Source: Methylibium rhizosphaerae
GTDB lineage: Bacteria > Pseudomonadota > Gammaproteobacteria > Burkholderiales > Burkholderiaceae_C
NCBI RefSeq assembly: GCF_006386545.1
Contig: NZ_SWAR01000010.1
Coordinates: 1 to 64,000, forward strand
Reading direction: 5' to 3'
DNA: 64,000 bases
Below the pieces are notes generated by a model that was not told the DNA's origin, did not search any database, and saw nothing but the letters and a program-made list of their open reading frames with translations. Both the position numbers and the translations under genes were made by a program. Shown here piece by piece: positions 1 to 64,000 of this stretch; within the stretch, counting starts at the first letter, position 1; the number at the start of each line of letters is the position of its first letter.

Positions 1-1
1 G

Positions 2-121
2 GCCGCCTTGCAGCCCTTCCTGCATCGCTACAACTGGCATCGGCCACACTCCGCGCTCAACCGCCAGCCACCCATGAGCCGCATACCGGCTGTGACCAAC
101 CTCTTGGAACTCAACACCTAG
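2..121 (+). CDS. IS481-family transposase, C-terminal part (5' end outside window)
   Basis: Thirty-nine residues are visible in frame from base 2 to a TAG at 119-121. They contain the run YNWHRPHSALNRQPPMSR, the usual tail of IS481-type DDE transposases just after the catalytic Glu helix; the catalytic residues lie before the window. Whether the element is intact cannot be judged. Its stop codon overlaps the stop codon of the convergent VWA gene (118-120), so the element borders that gene directly. No terminal inverted repeat or target duplication can be defined from one side. Confidence 0.85.
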   Translation, partial: AALQPFLHRYNWHRPHSALNRQPPMSRIPAVTNLLELNT

Positions 122-1149
122 GCCACCCGGCCGAACCACCACAGCGACAGGCCGGCGGCCAGCACCGCGAACAGTGCTCCGGCGGCCGCGAACAGCGCGG
201 TGATCTCGGTCTCCTTGCGCTCGAACACGAGGCGCGAGGTGAGGGTGTCGTAGACCTTCTTCAGGTCGGTGGCGCTGCCGGCGTAGAAGTACTCGGCATG
301 GGTGAGGTTGGCCACGTTCTTGAGCGTCTCCTCGTCGAGCCGCACCCGCATCGACCAGCCTTCGAAGCCGATGATCTCGCCGTTGGTGGTGCCGAAGCCG
401 ACGGTGTAGACCTTCACGCCGCGCTCCGAGGCCATCTTGGCCGCGTCCATCGGGTCGGGGCCGGTGGTGCGCTGCCCGTCGGTGAGCAGGATCACCGCAG
501 CCGACGTGTAGGAACCTGGTGGCACCGGCGTGAAGGGTTTCGGATCCTTCTTCTCGCCCAGGGCCTGCGGCATGTTGCGCTGCCCGGTGATCTGCGACAG
601 GTCGATGCCGGCGTCGGGAAAGAGCGTGGCCAGCGCCAGCACGATGCCGCTGCCGATGGCGGTGCCGCGCTGCAGCTGGAAGCGGTCGATCGCGGCCACC
701 ACGTCCTCGCGGCTGTGCGTGGGCGCCTGCACCACCGCAGCGGTGCCGGCGAACGACACCACGCCCACCCGCACGTGCCGCGGCAGCTCGCCGACGAAGG
801 CCTTGGCGGCAATCTGGGAGGCGACCAGCCGGTTGGGCTGCACGTCTTCGGCGCGCATGCTGCCCGACACGTCCATGGCCAGGATGATGGTTTCCTGTTG
901 CAGCGGCAGCGTGATGATGGCTGCCGGCCGCGAGATGGCCAGCAGCAGCGCCGCGATCGCGACCAGCAGCAGCAGCGGGGGCACGTGGCGGCGCCAGCCC
1001 GGACCGCCGCCCATGGCCGCCTTCACGAGGCCAAGGCTGGCATACCGCACCGCGCTCCTCTTGCGGCGACGCAGGAGCCACCAATACGTCAACACCAGCA
1101 GGGGCAGGAGCCCCAGCACCCAGAGAAACTGCGGCCACAGGAATGTCAT
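118..1149 (-). CDS. VWA-domain membrane protein, BatA-like
   Basis: A 343-residue protein with two N-terminal membrane segments (about 8-26 and 57-73), a von Willebrand A domain with the MIDAS motif D93-V-S95-G-S97, and a C-terminal membrane helix ending in LWWFGRVA. This is the layout of BatA/aerotolerance-type proteins, which work with MoxR ATPases and DUF58 proteins in envelope stress or metal-enzyme maturation; the exact role here is unknown. ATG at 1149 is chosen over an upstream TTG at 1161 because a G-rich Shine-Dalgarno lies just before it and the hydrophobic start fits. It is the last gene of the operon. The C-terminus looks complete although the IS481 element touches its stop codon. 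Confidence 0.9.
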   Translation of the reverse strand: MTFLWPQFLWVLGLLPLLVLTYWWLLRRRKRSAVRYASLGLVKAAMGGGPGWRRHVPPLLLLVAIAALLLAISRPAAIITLPLQQETIILAMDVSGSMRAEDVQPNRLVASQIAAKAFVGELPRHVRVGVVSFAGTAAVVQAPTHSREDVVAAIDRFQLQRGTAIGSGIVLALATLFPDAGIDLSQITGQRNMPQALGEKKDPKPFTPVPPGSYTSAAVILLTDGQRTTGPDPMDAAKMASERGVKVYTVGFGTTNGEIIGFEGWSMRVRLDEETLKNVANLTHAEYFYAGSATDLKKVYDTLTSRLVFERKETEITALFAAAGALFAVLAAGLSLWWFGRVA

Positions 1150-1222
1150 GTGGACCCCCAACGCGCTTCACGCGAGCCCCGCGGAGGGGCGGAAACCGTC
1201 TCGAGGCGGCACGGCGACGGCT

Positions 1223-2156
1223 TCATGCGGCCTCCTTGCTGCTGTCACGCGATGCTTTCAGATGCTCCGGCAAACCGCCTCCGGCCGCAAGCCTGGCGCG
1301 CTGCTTTCGCAGGTCGGCAAACCGCAGGATGGCATCCACCAGGTCGTCATCGGTCGCCAGCTCCAGCGTGTCGACGCCGGCATTCGCCAGGCTGGCCAGC
1401 AGCGTCTGTTCCCGCTCTTCCGCGAGCCGGGCGAAGCGCCGCCGAAAGCCCTTGTCGTGCGTGTCCACCAGCAGCTGTTCGCCGGTCTCGGCATCGCGCA
1501 TCAGGATGAGGCCGATGTCCGGCAGCACCCGCTCGAGCGGGTCGTGCAGCCGCACCGCCACCACCTCGTGCCGCTGCACCAGCCGGGCCAGCGGTGCGTC
1601 CCAGCCGGGCTGGCTGAAGAAGTCCGACACCACGAAAACGGTCGAGCGCCGCTTCACCATACGCTCCGCGGCGACCAGCAGCTCCGACAGGTCGGTGGGC
1701 TTGCTGCCGGCGGGCTCGGGCCGCTGCTGCATGCGCTGCAGCAGGTGCAGCACCTGGATGCGCCCGCCGCGCGCCGGGATCACCGCCTCGACACCGTCTC
1801 CGTACAGGATGGCGCCGACGCGGTTGCCGTGGCGAGTCAGCAGGCGTGCCAGCGCCGCGACGAATTCGGCGGCCACCTGCTGCTTCTTCACGTCTTCGGA
1901 GCCGAAATCGACCGACGGGCTCAGGTCGAGCAGGAACCACACGCTGATCTCGCGTTCCTCGTGGAACTCCCGCACGAAGGGCGTCTGCAGACGGGCGGTG
2001 ACGTTCCAGTCGATGTGGCGCACGTCGTCGTGGTGCTGGTACTCGCGCAGGTCGGCCAGGTCGAGGCCGCTGCCGCGCATCAATGTGCGGTAGTCGCCCT
2101 GCAGCAGGCCGTCGAGCCGGCGGATCACCGTCCACTCGAGCCGGCGCAGGATGGCG

Positions 2157-2185
<29 letters not shown>
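1223..2185 (-). CDS. DUF58 domain-containing protein
   Basis: A 320-residue soluble protein starting MSRKPQQTPDAILRRLEW. It has the DUF58 core around residues 50-75 (REYQHHDDVRHIDWNVTAR) followed by a VWA-like fold with LLDLSPSVDFGS, a partial MIDAS. DUF58 proteins regularly accompany MoxR ATPases and VWA membrane proteins; biochemical function is unresolved. Its start overlaps the end of moxR by 29 bases, suggesting translational coupling. About 73 bases separate it from the VWA gene and contain no further gene. The DUF4381 protein often found between these two families is missing. Confidence 0.93.
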
Positions 2186-3185
<1,000 letters not shown>

Positions 3186-3230
3186 GGCTTGCCTCGCCGA
3201 GTTTGTGTAATGGACGCCGCTGTGAGCCGG

Positions 3231-4229
3231 TCAGAACGGCGGCATGCCGACCGCCGTGGCCGCGTTCTCGATCGGCACGGCAAAACCGATGCCGATGAAG
3301 GTGCGCTGGTCCGACGGGTTGAGGATGGCGGTCACGATGCCCACCACCGCACCATCGTTGGTGACCAGCGGGCCGCCCGAGTTGCCGGGGTTGGCCGCGG
3401 CGTCGAACTGGATCAGGTTGGTCAGCACCCGCTGGCCTTCGTCGGAGCGGAACTCGCGCTTGAGGCCCGACACGACGCCCGACGACACCGAGGGGCCGAT
3501 GCCGAACGGGTGGCCCACCGCGATCACCTCGTCGCCGGGCGCCAGGTCGCTGGTCGAGCGCAGGGTGGCGGCCACCATGTCGTCGGGCACCTTGGAGGCC
3601 TGCAGCACCGCGAGGTCGTTCTCGGGTTGCACCGAGATCACCGACGCGTCGGCCTCCATGCCGTTGAAGAACTCCACCTTGATCTGCTTGGCGCCCAGCA
3701 CGACGTGCAGGTTGGTGAGGATGATGCCCTTGTCGACGATCACCACGCCGGTGCCCACGCCACGATGCACCTTCGGGTCGGCGGGCGCGCCGCCCTTGCC
3801 GGGCGAGCCGTCCCCGCCGGCGGGCGGGGCGGCCTTGCCGGCACGCGGCTTGGCGGCCGCGGGCTTCGGAGGCGCCTCGGTTTCGTCGCCCATGTAGCCC
3901 ACCACGCGCACCACCGAGGGAGCAATGGCCTGGTAGGCCTTGGCCGCCTTCGAGGGCAGCGGCTTGGCTTCGAGCGAATGCCGCACGGCGGCGTCGATGT
4001 CCTGCTGCGTCAGCGACCTGGGCATCTGCGACGCCACGGCCCACAGAGCCGCTGCCAGGCCGGCCAGCAGGCCGAACATCAGCGACCAGCCGAGCCAGGG
4101 CCTGCGGGCCAGCATGTTCGCCGGGCGAGGGGCGACAGCGGCGCTTGCCTGCGCGGAACCTGCGGACGGGGCGGCGGGTTGCGGCGGCGGTACCCGGTGA
4201 GAGCGGCTGTACAGAGCGGTGCGTCGCAT
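3231..4229 (-). CDS. Membrane-anchored trypsin-like serine protease (S1C/HtrA-type) without PDZ
   Basis: A 332-residue protein: cytoplasmic N-terminus, one membrane helix (about 45-66), a Pro/Ala/Lys-rich linker (118-155) and a chymotrypsin-fold domain with the catalytic triad His175 (TNLHVV), Asp205 (ENDLAVL) and Ser284 (GNSGGPL). It ends at ...AVGMPPF, so the PDZ domain normal in DegP/DegQ/DegS is absent. It should act in the periplasm. The start at 4229 (MRRTALY) is preferred over an upstream in-frame start at 4292. It is the first gene of the protease-moxR-DUF58-VWA operon, which suggests a joint envelope quality-control task. That link is inference. Confidence 0.88.
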   Translation of the reverse strand: MRRTALYSRSHRVPPPQPAAPSAGSAQASAAVAPRPANMLARRPWLGWSLMFGLLAGLAAALWAVASQMPRSLTQQDIDAAVRHSLEAKPLPSKAAKAYQAIAPSVVRVVGYMGDETEAPPKPAAAKPRAGKAAPPAGGDGSPGKGGAPADPKVHRGVGTGVVIVDKGIILTNLHVVLGAKQIKVEFFNGMEADASVISVQPENDLAVLQASKVPDDMVAATLRSTSDLAPGDEVIAVGHPFGIGPSVSSGVVSGLKREFRSDEGQRVLTNLIQFDAAANPGNSGGPLVTNDGAVVGIVTAILNPSDQRTFIGIGFAVPIENAATAVGMPPF

Positions 4230-4371
4230 GGTGCGGCCCCTTACTGCTGAGGCCGCCTCCAATGACGGCCGACGGCGCAACGGTAACACCAAGCCGCGGC
4301 ACCTGCCAACGAAGTTGGACCATGTCCCGCCGGAATTGGCGGCACTCGTTCACGGGGCATCATTGCGGCCG

Positions 4372-5190
4372 ATGCAGACCTGCTGGACCGACACCCATTG
4401 CCACCTCGATGCCGGGGAGTTCGACGCCGACCGCGATGCGGTGGTCGAACGCTCGCGGGCGGCCGGGGTGGCGCGGGTGGTGATCCCCGGCGTGTGCAGC
4501 GCCAACCTGCAGACCGTGCGCGACATGGCCCACCGCTACGGCCTGCACTACGCGCTGGGGCTGCACCCCCTCTACGTGGAGCGCGACGCGCCCGACGCGC
4601 TGCAGCGCCTGCGGGCTGCGCTGGAAACACATGGCAACGATCCGCGCCTGGTGGCGGTGGGCGAGATCGGCCTGGACCTGTTCGTCAAAGGCCTCGATGT
4701 TTCCATCCAGGAGCGCTTTTACGTCGCGCAACTCGAGCTGGCGCAAGAGTTCGGACTGCCGGTGGTGCTGCATGTGCGGCGCTCGGCCGACCAGCTGCTC
4801 AAGCACCTGCGGCGCATCCGGGTGACCGGCATCGCCCATGCCTTCAACGGCAGCGAGCAGCAGGCGCAGACCTTCGTCGACCTGGGCTTCAGGCTCGGTT
4901 TCGGCGGCGCGATGACCTTCGACCGCGCGCTGCAGATCCGCCGGCTCGCGAAGGAGCTGCCCATCGAGGCCATCGTGCTGGAAACCGACGCGCCGGACAT
5001 CCCGCCGCACTGGCTCTACAAGACCGCCGAGCAACGCGCCGCCGGCGAGCGCTCGCGCAACGAACCGGCCGAGCTGCCGCGCATCGCCCGGGAGCTGGCA
5101 CAGTTGCGCGGCATGGACATCGACACCCTCGCGCGGCAGACCGAGCGCAATGCCCTGGCGGCGCTGCCCCGCCTCGCTTCCCAGCCATGA
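4372..5190 (+). CDS. TatD-family metal-dependent hydrolase
   Basis: A 272-residue TIM-barrel hydrolase starting MQTCWTDTHCHLDAGEFD, where T-H-C-H is the metal-binding HxH of the TatD DNase family. Later motifs VGEIGLDLF, LHVRRSADQL, GIAHAFNGS and ETDAPDIPP are the standard TatD ligands and substrate loop. TatD enzymes are 3'-5' exonucleases or related phosphohydrolases. The ATG at 4372 is chosen because the domain starts immediately after it. The 142 bases to the divergent protease gene must hold both promoters. The stop overlaps the ATG of the next gene (ATGA). Confidence 0.93.
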   Translation: MQTCWTDTHCHLDAGEFDADRDAVVERSRAAGVARVVIPGVCSANLQTVRDMAHRYGLHYALGLHPLYVERDAPDALQRLRAALETHGNDPRLVAVGEIGLDLFVKGLDVSIQERFYVAQLELAQEFGLPVVLHVRRSADQLLKHLRRIRVTGIAHAFNGSEQQAQTFVDLGFRLGFGGAMTFDRALQIRRLAKELPIEAIVLETDAPDIPPHWLYKTAEQRAAGERSRNEPAELPRIARELAQLRGMDIDTLARQTERNALAALPRLASQP

Positions 5191-5687
5191 AGGCGCCGCC
5201 CTTGTCGGGGCTGGCGCCCGTCATCGGGCCGGCCACGCGGCTGGTCGTGCTCGGCAGCTTTCCGAGCGAGGCGTCGCTGGCGGCGCAGCAGTACTACGCG
5301 CATCCGCGCAACCATTTCTGGCCCATCCTGGGGGCGCTGTGGCAGGTGGACCTGCGGCAGCTGCCCTACGCCGAGCGCATCGAGCTGGTGCGCGAGCGCG
5401 GCCTGGGCATCTGGGACGTCTACGCGAGCTGCCGCCGCGAAGGCAGCCTCGACAGCGCCATCGAGGACGCGCTGCCCAATGACCTGGCCAGCCTGCTGCT
5501 GCGCGCGCCGCGGCTCGCCGCGATCGCCCACAACGGCGGTGAATCGGCCCGTTCGATGCGGGTGACGCGCGCACTCGGCCTGGCGGTGCACCGCCTGCCG
5601 TCCACCAGCCCGGCCAACGCGTCGTGGAGCTTCGAGCGCAAGCTCGCCGCCTGGCGCGAGGTGTTCGCGCTGTACGGCCTGGCCTGA
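5187..5687 (+). CDS. DNA-deoxyinosine glycosylase / uracil-DNA glycosylase superfamily protein
   Basis: A 166-residue protein with the UDG-fold signature VVLGSFPSEASLA (about 20-32), YYAHPRNHFWPILG (38-51) and LPSTSPANAS near the C-terminus. These match the hypoxanthine-DNA glycosylase (family 6-type) branch, which removes deaminated bases during base-excision repair. It overlaps the tatD-like stop by four bases (ATGA), so the two nuclease/repair genes are translationally coupled. Confidence 0.88.
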   Translation: MKAPPLSGLAPVIGPATRLVVLGSFPSEASLAAQQYYAHPRNHFWPILGALWQVDLRQLPYAERIELVRERGLGIWDVYASCRREGSLDSAIEDALPNDLASLLLRAPRLAAIAHNGGESARSMRVTRALGLAVHRLPSTSPANASWSFERKLAAWREVFALYGLA

Positions 5688-5752
5688 CACTTCCTTACCT
5701 CTGTTCGCACAAACGGCTTCGCGCCGGTGTTGCGGTGAAATCGGCAGCTTCC

Positions 5753-6549
5753 ATGACCACCAAGAAAAGAAAGCCAGTACCGGTGCAGCAGACGCTCGAA
5801 CCGGCCACCGTGTCCGAGGGCGGCGGCGTGCGCTACCTGCACCTGGGCACTCCCTGGATCCAGGGCGCGATGCGGGTGCGCAAGCCGCAGTCCATCGAGC
5901 TCGAGTACGTGCAGCGCATGATGGCCTGGATGCTCCTGCGGCCGAGCGATCAGCTCACCGAAGGCCACGCGGTTCAGCTCGGCCTGGGCGCGGCCGCCAT
6001 CACCAAGTTCTGCCACGGGCAGTTGCGCATGCGGACCACCGCGGTCGAGCTCAACGACACGGTCATCAGCGCCTGTCGCCTGTGGTTCCACCTGCCGCCC
6101 GACGACGAGCGGCTGTCGGTGCTGCACGAGGATGCCGCGCGCTACGTGGAGGCGGTGCAGTACATCGGCACGGCCGACGTGCTGTGCGTGGACCTCTACG
6201 ACCACGAGGCCGCGGCACCGGTGCTCGACGACGATGCCTTCTACCGGGGCTGCCACCGGCTGCTGGCCGACGGCGGCGTGATGTCGGTCAACCTGTTCGG
6301 CCGCGATGCGAGTTTCGAGCGCAGCGCGGCACGCATCGAGGCGGCGTTCGGCCCCGGGCGCTTGGCCACGCTCAAGCCCACCAAGGAGGGCAACACCATC
6401 GTGCTGGCCTGGAAGGGCTTCGACCTGCCCGAGCGCAGCGTGCTTGCCGCCCGTGCTGAAAACATCGACACTCGTTTCAAGCTGCCGGCCACCAAGTGGC
6501 TGCGCCTCCTGGCCCCCTTCGTCTCCTCCCCGTCCAAGTCCCCCAAGTC

Positions 6550-6553
<4 letters not shown>
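5753..6553 (+). CDS. Spermidine-synthase-like methyltransferase-fold protein
   Basis: A 266-residue protein with a Rossmann-type spermidine synthase fold. Visible blocks are LEYVQRMMAWML, VQLGLGAAAITKFCH (nucleotide-binding Gly-rich loop), TAVELNDTVISACR (acidic residue at the end of strand 2) and DVLCVDLYDHEAAAPVLDDDAFYRGC. The first 30 residues are basic and disordered. Typical SpeE active-site motifs are only partly kept, so polyamine synthesis is not certain. The ATG at 5753 follows a 65-base gap after the glycosylase gene. Its stop overlaps the start of the next gene (ATGA). Confidence 0.8.
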
Positions 6554-8340
<1,787 letters not shown>

Positions 8341-8458
8341 TCCCTGATCCCCGCGTGCGTGTGTGCGCGTGGCGCGCGGCGCTACGTGTAATCCACAGAA
8401 CTTGGCAGGGTGGGGCCTTCCTAGAATCCTGCCCAGTCACAAGAACGAGGAGTCAAGC

Positions 8459-8938
8459 GTGAATATCAAGAGTCAGAAGGACTTCTGGTCCGGGCTGATG
8501 TTCGTGGTCGTGGGCATCGTCTTCGCCTGGGGCGCCACCAGCTACAGCTTCGGCGAGTCGGCCCGCCCCGGTCCCGGCTACTTTCCGTTCGGCCTGGGCG
8601 TCCTGCTGGCCATCCTGGGCGCCGTCGTGCTGTTCAAGGCGCTCACCATCGAAACCGAGGGCGGCGACAAGATCGGCGCCATCGCCTGGAAGCCGCTGCT
8701 CATCATCACCGCTGCCGTGCTCGTCTTCGGCCTGGCGCTGCCCCGCCTGGGCATGGTGATCTCGCTGCCGCTGCTGATCGTCATCAGCTGCACCGCCAGC
8801 GACGAGTTCCACTGGAAGGACGCCCTGATCAGCTGCGTGGTGCTCACCCTCGGGTCGTGGGCCATCTTCATCAAGGGCCTGAACCTGGTGATCCCGATGT
8901 GGCCCACGTTCATGACCGCCACCCAGGCCGCCGGCTGA
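8459..8938 (+). CDS. tctB: Tripartite tricarboxylate transporter small permease TctB
   Basis: A 159-residue membrane protein with four predicted helices and the TctB-type start KDFWSGLMFVVVGIVFAWGATSYSFGESARPGPGYFP. Together with TctA it forms the membrane part of a tripartite carboxylate importer. The GTG start at 8459 is preceded by GAGGAG at 8447-8452 with good spacing. A TAGAAT -10-like box at 8422-8427 may be the promoter. No TctC/Bug-type binding protein gene flanks it, so the extracytoplasmic receptor must come from elsewhere. Confidence 0.92.
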   Translation: MNIKSQKDFWSGLMFVVVGIVFAWGATSYSFGESARPGPGYFPFGLGVLLAILGAVVLFKALTIETEGGDKIGAIAWKPLLIITAAVLVFGLALPRLGMVISLPLLIVISCTASDEFHWKDALISCVVLTLGSWAIFIKGLNLVIPMWPTFMTATQAAG

Positions 8939-8957
8939 TCCCAGGAGCAACAACAAC

Positions 8958-10466
8958 ATGGACCTGATCACCAACCTCAGCCTGGGCTTCCAGACGGCGC
9001 TCACGCTGCAGAACCTGGCCTATGGCTTCCTCGGCTGCCTGCTGGGCACCCTGATCGGCGTGCTGCCGGGCCTGGGCCCGGTGGCCACCATCGCGATGCT
9101 GCTGCCGTCTATCTATGCGCTCGACGCGGTGCCGGCCCTCATCATGCTGGCCGGCATCTACTACGGCGCGCAGTACGGCGGCTCCACCACCGCCATCCTG
9201 ATCAACGTGCCGGGCGAGTCCTCGTCGGTGGTGACCGCCATCGACGGCTATGCGATGGCTCGTCAGGGCCGCGCCGGTCCGGCGCTGGCGGCTGCCGGCC
9301 TGGGCTCCTTCTTCGCCGGCTGCGTGGGCACCGTCGTGATCGCCGCGTTCGCGCCGCCGCTCACCGAAATGGCCTTCAAGTTCGGCCCGGCCGAATATTT
9401 CTCGCTGATGGTGCTGGGCCTGATCGGCGCCGTGGTGCTGGCCTCGGGCTCGCTGGTCAAGGCCATCGCGATGATCATCCTGGGCCTGCTGCTGGGCCAG
9501 GTCAACACCGACGTCATCTCCGGCGTGCCGCGCTACAGCTTCGACATCCCGGAGCTGACCGACGGCATCCAGTTCGTCACCATCGCCATGGGTGTCTTCG
9601 GCTTCGGCGAGATCATCGCCAACCTGGGCCGTCCATCCGAGCATCGGGAGGTGTTCACCAAGGAAGTGCACGGCCTGTGGCCGACCAAGGACGACTTCAA
9701 GAAGGCCGCGCCCGCAGTGCTGCGCGGTACGGCGCTGGGTTCCATCCTGGGTGTGCTGCCCGGCGGCGGTGCGCTGCTTTCGGCCTTTGCCGCCTACACG
9801 CTCGAGAAGAAGGTCGCCAAGGACCCGAGCAAGTTCGGCAAGGGCGACATCCGCGGCGTGGCGGGCCCCGAGTCGGCCAACAACGCCGGTGCGCAGACCA
9901 GCTTCATCCCGATGCTCACGCTGGGCATTCCGCCCAATGCGGTGATGGCGCTGATGGTGGGTGCCATGACCATCAAGGGCATCCAGCCCGGCCCGCAGGT
10001 GATGACCAGCAACCCCGAGCTCTTCTGGGGCCTGATCGCCTCGATGTGGATCGGCAACCTGATGCTGATCATCCTGAACCTGCCGCTCATCGGCATCTGG
10101 ATCAAGCTGCTCACGGTGCCGTACCGCTTCCTGTACCCCGCCATCCTGACCTTCTGCTGCATCGGCCTGTACACGCTGAACAACAACAACTTCGACGTCT
10201 ACATGGCGGCGGCATTCGGCATCGTCGGCTACGCCTTCTACAAGCTGGGCTGCGAACCCGCGCCGCTGCTGCTGGGCTTCATCCTGGGGCCGATGATGGA
10301 AGAGAACCTGCGCCGCGCGCTGCTGCTGTCGCGCGGCGACTGGAGCACCTTCGTCACCCGGCCGCTGTCGGCCAGCCTGCTGGCCGCCGCGGCGCTGATG
10401 GTCATCATCGTGCTGCTGCCCTCGGTGAAGGCGCGCCGCGAAGAAGCCTTCCAGGACGCTGACTGA
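8958..10466 (+). CDS. tctA: Tripartite tricarboxylate transporter large permease TctA
   Basis: A 502-residue polytopic membrane protein beginning MDLITNLSLGFQTALTLQNLAYGFLGCLLGTLIGVLPGLGPVATIAMLLP, a classical TctA N-terminus. It also carries the conserved YYGAQYGGSTTAILINVPGE and GILGVLPGGGALLS-like segments. It is the channel-forming subunit for tricarboxylates or other carboxylates. It lies 19 bases after tctB with an AGGAG-like ribosome-binding site and ends just before a strong terminator. Confidence 0.96.
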   Translation: MDLITNLSLGFQTALTLQNLAYGFLGCLLGTLIGVLPGLGPVATIAMLLPSIYALDAVPALIMLAGIYYGAQYGGSTTAILINVPGESSSVVTAIDGYAMARQGRAGPALAAAGLGSFFAGCVGTVVIAAFAPPLTEMAFKFGPAEYFSLMVLGLIGAVVLASGSLVKAIAMIILGLLLGQVNTDVISGVPRYSFDIPELTDGIQFVTIAMGVFGFGEIIANLGRPSEHREVFTKEVHGLWPTKDDFKKAAPAVLRGTALGSILGVLPGGGALLSAFAAYTLEKKVAKDPSKFGKGDIRGVAGPESANNAGAQTSFIPMLTLGIPPNAVMALMVGAMTIKGIQPGPQVMTSNPELFWGLIASMWIGNLMLIILNLPLIGIWIKLLTVPYRFLYPAILTFCCIGLYTLNNNNFDVYMAAAFGIVGYAFYKLGCEPAPLLLGFILGPMMEENLRRALLLSRGDWSTFVTRPLSASLLAAAALMVIIVLLPSVKARREEAFQDAD

Positions 10467-10489
10467 GCGATCTCGGCACCACCCGGAAC

Positions 10490-10516
10490 AAGCCCCGCCT
10501 CCCGCGGGGCTTTGTT
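10490..10516 (+). terminator. Rho-independent terminator after tctBA
   Basis: An AGCCCCGC / GCGGGGCT-type stem (10491-10498 with 10504-10511) is followed by TTGTTCTT. It sits 24 bases after the tctA stop and should end the tctBA transcript before the MFS gene. Confidence 0.85.
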
Positions 10517-10527
10517 CTTCAGGCAAC

Positions 10528-12120
10528 GTGAGCCCGATGAAAGAAACGCCCACCGCATTGCTGCCGCTGCAGGGCCCGGTGTTCCGCATGCTGTGGCTGG
10601 CCTGGCTGGCCGCCAACGTCAGCATGTGGATGAACGACGTGGCCGCGGCCTGGCTGATGACCTCGCTGACCGACAGCCCGGTGATGGTGGCGCTGGTGCA
10701 GGCCGCGGCCACGCTGCCGGTGTTCCTGCTCGGGCTGCCCAGCGGGGCCATGGCCGACATCGTGGACCGCCGCAAGTATTTCGCCGCCACGCAGCTGTGG
10801 GTGGCGGTCAACGCGGTGATGCTGTGCCTGTGCGCCCTGGCCGACGTGCTGAGCGCGCAGCTGCTGCTCACGCTGACCTTCGTCAACGGCATCGGCCTGG
10901 CGATGCGCTGGCCGGTGTTCGCCGCCATCGTGCCCGACATCGTGCCCAAGCCGCAGCTGCCGGCGGCCCTGGCGCTCAACGGCGTGGCAATGAACATGTC
11001 GCGCGTCATCGGCCCCATCGTCGCGGGCGCGCTGCTGGCCAGCGTGGGCAGCGCCTGGGTGTTCGCGCTCAATGCCGTGCTGTCGGTGGCGGCCTTCGTG
11101 CTGATCGTGCGCTGGCGCAGCGAGCAGAAGGCCAGCGCGCTGCCGGGCGAGCGGTTCGTCGGCGCCATGCGGGTCGGCCTGCAGCACGTGCTGCAGTCGC
11201 CGCGCATGAAGGCGGTGCTGGTGCGCATCTTCATGTTCTTCCTGCAGTCCACCTCGCTCACCGCCTTGCTGCCGCTGATGGCCAAGCGCATGGACGGCGG
11301 CGGTGCCGGCACCTTCACCGTGCTGCTGGCGGCGGTGGGGGCAGGGGCCATCGTCGCGGCGCTGTTCCTGCCGGGCCTGCGCGAGCGCTTCGGGCGCGAC
11401 GAGTTCGTGCGCTACGGCACGCTCACCCATGCCGCCATGTCGGTGGCCGTGGCCTTCTCGCCCAACGTGTGGCTGGCGCTGCCGGCCATGTTCGTGGCCG
11501 GCATGGCCTGGATCTCCACCGCCAATTCGCTCACCGTGGCGGCCCAGATGTCGCTGCCCAACTGGGTGCGGGCACGCGGCATGGCGGTCTACCAGATGGC
11601 GCTGATGGGCGGCAGCGCGGCCGGCGCCGCGCTGTGGGGCCAGGTGGCCGGCTGGACCGACGTGCCCACCAGCATCGTGATCGCATCGATCGCCGGCCCG
11701 CTGGTGCTGCTGCTGACGCGCGGCCTCACCCTGCAGGGCGGCGCCGACGAAGACTTCAGCCCGGCAAGGCCGGCCAACGACCCCATGCCGGCCATCGACG
11801 TGCGCGCCGACGACGGGCCGGTGCTCATCACCATCGAATACCGCATCGACCCGGCCAATGCCGAAGCCTTTGCCGCGGTGATGCAGGAGACCCGCCGTGC
11901 GCGGCTGCGCCAGGGCGCGCTGTCATGGGGGTTGTTCCACGACACCGAAGTGCCGGGCCGCTACGTCGAGACGCTGGTCGACGAGTCCTGGGTCGAGCAC
12001 CTGCGCCGGCTCGAGCGCTTCACCGCGGCCGACGTGGGCCTGCGCGAGCGCCGCTGGGCTTTCCACGTCGGCGACGGGCCGCCGATGGTCAAGCGCTACG
12101 TGTCCCAGGCCATGGGCTGA
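10528..12120 (+). CDS. MFS transporter with C-terminal ABM-like domain
   Basis: A 530-residue protein. Residues 1-405 form an MFS permease of the MFS_3/EntS type (FRMLWLAWLAANVSMWMNDVAAAWLM, GLPSGAMADIVDRRK, NGVAMNMSRVIGP). Residues about 420-530 form a soluble ferredoxin-like domain resembling antibiotic biosynthesis monooxygenase domains (ITIEYRIDPANAEAFAAVMQ...SWGLFHDTEVPGRYVE). Such fusions are usually annotated as drug or siderophore exporters, but substrate is unknown. GTG at 10528 or the in-frame ATG at 10537 may be used. Confidence 0.87.
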   Translation: MSPMKETPTALLPLQGPVFRMLWLAWLAANVSMWMNDVAAAWLMTSLTDSPVMVALVQAAATLPVFLLGLPSGAMADIVDRRKYFAATQLWVAVNAVMLCLCALADVLSAQLLLTLTFVNGIGLAMRWPVFAAIVPDIVPKPQLPAALALNGVAMNMSRVIGPIVAGALLASVGSAWVFALNAVLSVAAFVLIVRWRSEQKASALPGERFVGAMRVGLQHVLQSPRMKAVLVRIFMFFLQSTSLTALLPLMAKRMDGGGAGTFTVLLAAVGAGAIVAALFLPGLRERFGRDEFVRYGTLTHAAMSVAVAFSPNVWLALPAMFVAGMAWISTANSLTVAAQMSLPNWVRARGMAVYQMALMGGSAAGAALWGQVAGWTDVPTSIVIASIAGPLVLLLTRGLTLQGGADEDFSPARPANDPMPAIDVRADDGPVLITIEYRIDPANAEAFAAVMQETRRARLRQGALSWGLFHDTEVPGRYVETLVDESWVEHLRRLERFTAADVGLRERRWAFHVGDGPPMVKRYVSQAMG

Positions 12121-12145
12121 GGTGGCGCGGAGGGGCGCGGCAATC

Positions 12146-12169
12146 CCGCTTCGCGGCACGCGAAAGCGG
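12146..12169 (+). terminator. GC-rich hairpin after MFS gene
   Basis: CCGCTTCGCG pairs with CGCGAAAGCGG around a three-base loop, with one bulged base, 25 bases after the MFS stop. There is no T-run, so this is a weak terminator candidate or an mRNA 3' end stabiliser. Confidence 0.35.
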
Positions 12170-12208
12170 CGCGGCACACAATGCGCCTCTCACCCGAGAG
12201 GCCTCCCG

Positions 12209-13831
12209 ATGACGCAAGCCTTGTTCGACTACACCGCCCCCTACACCAGCACGCGACTGCCGCTGTTCGCGCGCAACGTCGTCTCCACCTCGCACCCGCT
12301 GGCCGCGCAGGCCGGCTTGCGCATGCTGCTGGCCGGCGGCAATGCGGTCGATGCCGCCATCGCGGCGGCCGCCGCCATCACCGTCACAGAGCCGGTCAGC
12401 AACGGCCTGGGGTCGGACGCCTTCTGCATCCTCTGGGACGGCAAGGCCCTGCACGGCCTCAATGCTTCGGGCCGTGCCCCGGCCGCCTGGACCACTTCCT
12501 ACTTCCGCGCCCGCTACGGCGCCGATGCCAAGACGCCGCCCAAGCGCGGCTGGGATGCGGTCACCGTGCCGGGCGCGGTGGCCGGCTGGGTCGCCTTGAG
12601 CGAACGTTTCGGCAAGCTGCCCTTCGGTGACCTCATGCAGCCGGCCATCGAGATCGCCGAGCGGGGCTATGCGGTGCCGGTGGTGGTGCAGCAGAAGTGG
12701 GCCGCGGCGGCCGGCGAACTGGCCGGCCAGCCGGGTTTTCGCGAGACCTTCCTGCCCTGGGGCCGTGCGCCGCAGGTCGGCGAACGTTTCGTGTTCGCCG
12801 GCGCGGCACGCGCGTTGCGAGCCATTGCTGCGAGCAAGGGGGAGGCCTACTACCGCGGCGAGATTGCGGCGGCCGCGGTGAAACACGCGCAGGCGCATGG
12901 CGGCGCCGTCACGCTCGACGACTTCGCCGCGTACCAGCCCGAGTGGGTGCAGCCCATCGGCCAAGCCTACCGGGGCTACACGCTGCACGAGATCCCGCCC
13001 AATGGCCAGGGCATCGCGGCCCTCATCGCATTGGGCATCCTGTCGAACTTCGACCTGGCCTCGCTGCCGGCCGACGGCGTGGAGTCGCAGCACCTGCAGA
13101 TCGAGGCGATGAAGCTCGCCTTCGCCGACGTGTACCGCTACGTGGCCGAGCCGGCCAGCATGGAAGTCACGCCGGCCCAGATGCTCGATGCGGCCTACCT
13201 GAAGAGCCGCGCGGCGCTCATCGATCCGAAGCGGGCGCAGGACTTCGGCGCCGGCAATCCGGTGAAGGGCGGCACCATCTACCTCACCGCGGCCGACGAG
13301 AGCGGCATGATGGTGAGCTTCATCCAGAGCAACTACATGGGCTTCGGCTCCGGCGTCGTGGTGCCCGAATACGGCCTGTCGATGCAGAACCGCGGCCACG
13401 CGTTTTCGCTCGACGCGAGGAACCCCAACGTGGTGGCGCCGCGCAAGCGCCCGTTCCACACCATCATCCCGGCCTTCCTCACGAAAGACGGGCAGCCGGT
13501 CATGAGCTACGGCGTCATGGGCGCCAACATGCAGCCGCAGGGCCACATGCAGACGCTGGTGCGCATGCTCGACTATCGCCAGAACCCGCAGGCGGCCTGC
13601 GACGCGCCGCGCTGGCGCTACAACGCCGGCCTCGAGATCAACGTCGAGAGCGCGATGAACCCGGCGCTGGTACAGGGCCTGCTCGAGCGCGGCCACCGTA
13701 CCGAGGTCATCCGCGACAGCTACCAGGACTTCGGTGCCGGCCAGTTCATCTGGCGCCTGGGCGACCCGGCGGTGGAGGGCTACGTGGCGGCCAGCGACCC
13801 GCGGCGCGACGGCCAGGCCGTGGGCTTCTGA
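12209..13831 (+). CDS. Gamma-glutamyltransferase family protein
   Basis: A 540-residue Ntn-hydrolase. The N-terminal block STSHPLAAQAGLRMLLAGGNAVDAAIAAAAAITVTEP and the autoprocessing site VKGGT356IYLTAADESGMMVSFIQSNYMGFGSG match the GGT family; Thr356 is the likely nucleophile after self-cleavage. No signal peptide is visible, so this is probably a cytoplasmic GGT-like enzyme acting on glutathione or other gamma-glutamyl or acylated amines. It overlaps the next gene by one base (TGATG) and heads a four-gene plus-strand run. Confidence 0.92.
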   Translation: MTQALFDYTAPYTSTRLPLFARNVVSTSHPLAAQAGLRMLLAGGNAVDAAIAAAAAITVTEPVSNGLGSDAFCILWDGKALHGLNASGRAPAAWTTSYFRARYGADAKTPPKRGWDAVTVPGAVAGWVALSERFGKLPFGDLMQPAIEIAERGYAVPVVVQQKWAAAAGELAGQPGFRETFLPWGRAPQVGERFVFAGAARALRAIAASKGEAYYRGEIAAAAVKHAQAHGGAVTLDDFAAYQPEWVQPIGQAYRGYTLHEIPPNGQGIAALIALGILSNFDLASLPADGVESQHLQIEAMKLAFADVYRYVAEPASMEVTPAQMLDAAYLKSRAALIDPKRAQDFGAGNPVKGGTIYLTAADESGMMVSFIQSNYMGFGSGVVVPEYGLSMQNRGHAFSLDARNPNVVAPRKRPFHTIIPAFLTKDGQPVMSYGVMGANMQPQGHMQTLVRMLDYRQNPQAACDAPRWRYNAGLEINVESAMNPALVQGLLERGHRTEVIRDSYQDFGAGQFIWRLGDPAVEGYVAASDPRRDGQAVGF

Positions 13832-14742
13832 TGACGGCAGTCTCCACGGCCGGCGCCGGCGCGCGCCCCTCGGTGCTGCCCGGCCTCGCGCTCGCGCTGG
13901 CCGGCTCGATCGCCTTCTCCGGCAAGGCCATCATCGTGAAGCTGGCCTACCGCTACGGGGTCGATGCGGTCACGCTCATCATGTACCGCATGCTGTTCGC
14001 GGCGCCGCTGTTCGCGTTGATCGCATGGTGGTCCGGCCGCGGCAAGCCGGCGCTCTCGAAGCGCGACTGGCTGGGCATCCTGGGCCTGGGCGTGAGCGGC
14101 TACTACCTGGCGAGCTTCCTCGACTTCCTGGGCCTGCAGTACGTCACCGCCAGCCTCGAGCGGCTCATCCTCTACCTCAACCCGACCATCGTGCTGGTGC
14201 TCGGCATGCTGTTCTTCAAGAAGAAGGTCACGCTGCGCCAGCTGCTGGCCATCGGGGTCAGCTATGCGGGCGTGCTGGTGGTGTTCGGCCATGAGGTGAG
14301 CTTCGAGAGCCGCAACGTGCCGCTGGGCACGGCGCTGGTGTTCGCAAGCGCGGTGTCGTATGCGGTCTACCTCGTCTACAGCGGCGAACTCGTGCAGCGG
14401 CTGGGCTCGTTGCGGCTGGTGGGCTGGGCCAGCCTCGTGGCGTGCGCCTTCTGCATCGGCCAGTTCCTCGTGCTGCGGCCGGTGTCGGCGGCGGTGGTGG
14501 CCCCGGAGGTGATCTGGCTGTCGGTGCTCAACGCCACCTTGTGCACGGTGGCACCGGTGCTGATGGTCATGATGGCGATCGAGCGCGTCGGCGCCACCCT
14601 GGCCGCGCAGACCGGCATGGTGGGGCCCTTGTCCACGCTGCTGATGGGGGTGGCGATCCTGGGCGAGCCTTTCACCCCCTGGATCGCCGCCGGCACGGCG
14701 CTGGTGCTGGCAGGTGTGTGGCTTCTGGCCAAGTGGAGATGA
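13831..14742 (+). CDS. DMT-superfamily (EamA) permease
   Basis: A 303-residue protein with about ten membrane helices in two EamA repeats (ALAGSIAFSGKAIIVKLAYRYGVDAVTLIMYRMLFAAP; FASAVSYAVYLVYSGELVQRLGS). It probably exports a small metabolite or amino-acid derivative. Tight coupling to the GGT-like gene upstream and the SDR gene downstream suggests export or uptake of a substrate or product of those enzymes; this is inference. Confidence 0.9.
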   Translation: MTAVSTAGAGARPSVLPGLALALAGSIAFSGKAIIVKLAYRYGVDAVTLIMYRMLFAAPLFALIAWWSGRGKPALSKRDWLGILGLGVSGYYLASFLDFLGLQYVTASLERLILYLNPTIVLVLGMLFFKKKVTLRQLLAIGVSYAGVLVVFGHEVSFESRNVPLGTALVFASAVSYAVYLVYSGELVQRLGSLRLVGWASLVACAFCIGQFLVLRPVSAAVVAPEVIWLSVLNATLCTVAPVLMVMMAIERVGATLAAQTGMVGPLSTLLMGVAILGEPFTPWIAAGTALVLAGVWLLAKWR

Positions 14743-14744
14743 CG

Positions 14745-15524
14745 ATGGATCTGGGTATTGAAGGCAAGTGGGCGCTGGTGTGCGCCGCCAGCAAGGGGCT
14801 GGGCAAGGGCTGCGCGCAGGCGCTGGTGGCCGAAGGCGTGAACGTGGTGGTCACCGCGCGCGGGGCCGAGGCGCTGGAGGCCACGGCGGCCGAGCTGCGC
14901 GCGCTGAGGCGCGCGCAGGTGCTGGCGGTGGCGGGCGACATCACCACGCCCGAGGGCCGGGCCGCCGCGCTGGCCGCCTGCCCGCAGGTGGACATCCTCG
15001 TCAACAACGCCGGCGGCCCGCCGCCGGGCGATTTCCGCGACTGGGATCGCGACGCGTGGATCAAGGCGCTGGACGCCAACATGCTCACCCCCATCGAGCT
15101 GATGAAGGCGGTGGTGGACCCGATGATGTCGCGCGGCTTCGGGCGCATTGTGAACATCACCTCCGGCGCTGTGAAGGCGCCGATCGACGTGCTGGGCCTG
15201 TCCAACGGCGCCCGTTCGGGCCTCACCGGCTTCGTGGCGGGCCTCGCCCGCAAGACGGTGGCGAAGAACGTGACCATCAACAACCTGCTGCCCGGCCCGT
15301 TCGACACCGACCGCCTGGCCGCCACGATGGCCGGCGCGGCCAAGGCAAGCGGCCAGCCGCTGGAGGCGGTGATGGAGCAGCGCCGCAAGCAGAACCCGGC
15401 CGGCCGCTTCGGCACCGCGGCCGAGTTCGGCGCCGCCTGCGCCTTCCTGTGCAGCGTGCATGCGGGTTTCATCACCGGCCAGAACCTGCTGATGGACGGC
15501 GGTGCCTACCCGGGCACCTTCTGA
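14745..15524 (+). CDS. SDR-family NAD(P)-dependent oxidoreductase
   Basis: A 259-residue short-chain dehydrogenase. It has a cofactor motif ASKGLGKGCA in place of TGxxxGxG, an LVNNAGGPPPG motif and a strand ending in NITSG. The usual YxxxK catalytic pair is not in standard form (after IVNITSGAVKAPIDVLGLSNGARSGLTG a Tyr is missing), as in one SDR subgroup whose activity is uncertain. ATG at 14745 is preferred because GGAG at 14735-14738 is correctly spaced; an ATG at 14739 overlaps the previous stop. Confidence 0.9.
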   Translation: MDLGIEGKWALVCAASKGLGKGCAQALVAEGVNVVVTARGAEALEATAAELRALRRAQVLAVAGDITTPEGRAAALAACPQVDILVNNAGGPPPGDFRDWDRDAWIKALDANMLTPIELMKAVVDPMMSRGFGRIVNITSGAVKAPIDVLGLSNGARSGLTGFVAGLARKTVAKNVTINNLLPGPFDTDRLAATMAGAAKASGQPLEAVMEQRRKQNPAGRFGTAAEFGAACAFLCSVHAGFITGQNLLMDGGAYPGTF

Positions 15525-15543
15525 ACGAACAAGGCGGCGGGCG

Positions 15544-16191
15544 ATGGCTGGCGGCGGCTACATCCTCTACGGCGCGCAGGGTTCGGGCTCCGCGGCCGTC
15601 GAGGTGGCGCTCTGCTGGTGCGGCCTGCCGTTCCGGGTGGTCGAGGCGGCCACCTGGGAGCCGGGCTCGGCGCTCGACGAGCTGCGCGGCGTCAACCCGC
15701 TGTGCCAGATCCCCACGCTGGTGCTGCCCGACGGCACCGTGCTGACCGAAAGCGCCGCCATCCTCATCCACCTGGGGCTCGCCCACCCGCGCAGCGGCCT
15801 GCTGCCCGAGGAGGCCTCGGCACGGGCGCGCGTGGTGCGCGGCCTCGTCTACGTGGCGGCCAACTGCTATGCGGCCGTGGGCATCAGCGACTATCCGGAG
15901 CGCTGGCTTCAGCAGCCCGACGAGGCGGCAGTGGAGAACCTGCGCAAGGGGACCCGGCAGCGGCTGGCCGCGTTGTGGAACGTGTTCGCCGACAGCTTCG
16001 AGGCCGCGCCGTGGCTCGGCGGCGCCGAGCCGGATGCGCTCGACCTCCATGCCGCCACCATCTCGAAGTGGTCAGGCGCGCGGGCGCATCTCAAGAAAGC
16101 CCGGCCGGCGTTTCATGCGCTGATGCTGAAGGTCGAGGCGCATCCGAAGGTGGCGCCGGTGTTCGAGCGGCACTGGCCTTCGCAGCCTTGA
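15544..16191 (+). CDS. Glutathione S-transferase family protein
   Basis: A 215-residue protein with an N-terminal thioredoxin-like domain (YILYGAQGSGSAAVEVALCWCGLPFRVVEAATW...NPLCQIPTLVLPDGTVLTESAAILIHLG, including the cis-Pro and the ES glutathione contact) and an all-helical C-terminal half. It closes the GGT-DMT-SDR-GST gene run. Combined with the gamma-glutamyltransferase, it hints at glutathione-linked metabolism in this cluster. It is convergent with the PEP-CTERM gene only six bases away. Confidence 0.92.
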   Translation: MAGGGYILYGAQGSGSAAVEVALCWCGLPFRVVEAATWEPGSALDELRGVNPLCQIPTLVLPDGTVLTESAAILIHLGLAHPRSGLLPEEASARARVVRGLVYVAANCYAAVGISDYPERWLQQPDEAAVENLRKGTRQRLAALWNVFADSFEAAPWLGGAEPDALDLHAATISKWSGARAHLKKARPAFHALMLKVEAHPKVAPVFERHWPSQP

Positions 16192-16197
16192 GCCGGG

Positions 16198-16836
16198 TCA
16201 AGCGGCGGGGGCGATCTGCCTGGCGGCCTTGCGGCGCCGTGCGGCCCAGCCCACCGCTCCGAGGCCGAGCGCCATCATGGCGTAGGTTTCGGGTTCCGGC
16301 ACGGCTGCTGCAACGGTGAGCGAGCCATAGGCGGCGGTGCGGCCGTCGTAGGCGAGGAAGCTGTTGCGCGGCACCGAGATGCTGTTGTGCATGTCGATGA
16401 ACGGAATGTCGGCGCTGCCGTACACGCCGCCCACCAGGTCGACCACCTGGCCGCCTTGGATCAGGAAGCCGGGGGCCGAGGCGAAGCCGGAGCCGTTGCG
16501 AAAGCCGGCCAGGGTGACGTTTTCGGTGCCGGTGGCGTATTGCGACCGGCCGAAGGGCAGGAAGAAGTCGAAGATGCTCGCGGTGTTGTTGAGGCCGTCG
16601 GTGGCGAGGATGGCGCTGTCGACCGAGAAGCCGCCGGTGAAGGTGTCGCCCACGCTCAGGCAGCCGAAGGTGTAGTAGCCGCTGAGGGCGTTGTTGCAGG
16701 CCGAGTACTGCTCGATGCGGTCGATGGTGAGCGTGATGCTGTAGGCGGTGGTCTGCGACGCTGCCTGGGCCGCGCCGGCCAGCACCGAGCCGACCATGAT
16801 CGCGATGGCGGCCAGTGCCTTTGTGATCGGGGACAT
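16198..16836 (-). CDS. PEP-CTERM sorting-domain protein
   Basis: A 212-residue secreted protein with a signal peptide (MSPITKALAAIAIMVGSVLAGAAQAA) and a C-terminal sorting signal VPEPETYAMMALGLGAVGWAARRRK: the PEP motif, a hydrophobic helix and a basic tail. PEP-CTERM proteins are processed by an exosortase and linked to exopolysaccharide or biofilm matrix. The central region is Gly/Asn/Thr-rich with no recognised enzyme motif. ATG at 16836 is chosen for its clear GGAGAGG Shine-Dalgarno. No exosortase gene is in the window. Confidence 0.93.
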   Translation of the reverse strand: MSPITKALAAIAIMVGSVLAGAAQAASQTTAYSITLTIDRIEQYSACNNALSGYYTFGCLSVGDTFTGGFSVDSAILATDGLNNTASIFDFFLPFGRSQYATGTENVTLAGFRNGSGFASAPGFLIQGGQVVDLVGGVYGSADIPFIDMHNSISVPRNSFLAYDGRTAAYGSLTVAAAVPEPETYAMMALGLGAVGWAARRRKAARQIAPAA

Positions 16837-16939
16837 GAACCTCTCCTGTGTTCGGGCGGCCGTGGATGTGCGGCCTGCCGCTGGGCACTGTCTGGCGTCG
16901 GCCGTCAAGCCTCAACCCCCGAGACAGGTGCCTTACACC

Positions 16940-17857
16940 TTATGGAGCGGAACGTCGCGACGACACCACGATGCCCGCCACGATCAGCGCGAACGCGGCG
17001 CCGTGGTACCAGCGCGGCGGCTCGCCCAGCAGCGCGGCCGACAGTACCGCCGCGAACACCGGCGTGAGGTTGCCGAAGAAGGCGGCCACCGTCGGCCCGG
17101 CGGTGGCCACGCCCAGGCCCCAGCAGCGGTAGGCCACGATGGAGGGGCCGACCGCCACGTACACCAGCGCTGCCACCACCCAGCCGTTCCAGCGGATGGG
17201 CGCGGCCCCGGCCAGCCCTTCGCCGAGGGCCGCGCCGCCCGCCCCGAGCAGCCCGAAGATCACCTGCACCAGCAGCACCTCGGCCCAGCCCCACGGCGGC
17301 CTCCGGTCGCCCTGCATGTGCGCCGGCGGGCGCGCCAGCAGCCAGCTGTAGACCGCCCAGGCGATGATGGCCGCGACGATGTAGAAGTCGCCCGCGACCA
17401 GCTGCACGCGCGCCAGCGCCGTGAAGTCGCCGCGGGCGATCACCAGCAGCACCCCCGCACCGGAGAGCACCGCGCCCACCAGTTGGCGGCGTGTTGGGTG
17501 CACGCCATAGAAGAGCGAGCCCACCACCAGCATCCACAAGGGCATGCTGGCCGCGATGAGGGTCACGTTGATCGGCGTGGACGTGACCAGCGCCAGGTAC
17601 TGCAGCGCGTTGTAGCTGCCCACGCCGAGCAGCCCCAGCCACAGCAGGTAGGGCCAGCGCGACGCGATGTCGCCGGGCGCGCGCAAGGCGCGCCAGCCCA
17701 GTGCCAGCAGCAGCGCACCCGCCAGCACCCAGCGCAGGAAGTTCAGCATCAGCGGCGGCACGCTGCCCACCAGCAGCCGGCCGACCACCGCGTTGCCCGC
17801 CCACAGCAGCGGCGGCAGGCTCATGAGCAGGGCGGTCCTGGGAGTGATCTTGTGCAT
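16940..17857 (-). CDS. DMT-superfamily (EamA) permease
   Basis: A 305-residue protein with ten predicted helices in two EamA halves, starting MHKITPRTALLMSLPPLLWAGNAVVGRLLVG. It probably exports amino acids or other metabolites, substrate unknown. It is 10 bases downstream of the DUF2007 gene on the same strand, so the two may be cotranscribed. Confidence 0.92.
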   Translation of the reverse strand: MHKITPRTALLMSLPPLLWAGNAVVGRLLVGSVPPLMLNFLRWVLAGALLLALGWRALRAPGDIASRWPYLLWLGLLGVGSYNALQYLALVTSTPINVTLIAASMPLWMLVVGSLFYGVHPTRRQLVGAVLSGAGVLLVIARGDFTALARVQLVAGDFYIVAAIIAWAVYSWLLARPPAHMQGDRRPPWGWAEVLLVQVIFGLLGAGGAALGEGLAGAAPIRWNGWVVAALVYVAVGPSIVAYRCWGLGVATAGPTVAAFFGNLTPVFAAVLSAALLGEPPRWYHGAAFALIVAGIVVSSRRSAP

Positions 17858-17867
17858 CGGCAGGGGG

Positions 17868-18176
17868 TCAGGTCGCGGGCATCAGCGTGCCGCAGTTCCA
17901 GCATTGCTCGAAGGGGCCGTCGATGCGCTCGTGGCAGGCCGGGCACACCCAGTGGCGCACCGGCGCATGGCGCAGCTCGTCGAGCAGCAGCCGCGCACGC
18001 TCGAGCTGGTCGTCGTCCTCGACCCAGATCTCGGGCAGGCACTGGTCGGGCGGCATCTCGCCGGCAATGCTGCTGGCGTAGGCGCGTTGCACGCGCGCTT
18101 CGATGCCGGCCTGCGTGAGCATGTCGGCCCACAGCGTGGCAATGGCGAGGTTCGGGGCAGGGATGAGGCGGCGCAT
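17868..18176 (-). CDS. DUF2007 domain / zinc-ribbon protein
   Basis: A 102-residue protein. Residues 1-65 fit DUF2007 (MRRLIPAPNLAIATLWADMLTQAGIEARVQ), a putative signal-transducing fold related to PII-like proteins. The tail has a zinc ribbon with C78-x2-C81 and C92-x2-C95 (CPACHERIDGPFEQCWNCG). Function is unknown. The ATG at 18176 lies about 65 bases from the divergent quinone oxidoreductase gene. Confidence 0.85.
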   Translation of the reverse strand: MRRLIPAPNLAIATLWADMLTQAGIEARVQRAYASSIAGEMPPDQCLPEIWVEDDDQLERARLLLDELRHAPVRHWVCPACHERIDGPFEQCWNCGTLMPAT

Positions 18177-18242
18177 CGGGCGGTCAACGGCTGAGGCTGG
18201 CACGATAGCGGACTTCCAAGGCAGTCGAGGACGGAGCAGAAC

Positions 18243-19235
18243 ATGACCGAGACGGTGAAGGCCATCCAGGCCAAGGCAGCTGGTGGCCCCGAGGTGCTGC
18301 AGCTCGTGCAGTTGCAGGTGGGCGAGCCGGGTCCGGGCGAGATCCGCATCCGGCACCATGCGGTGGGCCTGAACTACATCGACGTGTACCACCGCACCGG
18401 GCTGTATGCCTTGCCCTTCCCGCTGACGCTCGGCATGGAAGGCGCGGGCATCGTCGAGGCGGTAGGCGAGGGCGTCACCCACCTGAAGCCGGGCGACCGC
18501 GCCGCCTATGCGAGCCAGCCGCCCGGCGCCTACAGCGAGGCGCGCGTGATGCCGGCCCGCTGCGTGGTGAAGCTGCCGCAATCCGTGAGCTTCGAACAGG
18601 GCGCCGCGATGATGCTCAAGGGGCTGACGGCGCAGTACCTGCTGCGCAAGACCCTGCCCCAGGGCGGATTGAACCCGGGCGACTTCGTGCTGTTCCATGC
18701 CGCCGCCGGCGGCGTGGGCCTGATTGCCTGCCAATGGGCGCGGGCGCTCGGGCTGCAGCTGATCGGCACGGCCGGCAGCGACGAGAAGTGCGTGCTGGCG
18801 AAGGCCAACGGGGCCGCCTTCGCGATCAACTACAACCGCGAGGACTTCGTCGCCCGCGTGAAGGAGATCACGGCCGGCCGCGGCGTGAAGGCGGTGTACG
18901 ACTCGGTGGGCAAGGACACCTTCGAGCGCTCGCTCGACTGCCTGCAGCCCTTCGGCCTGCTCGCGAGTTTCGGCAATGCGTCGGGCCCGGTGTCGCCCAT
19001 CAACATCGGCCTTCTGGCGGCCAAGGGTTCGCTCTACGTGAGCCGGCCGACGCTGTTCACCCACCTGGCCACCCGTGAATCGACCCAGGCCATGGCCGAC
19101 GAGCTGTTCGCGGTCGTGGAGAGCGGGCAGGTCAGGATCGCGGTGGAGCAGCGCTACGGCCTGGCCGATGCGGCGCAGGCGCACCGCGACCTCGAAGCCC
19201 GCAAGACCATCGGGTCCAGCGTGCTGCTGCCCTGA
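18243..19235 (+). CDS. qorA: NADPH:quinone oxidoreductase (zeta-crystallin type)
   Basis: A 330-residue medium-chain dehydrogenase without zinc ligands. It has VGLNYIDVYHRTGLY and PLTLGMEGAGIVEAVGEGV near the N-terminus and the nucleotide motif HAAAGGVGLIACQWARALG around residue 155. It reduces quinones with NADPH, in the cytoplasm. A GGAGC ribosome-binding site precedes the ATG. It is separated from cysE by a 198-base region that can fold strongly. Confidence 0.92.
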   Translation: MTETVKAIQAKAAGGPEVLQLVQLQVGEPGPGEIRIRHHAVGLNYIDVYHRTGLYALPFPLTLGMEGAGIVEAVGEGVTHLKPGDRAAYASQPPGAYSEARVMPARCVVKLPQSVSFEQGAAMMLKGLTAQYLLRKTLPQGGLNPGDFVLFHAAAGGVGLIACQWARALGLQLIGTAGSDEKCVLAKANGAAFAINYNREDFVARVKEITAGRGVKAVYDSVGKDTFERSLDCLQPFGLLASFGNASGPVSPINIGLLAAKGSLYVSRPTLFTHLATRESTQAMADELFAVVESGQVRIAVEQRYGLADAAQAHRDLEARKTIGSSVLLP

Positions 19236-19286
19236 GCGGCACAATGGCGGGGTTTTCATCGCCCGACACCATGTCGCCATTGAGTC

Positions 19287-19419
19287 AAGTCAAGGACCGT
19301 CCGCACGACAAGCACGCCGCCTGGCGCTGTTGCTGTTGTCGCTGACGACTTCGCCTGCCGGGCGGACGCACAGCCCTTGCCACAGCCCTTGCAAGTGCGC
19401 CGCCCCACGTCCTTGACTT
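19287..19419 (+). promoter_or_regulatory. Structured 5' leader of cysE (predicted three-way junction)
   Basis: Two arms, AAGTCAAGGAC (19287-19297) and GTCCTTGACTT (19409-19419), are perfectly complementary over 11 bp. They enclose two further stems: CGACAA/TTGTCG (19306-19311 with 19336-19341) and GGGCGGaCGCAC/GTGCGCCGCCC (19360-19371 with 19395-19405, one bulged A). The loop of the last stem carries a tandem 12-base repeat, CACAGCCCTTGC twice. The outer 3' arm ends 14 bases before the cysE ATG, close to the GGGAAG ribosome-binding site. It matches no riboswitch class I recognise. It could also be a small mobile repeat. Confidence 0.5.
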
Positions 19420-19433
19420 CGGGAAGACCCACC

Positions 19434-20216
19434 ATGTTCGAGCGCATCAAAGAAGACATCGCCTGCATCCTGGAACGCGACCCCGCCGCGCGGTCGCGCT
19501 GGGAGGTGGTGACCTGCTACCCCGGCTTCCATGCCCTGGTGATGCACCGCTGGGCGCATGCCTGCTGGCACAACGGCTGGCATGTCACCGCCCGCTTCAT
19601 CTCGCACGTGGCCCGCTTCCTCACCGGCATCGAGATCCACCCGGGCGCGGTGATCGGCCGGCGGGTGTTCATCGACCATGGCATGGGCATCGTCATCGGC
19701 GAGACGGCCGAGGTGGGCGACGAATGCACCATCTACCAGGGCGTCACGCTGGGCGGCACCTCGCTGCACCGGGGGGCCAAGCGCCACCCGACACTGGGTC
19801 GCGGCGTCATCGTCGGAGCCAACTCCCAGGTGCTGGGCGGGTTCACCGTAGGCGACGGTGCGCGCATCGGCTCGGGGGCGGTGGTGGTGAAGCCGGTGCC
19901 GCCGGGGGCCACCGCAGTGGGCAACCCGGCCCGCATCATCGTGGCCGACAGCGATGCCAGCCGCGAAGAGGCCGCCGCCCGCATGGGCTTCTCGGCCTAT
20001 GGCGTGACGCAGGGCGACGACCCGGTGGCCCAGGCGATGAAGGGCCTGATCGACAACGCCTCCAGCCACGAGCACCAGATTGCGTTGCTGTGGCAGGCCA
20101 TCGAGAAGCTCTCGTCCGGCGGCGCACGGGAGATCCCGGCCTCCGACTGCGTGCCGCAGGACGCGCAGAAGGACGAGCACTTCGACGCCGAACGCCTCAA
20201 CAGGCTTGTGAAGTAG
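19434..20216 (+). CDS. cysE: Serine O-acetyltransferase
   Basis: A 260-residue enzyme that makes O-acetylserine from serine and acetyl-CoA, the first step of cysteine synthesis. It has a short N-terminal helical domain (MFERIKEDIACILERDPAARSRWEVVTCYPGFHAL) and a left-handed beta-helix with IEIHPGAVIGRRVFIDHGMGIVIGETAEVGDE and TLGGTSLHRGAKRHPTLGRGVIVGANSQVLG. An extra C-terminal helical tail of about 85 residues follows GNPARI. It is convergent with mogA across a palindromic repeat that includes its TAG stop. Confidence 0.95.
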   Translation: MFERIKEDIACILERDPAARSRWEVVTCYPGFHALVMHRWAHACWHNGWHVTARFISHVARFLTGIEIHPGAVIGRRVFIDHGMGIVIGETAEVGDECTIYQGVTLGGTSLHRGAKRHPTLGRGVIVGANSQVLGGFTVGDGARIGSGAVVVKPVPPGATAVGNPARIIVADSDASREEAAARMGFSAYGVTQGDDPVAQAMKGLIDNASSHEHQIALLWQAIEKLSSGGAREIPASDCVPQDAQKDEHFDAERLNRLVK

Positions 20217-20274
20217 TGACTGGTGATTGGTGACTGGTGAATTCACAAGTCACCGGTCACGGGTCACAAGTCAC
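20216..20274. repeat. Palindromic array of GTGAC/GTCAC units between convergent genes
   Basis: The whole 54-base gap between cysE and mogA, plus both stop codons, is made of repeats of GTGAC, GTGATT and GTGAA on the left and their complements CACAAGTCAC, CACCGGTCAC and CGGGTCAC on the right. The arms meet at GAATTC (20239-20244). The two arms form an imperfect inverted repeat of roughly 26 and 33 bases, foldable into a long hairpin in either transcript. It may serve as a bidirectional terminator or be a dispersed intergenic repeat. Confidence 0.75.
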
Positions 20275-20849
20275 TTCTTGCGGGGCCGGAAGGCGGCGCA
20301 GACCGCGGGGTCCGTCTCGATGTACGGGCCGCCGATGAGGTCGATGCAGTAGGGCACTGCGGCGAAGATGCCGTGCACGCGGGGCTTGCCGTCGTCGCCT
20401 TTCAGGCCTTCGAGGGTTTCGGCGATCGACTTCGGCTGCCCTGGCAGGTTGATGATGAGCGCCTTGCCGCGGATCACCGCCACCTGTCGCGACAGGATGG
20501 CGGTGGGCACGAAATTGAGGCTGATCTGGCGCATCTGCTCGCCGAAGCCGGGCATCACCTTGTCGGCCACGGCCAGCGTGGCCTCGGGGGTCACGTCGCG
20601 CGGCGCCGGGCCGGTGCCGCCGGTGGTGAGCACGAGGTCGCAGCGTTCGGCATCGACCAGCTCGCGCAGCGTGGCGCTGATGCCGGCCTCTTCATCGGGG
20701 ATGAGCCGGGTGACCCAGTCGATCGGGTTGCGCACCGCGCGCTGCAGCCAGTCCTGCAGCGAGGGCAGGCCCTTGTCTTCATAGACACCGGCCGAGGCGC
20801 GGTCGCTCACCGAAACGAGGCCGATCCTCACGCGGTCGAGTTCACTCAT
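20271..20849 (-). CDS. mogA: Molybdopterin adenylyltransferase MogA
   Basis: A 192-residue MogA/MoaB-fold enzyme that adenylates molybdopterin before molybdenum insertion. Motifs are GLVSVSDRASAGVYEDKGLPSL, LVLTTGGTGPAPRDVTPEA (the GGTG nucleotide loop) and LIINLPGQPKSI (conserved Pro-Gly-x-Pro). It supplies cofactor for molybdoenzymes such as the nitrate reductase encoded about 16 kb away. The start overlaps the end of darP by eight bases. Confidence 0.94.
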   Translation of the reverse strand: MSELDRVRIGLVSVSDRASAGVYEDKGLPSLQDWLQRAVRNPIDWVTRLIPDEEAGISATLRELVDAERCDLVLTTGGTGPAPRDVTPEATLAVADKVMPGFGEQMRQISLNFVPTAILSRQVAVIRGKALIINLPGQPKSIAETLEGLKGDDGKPRVHGIFAAVPYCIDLIGGPYIETDPAVCAAFRPRKK

Positions 20850-21426
20850 GGTCCTGCGGCTCCTGGTCTTCCGGGCTGCCGTCGTCGAGCGCCTGTCGCA
20901 CGAACTGGAACAGCTCGCGGTAGGCCCGGCCGCTGCGCTGCTCGGGCACGGCGGCTGCGTCCTTGCGGGCCGCGCGGATCAGGCTGCGCAAGGCCTGCAC
21001 GTCGGTGCCGGCATGCTGGTCCATCCAGCGGGTGAGCGCCTCGTCGCTTTCGATCAGCTCGGCGCGCCAGCGCTCGGCTCGGTGCAGCGTGAGCGTGTCC
21101 CGCGCGCGGCCGAGCTGGGCGGCGGCGACGGCTTCACGGATCGGCTCGACCTCGGCATTGCGCATCAGCTTGCCCACGTACTGCAGCTGGCGCCGCCGGC
21201 CCTCGTGCGAGCGGGTGCGCTTGAGCTCACGCACCGCCTCGCGCAGCGATTCCGGCATCGGGATGCCATCGAGCCGGTCGTCGGGCAGGGCGACCAGCGC
21301 CTCGCCGAGATCCTGCAGCTCGTGCATCTGCTTCTTGAGCTGGGTCTTGCTCGGGCGCTGTTGCTGCGGGTCGTCGTCTTCGCGGTCGTGGGCCAAGGTG
21401 ATGCAGCCGGGTTCGAAAAAGGGCAA
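20842..21426 (-). CDS. darP: DUF615 / DarP (YjgA) ribosome maturation protein
   Basis: A 194-residue highly charged helical protein with the DUF615 pattern PSKTQLKKQMHELQDLGEALVALP and RRRQLQYVGKLMRNAEVEPI. In E. coli this family associates with late pre-50S particles and promotes peptidyl-transferase centre maturation. The ATG at 21426 leaves 55 bases to the divergent pmbA start. It is followed by mogA with overlap, so both are probably cotranscribed. Confidence 0.92.
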   Translation of the reverse strand: MPFFEPGCITLAHDREDDDPQQQRPSKTQLKKQMHELQDLGEALVALPDDRLDGIPMPESLREAVRELKRTRSHEGRRRQLQYVGKLMRNAEVEPIREAVAAAQLGRARDTLTLHRAERWRAELIESDEALTRWMDQHAGTDVQALRSLIRAARKDAAAVPEQRSGRAYRELFQFVRQALDDGSPEDQEPQDHE

Positions 21427-21481
21427 CTATCATAAGCCGGCCCCTACCCGCGGCCTCCCTCAGCCAACCCACCGAGCCAAC

Positions 21482-22849
21482 ATGCCCCAAGACAACCACG
21501 GCTTTGCCTATTCGCGCGAACAGTTCCAGCAACTGGTGGAAGACACGCTGTCCATCGCGAGGCAGCTCGGCGGCAGCGACGCCGCGGTCGAGGTGTCCGA
21601 AGGCGCGGGCCTTTCGGTGTCGGTGCGCAAGGGCCAGGTCGAGAACGTCGAGCGCAACCGCGACAAGTCCATCGGCGTCACCGTCTACATCGGCCAGCGC
21701 CGCGGCAATGCCAGCACCTCCGACTTCTCCCGCACGGCACTGGAACAGACGGTGCGCGCCGCCTACGACATCGCGCGCTTCACCGCCGAAGACCCGGCGG
21801 CCGGCCTGCCCGACGACGCCGACATCGCGCGGGGCGACGAGGTGACCCGCGACCTCGACCTGTTCCACCCGTGGGACATCGACGCCGAGCGCGCGGTGGA
21901 ACTCGCGAAGGTGTGCGAAGCCGCGGCGCTGTCCACCGACCGCCGCATCACCAATTCCGAGGGCGCCGGCGTGTCGGCGCAGCAGTCGCACTTCTGGGCC
22001 GGCAACAGCCGCGGCTTCCGCGGCGGCTATGCGAGCTCGCGCCATTCGTTGTCGGTCGCGCCCATCGCAGGCAAGGGCGACGACATGCAGCGCGACGCGT
22101 GGTATTCGTCGATGCGCGACCCGAACGAACTCGCGGCACCCGAGGCGGTGGGCCGCTATGCCGCCGAACGGGCGCTGTCACGCCTGCGCAGCCGCAAGAT
22201 CGCCACCTGCGAGGTGCCGGTGCTGTTCGAGTCCACGCTCGCCGCCGGGCTCGTGGGCGCCTATGTGCAGGCCACCAGCGGCGGCGCGCTGTACCGCAAG
22301 GCCAGCTTCCTGCCCGACAGCCTGGGCCAGCAGGTCTTTCCCGAGCACATCGACCTCGTGGAGGACCCGCACCAGCCCAAGGGCAAGGGCAGCGCCCCGT
22401 TCGACGACGAGGGCGTGGTGACGCGTGCGCGGCACGTGGTGCAAGGCGGGCGGGTGCAGGGCTACTTCCTGTCGAGCTATTCCGCACGCAAGCTCGGCAT
22501 GCGCACCACCGGCCACGCCGGCGGCTCCCAGAACCTCACGCTGAAGAGCGCGCTCACGCAAGCCGGCGACGACCTCGAGGCGATGCTGCGCAAGCTGGGG
22601 CGGGGCCTGTTCGTCATCGAGCTGATGGGCCAAGGCGTGAACTACGTGACCGGCGACTACTCGCGCGGCGCGGCCGGCTTCTGGGTCGAGGGCGGGCGCA
22701 TGGTGCATCCGGTGCACGAGATCACCATCGCGGGCAACCTGCGCGATATGTTCCGCAACATTGCCGCCGTGGGCGCCGATGCCTACACGCTGGGCACCAA
22801 GACGGTGGGCTCGGTGCTGATCGAGCGCATGAAGATCGCAGGCCTCTAG
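21482..22849 (+). CDS. pmbA: TldE/PmbA-family metalloprotease subunit
   Basis: A 455-residue PmbA protein (EVSEGAGLSVSVRKGQVENVERNRDKSIGVTVYIGQRRG; ATCEVPVLFESTLAAGLVGAYVQA; MRTTGHAGGSQNLTL). TldD/TldE complexes degrade peptides and take part in microcin maturation and antitoxin turnover. In this family TldE lacks the metal site, which sits in TldD; tldD is not in the window. The darP-pmbA divergent pair is a common proteobacterial arrangement. Confidence 0.95.
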   Translation: MPQDNHGFAYSREQFQQLVEDTLSIARQLGGSDAAVEVSEGAGLSVSVRKGQVENVERNRDKSIGVTVYIGQRRGNASTSDFSRTALEQTVRAAYDIARFTAEDPAAGLPDDADIARGDEVTRDLDLFHPWDIDAERAVELAKVCEAAALSTDRRITNSEGAGVSAQQSHFWAGNSRGFRGGYASSRHSLSVAPIAGKGDDMQRDAWYSSMRDPNELAAPEAVGRYAAERALSRLRSRKIATCEVPVLFESTLAAGLVGAYVQATSGGALYRKASFLPDSLGQQVFPEHIDLVEDPHQPKGKGSAPFDDEGVVTRARHVVQGGRVQGYFLSSYSARKLGMRTTGHAGGSQNLTLKSALTQAGDDLEAMLRKLGRGLFVIELMGQGVNYVTGDYSRGAAGFWVEGGRMVHPVHEITIAGNLRDMFRNIAAVGADAYTLGTKTVGSVLIERMKIAGL

Positions 22850-23036
22850 GGTTCTCGATAGGGCCTGCGGGCCACATCGTTCAGGGACTTTTCAGCAGGC
22901 GCCTGTCTACTCGTCGAGCCTCGCTGCGAACGTCTTGGCAGCGGGTTTGCGCACGGGGAAAACCCCTGTGAGACCCCTGAGGTGGACTCCTAGAATCCGC
23001 CCGACTCAACCCCTTGTTTCCTGCAGGAGAGAGACC

Positions 23037-24119
23037 ATGGAACGTCGTTCATTCATACAGCACGCCGGCATTGCCGGCGTGCTCGCCGCAGGTGCTGCCC
23101 CCGCGGTGGTGCATGCGCAGGCCAACATCCGCTGGCGCCTGGCGTCCAGCTTCCCGAAGTCGCTCGACACCATCTACGGCGCAGCCGAAGTCTTCTCCAA
23201 GAAGGTCAAGGAGATGTCGGGTGGCAAGTTCGAGATCTCGGTGCATGCCGCCGGCGAACTGATGCCCGCCTTCGGCGTGGTGGACGGCGTGCAGAACGCC
23301 ACCGTCGAGATGGCCCACACCGCCCCGTACTACTTCTTCGGCAAGGACGAGACCTTCGCGCTGGGTTGCGCCATTCCCTTCGGCCTCAACTCGCGCCAGA
23401 TGACCGCCTGGCAGTACGAAGGCAACGGCCTGAAGCTGATGCGCGAGTTCTATGCCAAGTTCAACATCATCCACTTCCCGATGGGCAACACCGGGGCGCA
23501 GATGGGCGGCTGGTATCGCAAGGAGATCAAGACGGTCGCCGACGTGAAGGGCCTGAAGATGCGCATCGGCGGCTTCGCCGGCAAGGTGCTCGAGCGCATG
23601 GGCGGCGTGCCGCAGAACATCCCCGGCGGCGAGATCTACCAGTCGCTCGAGAAGGGCACCATCGACGCGGCCGAATGGGTGGGACCCTACGACGACCAGA
23701 AGCTGGGCTTCAACAAGGTGGCGCCGTTCTACCACTACCCCGGCTGGTGGGAAGGCGGCCCGCAGCTCGACCTGTACGTCAACACCAAGGCCTATGAAGG
23801 CCTGTCGGCCGAGTACAAGGCCATCATCGAGTGCGCCGCGGCCTTTGCGCACACCGAGATGCAGTCGAAGTACGACGCCAAGAACCCCGCCGCGCTGAAG
23901 CAGCTGGTGGCCAGCAAGACGAAGCTGGTGGCCTTCCCGAAGCCCGTGCTCGACCTGGCCTTCAAGGAATCCATGGCCGTGTACAGCGAACTGTCGGCCA
24001 AGAATCCGAACTGGAAGAAGGTCTACGACGACTACGCCAAGTTCCGCGCCGAACAGAACCTGTGGTTCCGCTTCACCGAAGCCCGCTTCGACAGCTACAT
24101 GCAGACTGCCAAGCTCTGA
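23037..24119 (+). CDS. TRAP transporter solute-binding protein (DctP family)
   Basis: A 360-residue periplasmic receptor with a twin-arginine-like signal (MERRSFIQHAGIAGVLAAGAAPAVVHAQ) and DctP-family segments: WRLASSFPKSLDTIYGAAEVFSKKVKEMSGGKFEI, GLKMRIGGFAGKVLERMGGVPQNIPGGEIYQSLEKGTIDAAEWVGPYDD and the conserved Arg in KMRI. The motif set resembles receptors for 2-oxo or aromatic carboxylates; ligand is not assignable. The ATG at 23037 follows CAGGAGAGAG. It is convergent with, and separated by two terminators from, its dctQM permease genes. Confidence 0.94.
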   Translation: MERRSFIQHAGIAGVLAAGAAPAVVHAQANIRWRLASSFPKSLDTIYGAAEVFSKKVKEMSGGKFEISVHAAGELMPAFGVVDGVQNATVEMAHTAPYYFFGKDETFALGCAIPFGLNSRQMTAWQYEGNGLKLMREFYAKFNIIHFPMGNTGAQMGGWYRKEIKTVADVKGLKMRIGGFAGKVLERMGGVPQNIPGGEIYQSLEKGTIDAAEWVGPYDDQKLGFNKVAPFYHYPGWWEGGPQLDLYVNTKAYEGLSAEYKAIIECAAAFAHTEMQSKYDAKNPAALKQLVASKTKLVAFPKPVLDLAFKESMAVYSELSAKNPNWKKVYDDYAKFRAEQNLWFRFTEARFDSYMQTAKL

Positions 24120-24141
24120 CGCGCTGAACGATCCGAACGAG

Positions 24142-24172
24142 AGCGGCAGGCCGAAAGGCCTGCCGCTTTTTT
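24142..24172 (+). terminator. Rho-independent terminator of the TRAP receptor gene
   Basis: A perfect 11-bp stem AGCGGCAGGCC/GGCCTGCCGCT with a GAAA loop is followed by six T residues, 22 bases after the dctP stop. Confidence 0.95.
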
Positions 24173-24200
24173 GTTGTCGTTGGCGCTTCTCAGGCACCAA

Positions 24201-24235
24201 AATGCAAAGGCCCCGCATCGCGGGGCCTTTGCATT
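24201..24235 (-). terminator. Rho-independent terminator of dctQM
   Basis: A perfect 16-bp inverted repeat (AATGCAAAGGCCCCGC and its complement around ATC) lies 17 bases beyond the dctM stop on the minus strand. Its outer A/T pairs run into a short T tract in the minus-strand reading. Confidence 0.9.
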
Positions 24236-24252
24236 CGAGCGAGTGCAGGAGG

Positions 24253-25806
24253 CTATTTCTTCTCGGCTTCCTGCTTCACTGCTTCTTCAAGCGCCTTCAT
24301 TGCGTCGTCTTCTTCTTCTGTGGAAGCCGCTTCCGGCTCCGAGGCGGCGTCGTCGGGCATGGGGGCCGCCTCGTCGGGCGCGCTGGCTGCGTCAGGCATC
24401 TCCTGCATCTGGTTGATCATCTCGGCGGCCTTGTCGAGATCGAGCGCCTCTTCCTTCTCGAGCCAGTAGGTCACCGACTCGGGCCAGAAGATCACCACAG
24501 CCACCAGGATCAGCTGCATCACGACCCACGGAATGGCGCCGAGATAGATGTCCTTCGACAGGATGGGCCGCTCGATCGACTTGTTCTTGTAGATCTGGTC
24601 GGCGATGCCGCGCAGGTAGAACAGTGCAAAGCCGAACGGCGGGTGCATGAACGAGGTCTGCATGTTCACGCACAGCAGCACGCCGAACCAGATGAGGTCG
24701 ATGCCCATCTTGTCGGCCACCGGCGCCAGCAGCGGCACGATGATGAACGCGATCTCGAAGAAGTCGAGGAAGAACGCGAGGAAGAACACGAAGATGTTCA
24801 CCGCGATCAGGAAGCCCACCTGCCCGCCCGGCAGGCCGGCCAGCATGTGCTCGACCCACTTGTGGCCGTCCACGCCCTGGAACACCAGCGAGAAGACGGT
24901 GGAGCCGATGAGGATGAAGAGCACCATCGCCGACACGCGCATGGTGGAGTCCATGCCTTGCCACACGAGCTTCCACGTGAGGCGGCGATGCAGCGCCGCG
25001 AGGATCACCGCACCCATCGCGCCCAGCGCGCCGGCTTCGGTGGGGGTGGCCAGGCCCATGAAGATGGTGCCCAGCACCAGGAAGATCAGCACGATCGAGG
25101 GCACCATGCCCCACAGCACCTTCTTCCACAGCTCCCAGCCGCGCTGCATGCGGGCCTCGGGCGGCAGCGGCGGCACCCACTGCGGGCGCAGCAGCGCCAC
25201 GCCGAGCGTGAAGAGCAGGAAGATGCCGACCTGCATCAGCGAGGGGCCGATGGCGCCACGGTACATGTCGCCCACCGAGCGGCCCATCTGGTCGGCCAGC
25301 ACCACGAGCACCAGCGACGGCGGGATGAGCTGCGTGATGGTGCCCGAAGCCGCGATCACGCCGGTGGCGTAACGCATGTTGTAGCCGTAGCGCATCATGA
25401 TGGGCAGCGAGATCACGCCCATCGCGATGACCGACGCGGCCACCGTGCCGGTGATGGCGCCCAGGATGGCGCCGACGATGATGACCGCGAAGCCCAGGCC
25501 GCCGGGCACGCCGCCGAACAGCTGGCCGGTGCCTTCGAGCAGGTCCTCAGCCAGGCCGCAGCGTTCGAGGATCGCGCCCATGAAGGTGAAAAACGGGATC
25601 GCGAGCAGCAGCTCGTTCGACATGATCCCGAAGATGCGCAAGGGCAGGTTGGCCATGAAGGCTTCGGGAAAGAAGCCCAGCCAGATCGACAGGTAGCCGA
25701 AGCCCAGACCCAGGGCCGCCAGCGAGAAGGCGACCGGAAAACCGACCAGCATCACCACCACAAGGGAGGCGAACATGACCGGTGCCATGTACTCCATCTG
25801 GATCAT
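24253..25806 (-). CDS. TRAP transporter large permease (DctM) with acidic C-terminal tail
   Basis: A 517-residue polytopic protein starting MIQMEYMAPVMFASLVVVMLVGFPVAFSL with the DctM core (LLLAIPFFTFMGAILERCGLAEDLL; GTVAASVIAMGVISLPIMMRYGY; NMQTSFMHPPFGFALFYLRG). It drives sodium- or proton-coupled uptake with DctQ and the DctP receptor. The length exceeds the common 425-450 residues: the core has an inserted loop near PPLPPEARMQRGWELW, and after the last helix there is a tail of about 65 residues rich in Glu, Asp and Ala. Start and dctQ stop overlap (ATGA). Confidence 0.93.
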   Translation of the reverse strand: MIQMEYMAPVMFASLVVVMLVGFPVAFSLAALGLGFGYLSIWLGFFPEAFMANLPLRIFGIMSNELLLAIPFFTFMGAILERCGLAEDLLEGTGQLFGGVPGGLGFAVIIVGAILGAITGTVAASVIAMGVISLPIMMRYGYNMRYATGVIAASGTITQLIPPSLVLVVLADQMGRSVGDMYRGAIGPSLMQVGIFLLFTLGVALLRPQWVPPLPPEARMQRGWELWKKVLWGMVPSIVLIFLVLGTIFMGLATPTEAGALGAMGAVILAALHRRLTWKLVWQGMDSTMRVSAMVLFILIGSTVFSLVFQGVDGHKWVEHMLAGLPGGQVGFLIAVNIFVFFLAFFLDFFEIAFIIVPLLAPVADKMGIDLIWFGVLLCVNMQTSFMHPPFGFALFYLRGIADQIYKNKSIERPILSKDIYLGAIPWVVMQLILVAVVIFWPESVTYWLEKEEALDLDKAAEMINQMQEMPDAASAPDEAAPMPDDAASEPEAASTEEEDDAMKALEEAVKQEAEKK

Positions 25807-26345
25807 TGCAGCGGCCTTTCGTAGTGCGTATCCATGTTGTAGGTGCCCGTGAGGAATCCGATGCGCTTGGCGATCTCGGCCACGCCCTGCAGCGTGAGCA
25901 GGCCGAAGCCCAGCGGGATGAGCAGCTTGACCGGCCAGCGCAGCAGGCCGCCTGCGCTGTAGGACATCTCGTTCTGCACGTAGGAGTCGTGCACGAAGGT
26001 CAGCGACAGCAGCACCATCGCAATGCACACCGGCATGTAGAAGACGATGAAGCCGAAGAGGTCGATCCAGGCCTTGGTCTTGCCCGAGCGGCCGCCGTAG
26101 ATCACGTCCACGCGAACGTGCTCGTTGAGCTTGAGTAGCATGGGCGCGCCGAAGAACACCGTCACGGCGAACAGGTACCACTGCGCTTCGAGCCAGGCGT
26201 TCGAGCCGATGTTGAACGCATAACGCACGAGTGCGTTCACGGCACTGATGGTGCAGGCGAACAGCACCATCCAGCTGGCGATCTTGCCCAGCCTGTCCGA
26301 TATCCAGTCCATCCCGTGGATGAACCCGAGAACTGCTTTGTTCAC
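25803..26345 (-). CDS. TRAP transporter small permease (DctQ)
   Basis: A 180-residue four-helix membrane protein (DRLGKIASWMVLFACTISAVNALVRYAFNIGSNAWLEAQWYLFAVTVFFGAPMLLKLNEHVRVDV), typical of DctQ. The GTG at 26345 is chosen over longer reading because GGAG sits upstream and the hydrophobic core begins soon after. It is coupled to dctM by a four-base overlap. The receptor gene lies on the opposite strand, convergent, so receptor and permease are transcribed separately. Confidence 0.92.
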   Translation of the reverse strand: MNKAVLGFIHGMDWISDRLGKIASWMVLFACTISAVNALVRYAFNIGSNAWLEAQWYLFAVTVFFGAPMLLKLNEHVRVDVIYGGRSGKTKAWIDLFGFIVFYMPVCIAMVLLSLTFVHDSYVQNEMSYSAGGLLRWPVKLLIPLGFGLLTLQGVAEIAKRIGFLTGTYNMDTHYERPLQ

Positions 26346-26507
26346 GAATTTGTCTCCATCACGCTTGTGAGATGCCTTGTGCCATGGCTGCGTGCAGGCA
26401 TGTGCGTGCGGCCCATTGCAGGCTGCCTCGGCAGTGTAGAAAGCCTGCCCTGAGAAACCGCTGAAACTAGGGTATCTCCCAGGGCCGGCCGGTGGGTCCG
26501 CTCGCAC

Positions 26508-26858
26508 TCAGCGAGAGCTGACGGCCGCGTTGTAGAGCTTGGTGCTGCGTGCGCCGCTGCGGCAGAACGCCAGCACCGGGCGCGGCAACTCTTCGAGGAG
26601 TTTTGCGAAGGCGGCGATCTCTTCGGGTGACTGGTACGCGCCGCTCACGGGCAGGAACCGGTACTCGAGACCTGCTGCGCGCGCCGCGGCTTCGATCTGT
26701 GCGCTGGTGGGCTGGTCCGGCCCGCCTTCGAAGTCGGGCCGGTTGTTGACCACGCTGCGGAATCCCGCGCGCGCGGCCTCGGCCATGGCGGCCGGCTCGA
26801 GCTGCGGGGCCACGCACACATCGGGTGCGATCTGCTTCAGGGGAAGGGAGGCGCTCAT
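26508..26858 (-). CDS. DUF442 / TIGR01244-type phosphatase-like protein
   Basis: A 116-residue protein with a dual-specificity-phosphatase-like fold and the active-site loop FCRSGARS (C-x4-R near residue 99). It has the family start QIAPDVCVAPQLEPAAMAEAARAGFRSVVNNRPDFE. Relatives form the N-terminal half of Blh-type sulfur and biofilm-control proteins and act as sulfurtransferases or phosphatases. It lies 17 bases after yqeY on the same strand. Confidence 0.88.
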   Translation of the reverse strand: MSASLPLKQIAPDVCVAPQLEPAAMAEAARAGFRSVVNNRPDFEGGPDQPTSAQIEAAARAAGLEYRFLPVSGAYQSPEEIAAFAKLLEELPRPVLAFCRSGARSTKLYNAAVSSR

Positions 26859-26875
26859 GGCGGCAGCTTACTGCT

Positions 26876-27322
26876 TCACTTGGCGAGTGCCTGCTTGACC
26901 GCGCTAGACACCAGTCCCATGTCGGCTTGGCCGCCGAGGCGCTGCTTGGCCGCGCCCATGACCTTGCCCATGTCGCCCGGGCCGCTGGCGCCCAGCTCGG
27001 CCACGATCTTGGCCACCTCGGCGGCAACCGCTTCCGCGCTCAGTCGAGCCGGCAGATAGGCCTCGAGCACGGCGAGTTCGGCGGTTTCCTTGTCGGCGAG
27101 ATCGGTGCGGCCGGCCTGCGTGAACTGCGCAATCGAATCCTTGCGCTGCTTGATCAGCTTGTCGACGATGCCGATGACGGCGGTGTCGTCGAGCTCGACG
27201 CGCTCGTCCACTTCCTTCTGCTTCATGGCGGCCAGCAGCATGCGAATGGTCGACAGGCGCTCGGCTTCCTTCGCACGCATCGCGGCCTTCATGTCTTCGG
27301 TGATCTTGTCTTTCAGGCTCAT
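26876..27322 (-). CDS. GatB/YqeY-domain protein
   Basis: A 148-residue helical protein (MSLKDKITEDMKAAMRAKEAERLSTIRMLLAAMKQKEVDERVELDD; ...GDMGKVMGAAKQRLGGQADMGLVSSAVKQAL). It resembles the tRNA-binding tail of GatB and Glu/Gln amidotransferases, as a stand-alone protein. It follows rpsU, as in the macromolecular synthesis operon of many proteobacteria, but dnaG and rpoD do not follow here. ATG at 27322 has a GGAGGAAGAAAG ribosome-binding site. Confidence 0.95.
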   Translation of the reverse strand: MSLKDKITEDMKAAMRAKEAERLSTIRMLLAAMKQKEVDERVELDDTAVIGIVDKLIKQRKDSIAQFTQAGRTDLADKETAELAVLEAYLPARLSAEAVAAEVAKIVAELGASGPGDMGKVMGAAKQRLGGQADMGLVSSAVKQALAK

Positions 27323-27342
27323 CTTTCTTCCTCCAGAAACGC

Positions 27343-27375
27343 ACAAGCCCGCAGCGGCGTCCCGTGCGGGCTTGT
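27343..27375 (-). terminator. Hairpin between rpsU and yqeY
   Basis: An 11-bp perfect stem ACAAGCCCGCA/TGCGGGCTTGT with an 11-base loop lies in the rpsU-yqeY gap. On the minus strand it lacks a clear T-run, so it may be a partial terminator or processing hairpin that makes rpsU expression exceed that of yqeY. On the plus strand it is followed by TCTT. Confidence 0.55.
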
Positions 27376-27426
27376 TCTTGAACCGTTGCGACCCCCTGCA
27401 ACCATGGCGCAGGGCGATCAGCGGAA

Positions 27427-27639
27427 TCAGTACAGCTTCTTCGGCAGCTGCATGCTGCGGACGCGCTTGAAGTGGCGCTTCACGGCGGCGGCCTTCTTGC
27501 GCTTGCGCTCGGCGGTCGGCTTTTCGTAGAACTCGCGGGCGCGCAGTTCGGTCAGCAAGCCCAGCTTTTCGATGGTGCGCTTGAAACGGCGCAGGGCCAC
27601 GTCGAAGGGCTCGTTTTCTTTGACACGAATGGTGGTCAT
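27427..27639 (-). CDS. rpsU: 30S ribosomal protein S21
   Basis: A 70-residue basic protein, [42 protein letters not shown]..., the S21 sequence pattern at normal length. S21 binds near the 16S 3' end and aids mRNA initiation. It is preceded by a strong sigma-70-type promoter (27739-27766) and followed by a hairpin and yqeY. Confidence 0.98.
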
Positions 27640-27738
27640 GTAGATCAGGATCCTGGTTTGTTTGCGCTCGGTGTTCGCAGGCGGCGTTTCCGGTCAACCG
27701 GCCGCGAATCGACACGCGGGTTGCTAGCAAAGACCGCG

Positions 27739-27766
27739 ATTATAGCCAGCTGCGGCCGGCTTGCAA
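27739..27766 (-). promoter_or_regulatory. Sigma-70-type promoter for rpsU
   Basis: On the minus strand TTGCAA (27766-27761) and TATAAT (27744-27739) are separated by 16 bases. The transcript would start near 27733, giving a leader of about 94 bases before the rpsU ATG. Confidence 0.85.
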
Positions 27767-27775
27767 TGTGTGCCG

Positions 27776-29002
27776 TTAGTGGCTGCTCACCGGGGCCGTG
27801 TCGGCGGCCATGCTGCGGGCGCAGGCCGAGGCGCTGGCCCAGGCCCACTGGAAGTTGTAGCCGCCCAGCCAGCCGGTCACGTCGACCACCTCGCCGATGA
27901 AGTGCAGCCCCGGCATCCGGCGGCTCTCCAGGCTCTGGGAGCTGAGCTCGCGGGTGTCCACGCCGCCGGCGGTGACTTCAGCCTTTTTCCAGCCTTCGGT
28001 GCCGGTGGGCACGAGCGACCAGCGCTGCAGGCTGGCGGCCAGGCCGGCCAGGTCCTTGTCCTTGACCTCGGGCACGGGTCGCTCGGCCAGGGTGCCCAGG
28101 GCGCCGGACCATGCTTCGGCCAGGCGGGCAGGAAGCCAGGCGGCCAGTTCGTTTGCGAGCTTCTTCTTCGAGTGCGCCTTGGCTTCGCGCAGCGCTTCGT
28201 CCAGGTCGTGGCCGGGCGCGAGGTCGAGGGTGATGGCCGTGCCCGGCTTCCAGTAGCTCGAGATCTGCAGGATGGCCGGGCCGCTCAGGCCCCGGTGGGT
28301 GAACAGCAGGTCTTCGAGGAAACGCCCGCGCGCGCGGCCCTCGCCGGTGCGGACGTCCACCTCCAGCGACACGCCGGACAGCTGAGCGAAGGGCGCCCAT
28401 TGGCCGGCATCGAAGGTCAGCGGCACCAGCGCCGGGCGCGGTTCGACCACCCGGTGGCCGAACTGCTTCGCCAGCCGGTAGCCCCAGTCGGTGGCGCCGA
28501 TCTTGGGAATCGACAGTCCACCGGTGGCCACGACGAGCCGGCCGGCCCGCACCGGGCCGTTCGACGTGTCGAGCTCGAAACCCGGCGCCGAAGACCGCAC
28601 GGCGGCCACGCTGCACGGCTGCCAGCGCGTCACGCCGCCGGCTTCGCATTCGCGCACCAGCATGCCGATGATGTCGTCGCTCGACTCGTCGCAGAACAAC
28701 TGGCCCTTGTGCTTCTCGTGCCAGGCGATGCGGTGGCGCTGGACCAGGCCGATGAAGTCGCGCGGCGTGTAGCGCGCCAGCGCCGAGCGGCAGAAGGCCG
28801 GGTTCTCGGACAGGAAGTTGGCCGGCCCGGCCTCGCGGTTGGTGAAGTTGCAGCGGCCGCCGCCCGAGATGCGGACCTTCTCGGCCAGCTTGTCGGCATG
28901 GTCGATGAGCAGCACCGAAAGGCCGAGCTGTCCGGCCACCCCCGCGCAGAACAGGCCGGCCGCCCCGGCGCCCACGATGGCGACATCGAAACGCTGCGCC
29001 AT
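27776..29002 (-). CDS. BaiN/HI0933-family flavoprotein
   Basis: A 408-residue FAD-dependent oxidoreductase with a dinucleotide-binding start FDVAIVGAGAAGLFCAGVAGQLGLSVLLIDHADKLAEKVRISGGGRCNFTN, a mid-protein VVATGGLSIPKIGATDWGYRLAKQFGH, and the C-terminal FAD contact FIGEVVDVTGWLGGYNFQWAWASA. The family (TIGR00275) is widespread; proposed roles include flavin-dependent reduction of ring systems, but none is settled. It overlaps the desaturase-like stop by one base (TGATG). Confidence 0.92.
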   Translation of the reverse strand: MAQRFDVAIVGAGAAGLFCAGVAGQLGLSVLLIDHADKLAEKVRISGGGRCNFTNREAGPANFLSENPAFCRSALARYTPRDFIGLVQRHRIAWHEKHKGQLFCDESSDDIIGMLVRECEAGGVTRWQPCSVAAVRSSAPGFELDTSNGPVRAGRLVVATGGLSIPKIGATDWGYRLAKQFGHRVVEPRPALVPLTFDAGQWAPFAQLSGVSLEVDVRTGEGRARGRFLEDLLFTHRGLSGPAILQISSYWKPGTAITLDLAPGHDLDEALREAKAHSKKKLANELAAWLPARLAEAWSGALGTLAERPVPEVKDKDLAGLAASLQRWSLVPTGTEGWKKAEVTAGGVDTRELSSQSLESRRMPGLHFIGEVVDVTGWLGGYNFQWAWASASACARSMAADTAPVSSH

Positions 29003-30135
29003 CAGCCCTTCCAGGTGAACGGGAACTTCAGCTGCCGGAAGAAGCCGTTGGGCACGTAGTCGCCCACCACGCCGTACTGCTTGGGCCATTCGCGGTCGGA
29101 CTGCACCGCGGTGCCGAACAGGTGGTCGAGGAAGGCGAAATGCGCCGCGTAGTTCTTGTCGATGGCCTCGTCGTCCTGCGAGTGGTGCCAGTGGTGGAAG
29201 TTGGGCGTGACGATGATGTAGCGCAGCGGACCCAGCCGCACGCTCACGTTGGCATGGTTGAACACCGCCTGGAAGCCGACGATCACGATGTAGGTGTCGA
29301 TGACTTCCTTGCTGAAGCCCAGCACGAAGATGGGCGCCAGCACCAGGGTGCGGGTGAGGATGAGCTCCAGGATGTGCTGCCGCGAGCCCGCCAGCCAGTC
29401 CATGCTCTTCACGCTGTGGTGCACCGCATGCAGGCGCCACAGCACCGGCACCTCGTGGTAGGCGCGATGCGTCCAGTACTGCACCAGGTCGGCCACCAGG
29501 ACGATCAGGAACAGCGCGATCGGGAACGGCAGGCCCTGCACCCAGCCGCGCACGCCGTCATGGGCCGCCCAGCCGAACAGCTTGTGCACCAGCAGGTTGG
29601 TGGCCAGCAGCACGAAGCCGACCACCATGTGGTTGACCAGGAAGTGGTGGAAGTCGGTCTGCCACTCGGCGCGGAATACCGGCTGGTCGCGCCGCAGCGC
29701 GAACAGCTTCTCGATGAACACGAAGATCAGCGTCGAGCCCAGCAGGTCGAGGATGAACCAGTCGAGACCGATGTAGGGCGTGTGGTCGGGGAAGTTCGGG
29801 TCCACCTCGACCTTGTGGCCGCCCAGCACCAGCGTGAGCGCCACCAGCGTGAAGGCCCAGAACGACAGCCAGCGCACGCGGCCGAACACCACGTTGAACA
29901 GCGCGATCGAGCCGGACACCACCATGGCCCAGTACATGACCAGCCGCAGCACCTCGACGTCGTAGCTCTTGCGCAGCTGCGGCGTGGTGAGGTACTCGGG
30001 GAAGTGGAAGGCCAGCACGCCCAGGAAGCACAGCACCGCCAGCAGCAGCGACACCACGCCGGACACCAGCCCCTTTCCGCTGCGCAGCTCGCCGTGCGAC
30101 CCGCTCAGCCGGTTCAGCTTGTCGAACATGCCCAT
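29002..30135 (-). CDS. Sterol desaturase / fatty acid hydroxylase family membrane enzyme
   Basis: A 377-residue integral membrane protein. Its di-iron histidine clusters are HRAYHEVPVLWRLHAVHHS and NFHHWHHSQDD, with five or so membrane helices before and between them. Family members hydroxylate or desaturate lipids using oxygen at the membrane. The substrate here is unknown; hopanoid or fatty-acid modification is possible. ATG at 30135 (MGMFDKL) or 30129 may be used. It is cotranslated with the flavoprotein, which might supply electrons (inference). Confidence 0.9.
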   Translation of the reverse strand: MGMFDKLNRLSGSHGELRSGKGLVSGVVSLLLAVLCFLGVLAFHFPEYLTTPQLRKSYDVEVLRLVMYWAMVVSGSIALFNVVFGRVRWLSFWAFTLVALTLVLGGHKVEVDPNFPDHTPYIGLDWFILDLLGSTLIFVFIEKLFALRRDQPVFRAEWQTDFHHFLVNHMVVGFVLLATNLLVHKLFGWAAHDGVRGWVQGLPFPIALFLIVLVADLVQYWTHRAYHEVPVLWRLHAVHHSVKSMDWLAGSRQHILELILTRTLVLAPIFVLGFSKEVIDTYIVIVGFQAVFNHANVSVRLGPLRYIIVTPNFHHWHHSQDDEAIDKNYAAHFAFLDHLFGTAVQSDREWPKQYGVVGDYVPNGFFRQLKFPFTWKG

Positions 30136-30216
30136 CTGTCTTGCCCCTTTCCCTGCGAATGGCTGCGGATTATCCGTACCATCCGCCACTCCCGACCGCC
30201 CCGCCCCCTCAACTCG

Positions 30217-31347
30217 ATGACCCCTATCCGAGCCGCCGCCTGGGCCACACGCGCCAACTTCTTCTACAGCGGGTTCCTGTTCGCCACCTGGGGGGTTCAC
30301 GTGCCCACGGTGCGCGAGCACTACGGTCTCGGGGAGCAGGCGCTGGCCATGGCCATGCTGGCTGCCGGCGCGGGCGCGCTGGCCGGGCTGACCCAGGCCG
30401 GCCGCGCCATCGGGCGCCTGGGCGCCAAGCCGGTCACCCTGGCCAGCGGGCTGGTGGTGGCGGTGTGTGTCGCAGCGTTGCTGCTGACGAAGGACTACAC
30501 GGTGCTGGTGGCCACCATGGTGGCCTTCGGCGTGGCCTCCGGCCTGCTCGACGTGGCCATCAATGCCGAGGCGACCGAGCTGGAGCATGTGGCGCAGCGC
30601 AAGCTGATGAGCGGCTTCCACGGCATGTTCAGCCTGGGCGGCATGGCCGGTGCGGCCGCGGGCAGCGCCCTGCTGGCCGCCGGCGTGGCGCCGCAGGCGC
30701 ACCTGTGGGGCGTGGCGCTCGCCGGCGTGCTGGCCCTGGGGGTGGCCACCGCGCTGATGCTGCCGTTCAAGCCCGAAGCCGGCGGCGAATCTGCCGGCTT
30801 CAGCCTGCCACGCGGCAGCCTGCTGCTGCTGGGCGTGCTGGCCGCGCTGGGCCTCATCGCCGAGGGCGCGATGTACGACTGGAGCGTGCTCTACATGCAC
30901 CGCGAGCTGGGCAGCCCGCAGCAGCAGGCGGCCTTGGCCTACGCCAGCTTCTCGGCCGCGATGGCGGCGGCGCGCTTCGGCGGCGACTGGGTGCGCGAGC
31001 GCACCGAGCCCGCGGGGTTGATGCGCTGGAGCGCGTTGCTGTCGGCTGCCGCCATGGCCGCCACGCTGCTGATCGGCGAGCCCTGGGTGGCGCTCGTCGG
31101 TTTCGCGCTGGTGGGCGTGGGCATGGCCAACGTGGTGCCGGTGCTCTTCAGCGCTGCGGCCCGGGTGCCGGGCACCACGCCGGCCCACGGCATTGCGGCA
31201 GTCTCCTCCGTCGGCTACCTGGGCTTCATGGTGGGCCCGCCGCTGATCGGCGTGGTGGCGCAGCGCAGCTCGCTGGCCGTGGCGCTGTCGCTGGTGGTGA
31301 TGTTCGCAGCGACCCTGGCCGTGGCCGCGCGGCGGGCCTTGCGTTGA
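30217..31347 (+). CDS. MFS transporter
   Basis: A 376-residue permease with about twelve helices: MTPIRAAAWATRANFFYSGFLFATWGVHVPTVREHYGLGEQALAMAMLAAGAGALAG. It is of the YbjJ/fucose-permease-like type (FHGMFSLGGMAGAAAGSALL; GVGMANVVPVLFSAAAR). Substrate is not recognisable. It is divergent from the desaturase gene with an 81-base shared upstream region. Confidence 0.9.
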   Translation: MTPIRAAAWATRANFFYSGFLFATWGVHVPTVREHYGLGEQALAMAMLAAGAGALAGLTQAGRAIGRLGAKPVTLASGLVVAVCVAALLLTKDYTVLVATMVAFGVASGLLDVAINAEATELEHVAQRKLMSGFHGMFSLGGMAGAAAGSALLAAGVAPQAHLWGVALAGVLALGVATALMLPFKPEAGGESAGFSLPRGSLLLLGVLAALGLIAEGAMYDWSVLYMHRELGSPQQQAALAYASFSAAMAAARFGGDWVRERTEPAGLMRWSALLSAAAMAATLLIGEPWVALVGFALVGVGMANVVPVLFSAAARVPGTTPAHGIAAVSSVGYLGFMVGPPLIGVVAQRSSLAVALSLVVMFAATLAVAARRALR

Positions 31348-31557
31348 TGGCTGACGCGACGCTGCAAGCCCTGTCGCAGCTGGTTGCACTTGGTCGGCAC
31401 TCGGTCGGTCTTTCGTCATGACGGCAGGGGCCAAGGCCATTTAGGGTGCGTGCTGTATCGGATTCGAGGCCGACTCGTCCCGATGCGTTGGCCATGTGCG
31501 GCATCAGCCGGTTGCCGATCGGATTCAATCCGGCTGGAGCGGTGTCGTTGCCCGCAC

Positions 31558-31569
31558 CGTTTGCAAACG
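31558..31569. promoter_or_regulatory. 12-bp perfect palindrome upstream of xyloglucanase gene
   Basis: CGTTTGCAAACG is a perfect palindrome 21 bases before the GTG start of the GH74 gene. Its position and symmetry fit an operator, for instance of a LacI-type sugar regulator, but no regulator gene is adjacent. The rest of the 243-base gap holds no gene; a weaker AGCCGG/CCGGCT dyad lies near 31506-31535. Confidence 0.35.
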
Positions 31570-31590
31570 AAGAAATCCGAAAGCTGCAAC

Positions 31591-34191
31591 GTGAAAACGA
31601 CTGTTTGGCGACTGCTGGGCGCGGTCCTGTCGATAGCGGCGGCAGCCGGCGCGCACGCGCAGGCCTATCGCTGGGGCAATGTGGCATTCGGAGGCGGCGG
31701 CTACGTCTCCGGCGTCGTGGCGAGCAAGACGGAGCGCAACCTCTTCTACGCGCGAACCGACGTCGGCGGCGTGTACCGCTGGGACGCTGCGAACTCCACG
31801 TGGATCCCGCTGATGGACGGCGTGTCGCAGGCCGACGTCGGCCTGCTCGGCATCGAGGCGCTCGCGCTCGATCCGAGGGACAGCAAGGTGCTGTACGTCC
31901 TTGCTGGCACCTCGTACTTCAGCAACGGCAAGACCGTCGTGATGCGCTCGAGCAACTACGGCGCGAGCTTCGATCGCATTACCGACGTGTCGAACCTGTT
32001 CCGCGCGCACGGCAACGGCCATGGTCGCGGCAACGGCGAGAGGATGCAGGTCGACCCGGGCAACAGCAACGTGCTGTGGGTCGGCTCGCGCGGCCACGGG
32101 CTGTTCAAGAGCACCGACGCGGGCGCGAGCTTCAAGCGCGTCGAGTCGCTGCCCGTGACCACGACGAAGAACGAGGCCGGCATCAGCTTCGTGCTGCTCG
32201 ATCCGGGCAGCGTCAGCAACGGCGCCGCGCAGCGCATCTTCATCGGCGTGTCGCGCTTCGGCTCGGCGGGCGCCAACCTCTACCGCAGCGACAACGGCGG
32301 TGCGAGCTTCACGGCGGTCGCCCATGCGCCGGGCGACTACATGCCGCAGCGCGCCGCCCTTGCAAGCGACGGCAACCTGTACGTGACCTACGGCAACGGC
32401 TCCGGCCCGCACGGGGACCGGCGCGACGAGCTGAGGAAGATCGAGCCCATGGACAAGGGCGCGGTCTGGAAATACAACGTCTCGAACGGCACGTGGACCA
32501 ACGTGACGCCCGCCAACGTGACCCGGGCCTTCTCCGGCGTGTCGATCGATCCGTCGAACGCGCAGCGCGTGATCGTGTCCACCGTCAACGCGTGGATGCA
32601 GCAGGGCGACGGCTGGGCTGACCACTTCTTCCTCTCGGTCAACGGCGGCGCGACCTGGACCGACGTGGTGCAGCGCGGCTTCGTGCAGGACCCGAACGGC
32701 TTCAGCTGGGCCAAGGGCGCGGGCATTCACTGGGCGAGCGCGATCGAGTTCGATCCGTTCAACACGAAATCGGCCTGGGTCGTCTCGGGCAACGGGATCT
32801 TCCGCACGAGCGACATCGACGCGACCCCGACGACCTGGAAGTTCACAGTCAAGGGCATGGAAGAGACGGTGCCGGAGGTCGCGATCAGCGTGCCCGGCGG
32901 GCCGCTGCTCACGGCGATCGGCGACTTCGACGGCGCCCGCTACACGGATGTCACCGCGTACGCGCCGATCCACGCTCCGGCTATCGGGACGACGACGGGC
33001 CTGACCGTCGCGCCGGCGAAGACCAACATCGTCGTGCGGGTTGGCGGCGGGTATCAGATGTACCGCTCGACCGACACCGGCGCGACCTGGAGCAAGGTCA
33101 ACGGGGTCTGGGGAAACAAGGGCCACGTCGTGCTGTCGGCCGACGGTGCGAGCCTGCTGCACAACTTCCAGAACGCCGACAAGTCCTATTCGACCTTCCG
33201 CAGCACCAACTACGCGAGCAGCGAAGCCAAGTGGACGTGGGTGAGCGGCCTGAGCACCAGCTCCGCGCTGCATCCGGTCGCCGACCCGGTCAACGCGATG
33301 AAGTTCTATGCCTACGACAACGGCGTGCTGAAGGTCAGCACCGATGGGGGCGCGAGCTTCACCAACGCCGCGACGCTGGCCACCGGCGGCTCGACCAGGC
33401 TGCGCGCCGCGCCGGGCCGTGAGGGCGATGTCTGGGTTGCGCTGGGGGGCAACGGACTGGTTCGTTCGACGAACTCGGGCGCGAGCTTCACGACGATCGC
33501 GAACGTGACGGAGGCGCAGGCAGTCGGCTTTGGAAAGGCGGCGTCGGGCGCCAGCTACCCGACCGTGTTCATCTGGGGCAAGGTGGGCAGCGGCCCGACC
33601 GGGGCCTACCGATCCACTGACGCCGGTGCCAACTGGGTCCGCATCAACGACGACGCGCACCAGTACGGCGGCCCGGGCAACGGCAACTTCATCGTCGGCG
33701 ACATGAACACCGAGGGCGTGGTCTACATCAGCACGGCCGGCCGCGGCCTTGTCTACGGGGCTCCCGCCGGGGCGCCGGCTGGAGGGCGGCTGCAGGCTCG
33801 CCACAGCGGCAAGTGTCTCGACGTCAACGGCGCCAGCACGGCATCCGGCGCCGCGGTGATCCAGTGGGCCTGCCACGGCGGTGCGAACCAGCAGTGGAAC
33901 CTCGAAGACGCAGGCGGCGGCTACTGGCGCGTGAAGGCCGGCCACAGCGGCATGTGCCTGGACCTTGCGAGCCAGAGTACCGCCAACGCAGTGGGTCTCG
34001 TGCAGGCGAAGTGCGAGAGCCGCAGCAGCCAGCAATGGGCCACCGAAGACGCGGGCGGCGGCGTGCTGCGCCTGAAGTCGCGCTACAGCGGCCTGTGCGT
34101 GGACGTCAGTGGGGCCAGGACCGACGACAGCGCGCCGATCATCCAGTACACGTGTTCGACGTCGGGCAACCAGCTGTGGACGCGCAACTGA
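31591..34191 (+). CDS. GH74 xyloglucanase with C-terminal ricin-type (CBM13-like) domain
   Basis: An 866-residue secreted enzyme. The signal peptide is VKTTVWRLLGAVLSIAAAAGAHAQ. Residues about 25-725 form the two seven-bladed propellers of GH74: YARTDVGGVYRWD near the start holds the conserved catalytic Asp region, BNR-like repeats SxDxGASF recur, and LLTAIGDFDGARYTD marks the second conserved site. Residues about 732-866 form a ricin-type beta-trefoil with three repeats ending NQQWNLEDAGGG, SQQWATEDAGGG and NQLWTRN. It should cut xyloglucan, the main hemicellulose of dicot walls. The GTG start has a poor ribosome-binding site but the signal peptide fixes it. Confidence 0.88.
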   Translation: MKTTVWRLLGAVLSIAAAAGAHAQAYRWGNVAFGGGGYVSGVVASKTERNLFYARTDVGGVYRWDAANSTWIPLMDGVSQADVGLLGIEALALDPRDSKVLYVLAGTSYFSNGKTVVMRSSNYGASFDRITDVSNLFRAHGNGHGRGNGERMQVDPGNSNVLWVGSRGHGLFKSTDAGASFKRVESLPVTTTKNEAGISFVLLDPGSVSNGAAQRIFIGVSRFGSAGANLYRSDNGGASFTAVAHAPGDYMPQRAALASDGNLYVTYGNGSGPHGDRRDELRKIEPMDKGAVWKYNVSNGTWTNVTPANVTRAFSGVSIDPSNAQRVIVSTVNAWMQQGDGWADHFFLSVNGGATWTDVVQRGFVQDPNGFSWAKGAGIHWASAIEFDPFNTKSAWVVSGNGIFRTSDIDATPTTWKFTVKGMEETVPEVAISVPGGPLLTAIGDFDGARYTDVTAYAPIHAPAIGTTTGLTVAPAKTNIVVRVGGGYQMYRSTDTGATWSKVNGVWGNKGHVVLSADGASLLHNFQNADKSYSTFRSTNYASSEAKWTWVSGLSTSSALHPVADPVNAMKFYAYDNGVLKVSTDGGASFTNAATLATGGSTRLRAAPGREGDVWVALGGNGLVRSTNSGASFTTIANVTEAQAVGFGKAASGASYPTVFIWGKVGSGPTGAYRSTDAGANWVRINDDAHQYGGPGNGNFIVGDMNTEGVVYISTAGRGLVYGAPAGAPAGGRLQARHSGKCLDVNGASTASGAAVIQWACHGGANQQWNLEDAGGGYWRVKAGHSGMCLDLASQSTANAVGLVQAKCESRSSQQWATEDAGGGVLRLKSRYSGLCVDVSGARTDDSAPIIQYTCSTSGNQLWTRN

Positions 34192-34257
34192 ACGCGGCGC
34201 AAGCCGCGTCCCCCGCTGCCTGAGATGTAGGTTCGGCAGCGCGGGTGCTGCTGAACC
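34192..34257. terminator. Two hairpins between convergent xyloglucanase and ybiB genes
   Basis: The first hairpin, ACGCGGC-GCAA-GCCGCGT (34192-34209 region), starts right after the stop codon. The second, GGTTCGGCAGC/GCTGCTGAACC with a six-base loop (34230-34257), is an 11-bp stem with one G-T pair. Neither has a T-run. They probably act as bidirectional 3'-end structures. The remaining bases to 34347 show nothing recognisable. Confidence 0.45.
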
Positions 34258-34347
34258 CGCCGCGCCGGCAACCCAGCCGGTAGGGCCCGTGTGCCAGGCA
34301 TGGGCCGCCTGGCCAGCCGCTCCGTTCGGCCTGGCCGGCGTTTCGCG

Positions 34348-35322
34348 TCAGGCGGTTCTCTCGTGCACGCCGCCTTGCGCCTCGGGCAGCGCCCGCAGCG
34401 CCTGCAGGATGCATTCGACCTGCCGCAGGAGCGGCGCGGGCGCCGGCTTCTCGCCGCTGATCACGCTCTGGATGTAGTGGGCGGTGGTGGCCGCGTCGTT
34501 CTCGCGCGGCAGCACCGGCAGCTCGGTCAGCACGCCTTCATGCGCCGGCATCGACAGGTCGTCGCGCCACTGGCCGCCGATGCAGACCTCCAGCTTCGGT
34601 GAACGGCGCGGGTCGGCCACCGGCTCGCCTTCGGTGCCGCGCAGCAGCATCGCGTTGGCCCGGGTGTGCGCGAGAAACTCCTGGTGCGCGCTGCCGTATT
34701 CCGGGTGTGTGTAGTTCACCAGCCGCAGCGTGGGCAGCGGGTGGCCGCCGGCCGACCGGCAGGGGTCGAGCAGCTTGGCCACCGTGTGGCCCGGGTTGCG
34801 CAGGCCGACGGTCCAGCGCACGTCGAGCAGCTTGGCCAGCGGTGGGCTCAGTTGCTCGACGCGCATGAAAGCCGGCTCGTGGCGCGACCAGGCCGCTTCG
34901 ACGTCACCCGATTCGCGGGCCAGCGGCAGCCCCAGGTCATGAAAGATCGACGCGGTGGTGATGCGCCCGGGGTCGTGCGCCGGGCCGTGCACCAGCACCG
35001 GCACGCCTTCTTGAGCCAGCAGCAGCGCCAGCAGCGGCGTGAGGTTGGGCAGCTTGCGTGCGCCGTTGTACGAGGCGAGCAGCACGGCAGGCTTGGTGGG
35101 GCGCACCGGCATGCAGCGTTCGTTGGCCGCCTCCAGAAAGCCGGCCAGTTCGTCTGTGGTTTCGCCCTTGATGCGCATCGCCAGCGCGAATGCGCCCACC
35201 TCGAGATCGGTGACACGGCCGTCGAGCACCTGGCTCATCAGGTCGTAGGCCTGAGGCTGCGTCAATGAACGCGCACCTTCCTTGCCGCGGCCAATTTCCT
35301 TGATGTAGTGGCTGATGCTCAT
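34348..35322 (-). CDS. ybiB: YbiB-type (TrpD2) DNA-binding protein, anthranilate phosphoribosyltransferase-like
   Basis: A 324-residue protein with the phosphoribosyltransferase class III fold: MSISHYIKEIGRGKEGARSLTQPQAYDLMSQVLDGRVTDLEVGAFALAMRIKGETTDELAGFLEA, then LASYNGARKLPNLTPLLALLLAQEGVPVLVHG. The glycine-rich PRPP loop of true TrpD is altered, as in the TrpD2/YbiB branch, which binds nucleic acid rather than making tryptophan. The ATG at 35322 gives the standard length. It sits between the two polysaccharide-degrading genes without an evident link. Confidence 0.85.
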   Translation of the reverse strand: MSISHYIKEIGRGKEGARSLTQPQAYDLMSQVLDGRVTDLEVGAFALAMRIKGETTDELAGFLEAANERCMPVRPTKPAVLLASYNGARKLPNLTPLLALLLAQEGVPVLVHGPAHDPGRITTASIFHDLGLPLARESGDVEAAWSRHEPAFMRVEQLSPPLAKLLDVRWTVGLRNPGHTVAKLLDPCRSAGGHPLPTLRLVNYTHPEYGSAHQEFLAHTRANAMLLRGTEGEPVADPRRSPKLEVCIGGQWRDDLSMPAHEGVLTELPVLPRENDAATTAHYIQSVISGEKPAPAPLLRQVECILQALRALPEAQGGVHERTA

Positions 35323-35398
35323 GTGTGTGAACTCCCCAGGATCGTTTCGCAAGTACCGGGCCAGCCGGTGGGTGCGGCGCAGGCTGCGTCCACGCCGA

Positions 35399-36520
35399 TC
35401 ATGAGCCGAGCAGGGCGTCCCTGAGAGGCGTTCGCCAAGTGCGGGTCTGTGGGTCATAGAGCCCGAAACCGGAGGCGAATTCCCAGTAGGCCCAGCTCAT
35501 GCCGCGCTTTTCGGCTTCGTCTCTCATGAGTCGTGTGTAGGCCACGCGTGCCGGCATCGCCGCCTTGCTGTAGCTGCCGAATTCACCCAGATAGATCGGG
35601 TAGCGGTGCCGTGCCGACCAGGCGGCTGCCACGTCCAACGGTGCGCGCAACTGCGCCTGCTGCGCTGCCGAGCAACACGGCGTGCCCAGCCACGAGGCGC
35701 TGCGACTTTCCCACTCCGCGCCCTGGTGGCTGAACTCGAAGGGCTGGTAGTTGTGCACGGTCACGATCAGGTGCGGGTCGTTGGGCAACACCAGCTTGTC
35801 GAGTGCGTCGGCGCTGTTCCAGTGCGTCGGGCCGATGACCACCACACGCGTCTGGTTGGTCTGCCGCACCGCGTTCAACGCTCGCGCAGCCAGATCGTTC
35901 CAGCGCTCGTTCTGCTCGCCGTGGGGCTCGTTGTACAGCTCGAACACCAGGTTCGCCGGCTTGTCGCGGTAGCGCTGTGCAATCTGCTTCCACAGGTTGA
36001 GGAAGCGCAGCCGCACCACGCTCGGCTGCACCTCGAGTTCGGCCGGGTCGAGCCGATCGCCGTCGAGTTGGCGGTAGTGGTGCATGTTGAGCACCACCAC
36101 CAGTCCGCGCCCAAGCAGCAGGTCGACGGCGTGGTCCACGCGCCGGGCGAAGGCCTCGTCGATGGTGGCGTCGCCGGTCAAGGCTGCATGGTTGCTCCAC
36201 CGCACAGGCAGGCGCACGCTCTGGAAGCCGGCCTCGACGGCCTTGTCGGCGAACTCGTCCTGCAGGTGGATGCCCCATGCGCCTTCGGTCGGGGCCTCGA
36301 GCATGTTGCCGAAGTTCACGCCGCGGCCCAGCGACTTGGCCAGGGCCAGCGCCTGTGGCGACGCACCTGGAGGCGAGCCGCTAGGCATCGGCGCAAACGC
36401 TTCCAAGGCCGCCGCCGCAGCGCGGCTGTCGGCCGTCGCGCAACTCGCCAGGCAGGCACACAACAGGACCGCAGCCAAGCTGGCGGCGGCCAGGCGGCAC
36501 GCACGACTCCAGGTTTTCAT
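35399..36520 (-). CDS. GH5-family endoglucanase-like lipoprotein
   Basis: A 373-residue glycoside hydrolase. A lipoprotein signal ends in the lipobox LASC27. The GH5 barrel follows: GVNFGNMLEAPTEG, VRLPVRWSNHA, LNMHHYRQLDG, acid/base Glu198 in LYNEPHG, VHNYQPFEFSHQG and nucleophile Glu313 in YLGEFGSYS. It should hydrolyse beta-1,4-glucans at the cell surface or periplasm. With the GH74 enzyme 1.2 kb away it suggests use of plant cell-wall glucans. It lies 47 bases after nasA on the same strand with no terminator seen, so some readthrough is possible. Confidence 0.92.
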   Translation of the reverse strand: MKTWSRACRLAAASLAAVLLCACLASCATADSRAAAAALEAFAPMPSGSPPGASPQALALAKSLGRGVNFGNMLEAPTEGAWGIHLQDEFADKAVEAGFQSVRLPVRWSNHAALTGDATIDEAFARRVDHAVDLLLGRGLVVVLNMHHYRQLDGDRLDPAELEVQPSVVRLRFLNLWKQIAQRYRDKPANLVFELYNEPHGEQNERWNDLAARALNAVRQTNQTRVVVIGPTHWNSADALDKLVLPNDPHLIVTVHNYQPFEFSHQGAEWESRSASWLGTPCCSAAQQAQLRAPLDVAAAWSARHRYPIYLGEFGSYSKAAMPARVAYTRLMRDEAEKRGMSWAYWEFASGFGLYDPQTRTWRTPLRDALLGS

Positions 36521-36567
36521 CAGCGTCTCCGAGGGATGGTGCCGACGATTCTAGGAAGCCCAGTGCT

Positions 36568-39363
36568 TCAGGCCGCGCTGAGCTGCAGGCGCAGCATCCG
36601 CTTGAGCTCCGGCACGCAGGAGCCGCAGTTGGTGCCGCACTTGAGCTCGCCCTGCAGCTGCGCCAGCTGCGCATCGGCCGGGCCGCTGCAGTGTGCCAGC
36701 GCGGCCAGGATCTGCGGTTCGGCCACGTTGAAGCAGGTGCACACCTGCCGCCCCCTGGCCTGCAGCGCCACGGGCGGTTTCGCGCCGGGCACCAGCAGCA
36801 GGCGACCGTAGGCCTGGGCCGGCACTTCCTCCTGCAGCAGCGTCTTGATCCAGGCTTCGGCGCTGGTGTCGCCCGCCAGCACGAAGCCGTCGAGCCGCGC
36901 ATCGCCGCCGGCCTGGCGCACCAGCCGCATCGCGCGGCGCTGGCCGCGGCGCTTGTCGGCATAGCGCAGCACCTCGGCGCCGCGCAGGCCCAGCATGCCC
37001 TCGACCTGCGTGACCAGATCTTCCGGCGCCGCCTCGTAGGCGGCCGCGCGGAACAGCACGCCGACCAGGCCGCGCTCGTGCGGCTCGCGGCCGAAGGGCA
37101 CGCAGCTCGCGTAGGCGAACGAAGGCATGAGCGCCCGCAGTTGCTGCTGCGCCAGCAGGGCCTTGTCCTGCGGCAGCCAGGCCATGGCGAGCAGGCGCCA
37201 CGGCAGCTCGGCCTTCAGCAGCTTCACGGCGCAGTGCTTGAGTTCGGGCTGCTTGGACTTGGGGCAGAAGGCCGGCGTGGTGAGCGCGTTGACGCCGGGC
37301 AGGCGCTCCCCGGTGGACGACACGCCGGAGACGAATTCCTCGCCCCAGTGCATGGCCACGAAGGCCTGTGTCAGCCCCACCGCCTCGTTGGCCATCACCG
37401 GCAGCACCAGCGAGCCGCGGCGCGAGGTCACGTGCAGCAGCTCGCCGCTGGCCCAGCCGCGGCGCGACAGCTCCTGCGGGTGCAGCTCGATGCACGGTTC
37501 GGGTACGTGGCCGAACAGGCGGCCGAGCACGCCGGTGCGGCTCATGCCGTGCCACTGGTCGCGCAGCCGCCCGGTGGTGAGCGAGAACGGGTAGCGCGCG
37601 TCGCGCGGCTCGGCGACCGGCTTGTACTTCATCGCCACGAAACGGGCGCGGCCGTCGGGCGTGGGGAACACGCCGTCTTCGTAGAGCCGCGCCTTGCCTT
37701 GCGCCGCGCCCTCCGGCAGGGGCCATTGCTGCGGGCCGGCCGACTCGAGCAGCGCATAGCTCAGGCCGGTGATGTCGAGGTCGCGTCCGCGGGTGGACTC
37801 GCGGTGTTCGTTCCACACCGACTCGGCGCTGTCGTACGGGAAGAGGGTGGTGCGCCCGGGCGGCACGCGCTCGGGCAGGCGCTGCTCGAGCCGGCGCGCG
37901 AAGTCGACCACCATGTCCCAGTCGTCGCGGGTCTGGCCGGGCCGGGCCACCGCCGCGCGCACGCGGCTGATGCGGCGCTCGCTGTTGGTGACCGTGCCTT
38001 CCTTTTCGCCCCAGGTGGTGGCCGGCAGCAGCAGGTCGGCGAAGGCGCAGGTGGCGGTGGTGGAGAAGGCCTCCTGCACCACCACGAACTCGGCGGTCTG
38101 CAGGGCGCGGCGCACGGTGGCCTGGTCGGGCAGCGACTGGGCCGGGTTGGTGCAGGCGATCCACAGCGCCTTGATCTCGCCGCGCGCGGCGGCTTCGAAC
38201 ATCTCCACTGCCGTCTTGCCCGGCGCGGCCGGCACCTCGGGCACGCCCCAGAGCGCAGCCACTTCCGCGCGGTGCTCGGGGTTGGCCAGGTCGCGGTGGG
38301 CCGAGAGCAGGTTGGCCAGCCCGCCCACTTCGCGCCCGCCCATCGCATTGGGCTGGCCGGTGAGCGAAAACGGGCCGGCGCCGGGCTTGCCGATCTGGCC
38401 GGTGGCCAGGTGCAGGTTGATGAGCGCGGCATTCTTGTCGGTGCCCGACGAGCTCTGGTTCAGGCCCTGGCAGTACAGCGACAGCGTGGCCGGCGATTCG
38501 CCGAACCACTTGGCGGCCTGCACCAGGTCGGCCTCGGCAATGCCGCACAGCTTCGCCACTTCCTTGGGCGTGAAGTCGCGCACGATGGCCTTGAGCCCGT
38601 CGAAGCCGGTGGTGTGGGCGCGGATGTAGGCGTTGTCGACGAGGCCCTCCCACATCAGCAGGTGCAGCATGCCGTGGAACAGCGCCACGTCGGTGCCGGG
38701 CTGGATGGGCAGGTACAGGTCGGCGACCTCGGCCGTTTCGGTGCGGCGCGGGTCGGCGACGATGAGCTTCATCGCCGGGTTGTCGCGCCGCGCGTCTTCG
38801 ATGCGGCGGAACAGGATGGGGTGCGCGTAGGCGGTGTTGGAGCCGACGATGAACAGCGTCTGCGCGAACTTCAGGTCGTCGTAGCAGGCCGGCGGCGCGT
38901 CGGCGCCCAGCGTGGCCTTGTAGCCGGCCACCGCGCTGCTCATGCACAGGCGCGAGTTGGTGTCGACGTTGTTGGTGCCGATGAGGCCCTTGGCCAGCTT
39001 GTTGAAGACGTAGTAGTCCTCGGTGAGCAGCTGGCCCGAGATGTAGAAGCCCACCGCGTCGGGGCCGTGCCTGCGCACGATGTCGGCGAAGCGGTCGGCG
39101 GCGTCGTCGAGCGCGGCCTCCCAGCTCACCACCTGCGGCGTTTCGCCGCGCGATGCACGGCGCTGCGGCTGCAGCAGCCGCGTCTGCAGGGTCACCGGCG
39201 CGCTGGCGGTGAGGTGCAAGGTGCTGCCCTTGCTGCACAGCCGGCCGAAGTTGGCCGGGTGCGACGGATCACCGCGCACGCCGGTGATCTGATCGCCCTC
39301 GCTCTCGATGATCACGCCGCAGCCGACGCCGCAGTAGGGGCAGGTGGACTTGGTCTCGCGCAT
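36568..39363 (-). CDS. nasA: Assimilatory nitrate reductase catalytic subunit with BFD-like C-terminal domain
   Basis: A 931-residue molybdopterin enzyme that reduces nitrate to nitrite in the cytoplasm. The N-terminal 4Fe-4S ligands are C8, C11, C15 and C43 (STCPYCGVGCG...GRLCSKG). The molybdopterin core shows LYCQGLNQSSSGTDKNAALINLHLATGQIGKPGAGPFSLTGQPNAMGGREVGG. The last 55 residues carry a BFD-type 2Fe-2S site (QVCTCFNV...LKCGTNCGSC), which replaces a separate electron-transfer subunit. It is the last gene of the nirB-P-box-nirD-nasA operon. Confidence 0.96.
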   Translation of the reverse strand: MRETKSTCPYCGVGCGVIIESEGDQITGVRGDPSHPANFGRLCSKGSTLHLTASAPVTLQTRLLQPQRRASRGETPQVVSWEAALDDAADRFADIVRRHGPDAVGFYISGQLLTEDYYVFNKLAKGLIGTNNVDTNSRLCMSSAVAGYKATLGADAPPACYDDLKFAQTLFIVGSNTAYAHPILFRRIEDARRDNPAMKLIVADPRRTETAEVADLYLPIQPGTDVALFHGMLHLLMWEGLVDNAYIRAHTTGFDGLKAIVRDFTPKEVAKLCGIAEADLVQAAKWFGESPATLSLYCQGLNQSSSGTDKNAALINLHLATGQIGKPGAGPFSLTGQPNAMGGREVGGLANLLSAHRDLANPEHRAEVAALWGVPEVPAAPGKTAVEMFEAAARGEIKALWIACTNPAQSLPDQATVRRALQTAEFVVVQEAFSTTATCAFADLLLPATTWGEKEGTVTNSERRISRVRAAVARPGQTRDDWDMVVDFARRLEQRLPERVPPGRTTLFPYDSAESVWNEHRESTRGRDLDITGLSYALLESAGPQQWPLPEGAAQGKARLYEDGVFPTPDGRARFVAMKYKPVAEPRDARYPFSLTTGRLRDQWHGMSRTGVLGRLFGHVPEPCIELHPQELSRRGWASGELLHVTSRRGSLVLPVMANEAVGLTQAFVAMHWGEEFVSGVSSTGERLPGVNALTTPAFCPKSKQPELKHCAVKLLKAELPWRLLAMAWLPQDKALLAQQQLRALMPSFAYASCVPFGREPHERGLVGVLFRAAAYEAAPEDLVTQVEGMLGLRGAEVLRYADKRRGQRRAMRLVRQAGGDARLDGFVLAGDTSAEAWIKTLLQEEVPAQAYGRLLLVPGAKPPVALQARGRQVCTCFNVAEPQILAALAHCSGPADAQLAQLQGELKCGTNCGSCVPELKRMLRLQLSAA

Positions 39364-39396
39364 GGACTCAGTGCCCGTCGAAGCTGGAGTGCTCCA

Positions 39397-39777
39397 TCAC
39401 GCCGCACGGCGGATCGCCGCAGGCGAGTCCGCCTTGACCTCGTCGAGGGCCAGCGAGTTCAGCTCGTCCACGTCGAGCGAAACCATGCCGCTTTCCACCC
39501 TGACGCTGAACTTGGTGGTGCAGCCTTCGTCAGGCGACTTGGCGCAGCCGTCGTTCAGGCCGATGGTCCAGTTGTGCAGCGGGCAGGCCACGCTCTCGCC
39601 GAACACGATGCCCTGGCTCAGTGGGCCGCCCTTGTGCGGGCAGCGGTCGAGCAGCGCGAACACCTTGTCTTCGGCATTGCGGAACACGGCCACGTCGCAG
39701 CCGGCCGGGCGGGCCACACGTCGGGCGCCCAGCACGGGGATGTCTTCGACGCGGCAGATGGTTTTCCATTCACTCAT
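39397..39777 (-). CDS. nirD: Assimilatory nitrite reductase small subunit (Rieske type)
   Basis: A 126-residue Rieske-fold protein with CPHKGGPLSQG and CPLHNWTIGL, i.e. the C-x-H and C-x2-H ligand pairs of the 2Fe-2S cluster. It pairs with NirB to reduce nitrite to ammonium with NADH. It is separated from nirB by the periplasmic P-box protein gene, an unusual insertion since nirB and nirD are normally adjacent. Confidence 0.95.
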   Translation of the reverse strand: MSEWKTICRVEDIPVLGARRVARPAGCDVAVFRNAEDKVFALLDRCPHKGGPLSQGIVFGESVACPLHNWTIGLNDGCAKSPDEGCTTKFSVRVESGMVSLDVDELNSLALDEVKADSPAAIRRAA

Positions 39778-39804
39778 GGGAGGCTCCGTATTCGTTCTGT
39801 CGTT

Positions 39805-40629
39805 TCAGGCGGCGGACAGGCGGGCGTACAGGCCCGTGATCTGGTCCATCAACTGAAGGATGTTTTCGCTGCTGGCAAAGACCTGTGCGGCGCGCTGCGA
39901 GGACTTGCCGACTTCGATGCCGCGCTCCAGCGCGTTCTGGAAGAACACCCACTGCTGCTGCGCGAGTTCGAGCTGCTGGTGGATGGCGGGCGTGGCCTCG
40001 GGAGCATCGCGCAGCGTCTTCAGGCCGGCGATGAATTCCTCGCGCGCCTTGTCGAGTTCCTTGCCGGCATCGGGCAAGTCGATCTTCCAGCTCTGCGCCA
40101 GGTAGAACTTCGCCATGCGCTGGGACAGCATGCGCTGGCGGCCCGCCACGTTGACGAGGCGGCCGACCGGCCGGGCCGAATGCTTCTCGAGCTGCACAGT
40201 GCCCTGGTGGGCCAGCTGCAGCACACGGGCATCGAGCGAGATCAGCTGCGGTGCGAGCGGCTTGCCGGGCGCAGCGCCCACCAGCGCCGCCTTGAATTCG
40301 CTCCACACCGCCTCGAGCGACACGTAGGTGGCGCGGATGTCGCTCGTGGGCGCATAGGCCTTCAGCTCGACGAACTGGCGGTCGAACAGCGCCATCGAAT
40401 CGCCCAGGATACGCTGGGCGCGGGCGGGTTCGATCTCCAGGCCGACGGCCAGCCAGGCCTTGGCCATGCGCTGCGACAGCATGCGCTGGCGGCCTGCCTT
40501 GTTGATGGCGTCGTTGATGTCGCCCACCTGCGCCTGCGCGGCGCGGTAAGACGCCGCGAGCGGAGCGCCGGCCAGCGCGACGAGCACGGCGCGGCGGCGC
40601 AGCGGGGAGAGTTGTACTGCCGTGTGCAT
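39805..40629 (-). CDS. Periplasmic PilJ/NarX-like P-box protein in the nitrite reductase operon
   Basis: A 274-residue protein with a twin-arginine-like export signal (LSPLRRRAVLVALAGAPLAASYRAAQAQ) and no later membrane helix, so probably soluble in the periplasm. It has two copies of a motif: INKAGRQRMLSQRMAK (42-57) and VNVAGRQRMLSQRMAK (159-174). These belong to the PilJ N-terminal domain family and resemble the NarX/NarQ P-box (N-x-A-G-x-x-R-M-x-S-x-R), which binds nitrate. There is no output domain. It starts six bases after nirB and precedes nirD. A nitrate or nitrite binding role is inferred from motif and operon. Confidence 0.85.
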   Translation of the reverse strand: MHTAVQLSPLRRRAVLVALAGAPLAASYRAAQAQVGDINDAINKAGRQRMLSQRMAKAWLAVGLEIEPARAQRILGDSMALFDRQFVELKAYAPTSDIRATYVSLEAVWSEFKAALVGAAPGKPLAPQLISLDARVLQLAHQGTVQLEKHSARPVGRLVNVAGRQRMLSQRMAKFYLAQSWKIDLPDAGKELDKAREEFIAGLKTLRDAPEATPAIHQQLELAQQQWVFFQNALERGIEVGKSSQRAAQVFASSENILQLMDQITGLYARLSAA

Positions 40630-40635
40630 GCTGCC

Positions 40636-43098
40636 TCAGACCGTGGCCACGGTGTCGAACTGCCGGGTGTCGACCGACGCCTTGTCGAACTCGAACCACG
40701 GGTCGGGTTCGCCGTCGAGCGAGAACTGCAGCCGCTCCCACAGGGCCTTGCGATTGGCGGTGTCCTCGAGCACCTTCTTCTTCACGTAGTCGAGGCCGAC
40801 ACGGCTCACGTAGTGGCAGGTGCGCTCGAGGTACCAGCCCTCCTCGCGGTAGAGCTGCAGGAAGGCGCCGCTGTACTCGAGCACCTCCTCGGGCGTCTTC
40901 ACCTTCACGAAGAAGTGGGCCACCTCGGTCTTGATGCCGCCGTTGCCGGCCACGTACAGCTCCCAGCCGGAGTCGACGCCGATCACGCCCACGTCCTTGA
41001 TGCCCGACTCGGCGCAGTTGCGCGGGCAGCCGCTCACCGCCAGCTTGACCTTGTGCGGCGCGTACATGCGCCACAGCGCCCGCTCGAGGTCCTTGCCCAT
41101 CTGCGTGCTGTCCTGCGTGCCGAAGCGGCACCATTCGCTGCCCACGCAGGTCTTCACCGTGCGCAATGCCTTGGCATAGGCATGGCCCGAGGGCATGCCG
41201 ATGTCCTTCCAGACGTTGACCAGGTCTTCCTTCTTGACGCCCAGCAGGTCGATGCGCTGGCCGCCGGTGACCTTGACGGTGGGGATCTTGTACTTGTCGA
41301 CCACGTCGGCGATGCGGCGCAGTTCGTCGGCGGTGGTTTCGCCGCCCCACATGCGCGGCACCACCGAGTAGGTGCCGTCCTTCTGGATGTTGGCGTGGCT
41401 GCGTTCGTTGATGAAGCGCGACTGCGGATCGTCCTTGGCTTCCTTGGGCCAGGTGGAGATCAGGTAGTAGTTGATGGCCGGGCGGCAGGACGAGCAGCCG
41501 TTGGGCGTGCGCCATTCGAGGTGGCGGTACACGCCATCGATCGTCAGCAGCCTGGAGCCGTCGGGCAGCGGCGTGCGGATGGCCTGGCGCACCTCTTCAT
41601 GGCTGCGGTCGGTGCAGCCGCACATGGCCTTCTTCTTGGGCGTGGCGGAATAGTCGCCGCCGGCGGTGAACATGATGAGCTGCTCGACCAGCCCGGTGCA
41701 GGAGCCGCACGACGCGCTGGCCTTGGTGTGCTTGCGCACCTCCTCCAGCGTGAACAGGCCCTTTTCCTTGATGGCCTTGCAGACCGCACCCTTGGTCACG
41801 CCGTTGCAGCCGCAGACCTCGTCGCTGTCGGCCATGGCGGCGGCCTTGTTGTGGCCTTCATGGCCGGTGTCGCCGATGTTCGACTCGCCGAACATCAGCT
41901 TGTCGCGGATGTCGCTCACCGAGCGGCCTTCGCGCAGCAGCTTGAAGTACCAGGAGCCGTCGACCGTGTCGCCGTAGAGGCAGGCGCCGACCAGCTTGTC
42001 GTCCTTGATGACGAGCTTCTTGTAGACGCCGCCGAAGGGGTCGCTCATCACGATCTCCTCGGTGCCTTCGCCGCCCATGAAGTCGCCGGCCGAGAACAGG
42101 TCGATGCCGGTGACCTTGAGCTTGGTGCTCACCTGCGAGCCGGTGTAGCGGCCGATGCCGAACTCGGCCAGGTGCGTCGCGCACACCTTGCCCTGCTCGA
42201 ACAGCGGCGCCACCAGGCCGTAGGCGATGCCGCGGTGCGCGGCGCACTCGCCCACCGAATAGATGCGCGGGTCGGTCACGGTCTGCATCGTGTCGGTGAC
42301 GACGATGCCACCGCGGTTTTGTGGTCCGCAATGCAGGCCGATCTTCAGGGCCAGCTCGGTGTTGGGGCGGATGCCCGCGGCCATCACCACCAGGTCGGCC
42401 GGCACCTCGGTGCCGTCCTTGAACTGCACTGCCATCACGCGGCCGTCCTTGTCGCCGATGAGGGCCTGGGTCTGCGCGCCGATCATGAACTTCAGGCCAC
42501 GGTCCTCGAGCGACTTGCGCAGCAGGCCGCCGGCCACGTCGTCGAGCTGGCGCTCCATCAGCCACGGCATGATGTGCACCACCGTGGTCTGCATGCCGCG
42601 CAGCATCAGGCCGTTGGCGGCTTCCAGGCCGAGCAGGCCGCCGCCGATGACCACCGCATGCTTGTACCGGGCTGCCGCCTCGATCATGGTGTTGGTGTCG
42701 GCGATGTCGCGGTAGGCGATCACGCCCTTCAGGTCCTTGCCGGGCACCGGCAGGATGAACGGGTTGGAGCCGGTGGCCAGCAGCAGCCGGTCGTATTCGG
42801 CCTCGGTGCCGTCCTCGGCGCGCACGATGCGGCGCTTGCGGTCCACGCTCACCACCTTCTTGCCCAGGTGCAGCGTGATGTTGTTCTCCTCGTACCAGCT
42901 CACCGGGTTGAGGATGATCTCGTCGATCGTCTGCTCGCCGGCGAGCACCGGGCTCAGCAGGATGCGGTTGTAGTTCGGGTGCGGCTCGGCGCCGAACACC
43001 GTGATGTCGTACAGATCGGGAGCGATCTTCAACAGCTCTTCGAGCGTGCGCACGCCGGCCATGCCGTTGCCCACCATCACCAACTTCATCTTCTTCAT
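40636..43098 (-). CDS. nirB: NADH-dependent assimilatory nitrite reductase large subunit
   Basis: An 820-residue enzyme reducing nitrite to ammonium. Domains in order: FAD/NAD-binding (KLVMVGNGMAGVRTLEELL; ATGSNPFILPVPG; VVIGGGLLGLEAANGL), two BFD-like 2Fe-2S segments (CGCNGVTKGAV...SCGSCTGLVEQL), then the siroheme/4Fe-4S reductase half with TCVGSEWCRFG and VSGCPRNCAESGIKD. The ATG at 43098 has AGGAGCG eight bases upstream. A sigma-54 promoter lies 59-76 bases before it. It heads the nirB-P-box-nirD-nasA operon. Confidence 0.97.
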   Translation of the reverse strand: MKKMKLVMVGNGMAGVRTLEELLKIAPDLYDITVFGAEPHPNYNRILLSPVLAGEQTIDEIILNPVSWYEENNITLHLGKKVVSVDRKRRIVRAEDGTEAEYDRLLLATGSNPFILPVPGKDLKGVIAYRDIADTNTMIEAAARYKHAVVIGGGLLGLEAANGLMLRGMQTTVVHIMPWLMERQLDDVAGGLLRKSLEDRGLKFMIGAQTQALIGDKDGRVMAVQFKDGTEVPADLVVMAAGIRPNTELALKIGLHCGPQNRGGIVVTDTMQTVTDPRIYSVGECAAHRGIAYGLVAPLFEQGKVCATHLAEFGIGRYTGSQVSTKLKVTGIDLFSAGDFMGGEGTEEIVMSDPFGGVYKKLVIKDDKLVGACLYGDTVDGSWYFKLLREGRSVSDIRDKLMFGESNIGDTGHEGHNKAAAMADSDEVCGCNGVTKGAVCKAIKEKGLFTLEEVRKHTKASASCGSCTGLVEQLIMFTAGGDYSATPKKKAMCGCTDRSHEEVRQAIRTPLPDGSRLLTIDGVYRHLEWRTPNGCSSCRPAINYYLISTWPKEAKDDPQSRFINERSHANIQKDGTYSVVPRMWGGETTADELRRIADVVDKYKIPTVKVTGGQRIDLLGVKKEDLVNVWKDIGMPSGHAYAKALRTVKTCVGSEWCRFGTQDSTQMGKDLERALWRMYAPHKVKLAVSGCPRNCAESGIKDVGVIGVDSGWELYVAGNGGIKTEVAHFFVKVKTPEEVLEYSGAFLQLYREEGWYLERTCHYVSRVGLDYVKKKVLEDTANRKALWERLQFSLDGEPDPWFEFDKASVDTRQFDTVATV

Positions 43099-43156
43099 CG
43101 CTTTCGCTCCTGACCTATCACTCGTGGAACTCGTGGAGAGGGCACGTCGCCTGGGA

Positions 43157-43174
43157 TAGCAAGCTGGGTGCCAA
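43157..43174 (-). promoter_or_regulatory. Sigma-54 promoter of nirB operon
   Basis: The minus strand reads TTGGCACCCAGCTTGCTA: GG and GC are exactly 10 bases apart, matching TGGCAC-N5-TTGC. The transcript would start near 43148, leaving a leader of about 50 bases. Two TGCACC elements at 43184-43189 and 43200-43205 resemble NtrC half-sites, although they are unusually close to the -24 box. This leader has no ANTAR-type hexaloop hairpins. Confidence 0.82.
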
Positions 43175-43285
43175 AAAAGGGGATGCACCAGAATCGGCGT
43201 GCACCGTTTCTGGGGTCGCTTCTTGCTTCCTCGTGCGCTCGCTCAGCGCAGGAGCCCCGTTCTGGGGCTGAACGACAAGGAAAAC

Positions 43286-45046
43286 ATGAGCTTTGATGTC
43301 GATATCGGCTGGTTCAGTGCACGCGGCCCGCGTGAAGACAACGAGGACTTCGCCGCGGCGGTGCGCCCCGCGCCCCACGATGAGGCGCGCGGCCTGATCG
43401 CCGCCATGGCGGATGGCGTGTCGATGGGCGGCGGCGGCAAGGAAGCCGCGCAGACCACCGTGATGAGCCTGGTGCAGGACTACTTCGGCGCGCCCGAGAC
43501 CTGGGACACGAGCGTGGTGCTCGACCGCCTCATCGGCGCGCAGAACGCCTGGCTGGCCGACCACAACCGGCGCCGCCAGCAGCTGGGCGCTGCGCGGGGC
43601 GGCGGCAGTGCGATGACGACGCTGACTGCGCTGGTGCTGCGCGGTCACAGCTACACGCTGGCCCATGTGGGCGACACGCGCGCGTGGCTGGTACGCGGCG
43701 ACGCGCAGGCCTGCACGCAGCTCAGCCAGGACCACAGCTTCGACCATCCCGACATGCGCAGCCGCCTGACGCGCGCCATCGGCCTGGACGACCACGTGCG
43801 GGTCGACTACCTCCAGGGCGAGCTGCACAGCGGCGACGTCTTCATGCTCACCAGCGACGGCGTGCACGGCATGCTCAAGCGCCGCGTGCTCGCGCAGCAT
43901 GCCGCGGCGGCTCGCGAAGGTTCCGCGCAGGCCGCGGCCGAGGCGCTGGTGCAGGCCGCGCTGGCCGCCGGCAGCCGCGACAACAGCAGCGCGCTGGTCA
44001 TCCATGTGCGCGGCCTCGCGCCGCTGCGGCTGGACGATGCGCTGATGCACGCCCGCCAGCTGCCGGTGCCGCAGCGCCTGAAGGTGGGCGACACGATCGA
44101 CCGCTACACCGTCACCGCGCTGGTGGCCGACACCGGCGTGCACCGCCTCTACCAGGTGCGCGACCTCGAGACCCGCGAGCTGCTGGCGATGAAGACGCTG
44201 CACGAAAGCCGCGCCAGCGACCCGGAAGAACGCGCCATGCTGGCGCACGAGGCCTGGCTGGGCCTGCGGCTCACCCAGCGCTACGGCGAGCACGAGGCCA
44301 GCGGCTTCGTGAGGGTGCGCGAGCCGCGGGAGCCGGGTGCCTTCTACACGTTGTTCGACTGGCATGCCGGCCATACCCTCGAACAGCTGCTGGCCCAGGG
44401 CCGCCGGTTCGAGGTGCACGAGGTCATTGCCGGCGCGCTGGCCGCGGCACGCGCGCTGGGCCGGCTGCACCGGCAGGGCGTGATCCACCGCGACATCAAG
44501 CCGGCCAACCTGCACCTGGGCGACGACGGCCAATGGCGCGTGCTCGACCTGGGTGTGGCCATCTCCGGCAGCGAGCCGGCAGCGCAGCGCGAGCTGCATG
44601 CCGGCACGCCCAGCTACATGAATCCCGAGCAATGGTCGGCCGAGGAGGGCGCCCGCACCGGCGCCACCGCGCAGAGCGACCTGTACGCGCTGGGCGTCAC
44701 GCTCTACCAATGGCTGACCGGCAAGCTGCCCTACGGCGAGATCGAGCCCTACCAGCTGGCGCGCTTTCGCCAGGACCCGCGCGCGCCGTCGCGACTGCGG
44801 CCCGACGTGCCCATCTGGCTCGACAACGTGGTGCAGAAGGCGGTGGCCCGCGACCCGAAGCAGCGCTTCGAGACAGCCGAGGAGATGGTGCTCGCGCTGG
44901 AGCGCGGCGCCTCGCGCCCGCTCGCCGCGCCCGGCGCCACGCCGCTGGCCGTGCGCGACCCGCGCGCACTGTGGCAGATCGCACTGGCGATTTCGTTGAT
45001 GTTCAACGCGCTGCTGGTCGTGTGGCTGCTGTTCCTGCCCCGATGA
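43286..45046 (+). CDS. Bifunctional PP2C phosphatase / Ser-Thr protein kinase
   Basis: A 586-residue protein. Residues 1-245 form a PP2C phosphatase (GPREDNEDF, MADGVSMGGGG, HVGDTRAWLVR, LTSDGVHGML, SRDNSSALVI). Residues about 265-540 form a Hanks-type kinase (VHRLYQVRDLETRELLAMK for the lysine, HRDIKPANLHLG for the catalytic loop, and LDLGVAIS, with DLG in place of DFG). A single C-terminal membrane helix (LWQIALAISLMFNALLVVWLLFLP) anchors it. Related kinases sit beside nitrate assimilation genes in other proteobacteria. Here it lies divergent from nirB and convergent with narK; a regulatory role in nitrogen use is plausible but not shown. Confidence 0.92.
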   Translation: MSFDVDIGWFSARGPREDNEDFAAAVRPAPHDEARGLIAAMADGVSMGGGGKEAAQTTVMSLVQDYFGAPETWDTSVVLDRLIGAQNAWLADHNRRRQQLGAARGGGSAMTTLTALVLRGHSYTLAHVGDTRAWLVRGDAQACTQLSQDHSFDHPDMRSRLTRAIGLDDHVRVDYLQGELHSGDVFMLTSDGVHGMLKRRVLAQHAAAAREGSAQAAAEALVQAALAAGSRDNSSALVIHVRGLAPLRLDDALMHARQLPVPQRLKVGDTIDRYTVTALVADTGVHRLYQVRDLETRELLAMKTLHESRASDPEERAMLAHEAWLGLRLTQRYGEHEASGFVRVREPREPGAFYTLFDWHAGHTLEQLLAQGRRFEVHEVIAGALAAARALGRLHRQGVIHRDIKPANLHLGDDGQWRVLDLGVAISGSEPAAQRELHAGTPSYMNPEQWSAEEGARTGATAQSDLYALGVTLYQWLTGKLPYGEIEPYQLARFRQDPRAPSRLRPDVPIWLDNVVQKAVARDPKQRFETAEEMVLALERGASRPLAAPGATPLAVRDPRALWQIALAISLMFNALLVVWLLFLPR

Positions 45047-45047
45047 G

Positions 45048-45170
45048 CCCACCCCCGTAGCGCCTGCGGCGCTCCCCCTCGAGGGGGCGACGCCGGCGGA
45101 CCGGCGCAGCCGGATCCGCGGCGTCTGCGCGGGTTGCCGCGGGGCCGCTGCGCGGCCTGCGGCTCCATGC
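45048..45170. repeat. Interspersed GC-rich multi-hairpin repeat, copy 1
   Basis: It starts at the stop codon of the kinase gene with GCCCACCCCC. Hairpin-forming blocks follow: GCGCCTGCGGCGC, CCCCCTCGAGGGGG and GCCGGCGGACCGGC, then a core GCAGCCGGATCCGCGGCGTC. The core and flanking blocks recur almost unchanged at 48590-48712. No gene is visible within it. Confidence 0.85.
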
Positions 45171-45201
45171 TGAAACGGGGCGGCGGGCTTCATGGCGGGG
45201 C

Positions 45202-46482
45202 TCAGGCGCTGCGTTCCATGCCCTGCACGGCGGGCTTCTGAGCAACGTCGTGTGCGGCGGCTCTCGCCCGGCCACCCTTTTCGGCCCAGGTGCGCGTCCA
45301 GCGGATCTGCATCACCCGCATCATCAACAGCACTGCGACCGCGAGCACGGCAAAGAACACGAAGCCCCAGGCGTAGCTGCCGGTGTATTGCTTCGACAGG
45401 CCCATCGCGTTGGGCACGAGGCCGCCGCCCAGCGCGCCGATCTCGCCGATCATGGAGCCGGCCACCGCGGTGGTGAGCGGCCAGCGCAGCGGCACCAGCT
45501 GGAAGAGCGCGCCGTTGCCGGCGCCCAGCGCCGAGAAGCAGACCATGAACAGCAGCGTGGTGGCGGCCAGCGAGGCTGAGGCGAAGCCGCACAGCACCAG
45601 CGTCCCCGCCACGATGACCAGCACCGCGGTGAGGGTGTTGATGCCGCCCAGCCGGTCGGAGATCCAGCCGCCGAACACCCGCACGGCCGCGGCCATGAAG
45701 GCGGCCAGCATCGTCAGCTGCCCCGCCTGCACCTTGCTGACGCCGAACTGGTCGTAGTAGTAGGTGGGCAGGAAGGTGGTGAGGCCGATGAAGCCGCCGA
45801 AGGTGACGCCGTAGATGAGGCTGAAGGCCCAGCCGTCCTTTTCGAACAGGCAGGCGATGTGTTCGCGGAAGCTGGCGTGGGCGTCGAGGTCGGGCGGCTC
45901 CTTGGCGAACACGATCATCACCAGCATCGGCAGCAGGATGGCGGCGGCCGCGAAGCCGTAGACCGTCTGCCAGCCGAAGGCCTGGGCCAGCGGCGGGGCC
46001 ACCAGCACCGACACCGCGGTGCCGACGTTGCCGGCGCCGACCAGGCCCATGGCGAGTCCCTTGTGGCGCGGCGGGAACCAGCCGGAGCCCAGCGACAGCG
46101 CCACGCCGAAGCTGGCGCCGGCGATGCCCAGCAGCACGCCCATGGCCAGCAGGTCGTTGAAGCTCTTCACCATGAAGAAGCCGTACAGCATGGCGACCGC
46201 GATGAGGCCCATCTCGACCAGCGTGGCGTTCTTGCGGCCGATGTACTGCGCGAGCACGCCGAGCGGAAAGCGCATCAGCGCGCCGGCGATGATCGGGATC
46301 GACAGCATCAGCCCCTTCTGCGCAGGCGTGAGCTGGTAGGTCTCTGTGATGAACGGCGCCATCGCACCGTTGAGCACCCAGATGCAGCAGGAGAACGCGA
46401 AGTACAGGAACGCCGCGAACAGCGTCGGCGCGTGGCCGGAGCGGAGAAAACTTCTGAAGCCGGACATGAGTGGGCTCGCCAT
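45202..46482 (-). CDS. NarK/NasA-type nitrate/nitrite MFS transporter
   Basis: A 426-residue twelve-helix permease of the nitrate-nitrite porter family: TLFAAFLYFAFSCCIWVLNGAMAPFITETYQLTPAQKGLMLSIPIIAGALMRFPLG and the Gly-rich LSLGSGWFPPRHKGLAMGLVGAGNVGTAVSVLVAPPLA, equivalent to the nitrate signature. It should import nitrate for NasA and NirBD. ATG at 46482 or an in-frame ATG at 46467 may start translation. Its mRNA has a sigma-54 promoter and a two-hairpin ANTAR-type leader. Confidence 0.92.
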   Translation of the reverse strand: MASPLMSGFRSFLRSGHAPTLFAAFLYFAFSCCIWVLNGAMAPFITETYQLTPAQKGLMLSIPIIAGALMRFPLGVLAQYIGRKNATLVEMGLIAVAMLYGFFMVKSFNDLLAMGVLLGIAGASFGVALSLGSGWFPPRHKGLAMGLVGAGNVGTAVSVLVAPPLAQAFGWQTVYGFAAAAILLPMLVMIVFAKEPPDLDAHASFREHIACLFEKDGWAFSLIYGVTFGGFIGLTTFLPTYYYDQFGVSKVQAGQLTMLAAFMAAAVRVFGGWISDRLGGINTLTAVLVIVAGTLVLCGFASASLAATTLLFMVCFSALGAGNGALFQLVPLRWPLTTAVAGSMIGEIGALGGGLVPNAMGLSKQYTGSYAWGFVFFAVLAVAVLLMMRVMQIRWTRTWAEKGGRARAAAHDVAQKPAVQGMERSA

Positions 46483-46530
46483 GGAGTTGGGCCCCGCACC
46501 GGAAGGCGGCGGGGCTTGACGGCACATGGC

Positions 46531-46595
46531 TGCGCACGGCGGTGTGCGCATGACCGGCGGTGCTGTTGCACGGTCCGGGTGCAGCGGTACACCCG
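46531..46595 (-). promoter_or_regulatory. ANTAR-type antitermination leader: tandem hexaloop hairpins
   Basis: In the minus-strand transcript, P1 (46595-46576) is CGGGTGT-ACCGCT-GCACCCG and P2 (46550-46531) is TGCGCAC-ACCGCC-GTGCGCA. Each has a 7-bp stem (P1 closes with a T-G pair) and a six-base loop with A at position 1 and G at position 4, 25 bases apart. This is the two-hairpin motif bound by ANTAR antiterminators such as NasR and EutV. P1 begins about five bases after the start predicted from the sigma-54 promoter. A further GCCCCGC/GCGGGGC stem (46515-46491) follows before the ATG but lacks a U-run, so the controlled terminator is not clear. Confidence 0.82.
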
Positions 46596-46610
46596 AGTGC
46601 GTGGTGCGAC

Positions 46611-46627
46611 GCAACAACCGTGCCAAG
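46611..46627 (-). promoter_or_regulatory. Sigma-54 promoter of the narK-type gene
   Basis: The minus strand reads CTTGGCACGGTTGTTGC: GG and GC are 10 bases apart and the match to TGGCACG-N4-TTGC is essentially perfect. Predicted transcription start is near 46600, immediately before the P1 hairpin. The promoter lies about 90 bases from the divergent ANTAR gene. Confidence 0.85.
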
Positions 46628-46718
46628 CGGGGTGGCTGCTGGCCGTCGTCTTGCTCTATGCTTGCCGCCCCCCGGCCGCGAAAGCGGGCCCCTTCCTCTG
46701 TAGAAAGGCCGCAGTTCC

Positions 46719-47993
46719 GTGACTTCCGTTCTTGTCGCCCAGGACCCCGCACCCGGCTCGCCGGTGCTGGCCGACGACCTCGCGGCCGCCGGATTTCACG
46801 TCCTTGGTGCCAGCGCCTGCGACAACCTGGTGCGCGACGCCCTGCGTAGCAACCCCGACGTGCTGGTGTGCTGGCAGCCGCGGCCGGCGGAGCCTTTTTT
46901 CACGGCCCTTGCCACCGTGCAGGCCAACGCGCCCCTGCCGGTGGTGGTGTTCACCGCCGATCCGGAAGTCGAGGCCATGGAGAAGGCGCTGGAAGCGGGC
47001 GTGCAGTGCTGGGAAGTGCAGGGCTACCAGCCGCAGCGCCTGCGCGCGGTGGTACAGCTGGCGCAGGCGCGCTTCCGGCATGAACGCACGCAGCGCGAGG
47101 CCCTGGCCGACCTCAGCAGCCGCTTCGAGGAGCGCAAGCTGGTCGATCGCGCCAAGGGCATCCTGATGCGCTCGCAGCAGCTGTCGGAGGAGGAGGCCTT
47201 CCGCCTGCTGCGCAATGCCTCGATGCACGGCAACCAGCGGGTCGGCCAGGTGTCGCAGCAGATCATCGACATGGCCCGCTATGCCGACGCCATCAACCGC
47301 GCGGGCCAGCTGCGCATGCTGTCGCAGCGGCTCGTGAAGCTGTATGCGCTGGGCTGCGCCGGCACCGATGCACAGGCCACCCGCGCGCTGCTGCTGCAGT
47401 CGGTGGAGCGGGTGGATGCGAACCTCGCGGCGCTTGCCAAGCTGCTGTCGCGCCCGACCTTCGGCGATCTGCTCGATGCGGCGCTGGAGCCCTGGGGCGA
47501 GTTGCGCACCGTGCTGGCGGCGCCCGCCGAAGCGGCCCGGCTGCAGTCGCTCGATGAACGGGCCGAACGCCTGCTCACCCAGGCCGAGCGCCTGACCGCA
47601 GCACTGGAGACCGGCGGCCTGGCCAGCACGCTGCACGTGATCAACGTCTGCGGCCGCCAGCGCATGCTGTCGCAGCGGCTGGCCAAGCAGGCGCTGCTGT
47701 CGCACCTGCTGCAGGGCACGGCCGCGCGGGGTGCCGAAGCCGAGGCGCGCCGCATCGTCGCCGAGTTCGACCAGGCGCTGCAGTACCTGGGCGGCGTGCC
47801 GCTGTCCACCCGAGACATCCGCGAGGGCCTGGCCACGGCGGCGCGCACCTGGGGCGCCATGCTGGCGGCGGTGCAGCGTGTGCACGAGGCCGACGGCCGG
47901 CTGTCGCTGGCCGGCAGCAGCGAAGCGCTGCTGGAACTGTTCGACCGGCTCACCGGCCAGTACGAGCACAGCATGCAGGGCCTGATCGGCTGA
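46719..47993 (+). CDS. ANTAR RNA-binding regulator with pseudo-receiver and two P-box motifs
   Basis: A 424-residue soluble protein. Residues 1-115 have a receiver-like fold, but the phospho-acceptor position in DVLVCWQP is Cys/Trp, so phosphorylation is unlikely. Residues about 135-190 are an ANTAR domain (EERKLVDRAKGILMRSQQLSEEEAFRLLRNASMHGNQRVGQVSQQII). Two PilJ/NarX-type motifs follow: INRAGQLRMLSQRLVK (192-207) and INVCGRQRMLSQRLAK (308-323). The protein should bind hexaloop RNA and sense a small anion, by analogy with NasR, which uses a different (NIT) sensor. GTG start at 46719. It is divergent from the narK leader that carries its likely target. Confidence 0.9.
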   Translation: MTSVLVAQDPAPGSPVLADDLAAAGFHVLGASACDNLVRDALRSNPDVLVCWQPRPAEPFFTALATVQANAPLPVVVFTADPEVEAMEKALEAGVQCWEVQGYQPQRLRAVVQLAQARFRHERTQREALADLSSRFEERKLVDRAKGILMRSQQLSEEEAFRLLRNASMHGNQRVGQVSQQIIDMARYADAINRAGQLRMLSQRLVKLYALGCAGTDAQATRALLLQSVERVDANLAALAKLLSRPTFGDLLDAALEPWGELRTVLAAPAEAARLQSLDERAERLLTQAERLTAALETGGLASTLHVINVCGRQRMLSQRLAKQALLSHLLQGTAARGAEAEARRIVAEFDQALQYLGGVPLSTRDIREGLATAARTWGAMLAAVQRVHEADGRLSLAGSSEALLELFDRLTGQYEHSMQGLIG

Positions 47994-48168
47994 CGGCCGG
48001 CACTCTGTCGCCCAGGCTACCGGCTCCTAGGGTGAACCCGAGGCAATGCCCCATATAGCGCCGTGCAATTGGACTGTTGCCTCGCCGCAGGAGTAGTGTC
48101 GCTTCCGCATCCCGCGTCACGGGATGGGCTGTTCCCTGTTCCCTGTTCCCCCACGTCAGGAGATCGTT

Positions 48169-48591
48169 ATGCAGCTCAAGGGCTCGAAGACCGAACAGAA
48201 CCTGAAGGACGCATTTGCGGGTGAATCACAGGCCAACCGGCGCTACCTCTACTTCGCCAACAAGGCCGATGTGGAAGGGCAGAACGATGTGGCGGCGCTG
48301 TTCCGCTCCACCGCCGAAGGCGAGACCGGCCATGCGCACGGCCACCTCGAATTCCTGGAGCACGGCTCCGGCGACCCGGCCACCGGCCTGCCCATCGGCG
48401 CCACGCGCGACAACCTGAAGGCCGCCGTGGCCGGCGAGACCCACGAGTACACCGACATGTACCCGGGCATGGCCAGGCAGGCTCGCGAAGAGGGCTTCGA
48501 CGAGATCGCCGACTGGTTCGAGACGCTGGCCAAGGCCGAGCGTTCGCACGCCAACCGCTACCAGAAGGCGCTGGACGCGCTGGTGGATTAG
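48169..48591 (+). CDS. Rubrerythrin-family protein lacking rubredoxin domain
   Basis: A 140-residue di-iron four-helix protein: [97 protein letters not shown], with the two ExxH-type motifs. The rubredoxin tail of classical rubrerythrin is missing. It probably reduces hydrogen peroxide. ATG at 48169 is preceded by CAGGAG. Upstream lie a 21-base run of TGTTCCC repeats (about 48130-48150) and a CTAGGGTGAACCCGAG dyad near 48035. Confidence 0.94.
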
Positions 48592-48712
48592 CCCACCCCC
48601 CGGAGCGGCGTTGCCGCTCCCCCCTCAAGGGGGGCGACGCTGGCGGACCGGCGTAGCCGGATCCGCGGCGTCTGCTCTGATCGCCCCATGCCGCTTTGCG
48701 GCATGGGGCTCC
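48590..48712. repeat. Interspersed GC-rich multi-hairpin repeat, copy 2
   Basis: It starts at the rubrerythrin stop codon with GCCCACCCCCC. It shows the same order of blocks as copy 1: GGAGCGGCGTTGCCGCTCC, CCCCCTCAAGGGGGG, GACGCTGGCGGACCGGCG, AGCCGGATCCGCGGCGTCTGC. Its last hairpin, GCCCCATGCCGC/GCGGCATGGGGC, differs from copy 1. It fills the whole gap to the Fe-S oxidoreductase gene and reaches its translation start region. Confidence 0.85.
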
Positions 48713-48731
48713 AGTGGTGGTGGAGGTGTTG

Positions 48732-50096
48732 GTGAGCCATCGTGAGGGAAATCTCGAGGCGCCTACGCGGCATGCGGTGGACTGGAAGCATGCCGACTAC
48801 TACGACGAGGACAAGTGCTTCCACGAGCTGGAGCGCATCTTCGACATCTGCCATGGCTGCCGGCGCTGCGTGAGCCTGTGCCATTCGTTCCCGACGCTGT
48901 TCGACCTGGTGGATGGGGGCAAGTCGGGCGAGGTCGACGGGGTGGACCGCCAGGACTACTGGAAGGTCGTGGACCAGTGCTACCTGTGCGACCTCTGCTA
49001 CATGACCAAGTGCCCCTACGTGCCGCCGCACCAGTGGAACCTGGACTTCCCTCACGCCATGCTGCGGGCCAAGGCCATCAAGTTCAGGAAAGGCGAGGTC
49101 AAGGCCAGCGAGCGCTTCCTCGCCTCGACCGACGTGCACGGCCAGTTCGCCGGCATTCCGGTGGTGGTGCAGGCGGTCAACGCGGTCAACCGGACCGCCT
49201 TCGCACGCAAGGCGATGGAGTCGCACCTGGGCGTGGACAGCAAGGCATGGATGCCGGAGCTGGCCGGCCATCGCTTTCGCTGGAGTGCGAAGAAGAGCGG
49301 CAGCCAGGATGTGAAGGAGGGCGAACGCACGCCGGGCAAGGTGGCCATCTTCGCGACCTGCTACGTCAACTACAACGAGCCCGGCATCGGCCATGACCTG
49401 CTGAAGATCCTGGAGCACAACGCGATCCCCTACGTGCTCGTCGAGAAGGAGAAGTGCTGCGGCATGCCGAAGCTGGAGCTGGGCGACCTGGAGTCGGTCG
49501 AGCGGCACAAGGACGCCAACATCCCGGTGCTGGCGAAGTACGCGAAGGACGGCTTCGCGATCGTCTCGGCCGTGCCTTCCTGCACGCTGATGTTCAAGCA
49601 GGAGCTGCCGCTGCTGTTCCCGCAGGACGAGGACGTGCGGCTCGTCAGGGAGGCGATGTGGGACCCGTTCGAGTACCTGGTGGCGCGCCACCGGGACGGC
49701 CTGCTGAAGACCGACTTCTCCCAGGCCCTGGGCCGGGTGAGCTACCACGTGCCGTGCCACGGCCGCGTGCAGAACATCGGCCGCAAGACTGAAGAGATGC
49801 TCAAGCTCATCGGCCAGCATGTGACGGTGTCGCTCAACACGGTGGAGCGCTGCTCGGGCCATGCCGGCACCTATGGGGTGAAGAAGCCTTACCACGACAT
49901 CGCGATGAAGATCGGCAAGCCGGTGTTCAAGGCCATGGGCAGGGGCGGCGCCGAGGGCGCCGGGCCGGATGTCATCAGCTCCGACTGCGCGCTGGCCGGC
50001 CACCACATCGCGCAGGGCATGGCCGAAAACGGCCTGCCCGCGGCCGCGCTGCAGCACCCGCTCACGCTGGTGCGACGCGCCTACGGATTGAGCTGA
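48732..50096 (+). CDS. GlpC/HdrD-like Fe-S oxidoreductase
   Basis: A 454-residue protein with two 4Fe-4S clusters (CHGCRRCVSLC...C and CYLCDLCYMTKCPY, residues about 38-95) and two cysteine-rich CCG-type domains (EKCCGMPKLELGDLE; SCTLMFKQELPLLFP; HVPCHGRVQNIG; ERCSGHAGTYG). These are typical of heterodisulfide-reductase D and GlpC subunits. It probably passes electrons between a quinone or flavoprotein and a thiol or peroxide partner. GTG at 48732 is selected because GGAGG lies five bases upstream. It is sandwiched between rubrerythrin and DUF3501 genes. Confidence 0.92.
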   Translation: MSHREGNLEAPTRHAVDWKHADYYDEDKCFHELERIFDICHGCRRCVSLCHSFPTLFDLVDGGKSGEVDGVDRQDYWKVVDQCYLCDLCYMTKCPYVPPHQWNLDFPHAMLRAKAIKFRKGEVKASERFLASTDVHGQFAGIPVVVQAVNAVNRTAFARKAMESHLGVDSKAWMPELAGHRFRWSAKKSGSQDVKEGERTPGKVAIFATCYVNYNEPGIGHDLLKILEHNAIPYVLVEKEKCCGMPKLELGDLESVERHKDANIPVLAKYAKDGFAIVSAVPSCTLMFKQELPLLFPQDEDVRLVREAMWDPFEYLVARHRDGLLKTDFSQALGRVSYHVPCHGRVQNIGRKTEEMLKLIGQHVTVSLNTVERCSGHAGTYGVKKPYHDIAMKIGKPVFKAMGRGGAEGAGPDVISSDCALAGHHIAQGMAENGLPAAALQHPLTLVRRAYGLS

Positions 50097-50111
50097 AGAG
50101 GACTGCCACCG

Positions 50112-50696
50112 ATGAGCATCACCCGCGACAGCCTGCTGAGCCTGGAAGCCTATGCCCGCGTGCGCAAGGACATGAAGGCCCGAGTGATCCCGCACCGGCG
50201 CCTGCGTACCGTCTCGCTGGGTGAGCACATGACGGTGCAGTTCGAGGACGAGACCACCATCCGCTACCAGATCCAGGAGATGCTGCGGGTGGAGAAGATC
50301 TTCGAGGAGGAGGGCATCCTGCAGGAACTCGAGGCCTACAACCCGCTGGTGCCCGACGGCAGCAACTGGAAGGCCACGCTGCTGCTGGAGTATCCCGACA
50401 TGCACGAACGCAAGCGCGAACTGGCGCGGCTGATCGGCGTGGAAGACCGCATGTTCGTCGAGGTGGAAGGCCAGCCGCGGGTGTATGCGATCGCCGACGA
50501 GGACCTCGACCGCGAGAACGCCGAAAAGACCTCCTCGGTGCACTTCCTCCGGTTCGAATTCCCGCCGGCACTGGCAGCCGCGGTGCGGGCCGGCGCGGCC
50601 GTCAAGCTGGGCTGCGACCATCGCAACTACCCGGCGCATGTGAACATCGCCCCCGACACGCTGGCCAGTCTGGCCGGCGACCTGCGCGAGCCGTAG
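50112..50696 (+). CDS. DUF3501 family protein
   Basis: A 194-residue soluble protein, MSITRDSLLSLEAYARVRKDMKARVIPHRRLRTVSLGEHMTVQFEDETTIRYQIQEMLRVEKIFEEEGI, which fits DUF3501. No catalytic motif is recognised. The gene starts 15 bases after the Fe-S oxidoreductase. The order rubrerythrin, Fe-S oxidoreductase, DUF3501 is one I know from other proteobacteria, suggesting a joint peroxide-defence system. Confidence 0.92.
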   Translation: MSITRDSLLSLEAYARVRKDMKARVIPHRRLRTVSLGEHMTVQFEDETTIRYQIQEMLRVEKIFEEEGILQELEAYNPLVPDGSNWKATLLLEYPDMHERKRELARLIGVEDRMFVEVEGQPRVYAIADEDLDRENAEKTSSVHFLRFEFPPALAAAVRAGAAVKLGCDHRNYPAHVNIAPDTLASLAGDLREP

Positions 50697-50883
50697 CAGC
50701 CGCGCTGCGGCCGGCGCCCGACCCGCCGGCGCCCCATTGATCGCGGGATACACCGGTGCATGGCAGCGGCTATGATCCGCCGTTACATACTCCCGCCCAA
50801 TCCAGACCCTCGAGTCTTCCGAGGCGGCAGCCGTACGACCAAAACCCCGGGGCGAGAGCCCGAATGCCGAGGAAGCCAACGAG

Positions 50884-51891
50884 ATGACCCAGCACGATGC
50901 CCAGGGTCTGCCCACGAGCAATGCCGCTGCCGCGTCCGTGCCGGGCGCGGTGGCACTTTCGCTGCTCGATGCGCTGGGCATCGGCGTCACGCTGAAGGAC
51001 GTTGCGTCCGGCGCTTATGTTCATGTCAACCGCGTGGCCGAGGAGCTGTTCGGCCGGCCGGCCGCGGAGCTGATCGGCCGCACCGACGCCGAGCTGTTCG
51101 AAGCCTCGCTGGCCGCTGCACTGCGCGCCGCCGAGCAGCAGGCGCTCAGCCTGGACGGCACCGCCACCACCGTGCACCGCCTCGACCTCGGCGCCGGCCG
51201 CCGCGACCTGCAGGCCACCCGCCGCTACCTGTTCGCCGCCGACGGCAAGCCGGTGCAGTTGCTGTGCGGCTGGCTCGACACCACAGAGCGGCACCGCCGC
51301 GAAGCCCAGCTGCAGGCCGCGCTCGAGCAGCTGGAGCAGCAGCAGGGTGCCAACGAGATGCTGCGCCGCGAGCTGCAGGACGAACGGGTGCGCGACAGCA
51401 CCACGGGCCTCTACCACCGCGCCCACTTCGAGGACCAGCTGCGTCGCGAGGTCGACCTGTCCTCCCGCGAGCACCGCGAGTTCGCGCTGGTGTTCGTGGC
51501 GATCGATGCGCTCGACGAGACGGCGAAGCAGCACGGGCCCGAAGGCCGCCAGCGGGTGCTCGAGGCGCTGGGACGGCTGCTGCGCAGCAATACCCGCGCG
51601 ATGGACGCGCCGTGCCGGCTCGAGAACGAGAACTTCGCGGTGCTGCTGTCCGGTGTGGGCCTTGCCACCGCCCATGCCCGCATGGAGGGCCTGCGCCGGC
51701 AATGCGCGACGCAGATCGTCGCGCTGGCAGGCCGGGAGCTGCACTTCAGCGTGTCGATGGGCGTGGCGAGCTTCCCGCACACCGCCAGCACGCTCGAAGG
51801 CCTGATGGAAGCCTCCGAGGCCGCTCTGGCCGAAGCCCGCCGCCGCGGCGGCAACCGCGTGGCCCTGGCCAGCATCCGCTTCGACCAATAG
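50884..51891 (+). CDS. PAS-GGDEF protein with degenerate GGDEF motif
   Basis: A 335-residue cytoplasmic protein. Residues about 20-135 form a PAS domain (LLDALGIGVTLKDVASGAYVHVNRVAEELFGRPAAELIGRTDAELF), followed by a coiled coil (REAQLQAALEQLEQQQ) and a GGDEF-type domain (DSTTGLYHRAHFEDQLRREV; VSMGVASFPH). At the active loop the sequence is CRLENENFAVLL, so GGDEF is replaced by ENENF, and diguanylate cyclase activity is unlikely. It may bind GTP or act as a scaffold. It is monocistronic, with 187 bases upstream. Confidence 0.88.
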   Translation: MTQHDAQGLPTSNAAAASVPGAVALSLLDALGIGVTLKDVASGAYVHVNRVAEELFGRPAAELIGRTDAELFEASLAAALRAAEQQALSLDGTATTVHRLDLGAGRRDLQATRRYLFAADGKPVQLLCGWLDTTERHRREAQLQAALEQLEQQQGANEMLRRELQDERVRDSTTGLYHRAHFEDQLRREVDLSSREHREFALVFVAIDALDETAKQHGPEGRQRVLEALGRLLRSNTRAMDAPCRLENENFAVLLSGVGLATAHARMEGLRRQCATQIVALAGRELHFSVSMGVASFPHTASTLEGLMEASEAALAEARRRGGNRVALASIRFDQ

Positions 51892-51922
51892 GCCGGCTAC
51901 CGCCCACCGGGGCCGCCGGTCG

Positions 51923-52731
51923 CTACCAGAAAGCCTTGTAGAGCATGTAGGCCGCCAGGCCGTAGAGCAGCAGGGCGAACACCCGCTTGAGCTGCCGAAC
52001 GTTCATCGCGTGGGCCGCCCTCGCGCCCAGCGGCGCGAGCAGCACGCTGGCCGCGGCGATGACCAGCAGCCCGGCCACCCACAGGTAGCCGAAGGCGCCC
52101 GGCATCGGATTGACGATCGACCGGCCACCCACCACGTACCCCACGGTATTGGCCAGCGCGATCGGGAAGCCCAGCGCGGCACTCGTGGCCACCGCGTTGT
52201 GCATGCTGACGTTGCACCACGTCATGAAGGGCACCGAGACGAAACCGCCGCCCGCGCCCACGAGGCCCGAAACGAAGCCGATGACGCCGCCCGCGGCCAG
52301 CCGCCCCGGCGTGCCGGGCAGCTGCCGCGTCGGCTTGGGCTTCTTGTCGAGCAGCATCTGCGTCGCGGAAAAGCCGACGAACAAGGCGAACACGAGCGCG
52401 AGCACCGTGCCCTTGAGCAGCGCGAACACGCCGGCCCCCGCGAGCAGGCCGCCCGCGACGATGCCGGGGGCGAGCGTGCGGACGATGTCCCAGCGCACCG
52501 CGCCCCGCCGGTGATGGGCACGCACGCTGGAGATGGAGGTGAACAGGATGGTCGCCATCGACGTGGCGATGGCCATCTTCACGGCCAGTGCCGAATCGAC
52601 ACCGCTGCGCGACAGGATGAAGGTCATGAACGGCACCAGCAGCATGCCGCCGCCGATGCCGAGAAGACCTGCCAGGAACCCGGAGAAACAGCCGAGCAGC
52701 AGCAGCTCGGCCACCAGCTGCCATTCGAGGA

Positions 52732-52735
<4 letters not shown>
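51923..52735 (-). CDS. TSUP/TauE-SafE family permease
   Basis: A 270-residue protein with eight membrane helices in two repeats, each with the G-x-GGG-x3-VP signature (LLGIGGGMLLVPFMTF; LVGAGGGFVSVPFMTW). The family exports or imports sulfite, sulfonates or other small anions. A TTG start at 52735 overlaps the EVE gene stop (TTGA) and has GGAGAG upstream; an ATG at 52768 would give 11 more residues inside the EVE gene. Confidence 0.88.
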
Positions 52736-53202
<467 letters not shown>

Positions 53203-53234
53203 CGCTGTGTTGTTCTTGTGTGCTCGCGGTGCGT

Positions 53235-53390
53235 GCAGGGAAGGTGTCCGCCGCGAGCCGAGAGCCGCATTCCTGAACCCAGGGGATTCAGGTGGGCGAG
53301 GTCAGAAAGGCTTCGGGTTCATCTGACGCGAGACGATCGCACCAGCCAGTCGATGTTCCAGGCCCTTGCTCGAGGAGCATCGGTTCAAGG
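53235..53390 (-). ncRNA. ssrS: 6S RNA (SsrS), approximate limits
   Basis: Between zapA and the EVE gene the minus strand has the 6S hallmarks GAAGCCTTTCTGA followed by CACCTGAATCCCCTGGGTTCAGG, close to the E. coli 3' half (GAAGCCUU...CACCUUGAACC..GGGUUCAAGG). The location downstream of zapA is the conserved site. A TATATT -10 box (53397-53392) gives a start near 53385. The closing stem could not be paired convincingly, and about 150 bases is shorter than usual, so the ends are uncertain. Confidence 0.6.
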
Positions 53391-53493
53391 AAATATAAAA
53401 CTCCCGCGAACGCGACGGACGAATCCATTCTAGAGCGTGAGCGTGGCCATCAAGCGCCCTACCCGTGCGCCGAAAGGGCCAAGTTCTTCACGT

Positions 53494-53823
53494 TCACAAC
53501 AGGCGCCCGTCTTCGTTTAGGGCGCTGTCGAGCCTGCGGATCAGCAGGTCGATGTCGGCCGTGCCCTCGGAGCCTGCGCCGTTGGCCAACGCAGGCTCGT
53601 GGGGCGGGGCCGGCGACGGCGCGGGGCGCTCGGCCAGCGCATAGGCAAGGTTCAATGCGGCCAGCACCGCGATGCGTTCACGCGCCTTGACTTTGCCGGC
53701 GTCGCGGATCGCGCACATCTCGCGGTCCACGTTGCCTACCGCTTCGAGCAGCGACGTCTCGCCGCCTTCGGGGCAGCCGAGGATGTAGCTCTGGCCCATG
53801 ATCGTCACTTCGATCTGCTTCAT
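53494..53823 (-). CDS. zapA: Cell division protein ZapA
   Basis: A 109-residue protein starting MKQIEVTIMGQSYILGCPEGGETSLLEAVGNVDREMCAIRDAGKVKARERIAVLAALNLAYAL, the ZapA head and coiled-coil pattern. It bundles FtsZ filaments. A Pro/Ala linker precedes a short C-terminal helix. It is followed by 6S RNA and preceded by the ZapB-like gene, the usual order. Confidence 0.94.
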   Translation of the reverse strand: MKQIEVTIMGQSYILGCPEGGETSLLEAVGNVDREMCAIRDAGKVKARERIAVLAALNLAYALAERPAPSPAPPHEPALANGAGSEGTADIDLLIRRLDSALNEDGRLL

Positions 53824-53841
53824 GGCGTCTCCGGCTGCGGC

Positions 53842-54054
53842 TCAGGCACGGTCTTCGACCGGCGGGTCGGCGGGCAGGCGTTCGAGCAATGCGTCGATGC
53901 GGGTGCGAGCGGCGCCCAGCCGCGCGCGCAGCGAATCGCGCTCGGCTTTCACCGCCTCGAGCTCCTGCTGCAGCAGCGTGTTGGTGCGCTTGAGCTCCTC
54001 GTGCCGCAACAGCAGGCGTTCCACGCGTTCGGCTAGCTCGTCCATCCTCGACAT
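53842..54054 (-). CDS. ZapB-like coiled-coil protein (TIGR02449 type)
   Basis: A 70-residue coiled coil, MSRMDELAERVERLLLRHEELKRTNTLLQQELEAVKAERDSLRARLGAARTRIDALLERLP, of the short protein family encoded upstream of zapA. It probably assists Z-ring organisation. ATG at 54054 or 54045 may be used. It is 18 bases upstream of zapA. Confidence 0.88.
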   Translation of the reverse strand: MSRMDELAERVERLLLRHEELKRTNTLLQQELEAVKAERDSLRARLGAARTRIDALLERLPADPPVEDRA

Positions 54055-54126
54055 CGGTCCTCCGGCCTCGCCTACAACCTTGCGGCATTGTAGGGGGCCG
54101 TTCGGGCGGCCTTTACAATTTGCCGC

Positions 54127-54335
54127 GTTGGTGCTCGTGCCGGTGTTCACGCCGGCACGGTTAAACGGGAAGCAGGAAGGTCGTGCCGTCGCCACGACAC
54201 CACCCAACCTGCGCTGCCCCCGCAACGGTAAGCGGACGGGATCTCACCTCCCACCCTGCGCACAAGCCACTGGAGGGCCCGCCCCTCTGGGAAGGTCGCA
54301 CGGGTTGTTCCGCCAGCCCGGATACCGGCCAACCG
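54127..54335 (+). promoter_or_regulatory. Cobalamin riboswitch
   Basis: Conserved blocks appear in order: GCCGGCACGGTTAAACGGGAA (near 54150-54170), GCGCTGCCCCCGCAACGGTAAG (54211-54232), ACAAGCCACTGG (54262-54273), GGGAAGGTCGC (54289-54299) and the B12 box CAGCCCGGATACCGGCC (54314-54330). A strong hairpin GGTGCCGCG/CGCGGCGCC (54339-54364) follows as a possible expression platform. It should repress btuB and the downstream operon when adenosylcobalamin is plentiful. A TACAAT -10-like box is at 54114-54119. Confidence 0.94.
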
Positions 54336-54419
54336 GGGGTGCCGCGCGTTTCGCACGCGGCGCCGTATCGCATGTGCCTGCGGGGAAGCTGGCGCGTGCA
54401 TCGTTGTCCTTCCTTCGTC

Positions 54420-56336
54420 ATGTCTTTCACTTCCGTGGTGCTGCATGCACCCTTTGCGCCTGCCGCACTTGCGCTGGCGTCGCTGTTCGCCTGCTCGTCG
54501 GCTGCCCGGGCCCAGGACACAACCATGGCCGCGCTGTCGCCGGTGGTTGTGACGGCCACGCGCACGCCCGCGCCGCTCGACCGGGTCGTTGCCGACGTCG
54601 TGGTCATCGACGAGGACCAGTTGCGCAACGCAGCCGGCAGCACTGTCGAAGACCTCCTTCGTGAACACGCCGGCCTGCAGATCCTGCGCAACGGCGGCCC
54701 CGGCCAGAGCGTCGGCTTCTTCGTGCGTGGCACCTCGACGAACAGCACCGTGGTGCTGATCGACGGCGTGCGGGTCGGCTCGGCCACGCTGGGCCAGGCC
54801 CAGCTCGAAAGCCTGAGCGTTGCCCAGATCGAACGCATTGAAGTGCTGCGCGGCCCGGGTAGCAGCCTCTACGGCGCCGACGCGATGGGCGGCGTGATCC
54901 AGATCTTCACCAGGCGCGGCGCGAGCCTGGCGCCTCGCGTGCAGGCGACCGTGGCGGCGGGGCGCTACGGCTCCAGCGAAGCCTCGGGCGGCGTCAGTGG
55001 CGCGGTCGGCGGCTTCGACTATGCCGTGTCATTGGCTCGCGAGAAGAGCGACGGCATATCGGCCATCGCCAATGCAGGAGACACCTTCGGCAACTACAAC
55101 CCCGATGCCGACGGCTTCACCCGGCGCAGCGGCTCGGCTCAACTGGGCTACACCCCCACCGAGGGGCACCGTTTCGGCCTGCGCTGGGCCGAGAGCAAGC
55201 TTGAATCGCAATACGACGGGGCGGAGTTTCTTCCGCCCGACTTCTCGCCCGACGCGTCTGCAGACTTCAGCAACAAGCTGGACACCCGCGTGCTGGCGCT
55301 CGACTATGCCGCGCGTCTGGGCAACACCTGGCGCAGCGAGCTGACGCTTGCGCAGAACGATGACGAGCTCGTTTCAGGCGGTACCCAACTCAGCCGTTTC
55401 GAGACCCAACGCCGCCAGGCCTCATGGCAGAACACCTGGGAGGTTGCTCAGGGCCACACCCTCGTCGGGCTGCTCGAACGCCTCGAGGAGACGGTGCAGT
55501 CACTTTCGTTCAGCCCGAGCGAGCGCAGCCGCGACAACGACGCACTGGTGCTGAGCTATACCGGCAACAGTGAAGCCCATCGCTGGCAAGCGGACCTGCG
55601 CCACGACCGCAACAGCGTCTACGGTGGGCACACCACCGCCAAGCTTGGCTATGCGCTTCAGCTGAGCAAGCCCTTGTCGGTCCGTGCCTCGGCGGGCACT
55701 GCCTTCCGCGCGCCGAGCTTCAACGAGCTGTACTTCCCCGGTTTCGGCGTCGAGACCGTGCAACCGGAGAAGTCGCGCAGCATGGAGATCGGCGCCGCCT
55801 GGCGCGAGGAGTCGTGGAGCGTGCAGACCACGGCCTACCGCAACCGCATTCGCGATCTCATCGTCTACGAACCCGACCGCGCCTTCTGCCCGCCGCAGCC
55901 CGAATACAACTTCGGCTGCGCACGCAACGTCGCACGGGCGCGCCTGAAAGGCGCTTCCCTGTCGGCGCAAGGGGTGCAAGGCGTCTGGCACTGGGGCGCC
56001 GGCGTCGAGCTCCTCGATGCGACCGACGCTCGTGACGGCACGCGCCTGCTGCGGCGCGCCGCCCACACGGCGACGGCCAGCCTGGCCTACCGAGCGTCGA
56101 GCTGGGGGGCGCGTGCCGCCGTGCAAGGTGTCGGAAAGCGGCCCGACGCGGGCGGGACCGTGCTGCCGTCGTACGAATTGCTCGACCTCGGCGCGCACTA
56201 CGTCTTCGCCCGGCAGTGGCGGGTGGAGGCCAAGCTCTTCAACGCGCTCGACAAGCGCTACGAGCCGGTCAAAGATTACGGGGCGCCGGGCCGTGCGTTC
56301 TGGCTCGTGTTGAGCTACGACAGCCAGGCACTTTGA
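54420..56336 (+). CDS. btuB: TonB-dependent cobalamin receptor BtuB
   Basis: A 638-residue outer-membrane barrel. It has a signal peptide (about 1-30, ...LASLFACSSAARA), a TonB box LSPVVVTATRT, a plug domain with VFFVRGTSTNSTVVLIDGVRVG-like and VLRGPGSSLYGADAMGGVIQIFTRRG segments, then a barrel of the BtuB type (GTAFRAPSFNELYFPGFG; LFNALDKRYEPVKDYGAPGRAFWLVLSY). It takes up corrinoids. Placement behind the cobalamin riboswitch and before btuC supports this. ATG at 54420 fits the signal peptide. Confidence 0.94.
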   Translation: MSFTSVVLHAPFAPAALALASLFACSSAARAQDTTMAALSPVVVTATRTPAPLDRVVADVVVIDEDQLRNAAGSTVEDLLREHAGLQILRNGGPGQSVGFFVRGTSTNSTVVLIDGVRVGSATLGQAQLESLSVAQIERIEVLRGPGSSLYGADAMGGVIQIFTRRGASLAPRVQATVAAGRYGSSEASGGVSGAVGGFDYAVSLAREKSDGISAIANAGDTFGNYNPDADGFTRRSGSAQLGYTPTEGHRFGLRWAESKLESQYDGAEFLPPDFSPDASADFSNKLDTRVLALDYAARLGNTWRSELTLAQNDDELVSGGTQLSRFETQRRQASWQNTWEVAQGHTLVGLLERLEETVQSLSFSPSERSRDNDALVLSYTGNSEAHRWQADLRHDRNSVYGGHTTAKLGYALQLSKPLSVRASAGTAFRAPSFNELYFPGFGVETVQPEKSRSMEIGAAWREESWSVQTTAYRNRIRDLIVYEPDRAFCPPQPEYNFGCARNVARARLKGASLSAQGVQGVWHWGAGVELLDATDARDGTRLLRRAAHTATASLAYRASSWGARAAVQGVGKRPDAGGTVLPSYELLDLGAHYVFARQWRVEAKLFNALDKRYEPVKDYGAPGRAFWLVLSYDSQAL

Positions 56337-56350
56337 TCCCACACGCACGC

Positions 56351-57337
56351 ATGCTGGCCGCGCCTCCCGTTCGCCTGTGGCTCCCATTGGCGCTGCTGGG
56401 CACGATCGTGGTCGTGGCGCTCGGCCTTGCGGCCGGCTCATCCGGCTTCGGCTGGGCCGATGCGCAGATCGTCTGGCAGATCCGTCTGCCGCGCGTGCTG
56501 GCCGGGTTCGGCGCCGGTGCGGCGCTGGCACTCGCCGGCGCCCTGATGCAGCTGCTCACCCGCAATGCGCTGGCCGACCCCTATGTGCTCGGCGTGTCCG
56601 GCGGCGGCTCGGTGGGTGCGCTGTTCGCCATCCTGCTGGCGCCGGCTGCATGGTCGGCATGGGCTCCGCCGCTCGGCGCCGCGGCCGGGGCGGCGGCGGC
56701 GGCGATGCTGCTGTTCGCCCTGTCGTGGCGCGTGATGGCACGTGCCACGGCACTCGGCCCGGTCAGTGAAGCCGGCGTCACGCTGCTGCTCATCGGCGTG
56801 ATGCTCGGCTCTGCCTCGTCGGCCCTGGTGTCGCTGCTGCTCACGCTGGCGCCCGACCTGCAGCTGCGCGGCATGGTGTTCTGGCTGCTGGGCGACTTGA
56901 ACGGCGCCACTGAGTGGGTGCCCGTCTGGCTGGCGGTGGCTGCCTGCCTGGTGCTGGTGTGGCCCGCTGCGCACGAGCTCGACCTGCTGGCACGCGGCGA
57001 TGCCTGGGCCGCCTCTGTGGGCGTGCCGGTGGTGCGCCGCCGCCGCATGGCGCTGCTGGCGGCGGCCCTCGCCACAGGCGCCGCGGTGGCTACCGCGGGA
57101 GCCATCGGTTTCGTCGGCCTGGTGATCCCGCATGCGCTGCGCCTGGCCGGTTTGCGTGCCGCGCGCTGGCTGCTGCCGGCCAGCGTGCTCGCCGGCGGCG
57201 CATTCCTCACGGCGGCGGACACCGTGGCCCGCACGCTCGCCGCGCCGGTGCAACTGCCGGTGGGTGTGCTGTCGGCCGGTGTCGGCGTGCCGGTGTTCCT
57301 GATGCTGCTGCTGCGCCGCACCGGGAGCCGCCGATGA
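56351..57337 (+). CDS. btuC: Cobalamin ABC transporter permease BtuC
   Basis: A 328-residue FecCD/BtuC permease with about ten helices: IVWQIRLPRVLAGFGAGAALALAGALMQLLTRNALADPYVLGVSGGGSVGA and AGAIGFVGLVIPHALRLAGLRAARWLLPASVLAGGAFL are diagnostic. ATG at 56351 follows the btuB stop by 14 bases; a TTG at 56333 overlaps that stop. Confidence 0.95.
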   Translation: MLAAPPVRLWLPLALLGTIVVVALGLAAGSSGFGWADAQIVWQIRLPRVLAGFGAGAALALAGALMQLLTRNALADPYVLGVSGGGSVGALFAILLAPAAWSAWAPPLGAAAGAAAAAMLLFALSWRVMARATALGPVSEAGVTLLLIGVMLGSASSALVSLLLTLAPDLQLRGMVFWLLGDLNGATEWVPVWLAVAACLVLVWPAAHELDLLARGDAWAASVGVPVVRRRRMALLAAALATGAAVATAGAIGFVGLVIPHALRLAGLRAARWLLPASVLAGGAFLTAADTVARTLAAPVQLPVGVLSAGVGVPVFLMLLLRRTGSRR

Positions 57338-58161
57338 GCCGGCCCGAGGTGCTGCGAGTGCAAGTACGCGGGCTGCAGCTGCGAGCCGGCGGCTCCGACC
57401 GCGGGCGGGTGTTGTGCAGCGAGCTGTCGTTCGACGTGCAGGCCGGCGAGCGCTGGGTGGTGCTCGGGCCCAACGGCGCAGGCAAGTCCACGCTGATCGC
57501 CACATTGGCCGGATTGCTGGCGCCCGCGGCAGGGCAGGTGTTGGTACAGGGCCGTGAACTCTCGTCGTGGCCCGTGGCGCAGCTGGCCCGCTGGCGCGCC
57601 TGGTGCCCCCAGTTCTGGATCGATCCGTTCCCGAGCCGTGTGGACGACACGGTGCTCGCGTCGCGCCAGCAGCGTTCGCGCTGGTGGACCTGGGCCGGCG
57701 ATGCCGATGCCGCGCCGCAGCCGGAGGCCGAGCAGGTGCTGCGCCAGCTGGACCTCATGCATTTGCGCGAGGCCGACGTGCGCATGCTGTCGGGCGGCGA
57801 GCGGCAGCGCGTGGCGGTGGCGGCCTGCCTGCTGCAGGGCGCGCCCTGGCTGCTGCTGGACGAGCCGGCGTCGCACCTCGACCTGGCCCACCAGCAGCTG
57901 CTGGTGGGCGTGCTGCGCGAGCGTGCGGCGCAAGGCAGTGCCGTCCTGGCGAGCCTGCACGACATCGACCTCGCCGCCAGGCTGGCCACGCATGTCGTGT
58001 TGCTGGACGGCCGGGGCGGCGCCGCCGTCGGCCCGCGCGACGCGGTGATGACGCCGGCGCACCTGTCCGCGGTCTTCGGCGTGGCGATCGACCGCGTGGA
58101 GGTGTGCGGCGAGCAGCGTTTCTGGGTCGGCCCGGTGCGCCACAAGGAGGCGGCGCGATGA
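57334..58161 (+). CDS. btuD: Cobalamin ABC transporter ATP-binding protein BtuD
   Basis: A 275-residue ABC ATPase with Walker A GPNGAGKST, signature LSGGERQRV, Walker B WLLLDEPASHLD and the switch His in SLHDIDLAAR. It powers BtuC. It overlaps both neighbours by four bases (ATGA). Confidence 0.95.
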   Translation: MSRPEVLRVQVRGLQLRAGGSDRGRVLCSELSFDVQAGERWVVLGPNGAGKSTLIATLAGLLAPAAGQVLVQGRELSSWPVAQLARWRAWCPQFWIDPFPSRVDDTVLASRQQRSRWWTWAGDADAAPQPEAEQVLRQLDLMHLREADVRMLSGGERQRVAVAACLLQGAPWLLLDEPASHLDLAHQQLLVGVLRERAAQGSAVLASLHDIDLAARLATHVVLLDGRGGAAVGPRDAVMTPAHLSAVFGVAIDRVEVCGEQRFWVGPVRHKEAAR

Positions 58162-58721
58162 ACCGCCTGCACCTGGTGCTGGGCGGCGCCCGCTCGGGCA
58201 AGAGCCGGTATGCCGAAACGCTGGCCCGCGACGCCGAAGCCCGGGGCCAGCAGGTCGTAGTCGTGGCCACGGCGCTGGCCGGCGACGCAGAGATGGCCCG
58301 CCGCATCGCGAAGCACCGTGCGCAGCGGCCGGCGCACTGGCGGGTGTGCGAAGTCGGGCCGGGCCGTGCCAATGCACTGGCGCTGCAACTGCGTGAAGCC
58401 GCGCAGCCCGGTTGCTTCGTGGTGGTCGACTGCCTCACGCTGTGGCTGTCGCAGCTGATGTGCCCGCCGCCGGGCGTGCCGGTGTCCGATGCCGGGTCGG
58501 AATCGGCGGCGCTGCTGCAGGCATTGGAGGCGGTGCAGGCGCAGGTGCCGGTGGTGCTGGTGTCCAACGAGATCGGCCAGGGCGTGGTGCCGCTGGATGC
58601 AGGCACCCGCGCCGTCGTCGACGCCCTGGGCCGGCTGCACCAGGACATCGCCGCGATGGCCTCGCGAGTCACCTTGATGGTGGCAGGGCTCCCTCTTGCC
58701 GTGAAAGGCTCGCCGCAATGA
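58158..58721 (+). CDS. cobU: Adenosylcobinamide kinase / guanylyltransferase CobU
   Basis: A 187-residue bifunctional enzyme with P-loop GGARSGKS (9-16), the guanylation-site region ATALAGDAEMARRIAKHRAQRPAHWRVCEV (His for GMP attachment) and VVDCLTLWLSQLM...VLVSNEIGQGVVPLDAGTR. It phosphorylates adenosylcobinamide and activates it with GTP. It is coupled to btuD and btuF by four-base overlaps. Confidence 0.96.
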   Translation: MNRLHLVLGGARSGKSRYAETLARDAEARGQQVVVVATALAGDAEMARRIAKHRAQRPAHWRVCEVGPGRANALALQLREAAQPGCFVVVDCLTLWLSQLMCPPPGVPVSDAGSESAALLQALEAVQAQVPVVLVSNEIGQGVVPLDAGTRAVVDALGRLHQDIAAMASRVTLMVAGLPLAVKGSPQ

Positions 58722-59653
58722 AAAGACTGCTGGCATGCGCCGGGCTCTCGCTGGCGTGCAGCCTCGCCTGCGCACTCGACTTCACCGACGACGCAGGCCG
58801 GCGGCACCAGCTGCCGGGCCCCGCACAGCGGGTGATCACCCTGGCGCCCAACCTCACCGAGATGGTCTATGCGGTGGGCGGCGGGTCGCAGCTCGTCGGC
58901 ACCGTGGCCACCAGCGACCACCCGGAAGCCGCGCGGTCGGTGCCGCGCGTGGGCGACCACCAGCGGCTCGACATCGAGCGCATCGTGGCGCTGCGGCCCG
59001 ACGCGGTGCTGGTCTGGCACCACGGCAACGCCGGGCGCGAACTGGCACAGCTCGAAGCGGCCGGCCTGCGGCTGGTGTACCTGGAGCCGCAGCGGCTCGA
59101 CGAGATCGCCCGTGCCATCGAACGGGTCGGCACGCTGCTCGGCCGCGAAGACGTGGCCACGCAGAAGGCGCTCGCGCTCACCACGTCGCTCGCCTCGCTG
59201 CGTGCGCAACATGTGGCCAGCGAGCCGGTTCGGGTGTTCTACCAGGTGTGGCAGCAGCCGCTCATGACGGTGAACGACCGCCAGCTGGTGAGCGACGTGA
59301 TCCGCCTGTGCGGCGGGCGCAACGTGTTCGGCCAGCTCGCGCCGCTGGTGCCGCAGCTGTCCACCGAGTCGGTGGTGGCCGAGCAGCCCGAGGTGATCCT
59401 GGCCGCACGCGAGACCGGGCCCGAAGCGTCCACCGGTGGTGCGCGCCGCGAGCCCGGCCACCCGTCGTTCGCGATGTGGGCGGGCTTTGCCCGGATGCCC
59501 GCGGTGAAGCACCGCTGGCTCTACACGCTGCCCGGCGACGTGATCAGCCGCCAGGGCCCGCGCATCGACCAGGGCGTTCGCGCCATGTGCCAGGCACTCG
59601 ACGAAGTGCGCACGGAACGGGCGCACAAGCGCGCCCGCGATCCGTCCTACTGA
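58718..59653 (+). CDS. btuF: Cobalamin-binding periplasmic protein BtuF
   Basis: A 311-residue periplasmic receptor with a signal peptide (MKRLLACAGLSLACSLACA) and the BtuF fold: RVITLAPNLTEMVYAVGGGSQLVGTVATSDHPEAARSVPRVGDHQRLDIERIVALRPDAVLVWHHGN. It delivers corrinoids to BtuCD. It is placed between two lower-ligand biosynthesis genes rather than beside btuC. Confidence 0.94.
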   Translation: MKRLLACAGLSLACSLACALDFTDDAGRRHQLPGPAQRVITLAPNLTEMVYAVGGGSQLVGTVATSDHPEAARSVPRVGDHQRLDIERIVALRPDAVLVWHHGNAGRELAQLEAAGLRLVYLEPQRLDEIARAIERVGTLLGREDVATQKALALTTSLASLRAQHVASEPVRVFYQVWQQPLMTVNDRQLVSDVIRLCGGRNVFGQLAPLVPQLSTESVVAEQPEVILAARETGPEASTGGARREPGHPSFAMWAGFARMPAVKHRWLYTLPGDVISRQGPRIDQGVRAMCQALDEVRTERAHKRARDPSY

Positions 59654-59675
59654 CATCAGGAGTTCATCGGCCGTC

Positions 59676-60785
59676 ATGTTGTCCACTTCGCAATGGCTTC
59701 CCGACATCGACCCCGTTCATGACGCCGCACTGCATGTGAAGCTGCAGCGCCGCATCGACCGCAAGACCAAGCCGCAGGGTGCGCTCGGCCGCATCGAGGA
59801 GCTGGCCCTGCAGCTGGGCCTCGTCCTGCGCAGCGAGGCGCCGCAGCTGCGCGAGCCGCAGATGGTCGTATTCGCGGCCGACCATGGCCTGGCCGCACGC
59901 GGCGTGTCGGCCTATCCGCAGGCGGTGACCGCGCAGATGGTGAGCAACATGCTGGCCGGCGGTGCGGCGGTCAGCGTGCTCGCGCGCCAGCATGGCCTGG
60001 CGCTCACGGTGGTGGATGCAGGCGTGAACGCAGACACCCCGGCCGGCGAATACGCCGGCGCCCGGCGTGGCGGCCCGGAAAGCACCCGGGTCGACGAACG
60101 CCGGCAGCGGTCCGGCCTGCTGCTGCGCAAGATGGGCCCGGGCACCCGCGACCCGCTGCTGGGGCCGGCCATGACGGCCGAGCAGTGTGTCGGTGCGGTC
60201 GCCGCCGGGCGTGCCGTGGTGCGCGGCTTGCCGGGCAATGTGGTGCTGCTGGGCGAGATGGGCATCGGCAACACCTCGAGCGCGTCGCTGCTGCTTTCGA
60301 GGCTGACCGGCACGCCCATCGAGCGCTGCACCGGCCGCGGCACCGGTCTGGGAGACCAGGCGCTGGCCCGCAAGACGCAGGTGCTGCGCGACGTCCTCGA
60401 CACGCATGCGCTGGCACGTGAGCCGCTGGAGGTGCTGGCAGCGTTCGGCGGCTTCGAGATCGCGATGATGGTGGGCGCTGCACTGCAGGCCGCCAGCGAA
60501 CGGCGTGTCGTGGTGGTGGACGGTTTCATTGCCACGAGTGCGCTGCTGGTGGCCCATGCGCTGAGGCCGGCGGTGCACGGCTACTGCGTGTATGCACACC
60601 GCTCCGGCGAGGCCGGCCACGCGCTCATGCTCGAGCATCTGGGTGCGCAGCCGCTGCTCGATCTGGGCTTGCGCCTGGGCGAAGGCTCCGGTGCGGCACT
60701 GGCCTGGCCGCTCATCGACTCGGCCGCGCGGCTGCTGTGCGAGATGGCCAGCTTCGAATCCGCCGGCGTGTCCGACGCACTGTGA
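59676..60785 (+). CDS. cobT: Nicotinate-nucleotide-dimethylbenzimidazole phosphoribosyltransferase CobT
   Basis: A 369-residue enzyme that makes alpha-ribazole phosphate. Motifs are KTKPQGALGRIEELALQLG, VVFAADHGLAARGVSAYPQAVTAQMV, LLGEMGIGNTSSASLLLSRLTG and the C-terminal LDLGLRLGEGSGAALAWPLI carrying the catalytic Glu. It follows btuF by 22 bases and overlaps cobS by one base. Confidence 0.97.
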   Translation: MLSTSQWLPDIDPVHDAALHVKLQRRIDRKTKPQGALGRIEELALQLGLVLRSEAPQLREPQMVVFAADHGLAARGVSAYPQAVTAQMVSNMLAGGAAVSVLARQHGLALTVVDAGVNADTPAGEYAGARRGGPESTRVDERRQRSGLLLRKMGPGTRDPLLGPAMTAEQCVGAVAAGRAVVRGLPGNVVLLGEMGIGNTSSASLLLSRLTGTPIERCTGRGTGLGDQALARKTQVLRDVLDTHALAREPLEVLAAFGGFEIAMMVGAALQAASERRVVVVDGFIATSALLVAHALRPAVHGYCVYAHRSGEAGHALMLEHLGAQPLLDLGLRLGEGSGAALAWPLIDSAARLLCEMASFESAGVSDAL

Positions 60786-61564
60786 TGCGGCACGAACTGC
60801 GGCTGTTCTTCATTGCGCTGCAGTTCCTCACCCGCGTGCCGGTGCCGCGCTGGGTGGGCTGGCGCGACGAATGGCTGCACGACAGCGCCCGGCACTTCGC
60901 GGCGGTGGGCCTGGTGGTGGGAGGCGTGTGCGCCGCCGTGTACCACGCGGCCCTGTGGCTGTGGTCGCCGGCGGTGGCTGTGGGCCTGTGCATCGCCGCC
61001 GGACTGCTGCTGACCGGCGCCTTCCACGAGGACGGCCTGGCCGATGTGTGCGACGGCCTGGGCGGTGCGGTGAGCCGCGAGCGGGCGCTGGCCATCATGA
61101 AAGACTCGCGCATCGGCGCCTATGGCGCGATCGGCATCGCGACGATGCTGGGCCTGAAGGCCGCCGCACTCGCCAGCCTGCCCGCCGGCTGGGTGGCCGC
61201 GGCCTTGCTGCTGGCGCACAGCGCGTCGCGGGCCGCGGCGGTGAGCCTCGTCCGCTGGCTGCCTTATGCCGGCGACCTCGAACATGCCAAGGCCAAGCCG
61301 CTGGCACAACGGCTGTCGGCGGCCGGTGCGTGGGTGTCGTGCGCCTGGGTGCTGCTGGTCGCGGCTGTGCTGCTGGCATGGCGGCCGGCGGCAGCGCCGG
61401 CGGTGCTCGGGTCACTGCTGCTGGTGGTGGTCTGCGCAGTGGCGTGTGCCCGCTGGTTCAGGCGGCGCCTGGGCGGCTACACCGGCGACTGCCTGGGAGC
61501 GACGCAGCAGCTGGCCGAGCTGTCGGTCTATCTCGGTCTGCTGGCCATGCTGCGGCATGCCTGA
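60785..61564 (+). CDS. cobS: Adenosylcobinamide-GDP ribazoletransferase CobS
   Basis: A 259-residue membrane enzyme joining adenosylcobinamide-GDP and alpha-ribazole. It has LFFIALQFLTRVPVP at the start and the conserved TGAFHEDGLADVCDGLGGAVSRERALAIMKDSRIGAYGAIGI. Several helices follow. ATG at 60785 overlaps the cobT stop (TGATG). Confidence 0.96.
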   Translation: MRHELRLFFIALQFLTRVPVPRWVGWRDEWLHDSARHFAAVGLVVGGVCAAVYHAALWLWSPAVAVGLCIAAGLLLTGAFHEDGLADVCDGLGGAVSRERALAIMKDSRIGAYGAIGIATMLGLKAAALASLPAGWVAAALLLAHSASRAAAVSLVRWLPYAGDLEHAKAKPLAQRLSAAGAWVSCAWVLLVAAVLLAWRPAAAPAVLGSLLLVVVCAVACARWFRRRLGGYTGDCLGATQQLAELSVYLGLLAMLRHA

Positions 61565-62099
61565 AGCGGACCTGTGGCTGTGGCGGCATCCGCGGCCCGT
61601 TGGCGGGGCAGGGCGCTGCTACGGGCGCACCGACCTGCCGGTGGATCGCCGCCGCGCCAAGCGGCTGGCACACCGCATCCGCCGGGTGGCTCGCCGGCAT
61701 GCGCTGCCGCGGGTGGTGTGGACCTCGCCGCTGGCGCGCTGCCGCGACGTCGGCCGCTGGCTGCGGCGCTGGGGCTGGCAGCACCATGTGGACGCGGCCC
61801 TGAGCGAACTCGACTTCGGCACATGGGAAGGCCGCTGGTGGCGCGAGCTGCCGCGCGAGGAGATCGACGCCTGGGTGCGGGCCTTCGCCGAGCATGCGCC
61901 GGGTGGCGGGGAGGCCCTGCCGGCCTTTGCGGCGCGGGTGCAAGGCTTCATGCGCTCGCACGCGGGCGCGACCACGCTGGCGGTTGCGCATGGCGGCTGG
62001 ATGGTGATGGCGCGCTGGCTGGCCGAACGGCCGGGCCGAGCCTTCACCGCCGCCGACTGGTCCGCCGCGCCGCCCTGCGGCAGCCACTGGCGCCTGTGA
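61557..62099 (+). CDS. cobC: Alpha-ribazole phosphatase-like histidine phosphatase
   Basis: A 180-residue phosphoglycerate-mutase-fold protein. The usual RHG catalytic motif appears as RHPRPV, followed by GRCYGRTDLPV, TSPLARCRDVGRWL, LSELDFGTWEGRWWREL and AVAHGGWMVMA. It should dephosphorylate alpha-ribazole phosphate or adenosylcobalamin phosphate in the cobalamin pathway. It overlaps cobS by eight bases and ends the operon. Confidence 0.9.
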   Translation: MPEADLWLWRHPRPVGGAGRCYGRTDLPVDRRRAKRLAHRIRRVARRHALPRVVWTSPLARCRDVGRWLRRWGWQHHVDAALSELDFGTWEGRWWRELPREEIDAWVRAFAEHAPGGGEALPAFAARVQGFMRSHAGATTLAVAHGGWMVMARWLAERPGRAFTAADWSAAPPCGSHWRL

Positions 62100-62111
62100 T
62101 GCGACGGCGGC

Positions 62112-62771
62112 CTACTGCGGCTGCAGCAGCTTGTCCTCGTAGTGGCACCAGGGCACCACCTTGCATTCCCAGCAGCGCGGCTTGCGCGCCTGGCAGATGT
62201 AGCGCCCATGCAGGATGAGCCAGTGGTGCGCATCGCCCATGTAGGCCTCGGGCACGCGCTCGAGCAGCCCGAGCTCCACCTTCAGCGGGTTCTGGCCCGG
62301 CGCCAGGCCGGTGCGGTTGCTCACGCGGAAGATGTGCGTATCCACTGCCATGGTCGGCTCGCCGAAGGCCACGTTGAGCACCACGTTGGCCGTCTTGCGC
62401 CCCACGCCGGGCAATGCCTCGAGTGCCTCGCGCGAGCGCGGCACCTCGCCGCCATGGCGTTCCACCAGGATGCGGCAGGTCTCGAGCAAATGCTTCGCCT
62501 TGTTGCGATACAGGCCGATGGTCTTGATGTGCTCGCACAGGCGGTCGTAGCCGAGGTCGAGCATCGCCTGCGGCGTGTTGGCCACCGGGAAGAGGCGCCG
62601 GGTGGCCTTGTTCACGCCCACGTCGGTGGCCTGGGCCGACAGCAGCACTGCGGCCAGGAGCTCGAACACCGAGGTGTATTCCAGCTCAGAGGCCGGTTGT
62701 GGATTGGCGGCCTTCAGCGTGGCGAAAAGCGCCTCGATGTCAGCGGGCGTCATCAGCGTCGTCTGCGTCAT
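62112..62771 (-). CDS. nth: Endonuclease III
   Basis: A 219-residue DNA glycosylase/AP lyase. It has the helix-hairpin-helix LPGVGRKTANVVLN with the catalytic Lys, the catalytic Asp in VDTHIFRVSNR, and a C-terminal 4Fe-4S cluster CQARKPRCWECKVVPWC. It excises oxidised pyrimidines. ATG at 62771 or 62753 may be used. It is convergent with cobC and overlaps the upstream pseudouridine synthase gene by about 32 bases. Confidence 0.96.
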   Translation of the reverse strand: MTQTTLMTPADIEALFATLKAANPQPASELEYTSVFELLAAVLLSAQATDVGVNKATRRLFPVANTPQAMLDLGYDRLCEHIKTIGLYRNKAKHLLETCRILVERHGGEVPRSREALEALPGVGRKTANVVLNVAFGEPTMAVDTHIFRVSNRTGLAPGQNPLKVELGLLERVPEAYMGDAHHWLILHGRYICQARKPRCWECKVVPWCHYEDKLLQPQ

Positions 62772-63519
62772 GGGCGCGCAGTGTAGGGGCTGCGCCCATC
62801 CAGCCGTCGCGGCCCAGCAGGGCCTGCCAGTCTTCGTTCCACGGTCGCTCGAGGCCCGAGGCGATGCGCAGCGTTTCGCCGGCGCGCGCCGGATGCGGCA
62901 GCTCGATCGACAGCGCATGCAGCCACAACCGCTGCAGGCCCAGCCGTCCGGCCCACCAGCGGTTGAGCGGCCCCTTGCCATGGGTCGCATCGCCGATCAC
63001 CGGGTGGGCGATGTGCTTCAGGTGCCGGCGGATCTGGTGGCGCCGGCCGGTGTGCGGCTCGGCCTGCACCAGGGCGGCGCGCGTGGTGGGGTGGCGGCCG
63101 TCGGGCTCGGGCACTTCGAGCACGGCCAGCTGCTTGACGAAGGTCAAGGCCGGCTGGGCGGGGGCTTCGCGCGCGGTGTCTTCCTCTCGCAGCGGATGGT
63201 CCACCCGGGTCTGCCCGGCTGCCGGCCAGCCGCGCACGAAGGCGAGGTAGCGCTTGTGCACCTGACGGCCCTCGAAGGCCGCGCCCAGCTCGCGTGCCAC
63301 CTCGGACGTGAGCGCGAACAGCAGCACGCCGGACGTGCCCTTGTCGAGCCGGTGCACCGGGTAGACCAGCCGGCCGAGCTGGTCGCGCACGATCTGCATC
63401 GCGAACCGGGTCTCGCCCGCGTCGAGTCCGGTGCGATGCACCAGCAGGCCGGGTGGCTTGTGCACGGCCACGAGCCAGGGGTCGATGTGAAGAATGGGCA
63501 GCACGGCGACGAAGTTCAC
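62740..63519 (-). CDS. RluA-family pseudouridine synthase (TruC-like)
   Basis: A protein of about 259 residues with the RluA-family start LHIDPWLVAVHKPPGLLVHRTG, the catalytic motif VHRLDKGTSGVLLFAL (HRLDxxTSG, Asp nucleophile) and the C-terminal PHTGRRHQIRRHLKHIAHPVIGD. The single short domain without S4 is like TruC, which modifies tRNA U65. The GTG at 63519 is a tentative start; a GTG or TTG up to 63558 is possible and no clear ribosome-binding site settles it. Confidence 0.9.
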   Translation of the reverse strand: MNFVAVLPILHIDPWLVAVHKPPGLLVHRTGLDAGETRFAMQIVRDQLGRLVYPVHRLDKGTSGVLLFALTSEVARELGAAFEGRQVHKRYLAFVRGWPAAGQTRVDHPLREEDTAREAPAQPALTFVKQLAVLEVPEPDGRHPTTRAALVQAEPHTGRRHQIRRHLKHIAHPVIGDATHGKGPLNRWWAGRLGLQRLWLHALSIELPHPARAGETLRIASGLERPWNEDWQALLGRDGWMGAAPTLRAHDADDADDAR

Positions 63520-63590
63520 ACACAAACGGGGCGACACGGCGATGATGCCTTGCCACAATGCGCGAGCGTTGGTGCGCCAGGGGGAGACGC

Positions 63591-64000
63591 ATGACGGTCG
63601 GGGCGGGCCTGGAGGGAGTGCTGCGGGGTGTCGCGCTCAAGTGGGCGTGGCTGCTGCCCATGCTGCTCGTACTGGTGCTCGCTGCTGCCCCGGTGCCGGC
63701 CGCCGGCGACCTGCCGTTGCGGCAGCTGCCTCAGCCGGCCCAGGTGCAGGAACAGCTCAGCCCGGCCTCGAAGGCCTGGCTGCAGGCGCATGCCACGCTG
63801 CGCGTGGCCACCGTGCGCGATTGGCCGCCGATCGACCAGTACGGCGCCAGCGGCCGCTACGAGGGCGTGTCGGCCGAGATGCTGCAGGCCACCGCCCGGC
63901 TGCTGGGCGTGAAACTCGCCCCCCGGCCGTTCGACAACTTCGAGCAGGTCATGAACGCAGTGCGGCTCGGGCAGGTGGATGTCGTCACTTCGGTCGCGCG
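63591..64000 (+). CDS. Protein with N-terminal periplasmic SBP_bac_3-type sensor domain (3' end outside window)
   Basis: The visible 136 residues comprise a basic N-terminus, a signal or membrane segment (WAWLLPMLLVLVLAAAPVPAAG) and the start of an amino-acid-binding-protein-like domain: SPASKAWLQAHATLRVATVRDWPPIDQYGASGRYEGVSAEMLQATARLLGVKLAPRPFDNFEQVMNAVRLGQVDVVTSVAR. The pattern xLRVAxxxDWPP...G.YEGVSxE is typical of BvgS/EvgS-type hybrid sensor kinases, or of plain solute-binding proteins. Which of these it is cannot be decided here. GGGGAG precedes the ATG. Confidence 0.75.
   Translation, partial: MTVGAGLEGVLRGVALKWAWLLPMLLVLVLAAAPVPAAGDLPLRQLPQPAQVQEQLSPASKAWLQAHATLRVATVRDWPPIDQYGASGRYEGVSAEMLQATARLLGVKLAPRPFDNFEQVMNAVRLGQVDVVTSVA

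Follow-up and report, generated by a model that had tools for sequence, protein, structure and literature searches.

The closest described precedent for the locus considered here comes from K. oxytoca, whose nas genes are under the control of both the Ntr system and NasR (PMC5424462, PMC8467165). Dual control by Ntr and a nitrate-responsive ANTAR protein, established there for nasF and NasR, is not new in itself, and passages of a 2012 report predicted ANTAR leaders in front of nitrate-transporter and nitrite-reductase genes, some of them lacking terminators (PMC3369931). As to how such leaders are recognized, an A at the first position of the hexanucleotide loop was found important in three sources, one of them a NasR SELEX study (PMC3369931, PMC3369936, PMC7496416); the contact section of the EutV-RNA structure report describes base contacts to the G at the fourth position (G4), made by R142, K149, E160 and Y164, and names none to the A at the first (A1), and the same report proposes from the structure an ANTAR site with a single hexaloop (PMC8934654). 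Actinobacterial and mycobacterial ANTAR RNAs lying near starts are described in parts of PMC8164766 as thought to act on translation. For the sensing of nitrate by a PilJ domain, the N-box of McpN is given as [IVL][ND]xAGxQRML[ST]Q in PMC6381276. The open-licence literature that we searched yielded no title on a regulator combining PilJ and ANTAR domains; passages of PMC8199190 cite both McpN and NasR. What is new here is the predicted pairing of a PilJ-sensing ANTAR regulator with a terminator-free leader of four hairpins.

The window, by which we mean the whole 64,000-nt stretch analysed, comprises positions 1-64,000 of contig NZ_SWAR01000010.1 of Methylibium rhizosphaerae (GCF_006386545.1). 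An earlier note on this DNA had placed a leader before a nitrate transporter and opposite an ANTAR gene. The minus-strand gene at 45202-46467 encodes a narK-type MFS nitrate/nitrite transporter (Pfam MFS_1, 9.5e-38), and the divergent gene carries an ANTAR domain. The narK start is most likely the ATG at 46467, because homologues begin MSxFKxF or alike; an alternative in-frame ATG lies at 46482.

Transcription of narK appears to begin at a sigma-54 promoter. The minus-strand -24/-12 element (TTGGCACGGTTGTTGC, 46611-46626) fits TGGCACGN4TTGC with no mismatches, so that the box reported as near-perfect is in fact perfect; it is unique within the window at that stringency, the other 31 listed matches carrying one or two mismatches, and it has the form TGGCAC-N5-TTGC with 10 bp from GG to GC. 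From this spacing, the narK transcript should start near 46599. Among related leaders the box is present in 49 of 49 distinct sequences with a score of 8-10 out of 10 (1.4% of shuffles reach at least 8), and scores 9 or 10 in 46 of them (0.13% of shuffles); the promoter was left out of the covariance model described below. In 31 of the 49, the first hairpin begins at the predicted +1, exactly 26 nt past the T of TGG. Partial resemblances to an NtrC site are seen in 46 of the 49 leaders, in excess of the 62% seen in shuffles, many of them 150-270 nt upstream in conserved ANTAR coding sequence; because that conservation may explain the matches, we claim no NtrC activator site.

The neighbouring nirB has a -24/-12 box of its own (TGGCACCCAGCTTGC, 43159-43173, minus strand, one mismatch), with a short leader in which no hexaloop was obvious by eye. 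One opposite-strand gene separates narK from nirB, encoding a PP2C phosphatase fused to a Ser/Thr kinase (43199-45046, plus strand); a gene 54-71% identical to it lies in the cluster of many related loci, in some of them beside the ANTAR gene instead.

The leader itself opens with P1 (46576-46595, minus strand), at the predicted 5' end of the transcript: a 7-bp stem formed by CGGGTGT and GCACCCG around the loop ACCGCT. P2 (46531-46550, minus strand) is likewise a 7-bp stem, TGCGCAC and GTGCGCA around ACCGCC, seen in the sequence and by RNAfold, and both loops have A1 and G4, much as the earlier note described them. P1 and P2 together fit the accepted description of an ANTAR target, a pair of hairpins whose stems have 3 bp or more and whose six-nucleotide loops have G4. 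The gap of about 10 bases given between the promoter's GC and the first hairpin needs correction: the P1 stem starts 16 nt past the GC, and the shorter figure is reached only by counting the flanking GCAC at 46600. Nor are the two hairpins, both present in the window, the whole leader, as they are joined by two more, and some ten relatives show P1 only. A middle hairpin (GACCG...CGGTC, 46552-46575, minus strand; RNAfold and pairing statistics) lies between P1 and P2, and P4, a GC-rich GCCCCGC/GCGGGGC hairpin without a U-run, precedes the start codon (46491-46515, minus strand). Just 3' of P2, RNAalifold marks a GUGC (46522-46525, minus strand) as a candidate partner of the GCAC in the middle loop (46563-46560). 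All four hairpins form in the RNAfold structure of 46600-46475 (-63.1 kcal/mol, z -2.98), in which A1 and U6 of the P1 loop are also paired, leaving a loop of 4 nt; in a longer, 163-nt fold the middle hairpin pairs differently. Rfam offers no relevant family for the leader, whether the window is searched at gathering score or the leader alone with E values up to 10; elsewhere in the window it identifies a cobalamin riboswitch (54112-54347, plus strand, 74.4 bits) and a 6S RNA (53241-53424, minus strand, 47.8 bits).

The check proposed in the earlier note, a covariance search of homologous leaders, was run, and found the -24/-12 box and the hairpins conserved with covariation. The covariance model comprised P1, the middle hairpin and P2 and was built from 14 leaders, with the window in the training set. 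In the window's own 6.2-Mb genome the narK leader is the sole strong match (E 4.6e-13; next best, E 0.31); matches occur in 45 of 399 genomes of the family and in 3 of 300 genomes sampled from the order, all three in the same family. Pairing was assessed in an alignment of 50 leaders (45 from these genomes and five from named loci) fitted to the model, of which 47 are distinct. Across these 47, 92.0% of cells are paired, compared with 80.3% in shuffles, and double changes are seen at 14 of 19 pairs, with 103 double-change cells where shuffles give 33.8; sliding the partner strand by one column lowers pairing to 28-33%. An unfitted MAFFT alignment of the 14 leaders gives 92.7% against 81.2% in shuffles. 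Each stem contributes: among the 47, P1 has 93.8% of cells paired and double changes at five of seven pairs, the middle hairpin 86.0% and four of five, and P2 94.5% and five of seven.

The loops are conserved more selectively. G4 is present in 50 of 50 rows for P1 and 50 of 50 for P2 (one P2 loop being 7 letters long), and position 1 is divided equally between A and G in P1 (25 rows each) and is A in 35 rows and G in 15 in P2. Of the recognition motif as first put forward, A1 with G4, the G therefore holds throughout, but the A, true of both loops in the window, is not general among related leaders. At 25 of 26 loci beside a PilJ-ANTAR gene, a hairpin of at least 5 bp with an RNNGNN hexaloop starts between +1 and +7, compared with 0.96% of shuffles, and its position is not due to chance; one near-identical locus was dropped from this set, the rest of which are still related and not independent.

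For the candidate GCAC/GUGC helix the picture is more mixed. Paired cells (81.3% against 75.6% in shuffles) and double-change cells (14 against 4.0) both exceed all of 500 shuffles, whereas the number of pairs with double changes (63/500) and of pair types (127/500) do not stand above shuffles, and a slide of -2 columns still leaves 67% paired. We regard this helix as less certain than P1, the middle hairpin and P2 because two of five measures are ordinary and the slide is tolerated; it could be a pseudoknot or an alternative partner of the post-P2 strand.

The divergent gene (46719-47993, plus strand) encodes a pseudo-receiver followed by an ANTAR domain (residues 131-183; PF03861, 69.3 bits against a cut-off of 27.3) and a pair of PilJ domains whose N-box-like motifs lie at 192 and 308; Pfam identifies the ANTAR and PilJ domains. 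The name pseudo-receiver was chosen because the domain appears on inspection to lack a phosphoryl-acceptor Asp, with VLVCW at the expected place. A profile of 26 homologues searched against the PDB matches Rv1626, EutV, NasR, AmiR and the PilJ domain of McpN, the last (structure 6gcv) at E 2.5e-10. In an AlphaFold2 model (pLDDT 87, pTM 0.64, 9 sequences) strands and helices alternate as in a receiver and are followed by a long helix, then by eight helices that by our own reading would fit two four-helix bundles. In this model the last ANTAR helix (from residue 175) runs unbroken into the first PilJ helix (to 214), which may offer a direct path for a nitrate signal. The top Foldseek match of the regulator is RNA-bound EutV (6ww6), and the best 50 matches, which cover the receiver and ANTAR part, include no PilJ structure.

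Both the RNA-binding and the sensory features can be followed to single residues. The regulator retains the positions by which EutV holds G4, as read from a HMMER alignment: R139 (26 of 26 homologues), K146 (25 of 26), E157 (E in 23, D in 3) and F161 (F in 25, Y in 1), the change from Y to F being conservative. Its N-boxes, INRAGQLRMLSQ and INVCGRQRMLSQ, each agree with the McpN pattern at 11 of 12 positions; the nitrate-binding Arg of both is present in all 26 homologues, six of which match the pattern in full in one domain. NasR-type architecture was not found, as Pfam gives no NIT match and the PilJ domains are C-terminal to ANTAR. A separate PilJ protein with a likely export signal, judged by eye, is encoded beside nirB (39805-40629, minus strand); by eye its N-boxes, INKAGRQRMLSQ and VNVAGRQRMLSQ, fit the published nitrate N-box exactly, and homologues of it adjoin nirB at six related loci (L034, L045, L096-L098 and L104).

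Regulator and leader largely, but not strictly, travel together. At E 1e-30, 21 of 150 genomes of the family, the window's genome among them, have a PilJ-ANTAR homologue, and so do eight named loci, from Rhizobacter, Caldimonas, Aquabacterium and Roseateles among others. Within these first 150 genomes, taken as part of the 399, the leader is matched in 10 of the 21 with the regulator and in 5 of the 129 without. Behind the leader beside PilJ-ANTAR, the next recognized gene is narK or nirB at 26 of 27 loci, window included; at L043 the contig ends before the next recognized gene. Of the 45 leader-bearing genomes, 37 have a full-length PilJ-ANTAR, nine from the first survey and 28 of 36 rechecked, and a match spanning ANTAR is present in each of the 36 rechecked genomes, which include G056. 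In that genome the leader next to PilJ-ANTAR (L038) has no P1 by strict scan, and a model-type leader stands elsewhere, before nirB. In the eight leader-bearing genomes without PilJ-ANTAR, the match is shorter and limited to a stretch that includes ANTAR: in G096 and G108 it is a NasR-type NIT-ANTAR protein, and the leader lies immediately before nirB; in G090, G102, G128, G182, G275 and G329 the best match spans only residues ~19-189, NasT-like in extent. Exchange is seen even within genera: in g97, G096 is without PilJ-ANTAR and G197 has it; in g91, G090 and G329 are without and G192, G266 and G387 with; in g129, G128 is without and G219, G289 and G351 with. From these eight genomes we conclude that no single regulator accompanies the leader throughout.

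Beyond the family, the 300-genome order sample has one full-length PilJ-ANTAR, in G610; six other matches from non-family genomes extend over only about residues 4-205. The class sample of 369 genomes gives two PilJ-ANTAR matches, both inside the family, and a plasmid search returned one record covering at least 80% of the regulator, at 38.7% identity. In G610 the PilJ-ANTAR gene faces narK, and an AGGCAC-N5-TTGC box lies 26 nt before a hairpin with hexaloop AACGGC (L106:1180-1400, minus strand); this leader matches the covariance model weakly (E 0.005). The window's genome has, besides, a third and weaker ANTAR gene (L003, G000:C133:44457-44585, 31.7 bits), by eye with a receiver-like start and adjoining histidine-kinase-like genes.

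Downstream of P2 this leader departs from the textbook form. In leaders of the nasF and eut type, P2 overlaps the 5' arm of a U-run terminator; in the window's narK leader no terminator was found, P2 does not overlap the P4 stem, and the stem of P4 (46515-46491) indeed has no U-run, as the earlier note suspected when it could see no obvious terminator to overcome. Its further suggestion, that the mechanism may differ from that of nasF, gains weight across the class: terminator-like sites occur in 8 of 47 two-hexaloop leaders, not above the background of 11 in 100 shuffles made from 20 of them. The tail of P4 is not T-rich (T content 0.220 against a background of 0.215 in 37 leaders). In 19 of the 22 clusters of leaders the P4 region folds more stably than its shuffles (p 6e-5; mean z -1.12, with -0.29 for a control region), although z is only -0.47 in the cluster to which the window belongs.

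The strand following P2 might instead reach the narK start. In minimum-free-energy folds GCCAUG (46530-46525) pairs with the CAUGGC at the first in-frame ATG, 46482 (46478-46483, minus strand), a pairing that would cover this ATG and part of the GGCGAG sequence, resembling a Shine-Dalgarno (SD) site, before the ATG at 46467. Over 22 clusters, the post-P2 segment pairs with the first start region slightly better than shuffled segments do (p 0.043) and no better than other parts of the leader (p 0.34). Simple sequestration of the ribosome-binding site by this element, strong at one locus (L029, 0/300 shuffles) and weak class-wide, was set aside and is kept as a guess only. By eye, in four leaders (L027, L029, L035 and L039) a strong SD (GGAG) precedes a short ORF that lies between P4 and a narK start that itself lacks a clear SD, which could allow translational coupling via the leader ORF.

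Some relatives show a simpler leader beside the same protein. At L030, L031, L043, L044 and L046-L051, P1 was found and no second RNNGNN hairpin of at least 5 bp was present at the expected place; their R1 matches are weak (E 0.016-0.54, for those among the matches listed). Other loci are intermediate: L034, L035, L036 and L039 have an imperfect P2 accepted by the model and missed by the strict scan, at L042 the sole hexaloop hairpin is distant, at +110, L045 gives a partial model match (7e-4), and at L038 both hairpins are absent under the strict scan. Thirteen leaders are without a clear P2, and six of these have a terminator-like site, with a clear stem and U-run in four (L030, L031, L050 and L051). 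The P1-only leaders provide natural evidence relevant to the single-hexaloop site proposed in PMC8934654.

It is highly probable, in our judgement, that the narK leader is a genuine ANTAR target of the neighbouring nitrate sensor, and control of narK by sigma-54 together with a nitrate-responsive ANTAR protein is very likely. In the explanation that we favour, nitrogen limitation would fire the sigma-54 promoter, as its -24/-12 box suggests, with NtrC presumably as activator, and the narK RNA would begin at P1 or within a few bases of it. The PilJ-ANTAR protein would bind nitrate through its PilJ N-boxes and become competent to bind RNA, gripping the outward-facing G4 of both hexaloops; as the homologous NasR and EutV suggest, binding would raise narK expression after initiation. 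The output step is probably not of the nasF/EutV type, because P2 overlaps no intrinsic terminator. Our leading guess is that P1 and P2, once bound, would determine how the post-P2 strand and P4 fold, freeing the narK start for ribosomes. Taken whole, we think this account somewhat more probable than not; a translational output considered by itself is plausible, but we would not put it as high as an even chance.

Transcript termination, at a hairpin poor in U or through Rho, has almost the same likelihood as an output at the start region. P4 could be a terminator lacking a good U-tract, or Rho could act, with ANTAR binding to P1/P2 preventing it, and this transcription attenuation is a reading that we entertain with some doubt. 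The fourth hairpin is statistically present in the leader class, the nasF leader of K. oxytoca is a terminator system (PMC3369936), a NasT-type leader in the window's own genome works so by its anatomy, and terminator-like sites mark six of the 13 leaders without a clear P2, four of them clearly; yet such sites are no commoner in dual-hairpin leaders than in shuffles (8/47 against 11/100), T is not enriched past P4 (0.220 against 0.215 in 37 leaders), and P2 and the P4 stem of the window do not overlap. A different doubt concerns the regulator. The eight leader-bearing genomes without PilJ-ANTAR (two with NIT-ANTAR, six with only a NasT-like match), and the presence in the window's genome of a NasT-like receiver-ANTAR gene, named by eye, would be explained if a NasT-like protein encoded elsewhere mainly served the leader, leaving PilJ-ANTAR a bystander or with another target. 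We think this unlikely: narK or nirB comes next behind the leader beside PilJ-ANTAR at 26 of 27 loci, the genome's NasT-like gene has a canonical leader of its own at an nrtA-like gene, and the genome holds no second strong copy of the narK-type leader. Less probable still is that sigma-54 alone controls narK and that the hairpins merely stabilize the RNA 5' end or are remnants; although nirB of the same cluster has a sigma-54 box and, by eye, no hexaloop leader, the retention of G4 in 50 of 50 rows while the stems covary, and the tracking of ANTAR genes by the leader, argue against it.

A bolder reading, which we advance tentatively and hold to be less probable than not, is that these RNAs form a terminator-free proteobacterial class of ANTAR leader with a pseudoknotted start-region switch, passed among PilJ-ANTAR, NIT-ANTAR and NasT proteins and with a single-hexaloop sister group. 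If it is true, a sigma-54 transcript would begin directly with a protein-binding hairpin, the GCAC/GUGC helix and middle hairpin would govern the start region, the RNA would have been handed from sensor to sensor even within one genus, and the site of the sister group would be the minimal site proposed from the EutV-RNA structure.

Set beside the system of K. oxytoca, the favoured explanation for narK shares initiation by Ntr, an ANTAR protein that responds to nitrate, a pair of G4-bearing hexaloop hairpins and a place among nitrate assimilation genes, and G096 and G108 go further in pairing a NIT-ANTAR gene with the narK-type leader. The P2 of nasF, however, overlaps an intrinsic terminator, whereas the narK leader has none, adds a middle hairpin and P4, and may have G at loop position 1; and where NasR has an N-terminal NIT domain, the narK regulator has tandem PilJ domains at its C terminus. 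The NasT-type leader of the same genome (L052:9560-9714, minus strand, G000:C107), before the nrtA-like gene (named by eye), also has a sigma-54 box and P1 and P2 loops AACGGC, its P1 stem being AGGGATC and GATCCCT, but its P2 arm of 3 bp lies within a strong T-run terminator, unlike the free 7-bp P2 of narK. At a Roseateles locus a second leader, beside a NasT-like gene (L031:10505-10350, minus strand), has a sigma-54 box, AACGGC and AAAGGC hexaloops and a T-run terminator. EutV, which acts on the eut leaders of Enterococcus, resembles the narK regulator in its receiver fold joined to ANTAR, is its best structural match and has its G4-contact residues kept there; it is phosphorylated and overcomes terminators, however, whereas the narK regulator appears to have no acceptor Asp and carries PilJ sensors. 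In actinobacterial and mycobacterial ANTAR RNAs the dual stem covers the ribosome-binding site or start and binding represses, in contrast to narK, where P1 and P2 lie upstream and activation would be expected. With McpN, the nitrate chemoreceptor of P. aeruginosa, the regulator shares the profile match to 6gcv and a nearly identical N-box with its nitrate-binding Arg, but its N-boxes differ at one of 12 positions each, its PilJ domains are fused to an RNA-binding domain, and inspection finds no obvious membrane segment. The comparison suggests one logic, in which nitrogen hunger starts the RNA and nitrate permits its use, with the sensor swapped and the RNA kept, in a leader class whose output step looks unlike textbook antitermination. 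It raises testable questions about how ANTAR proteins act without a terminator in Gram-negatives and about natural counterparts of the single-hexaloop site put forward in PMC8934654.
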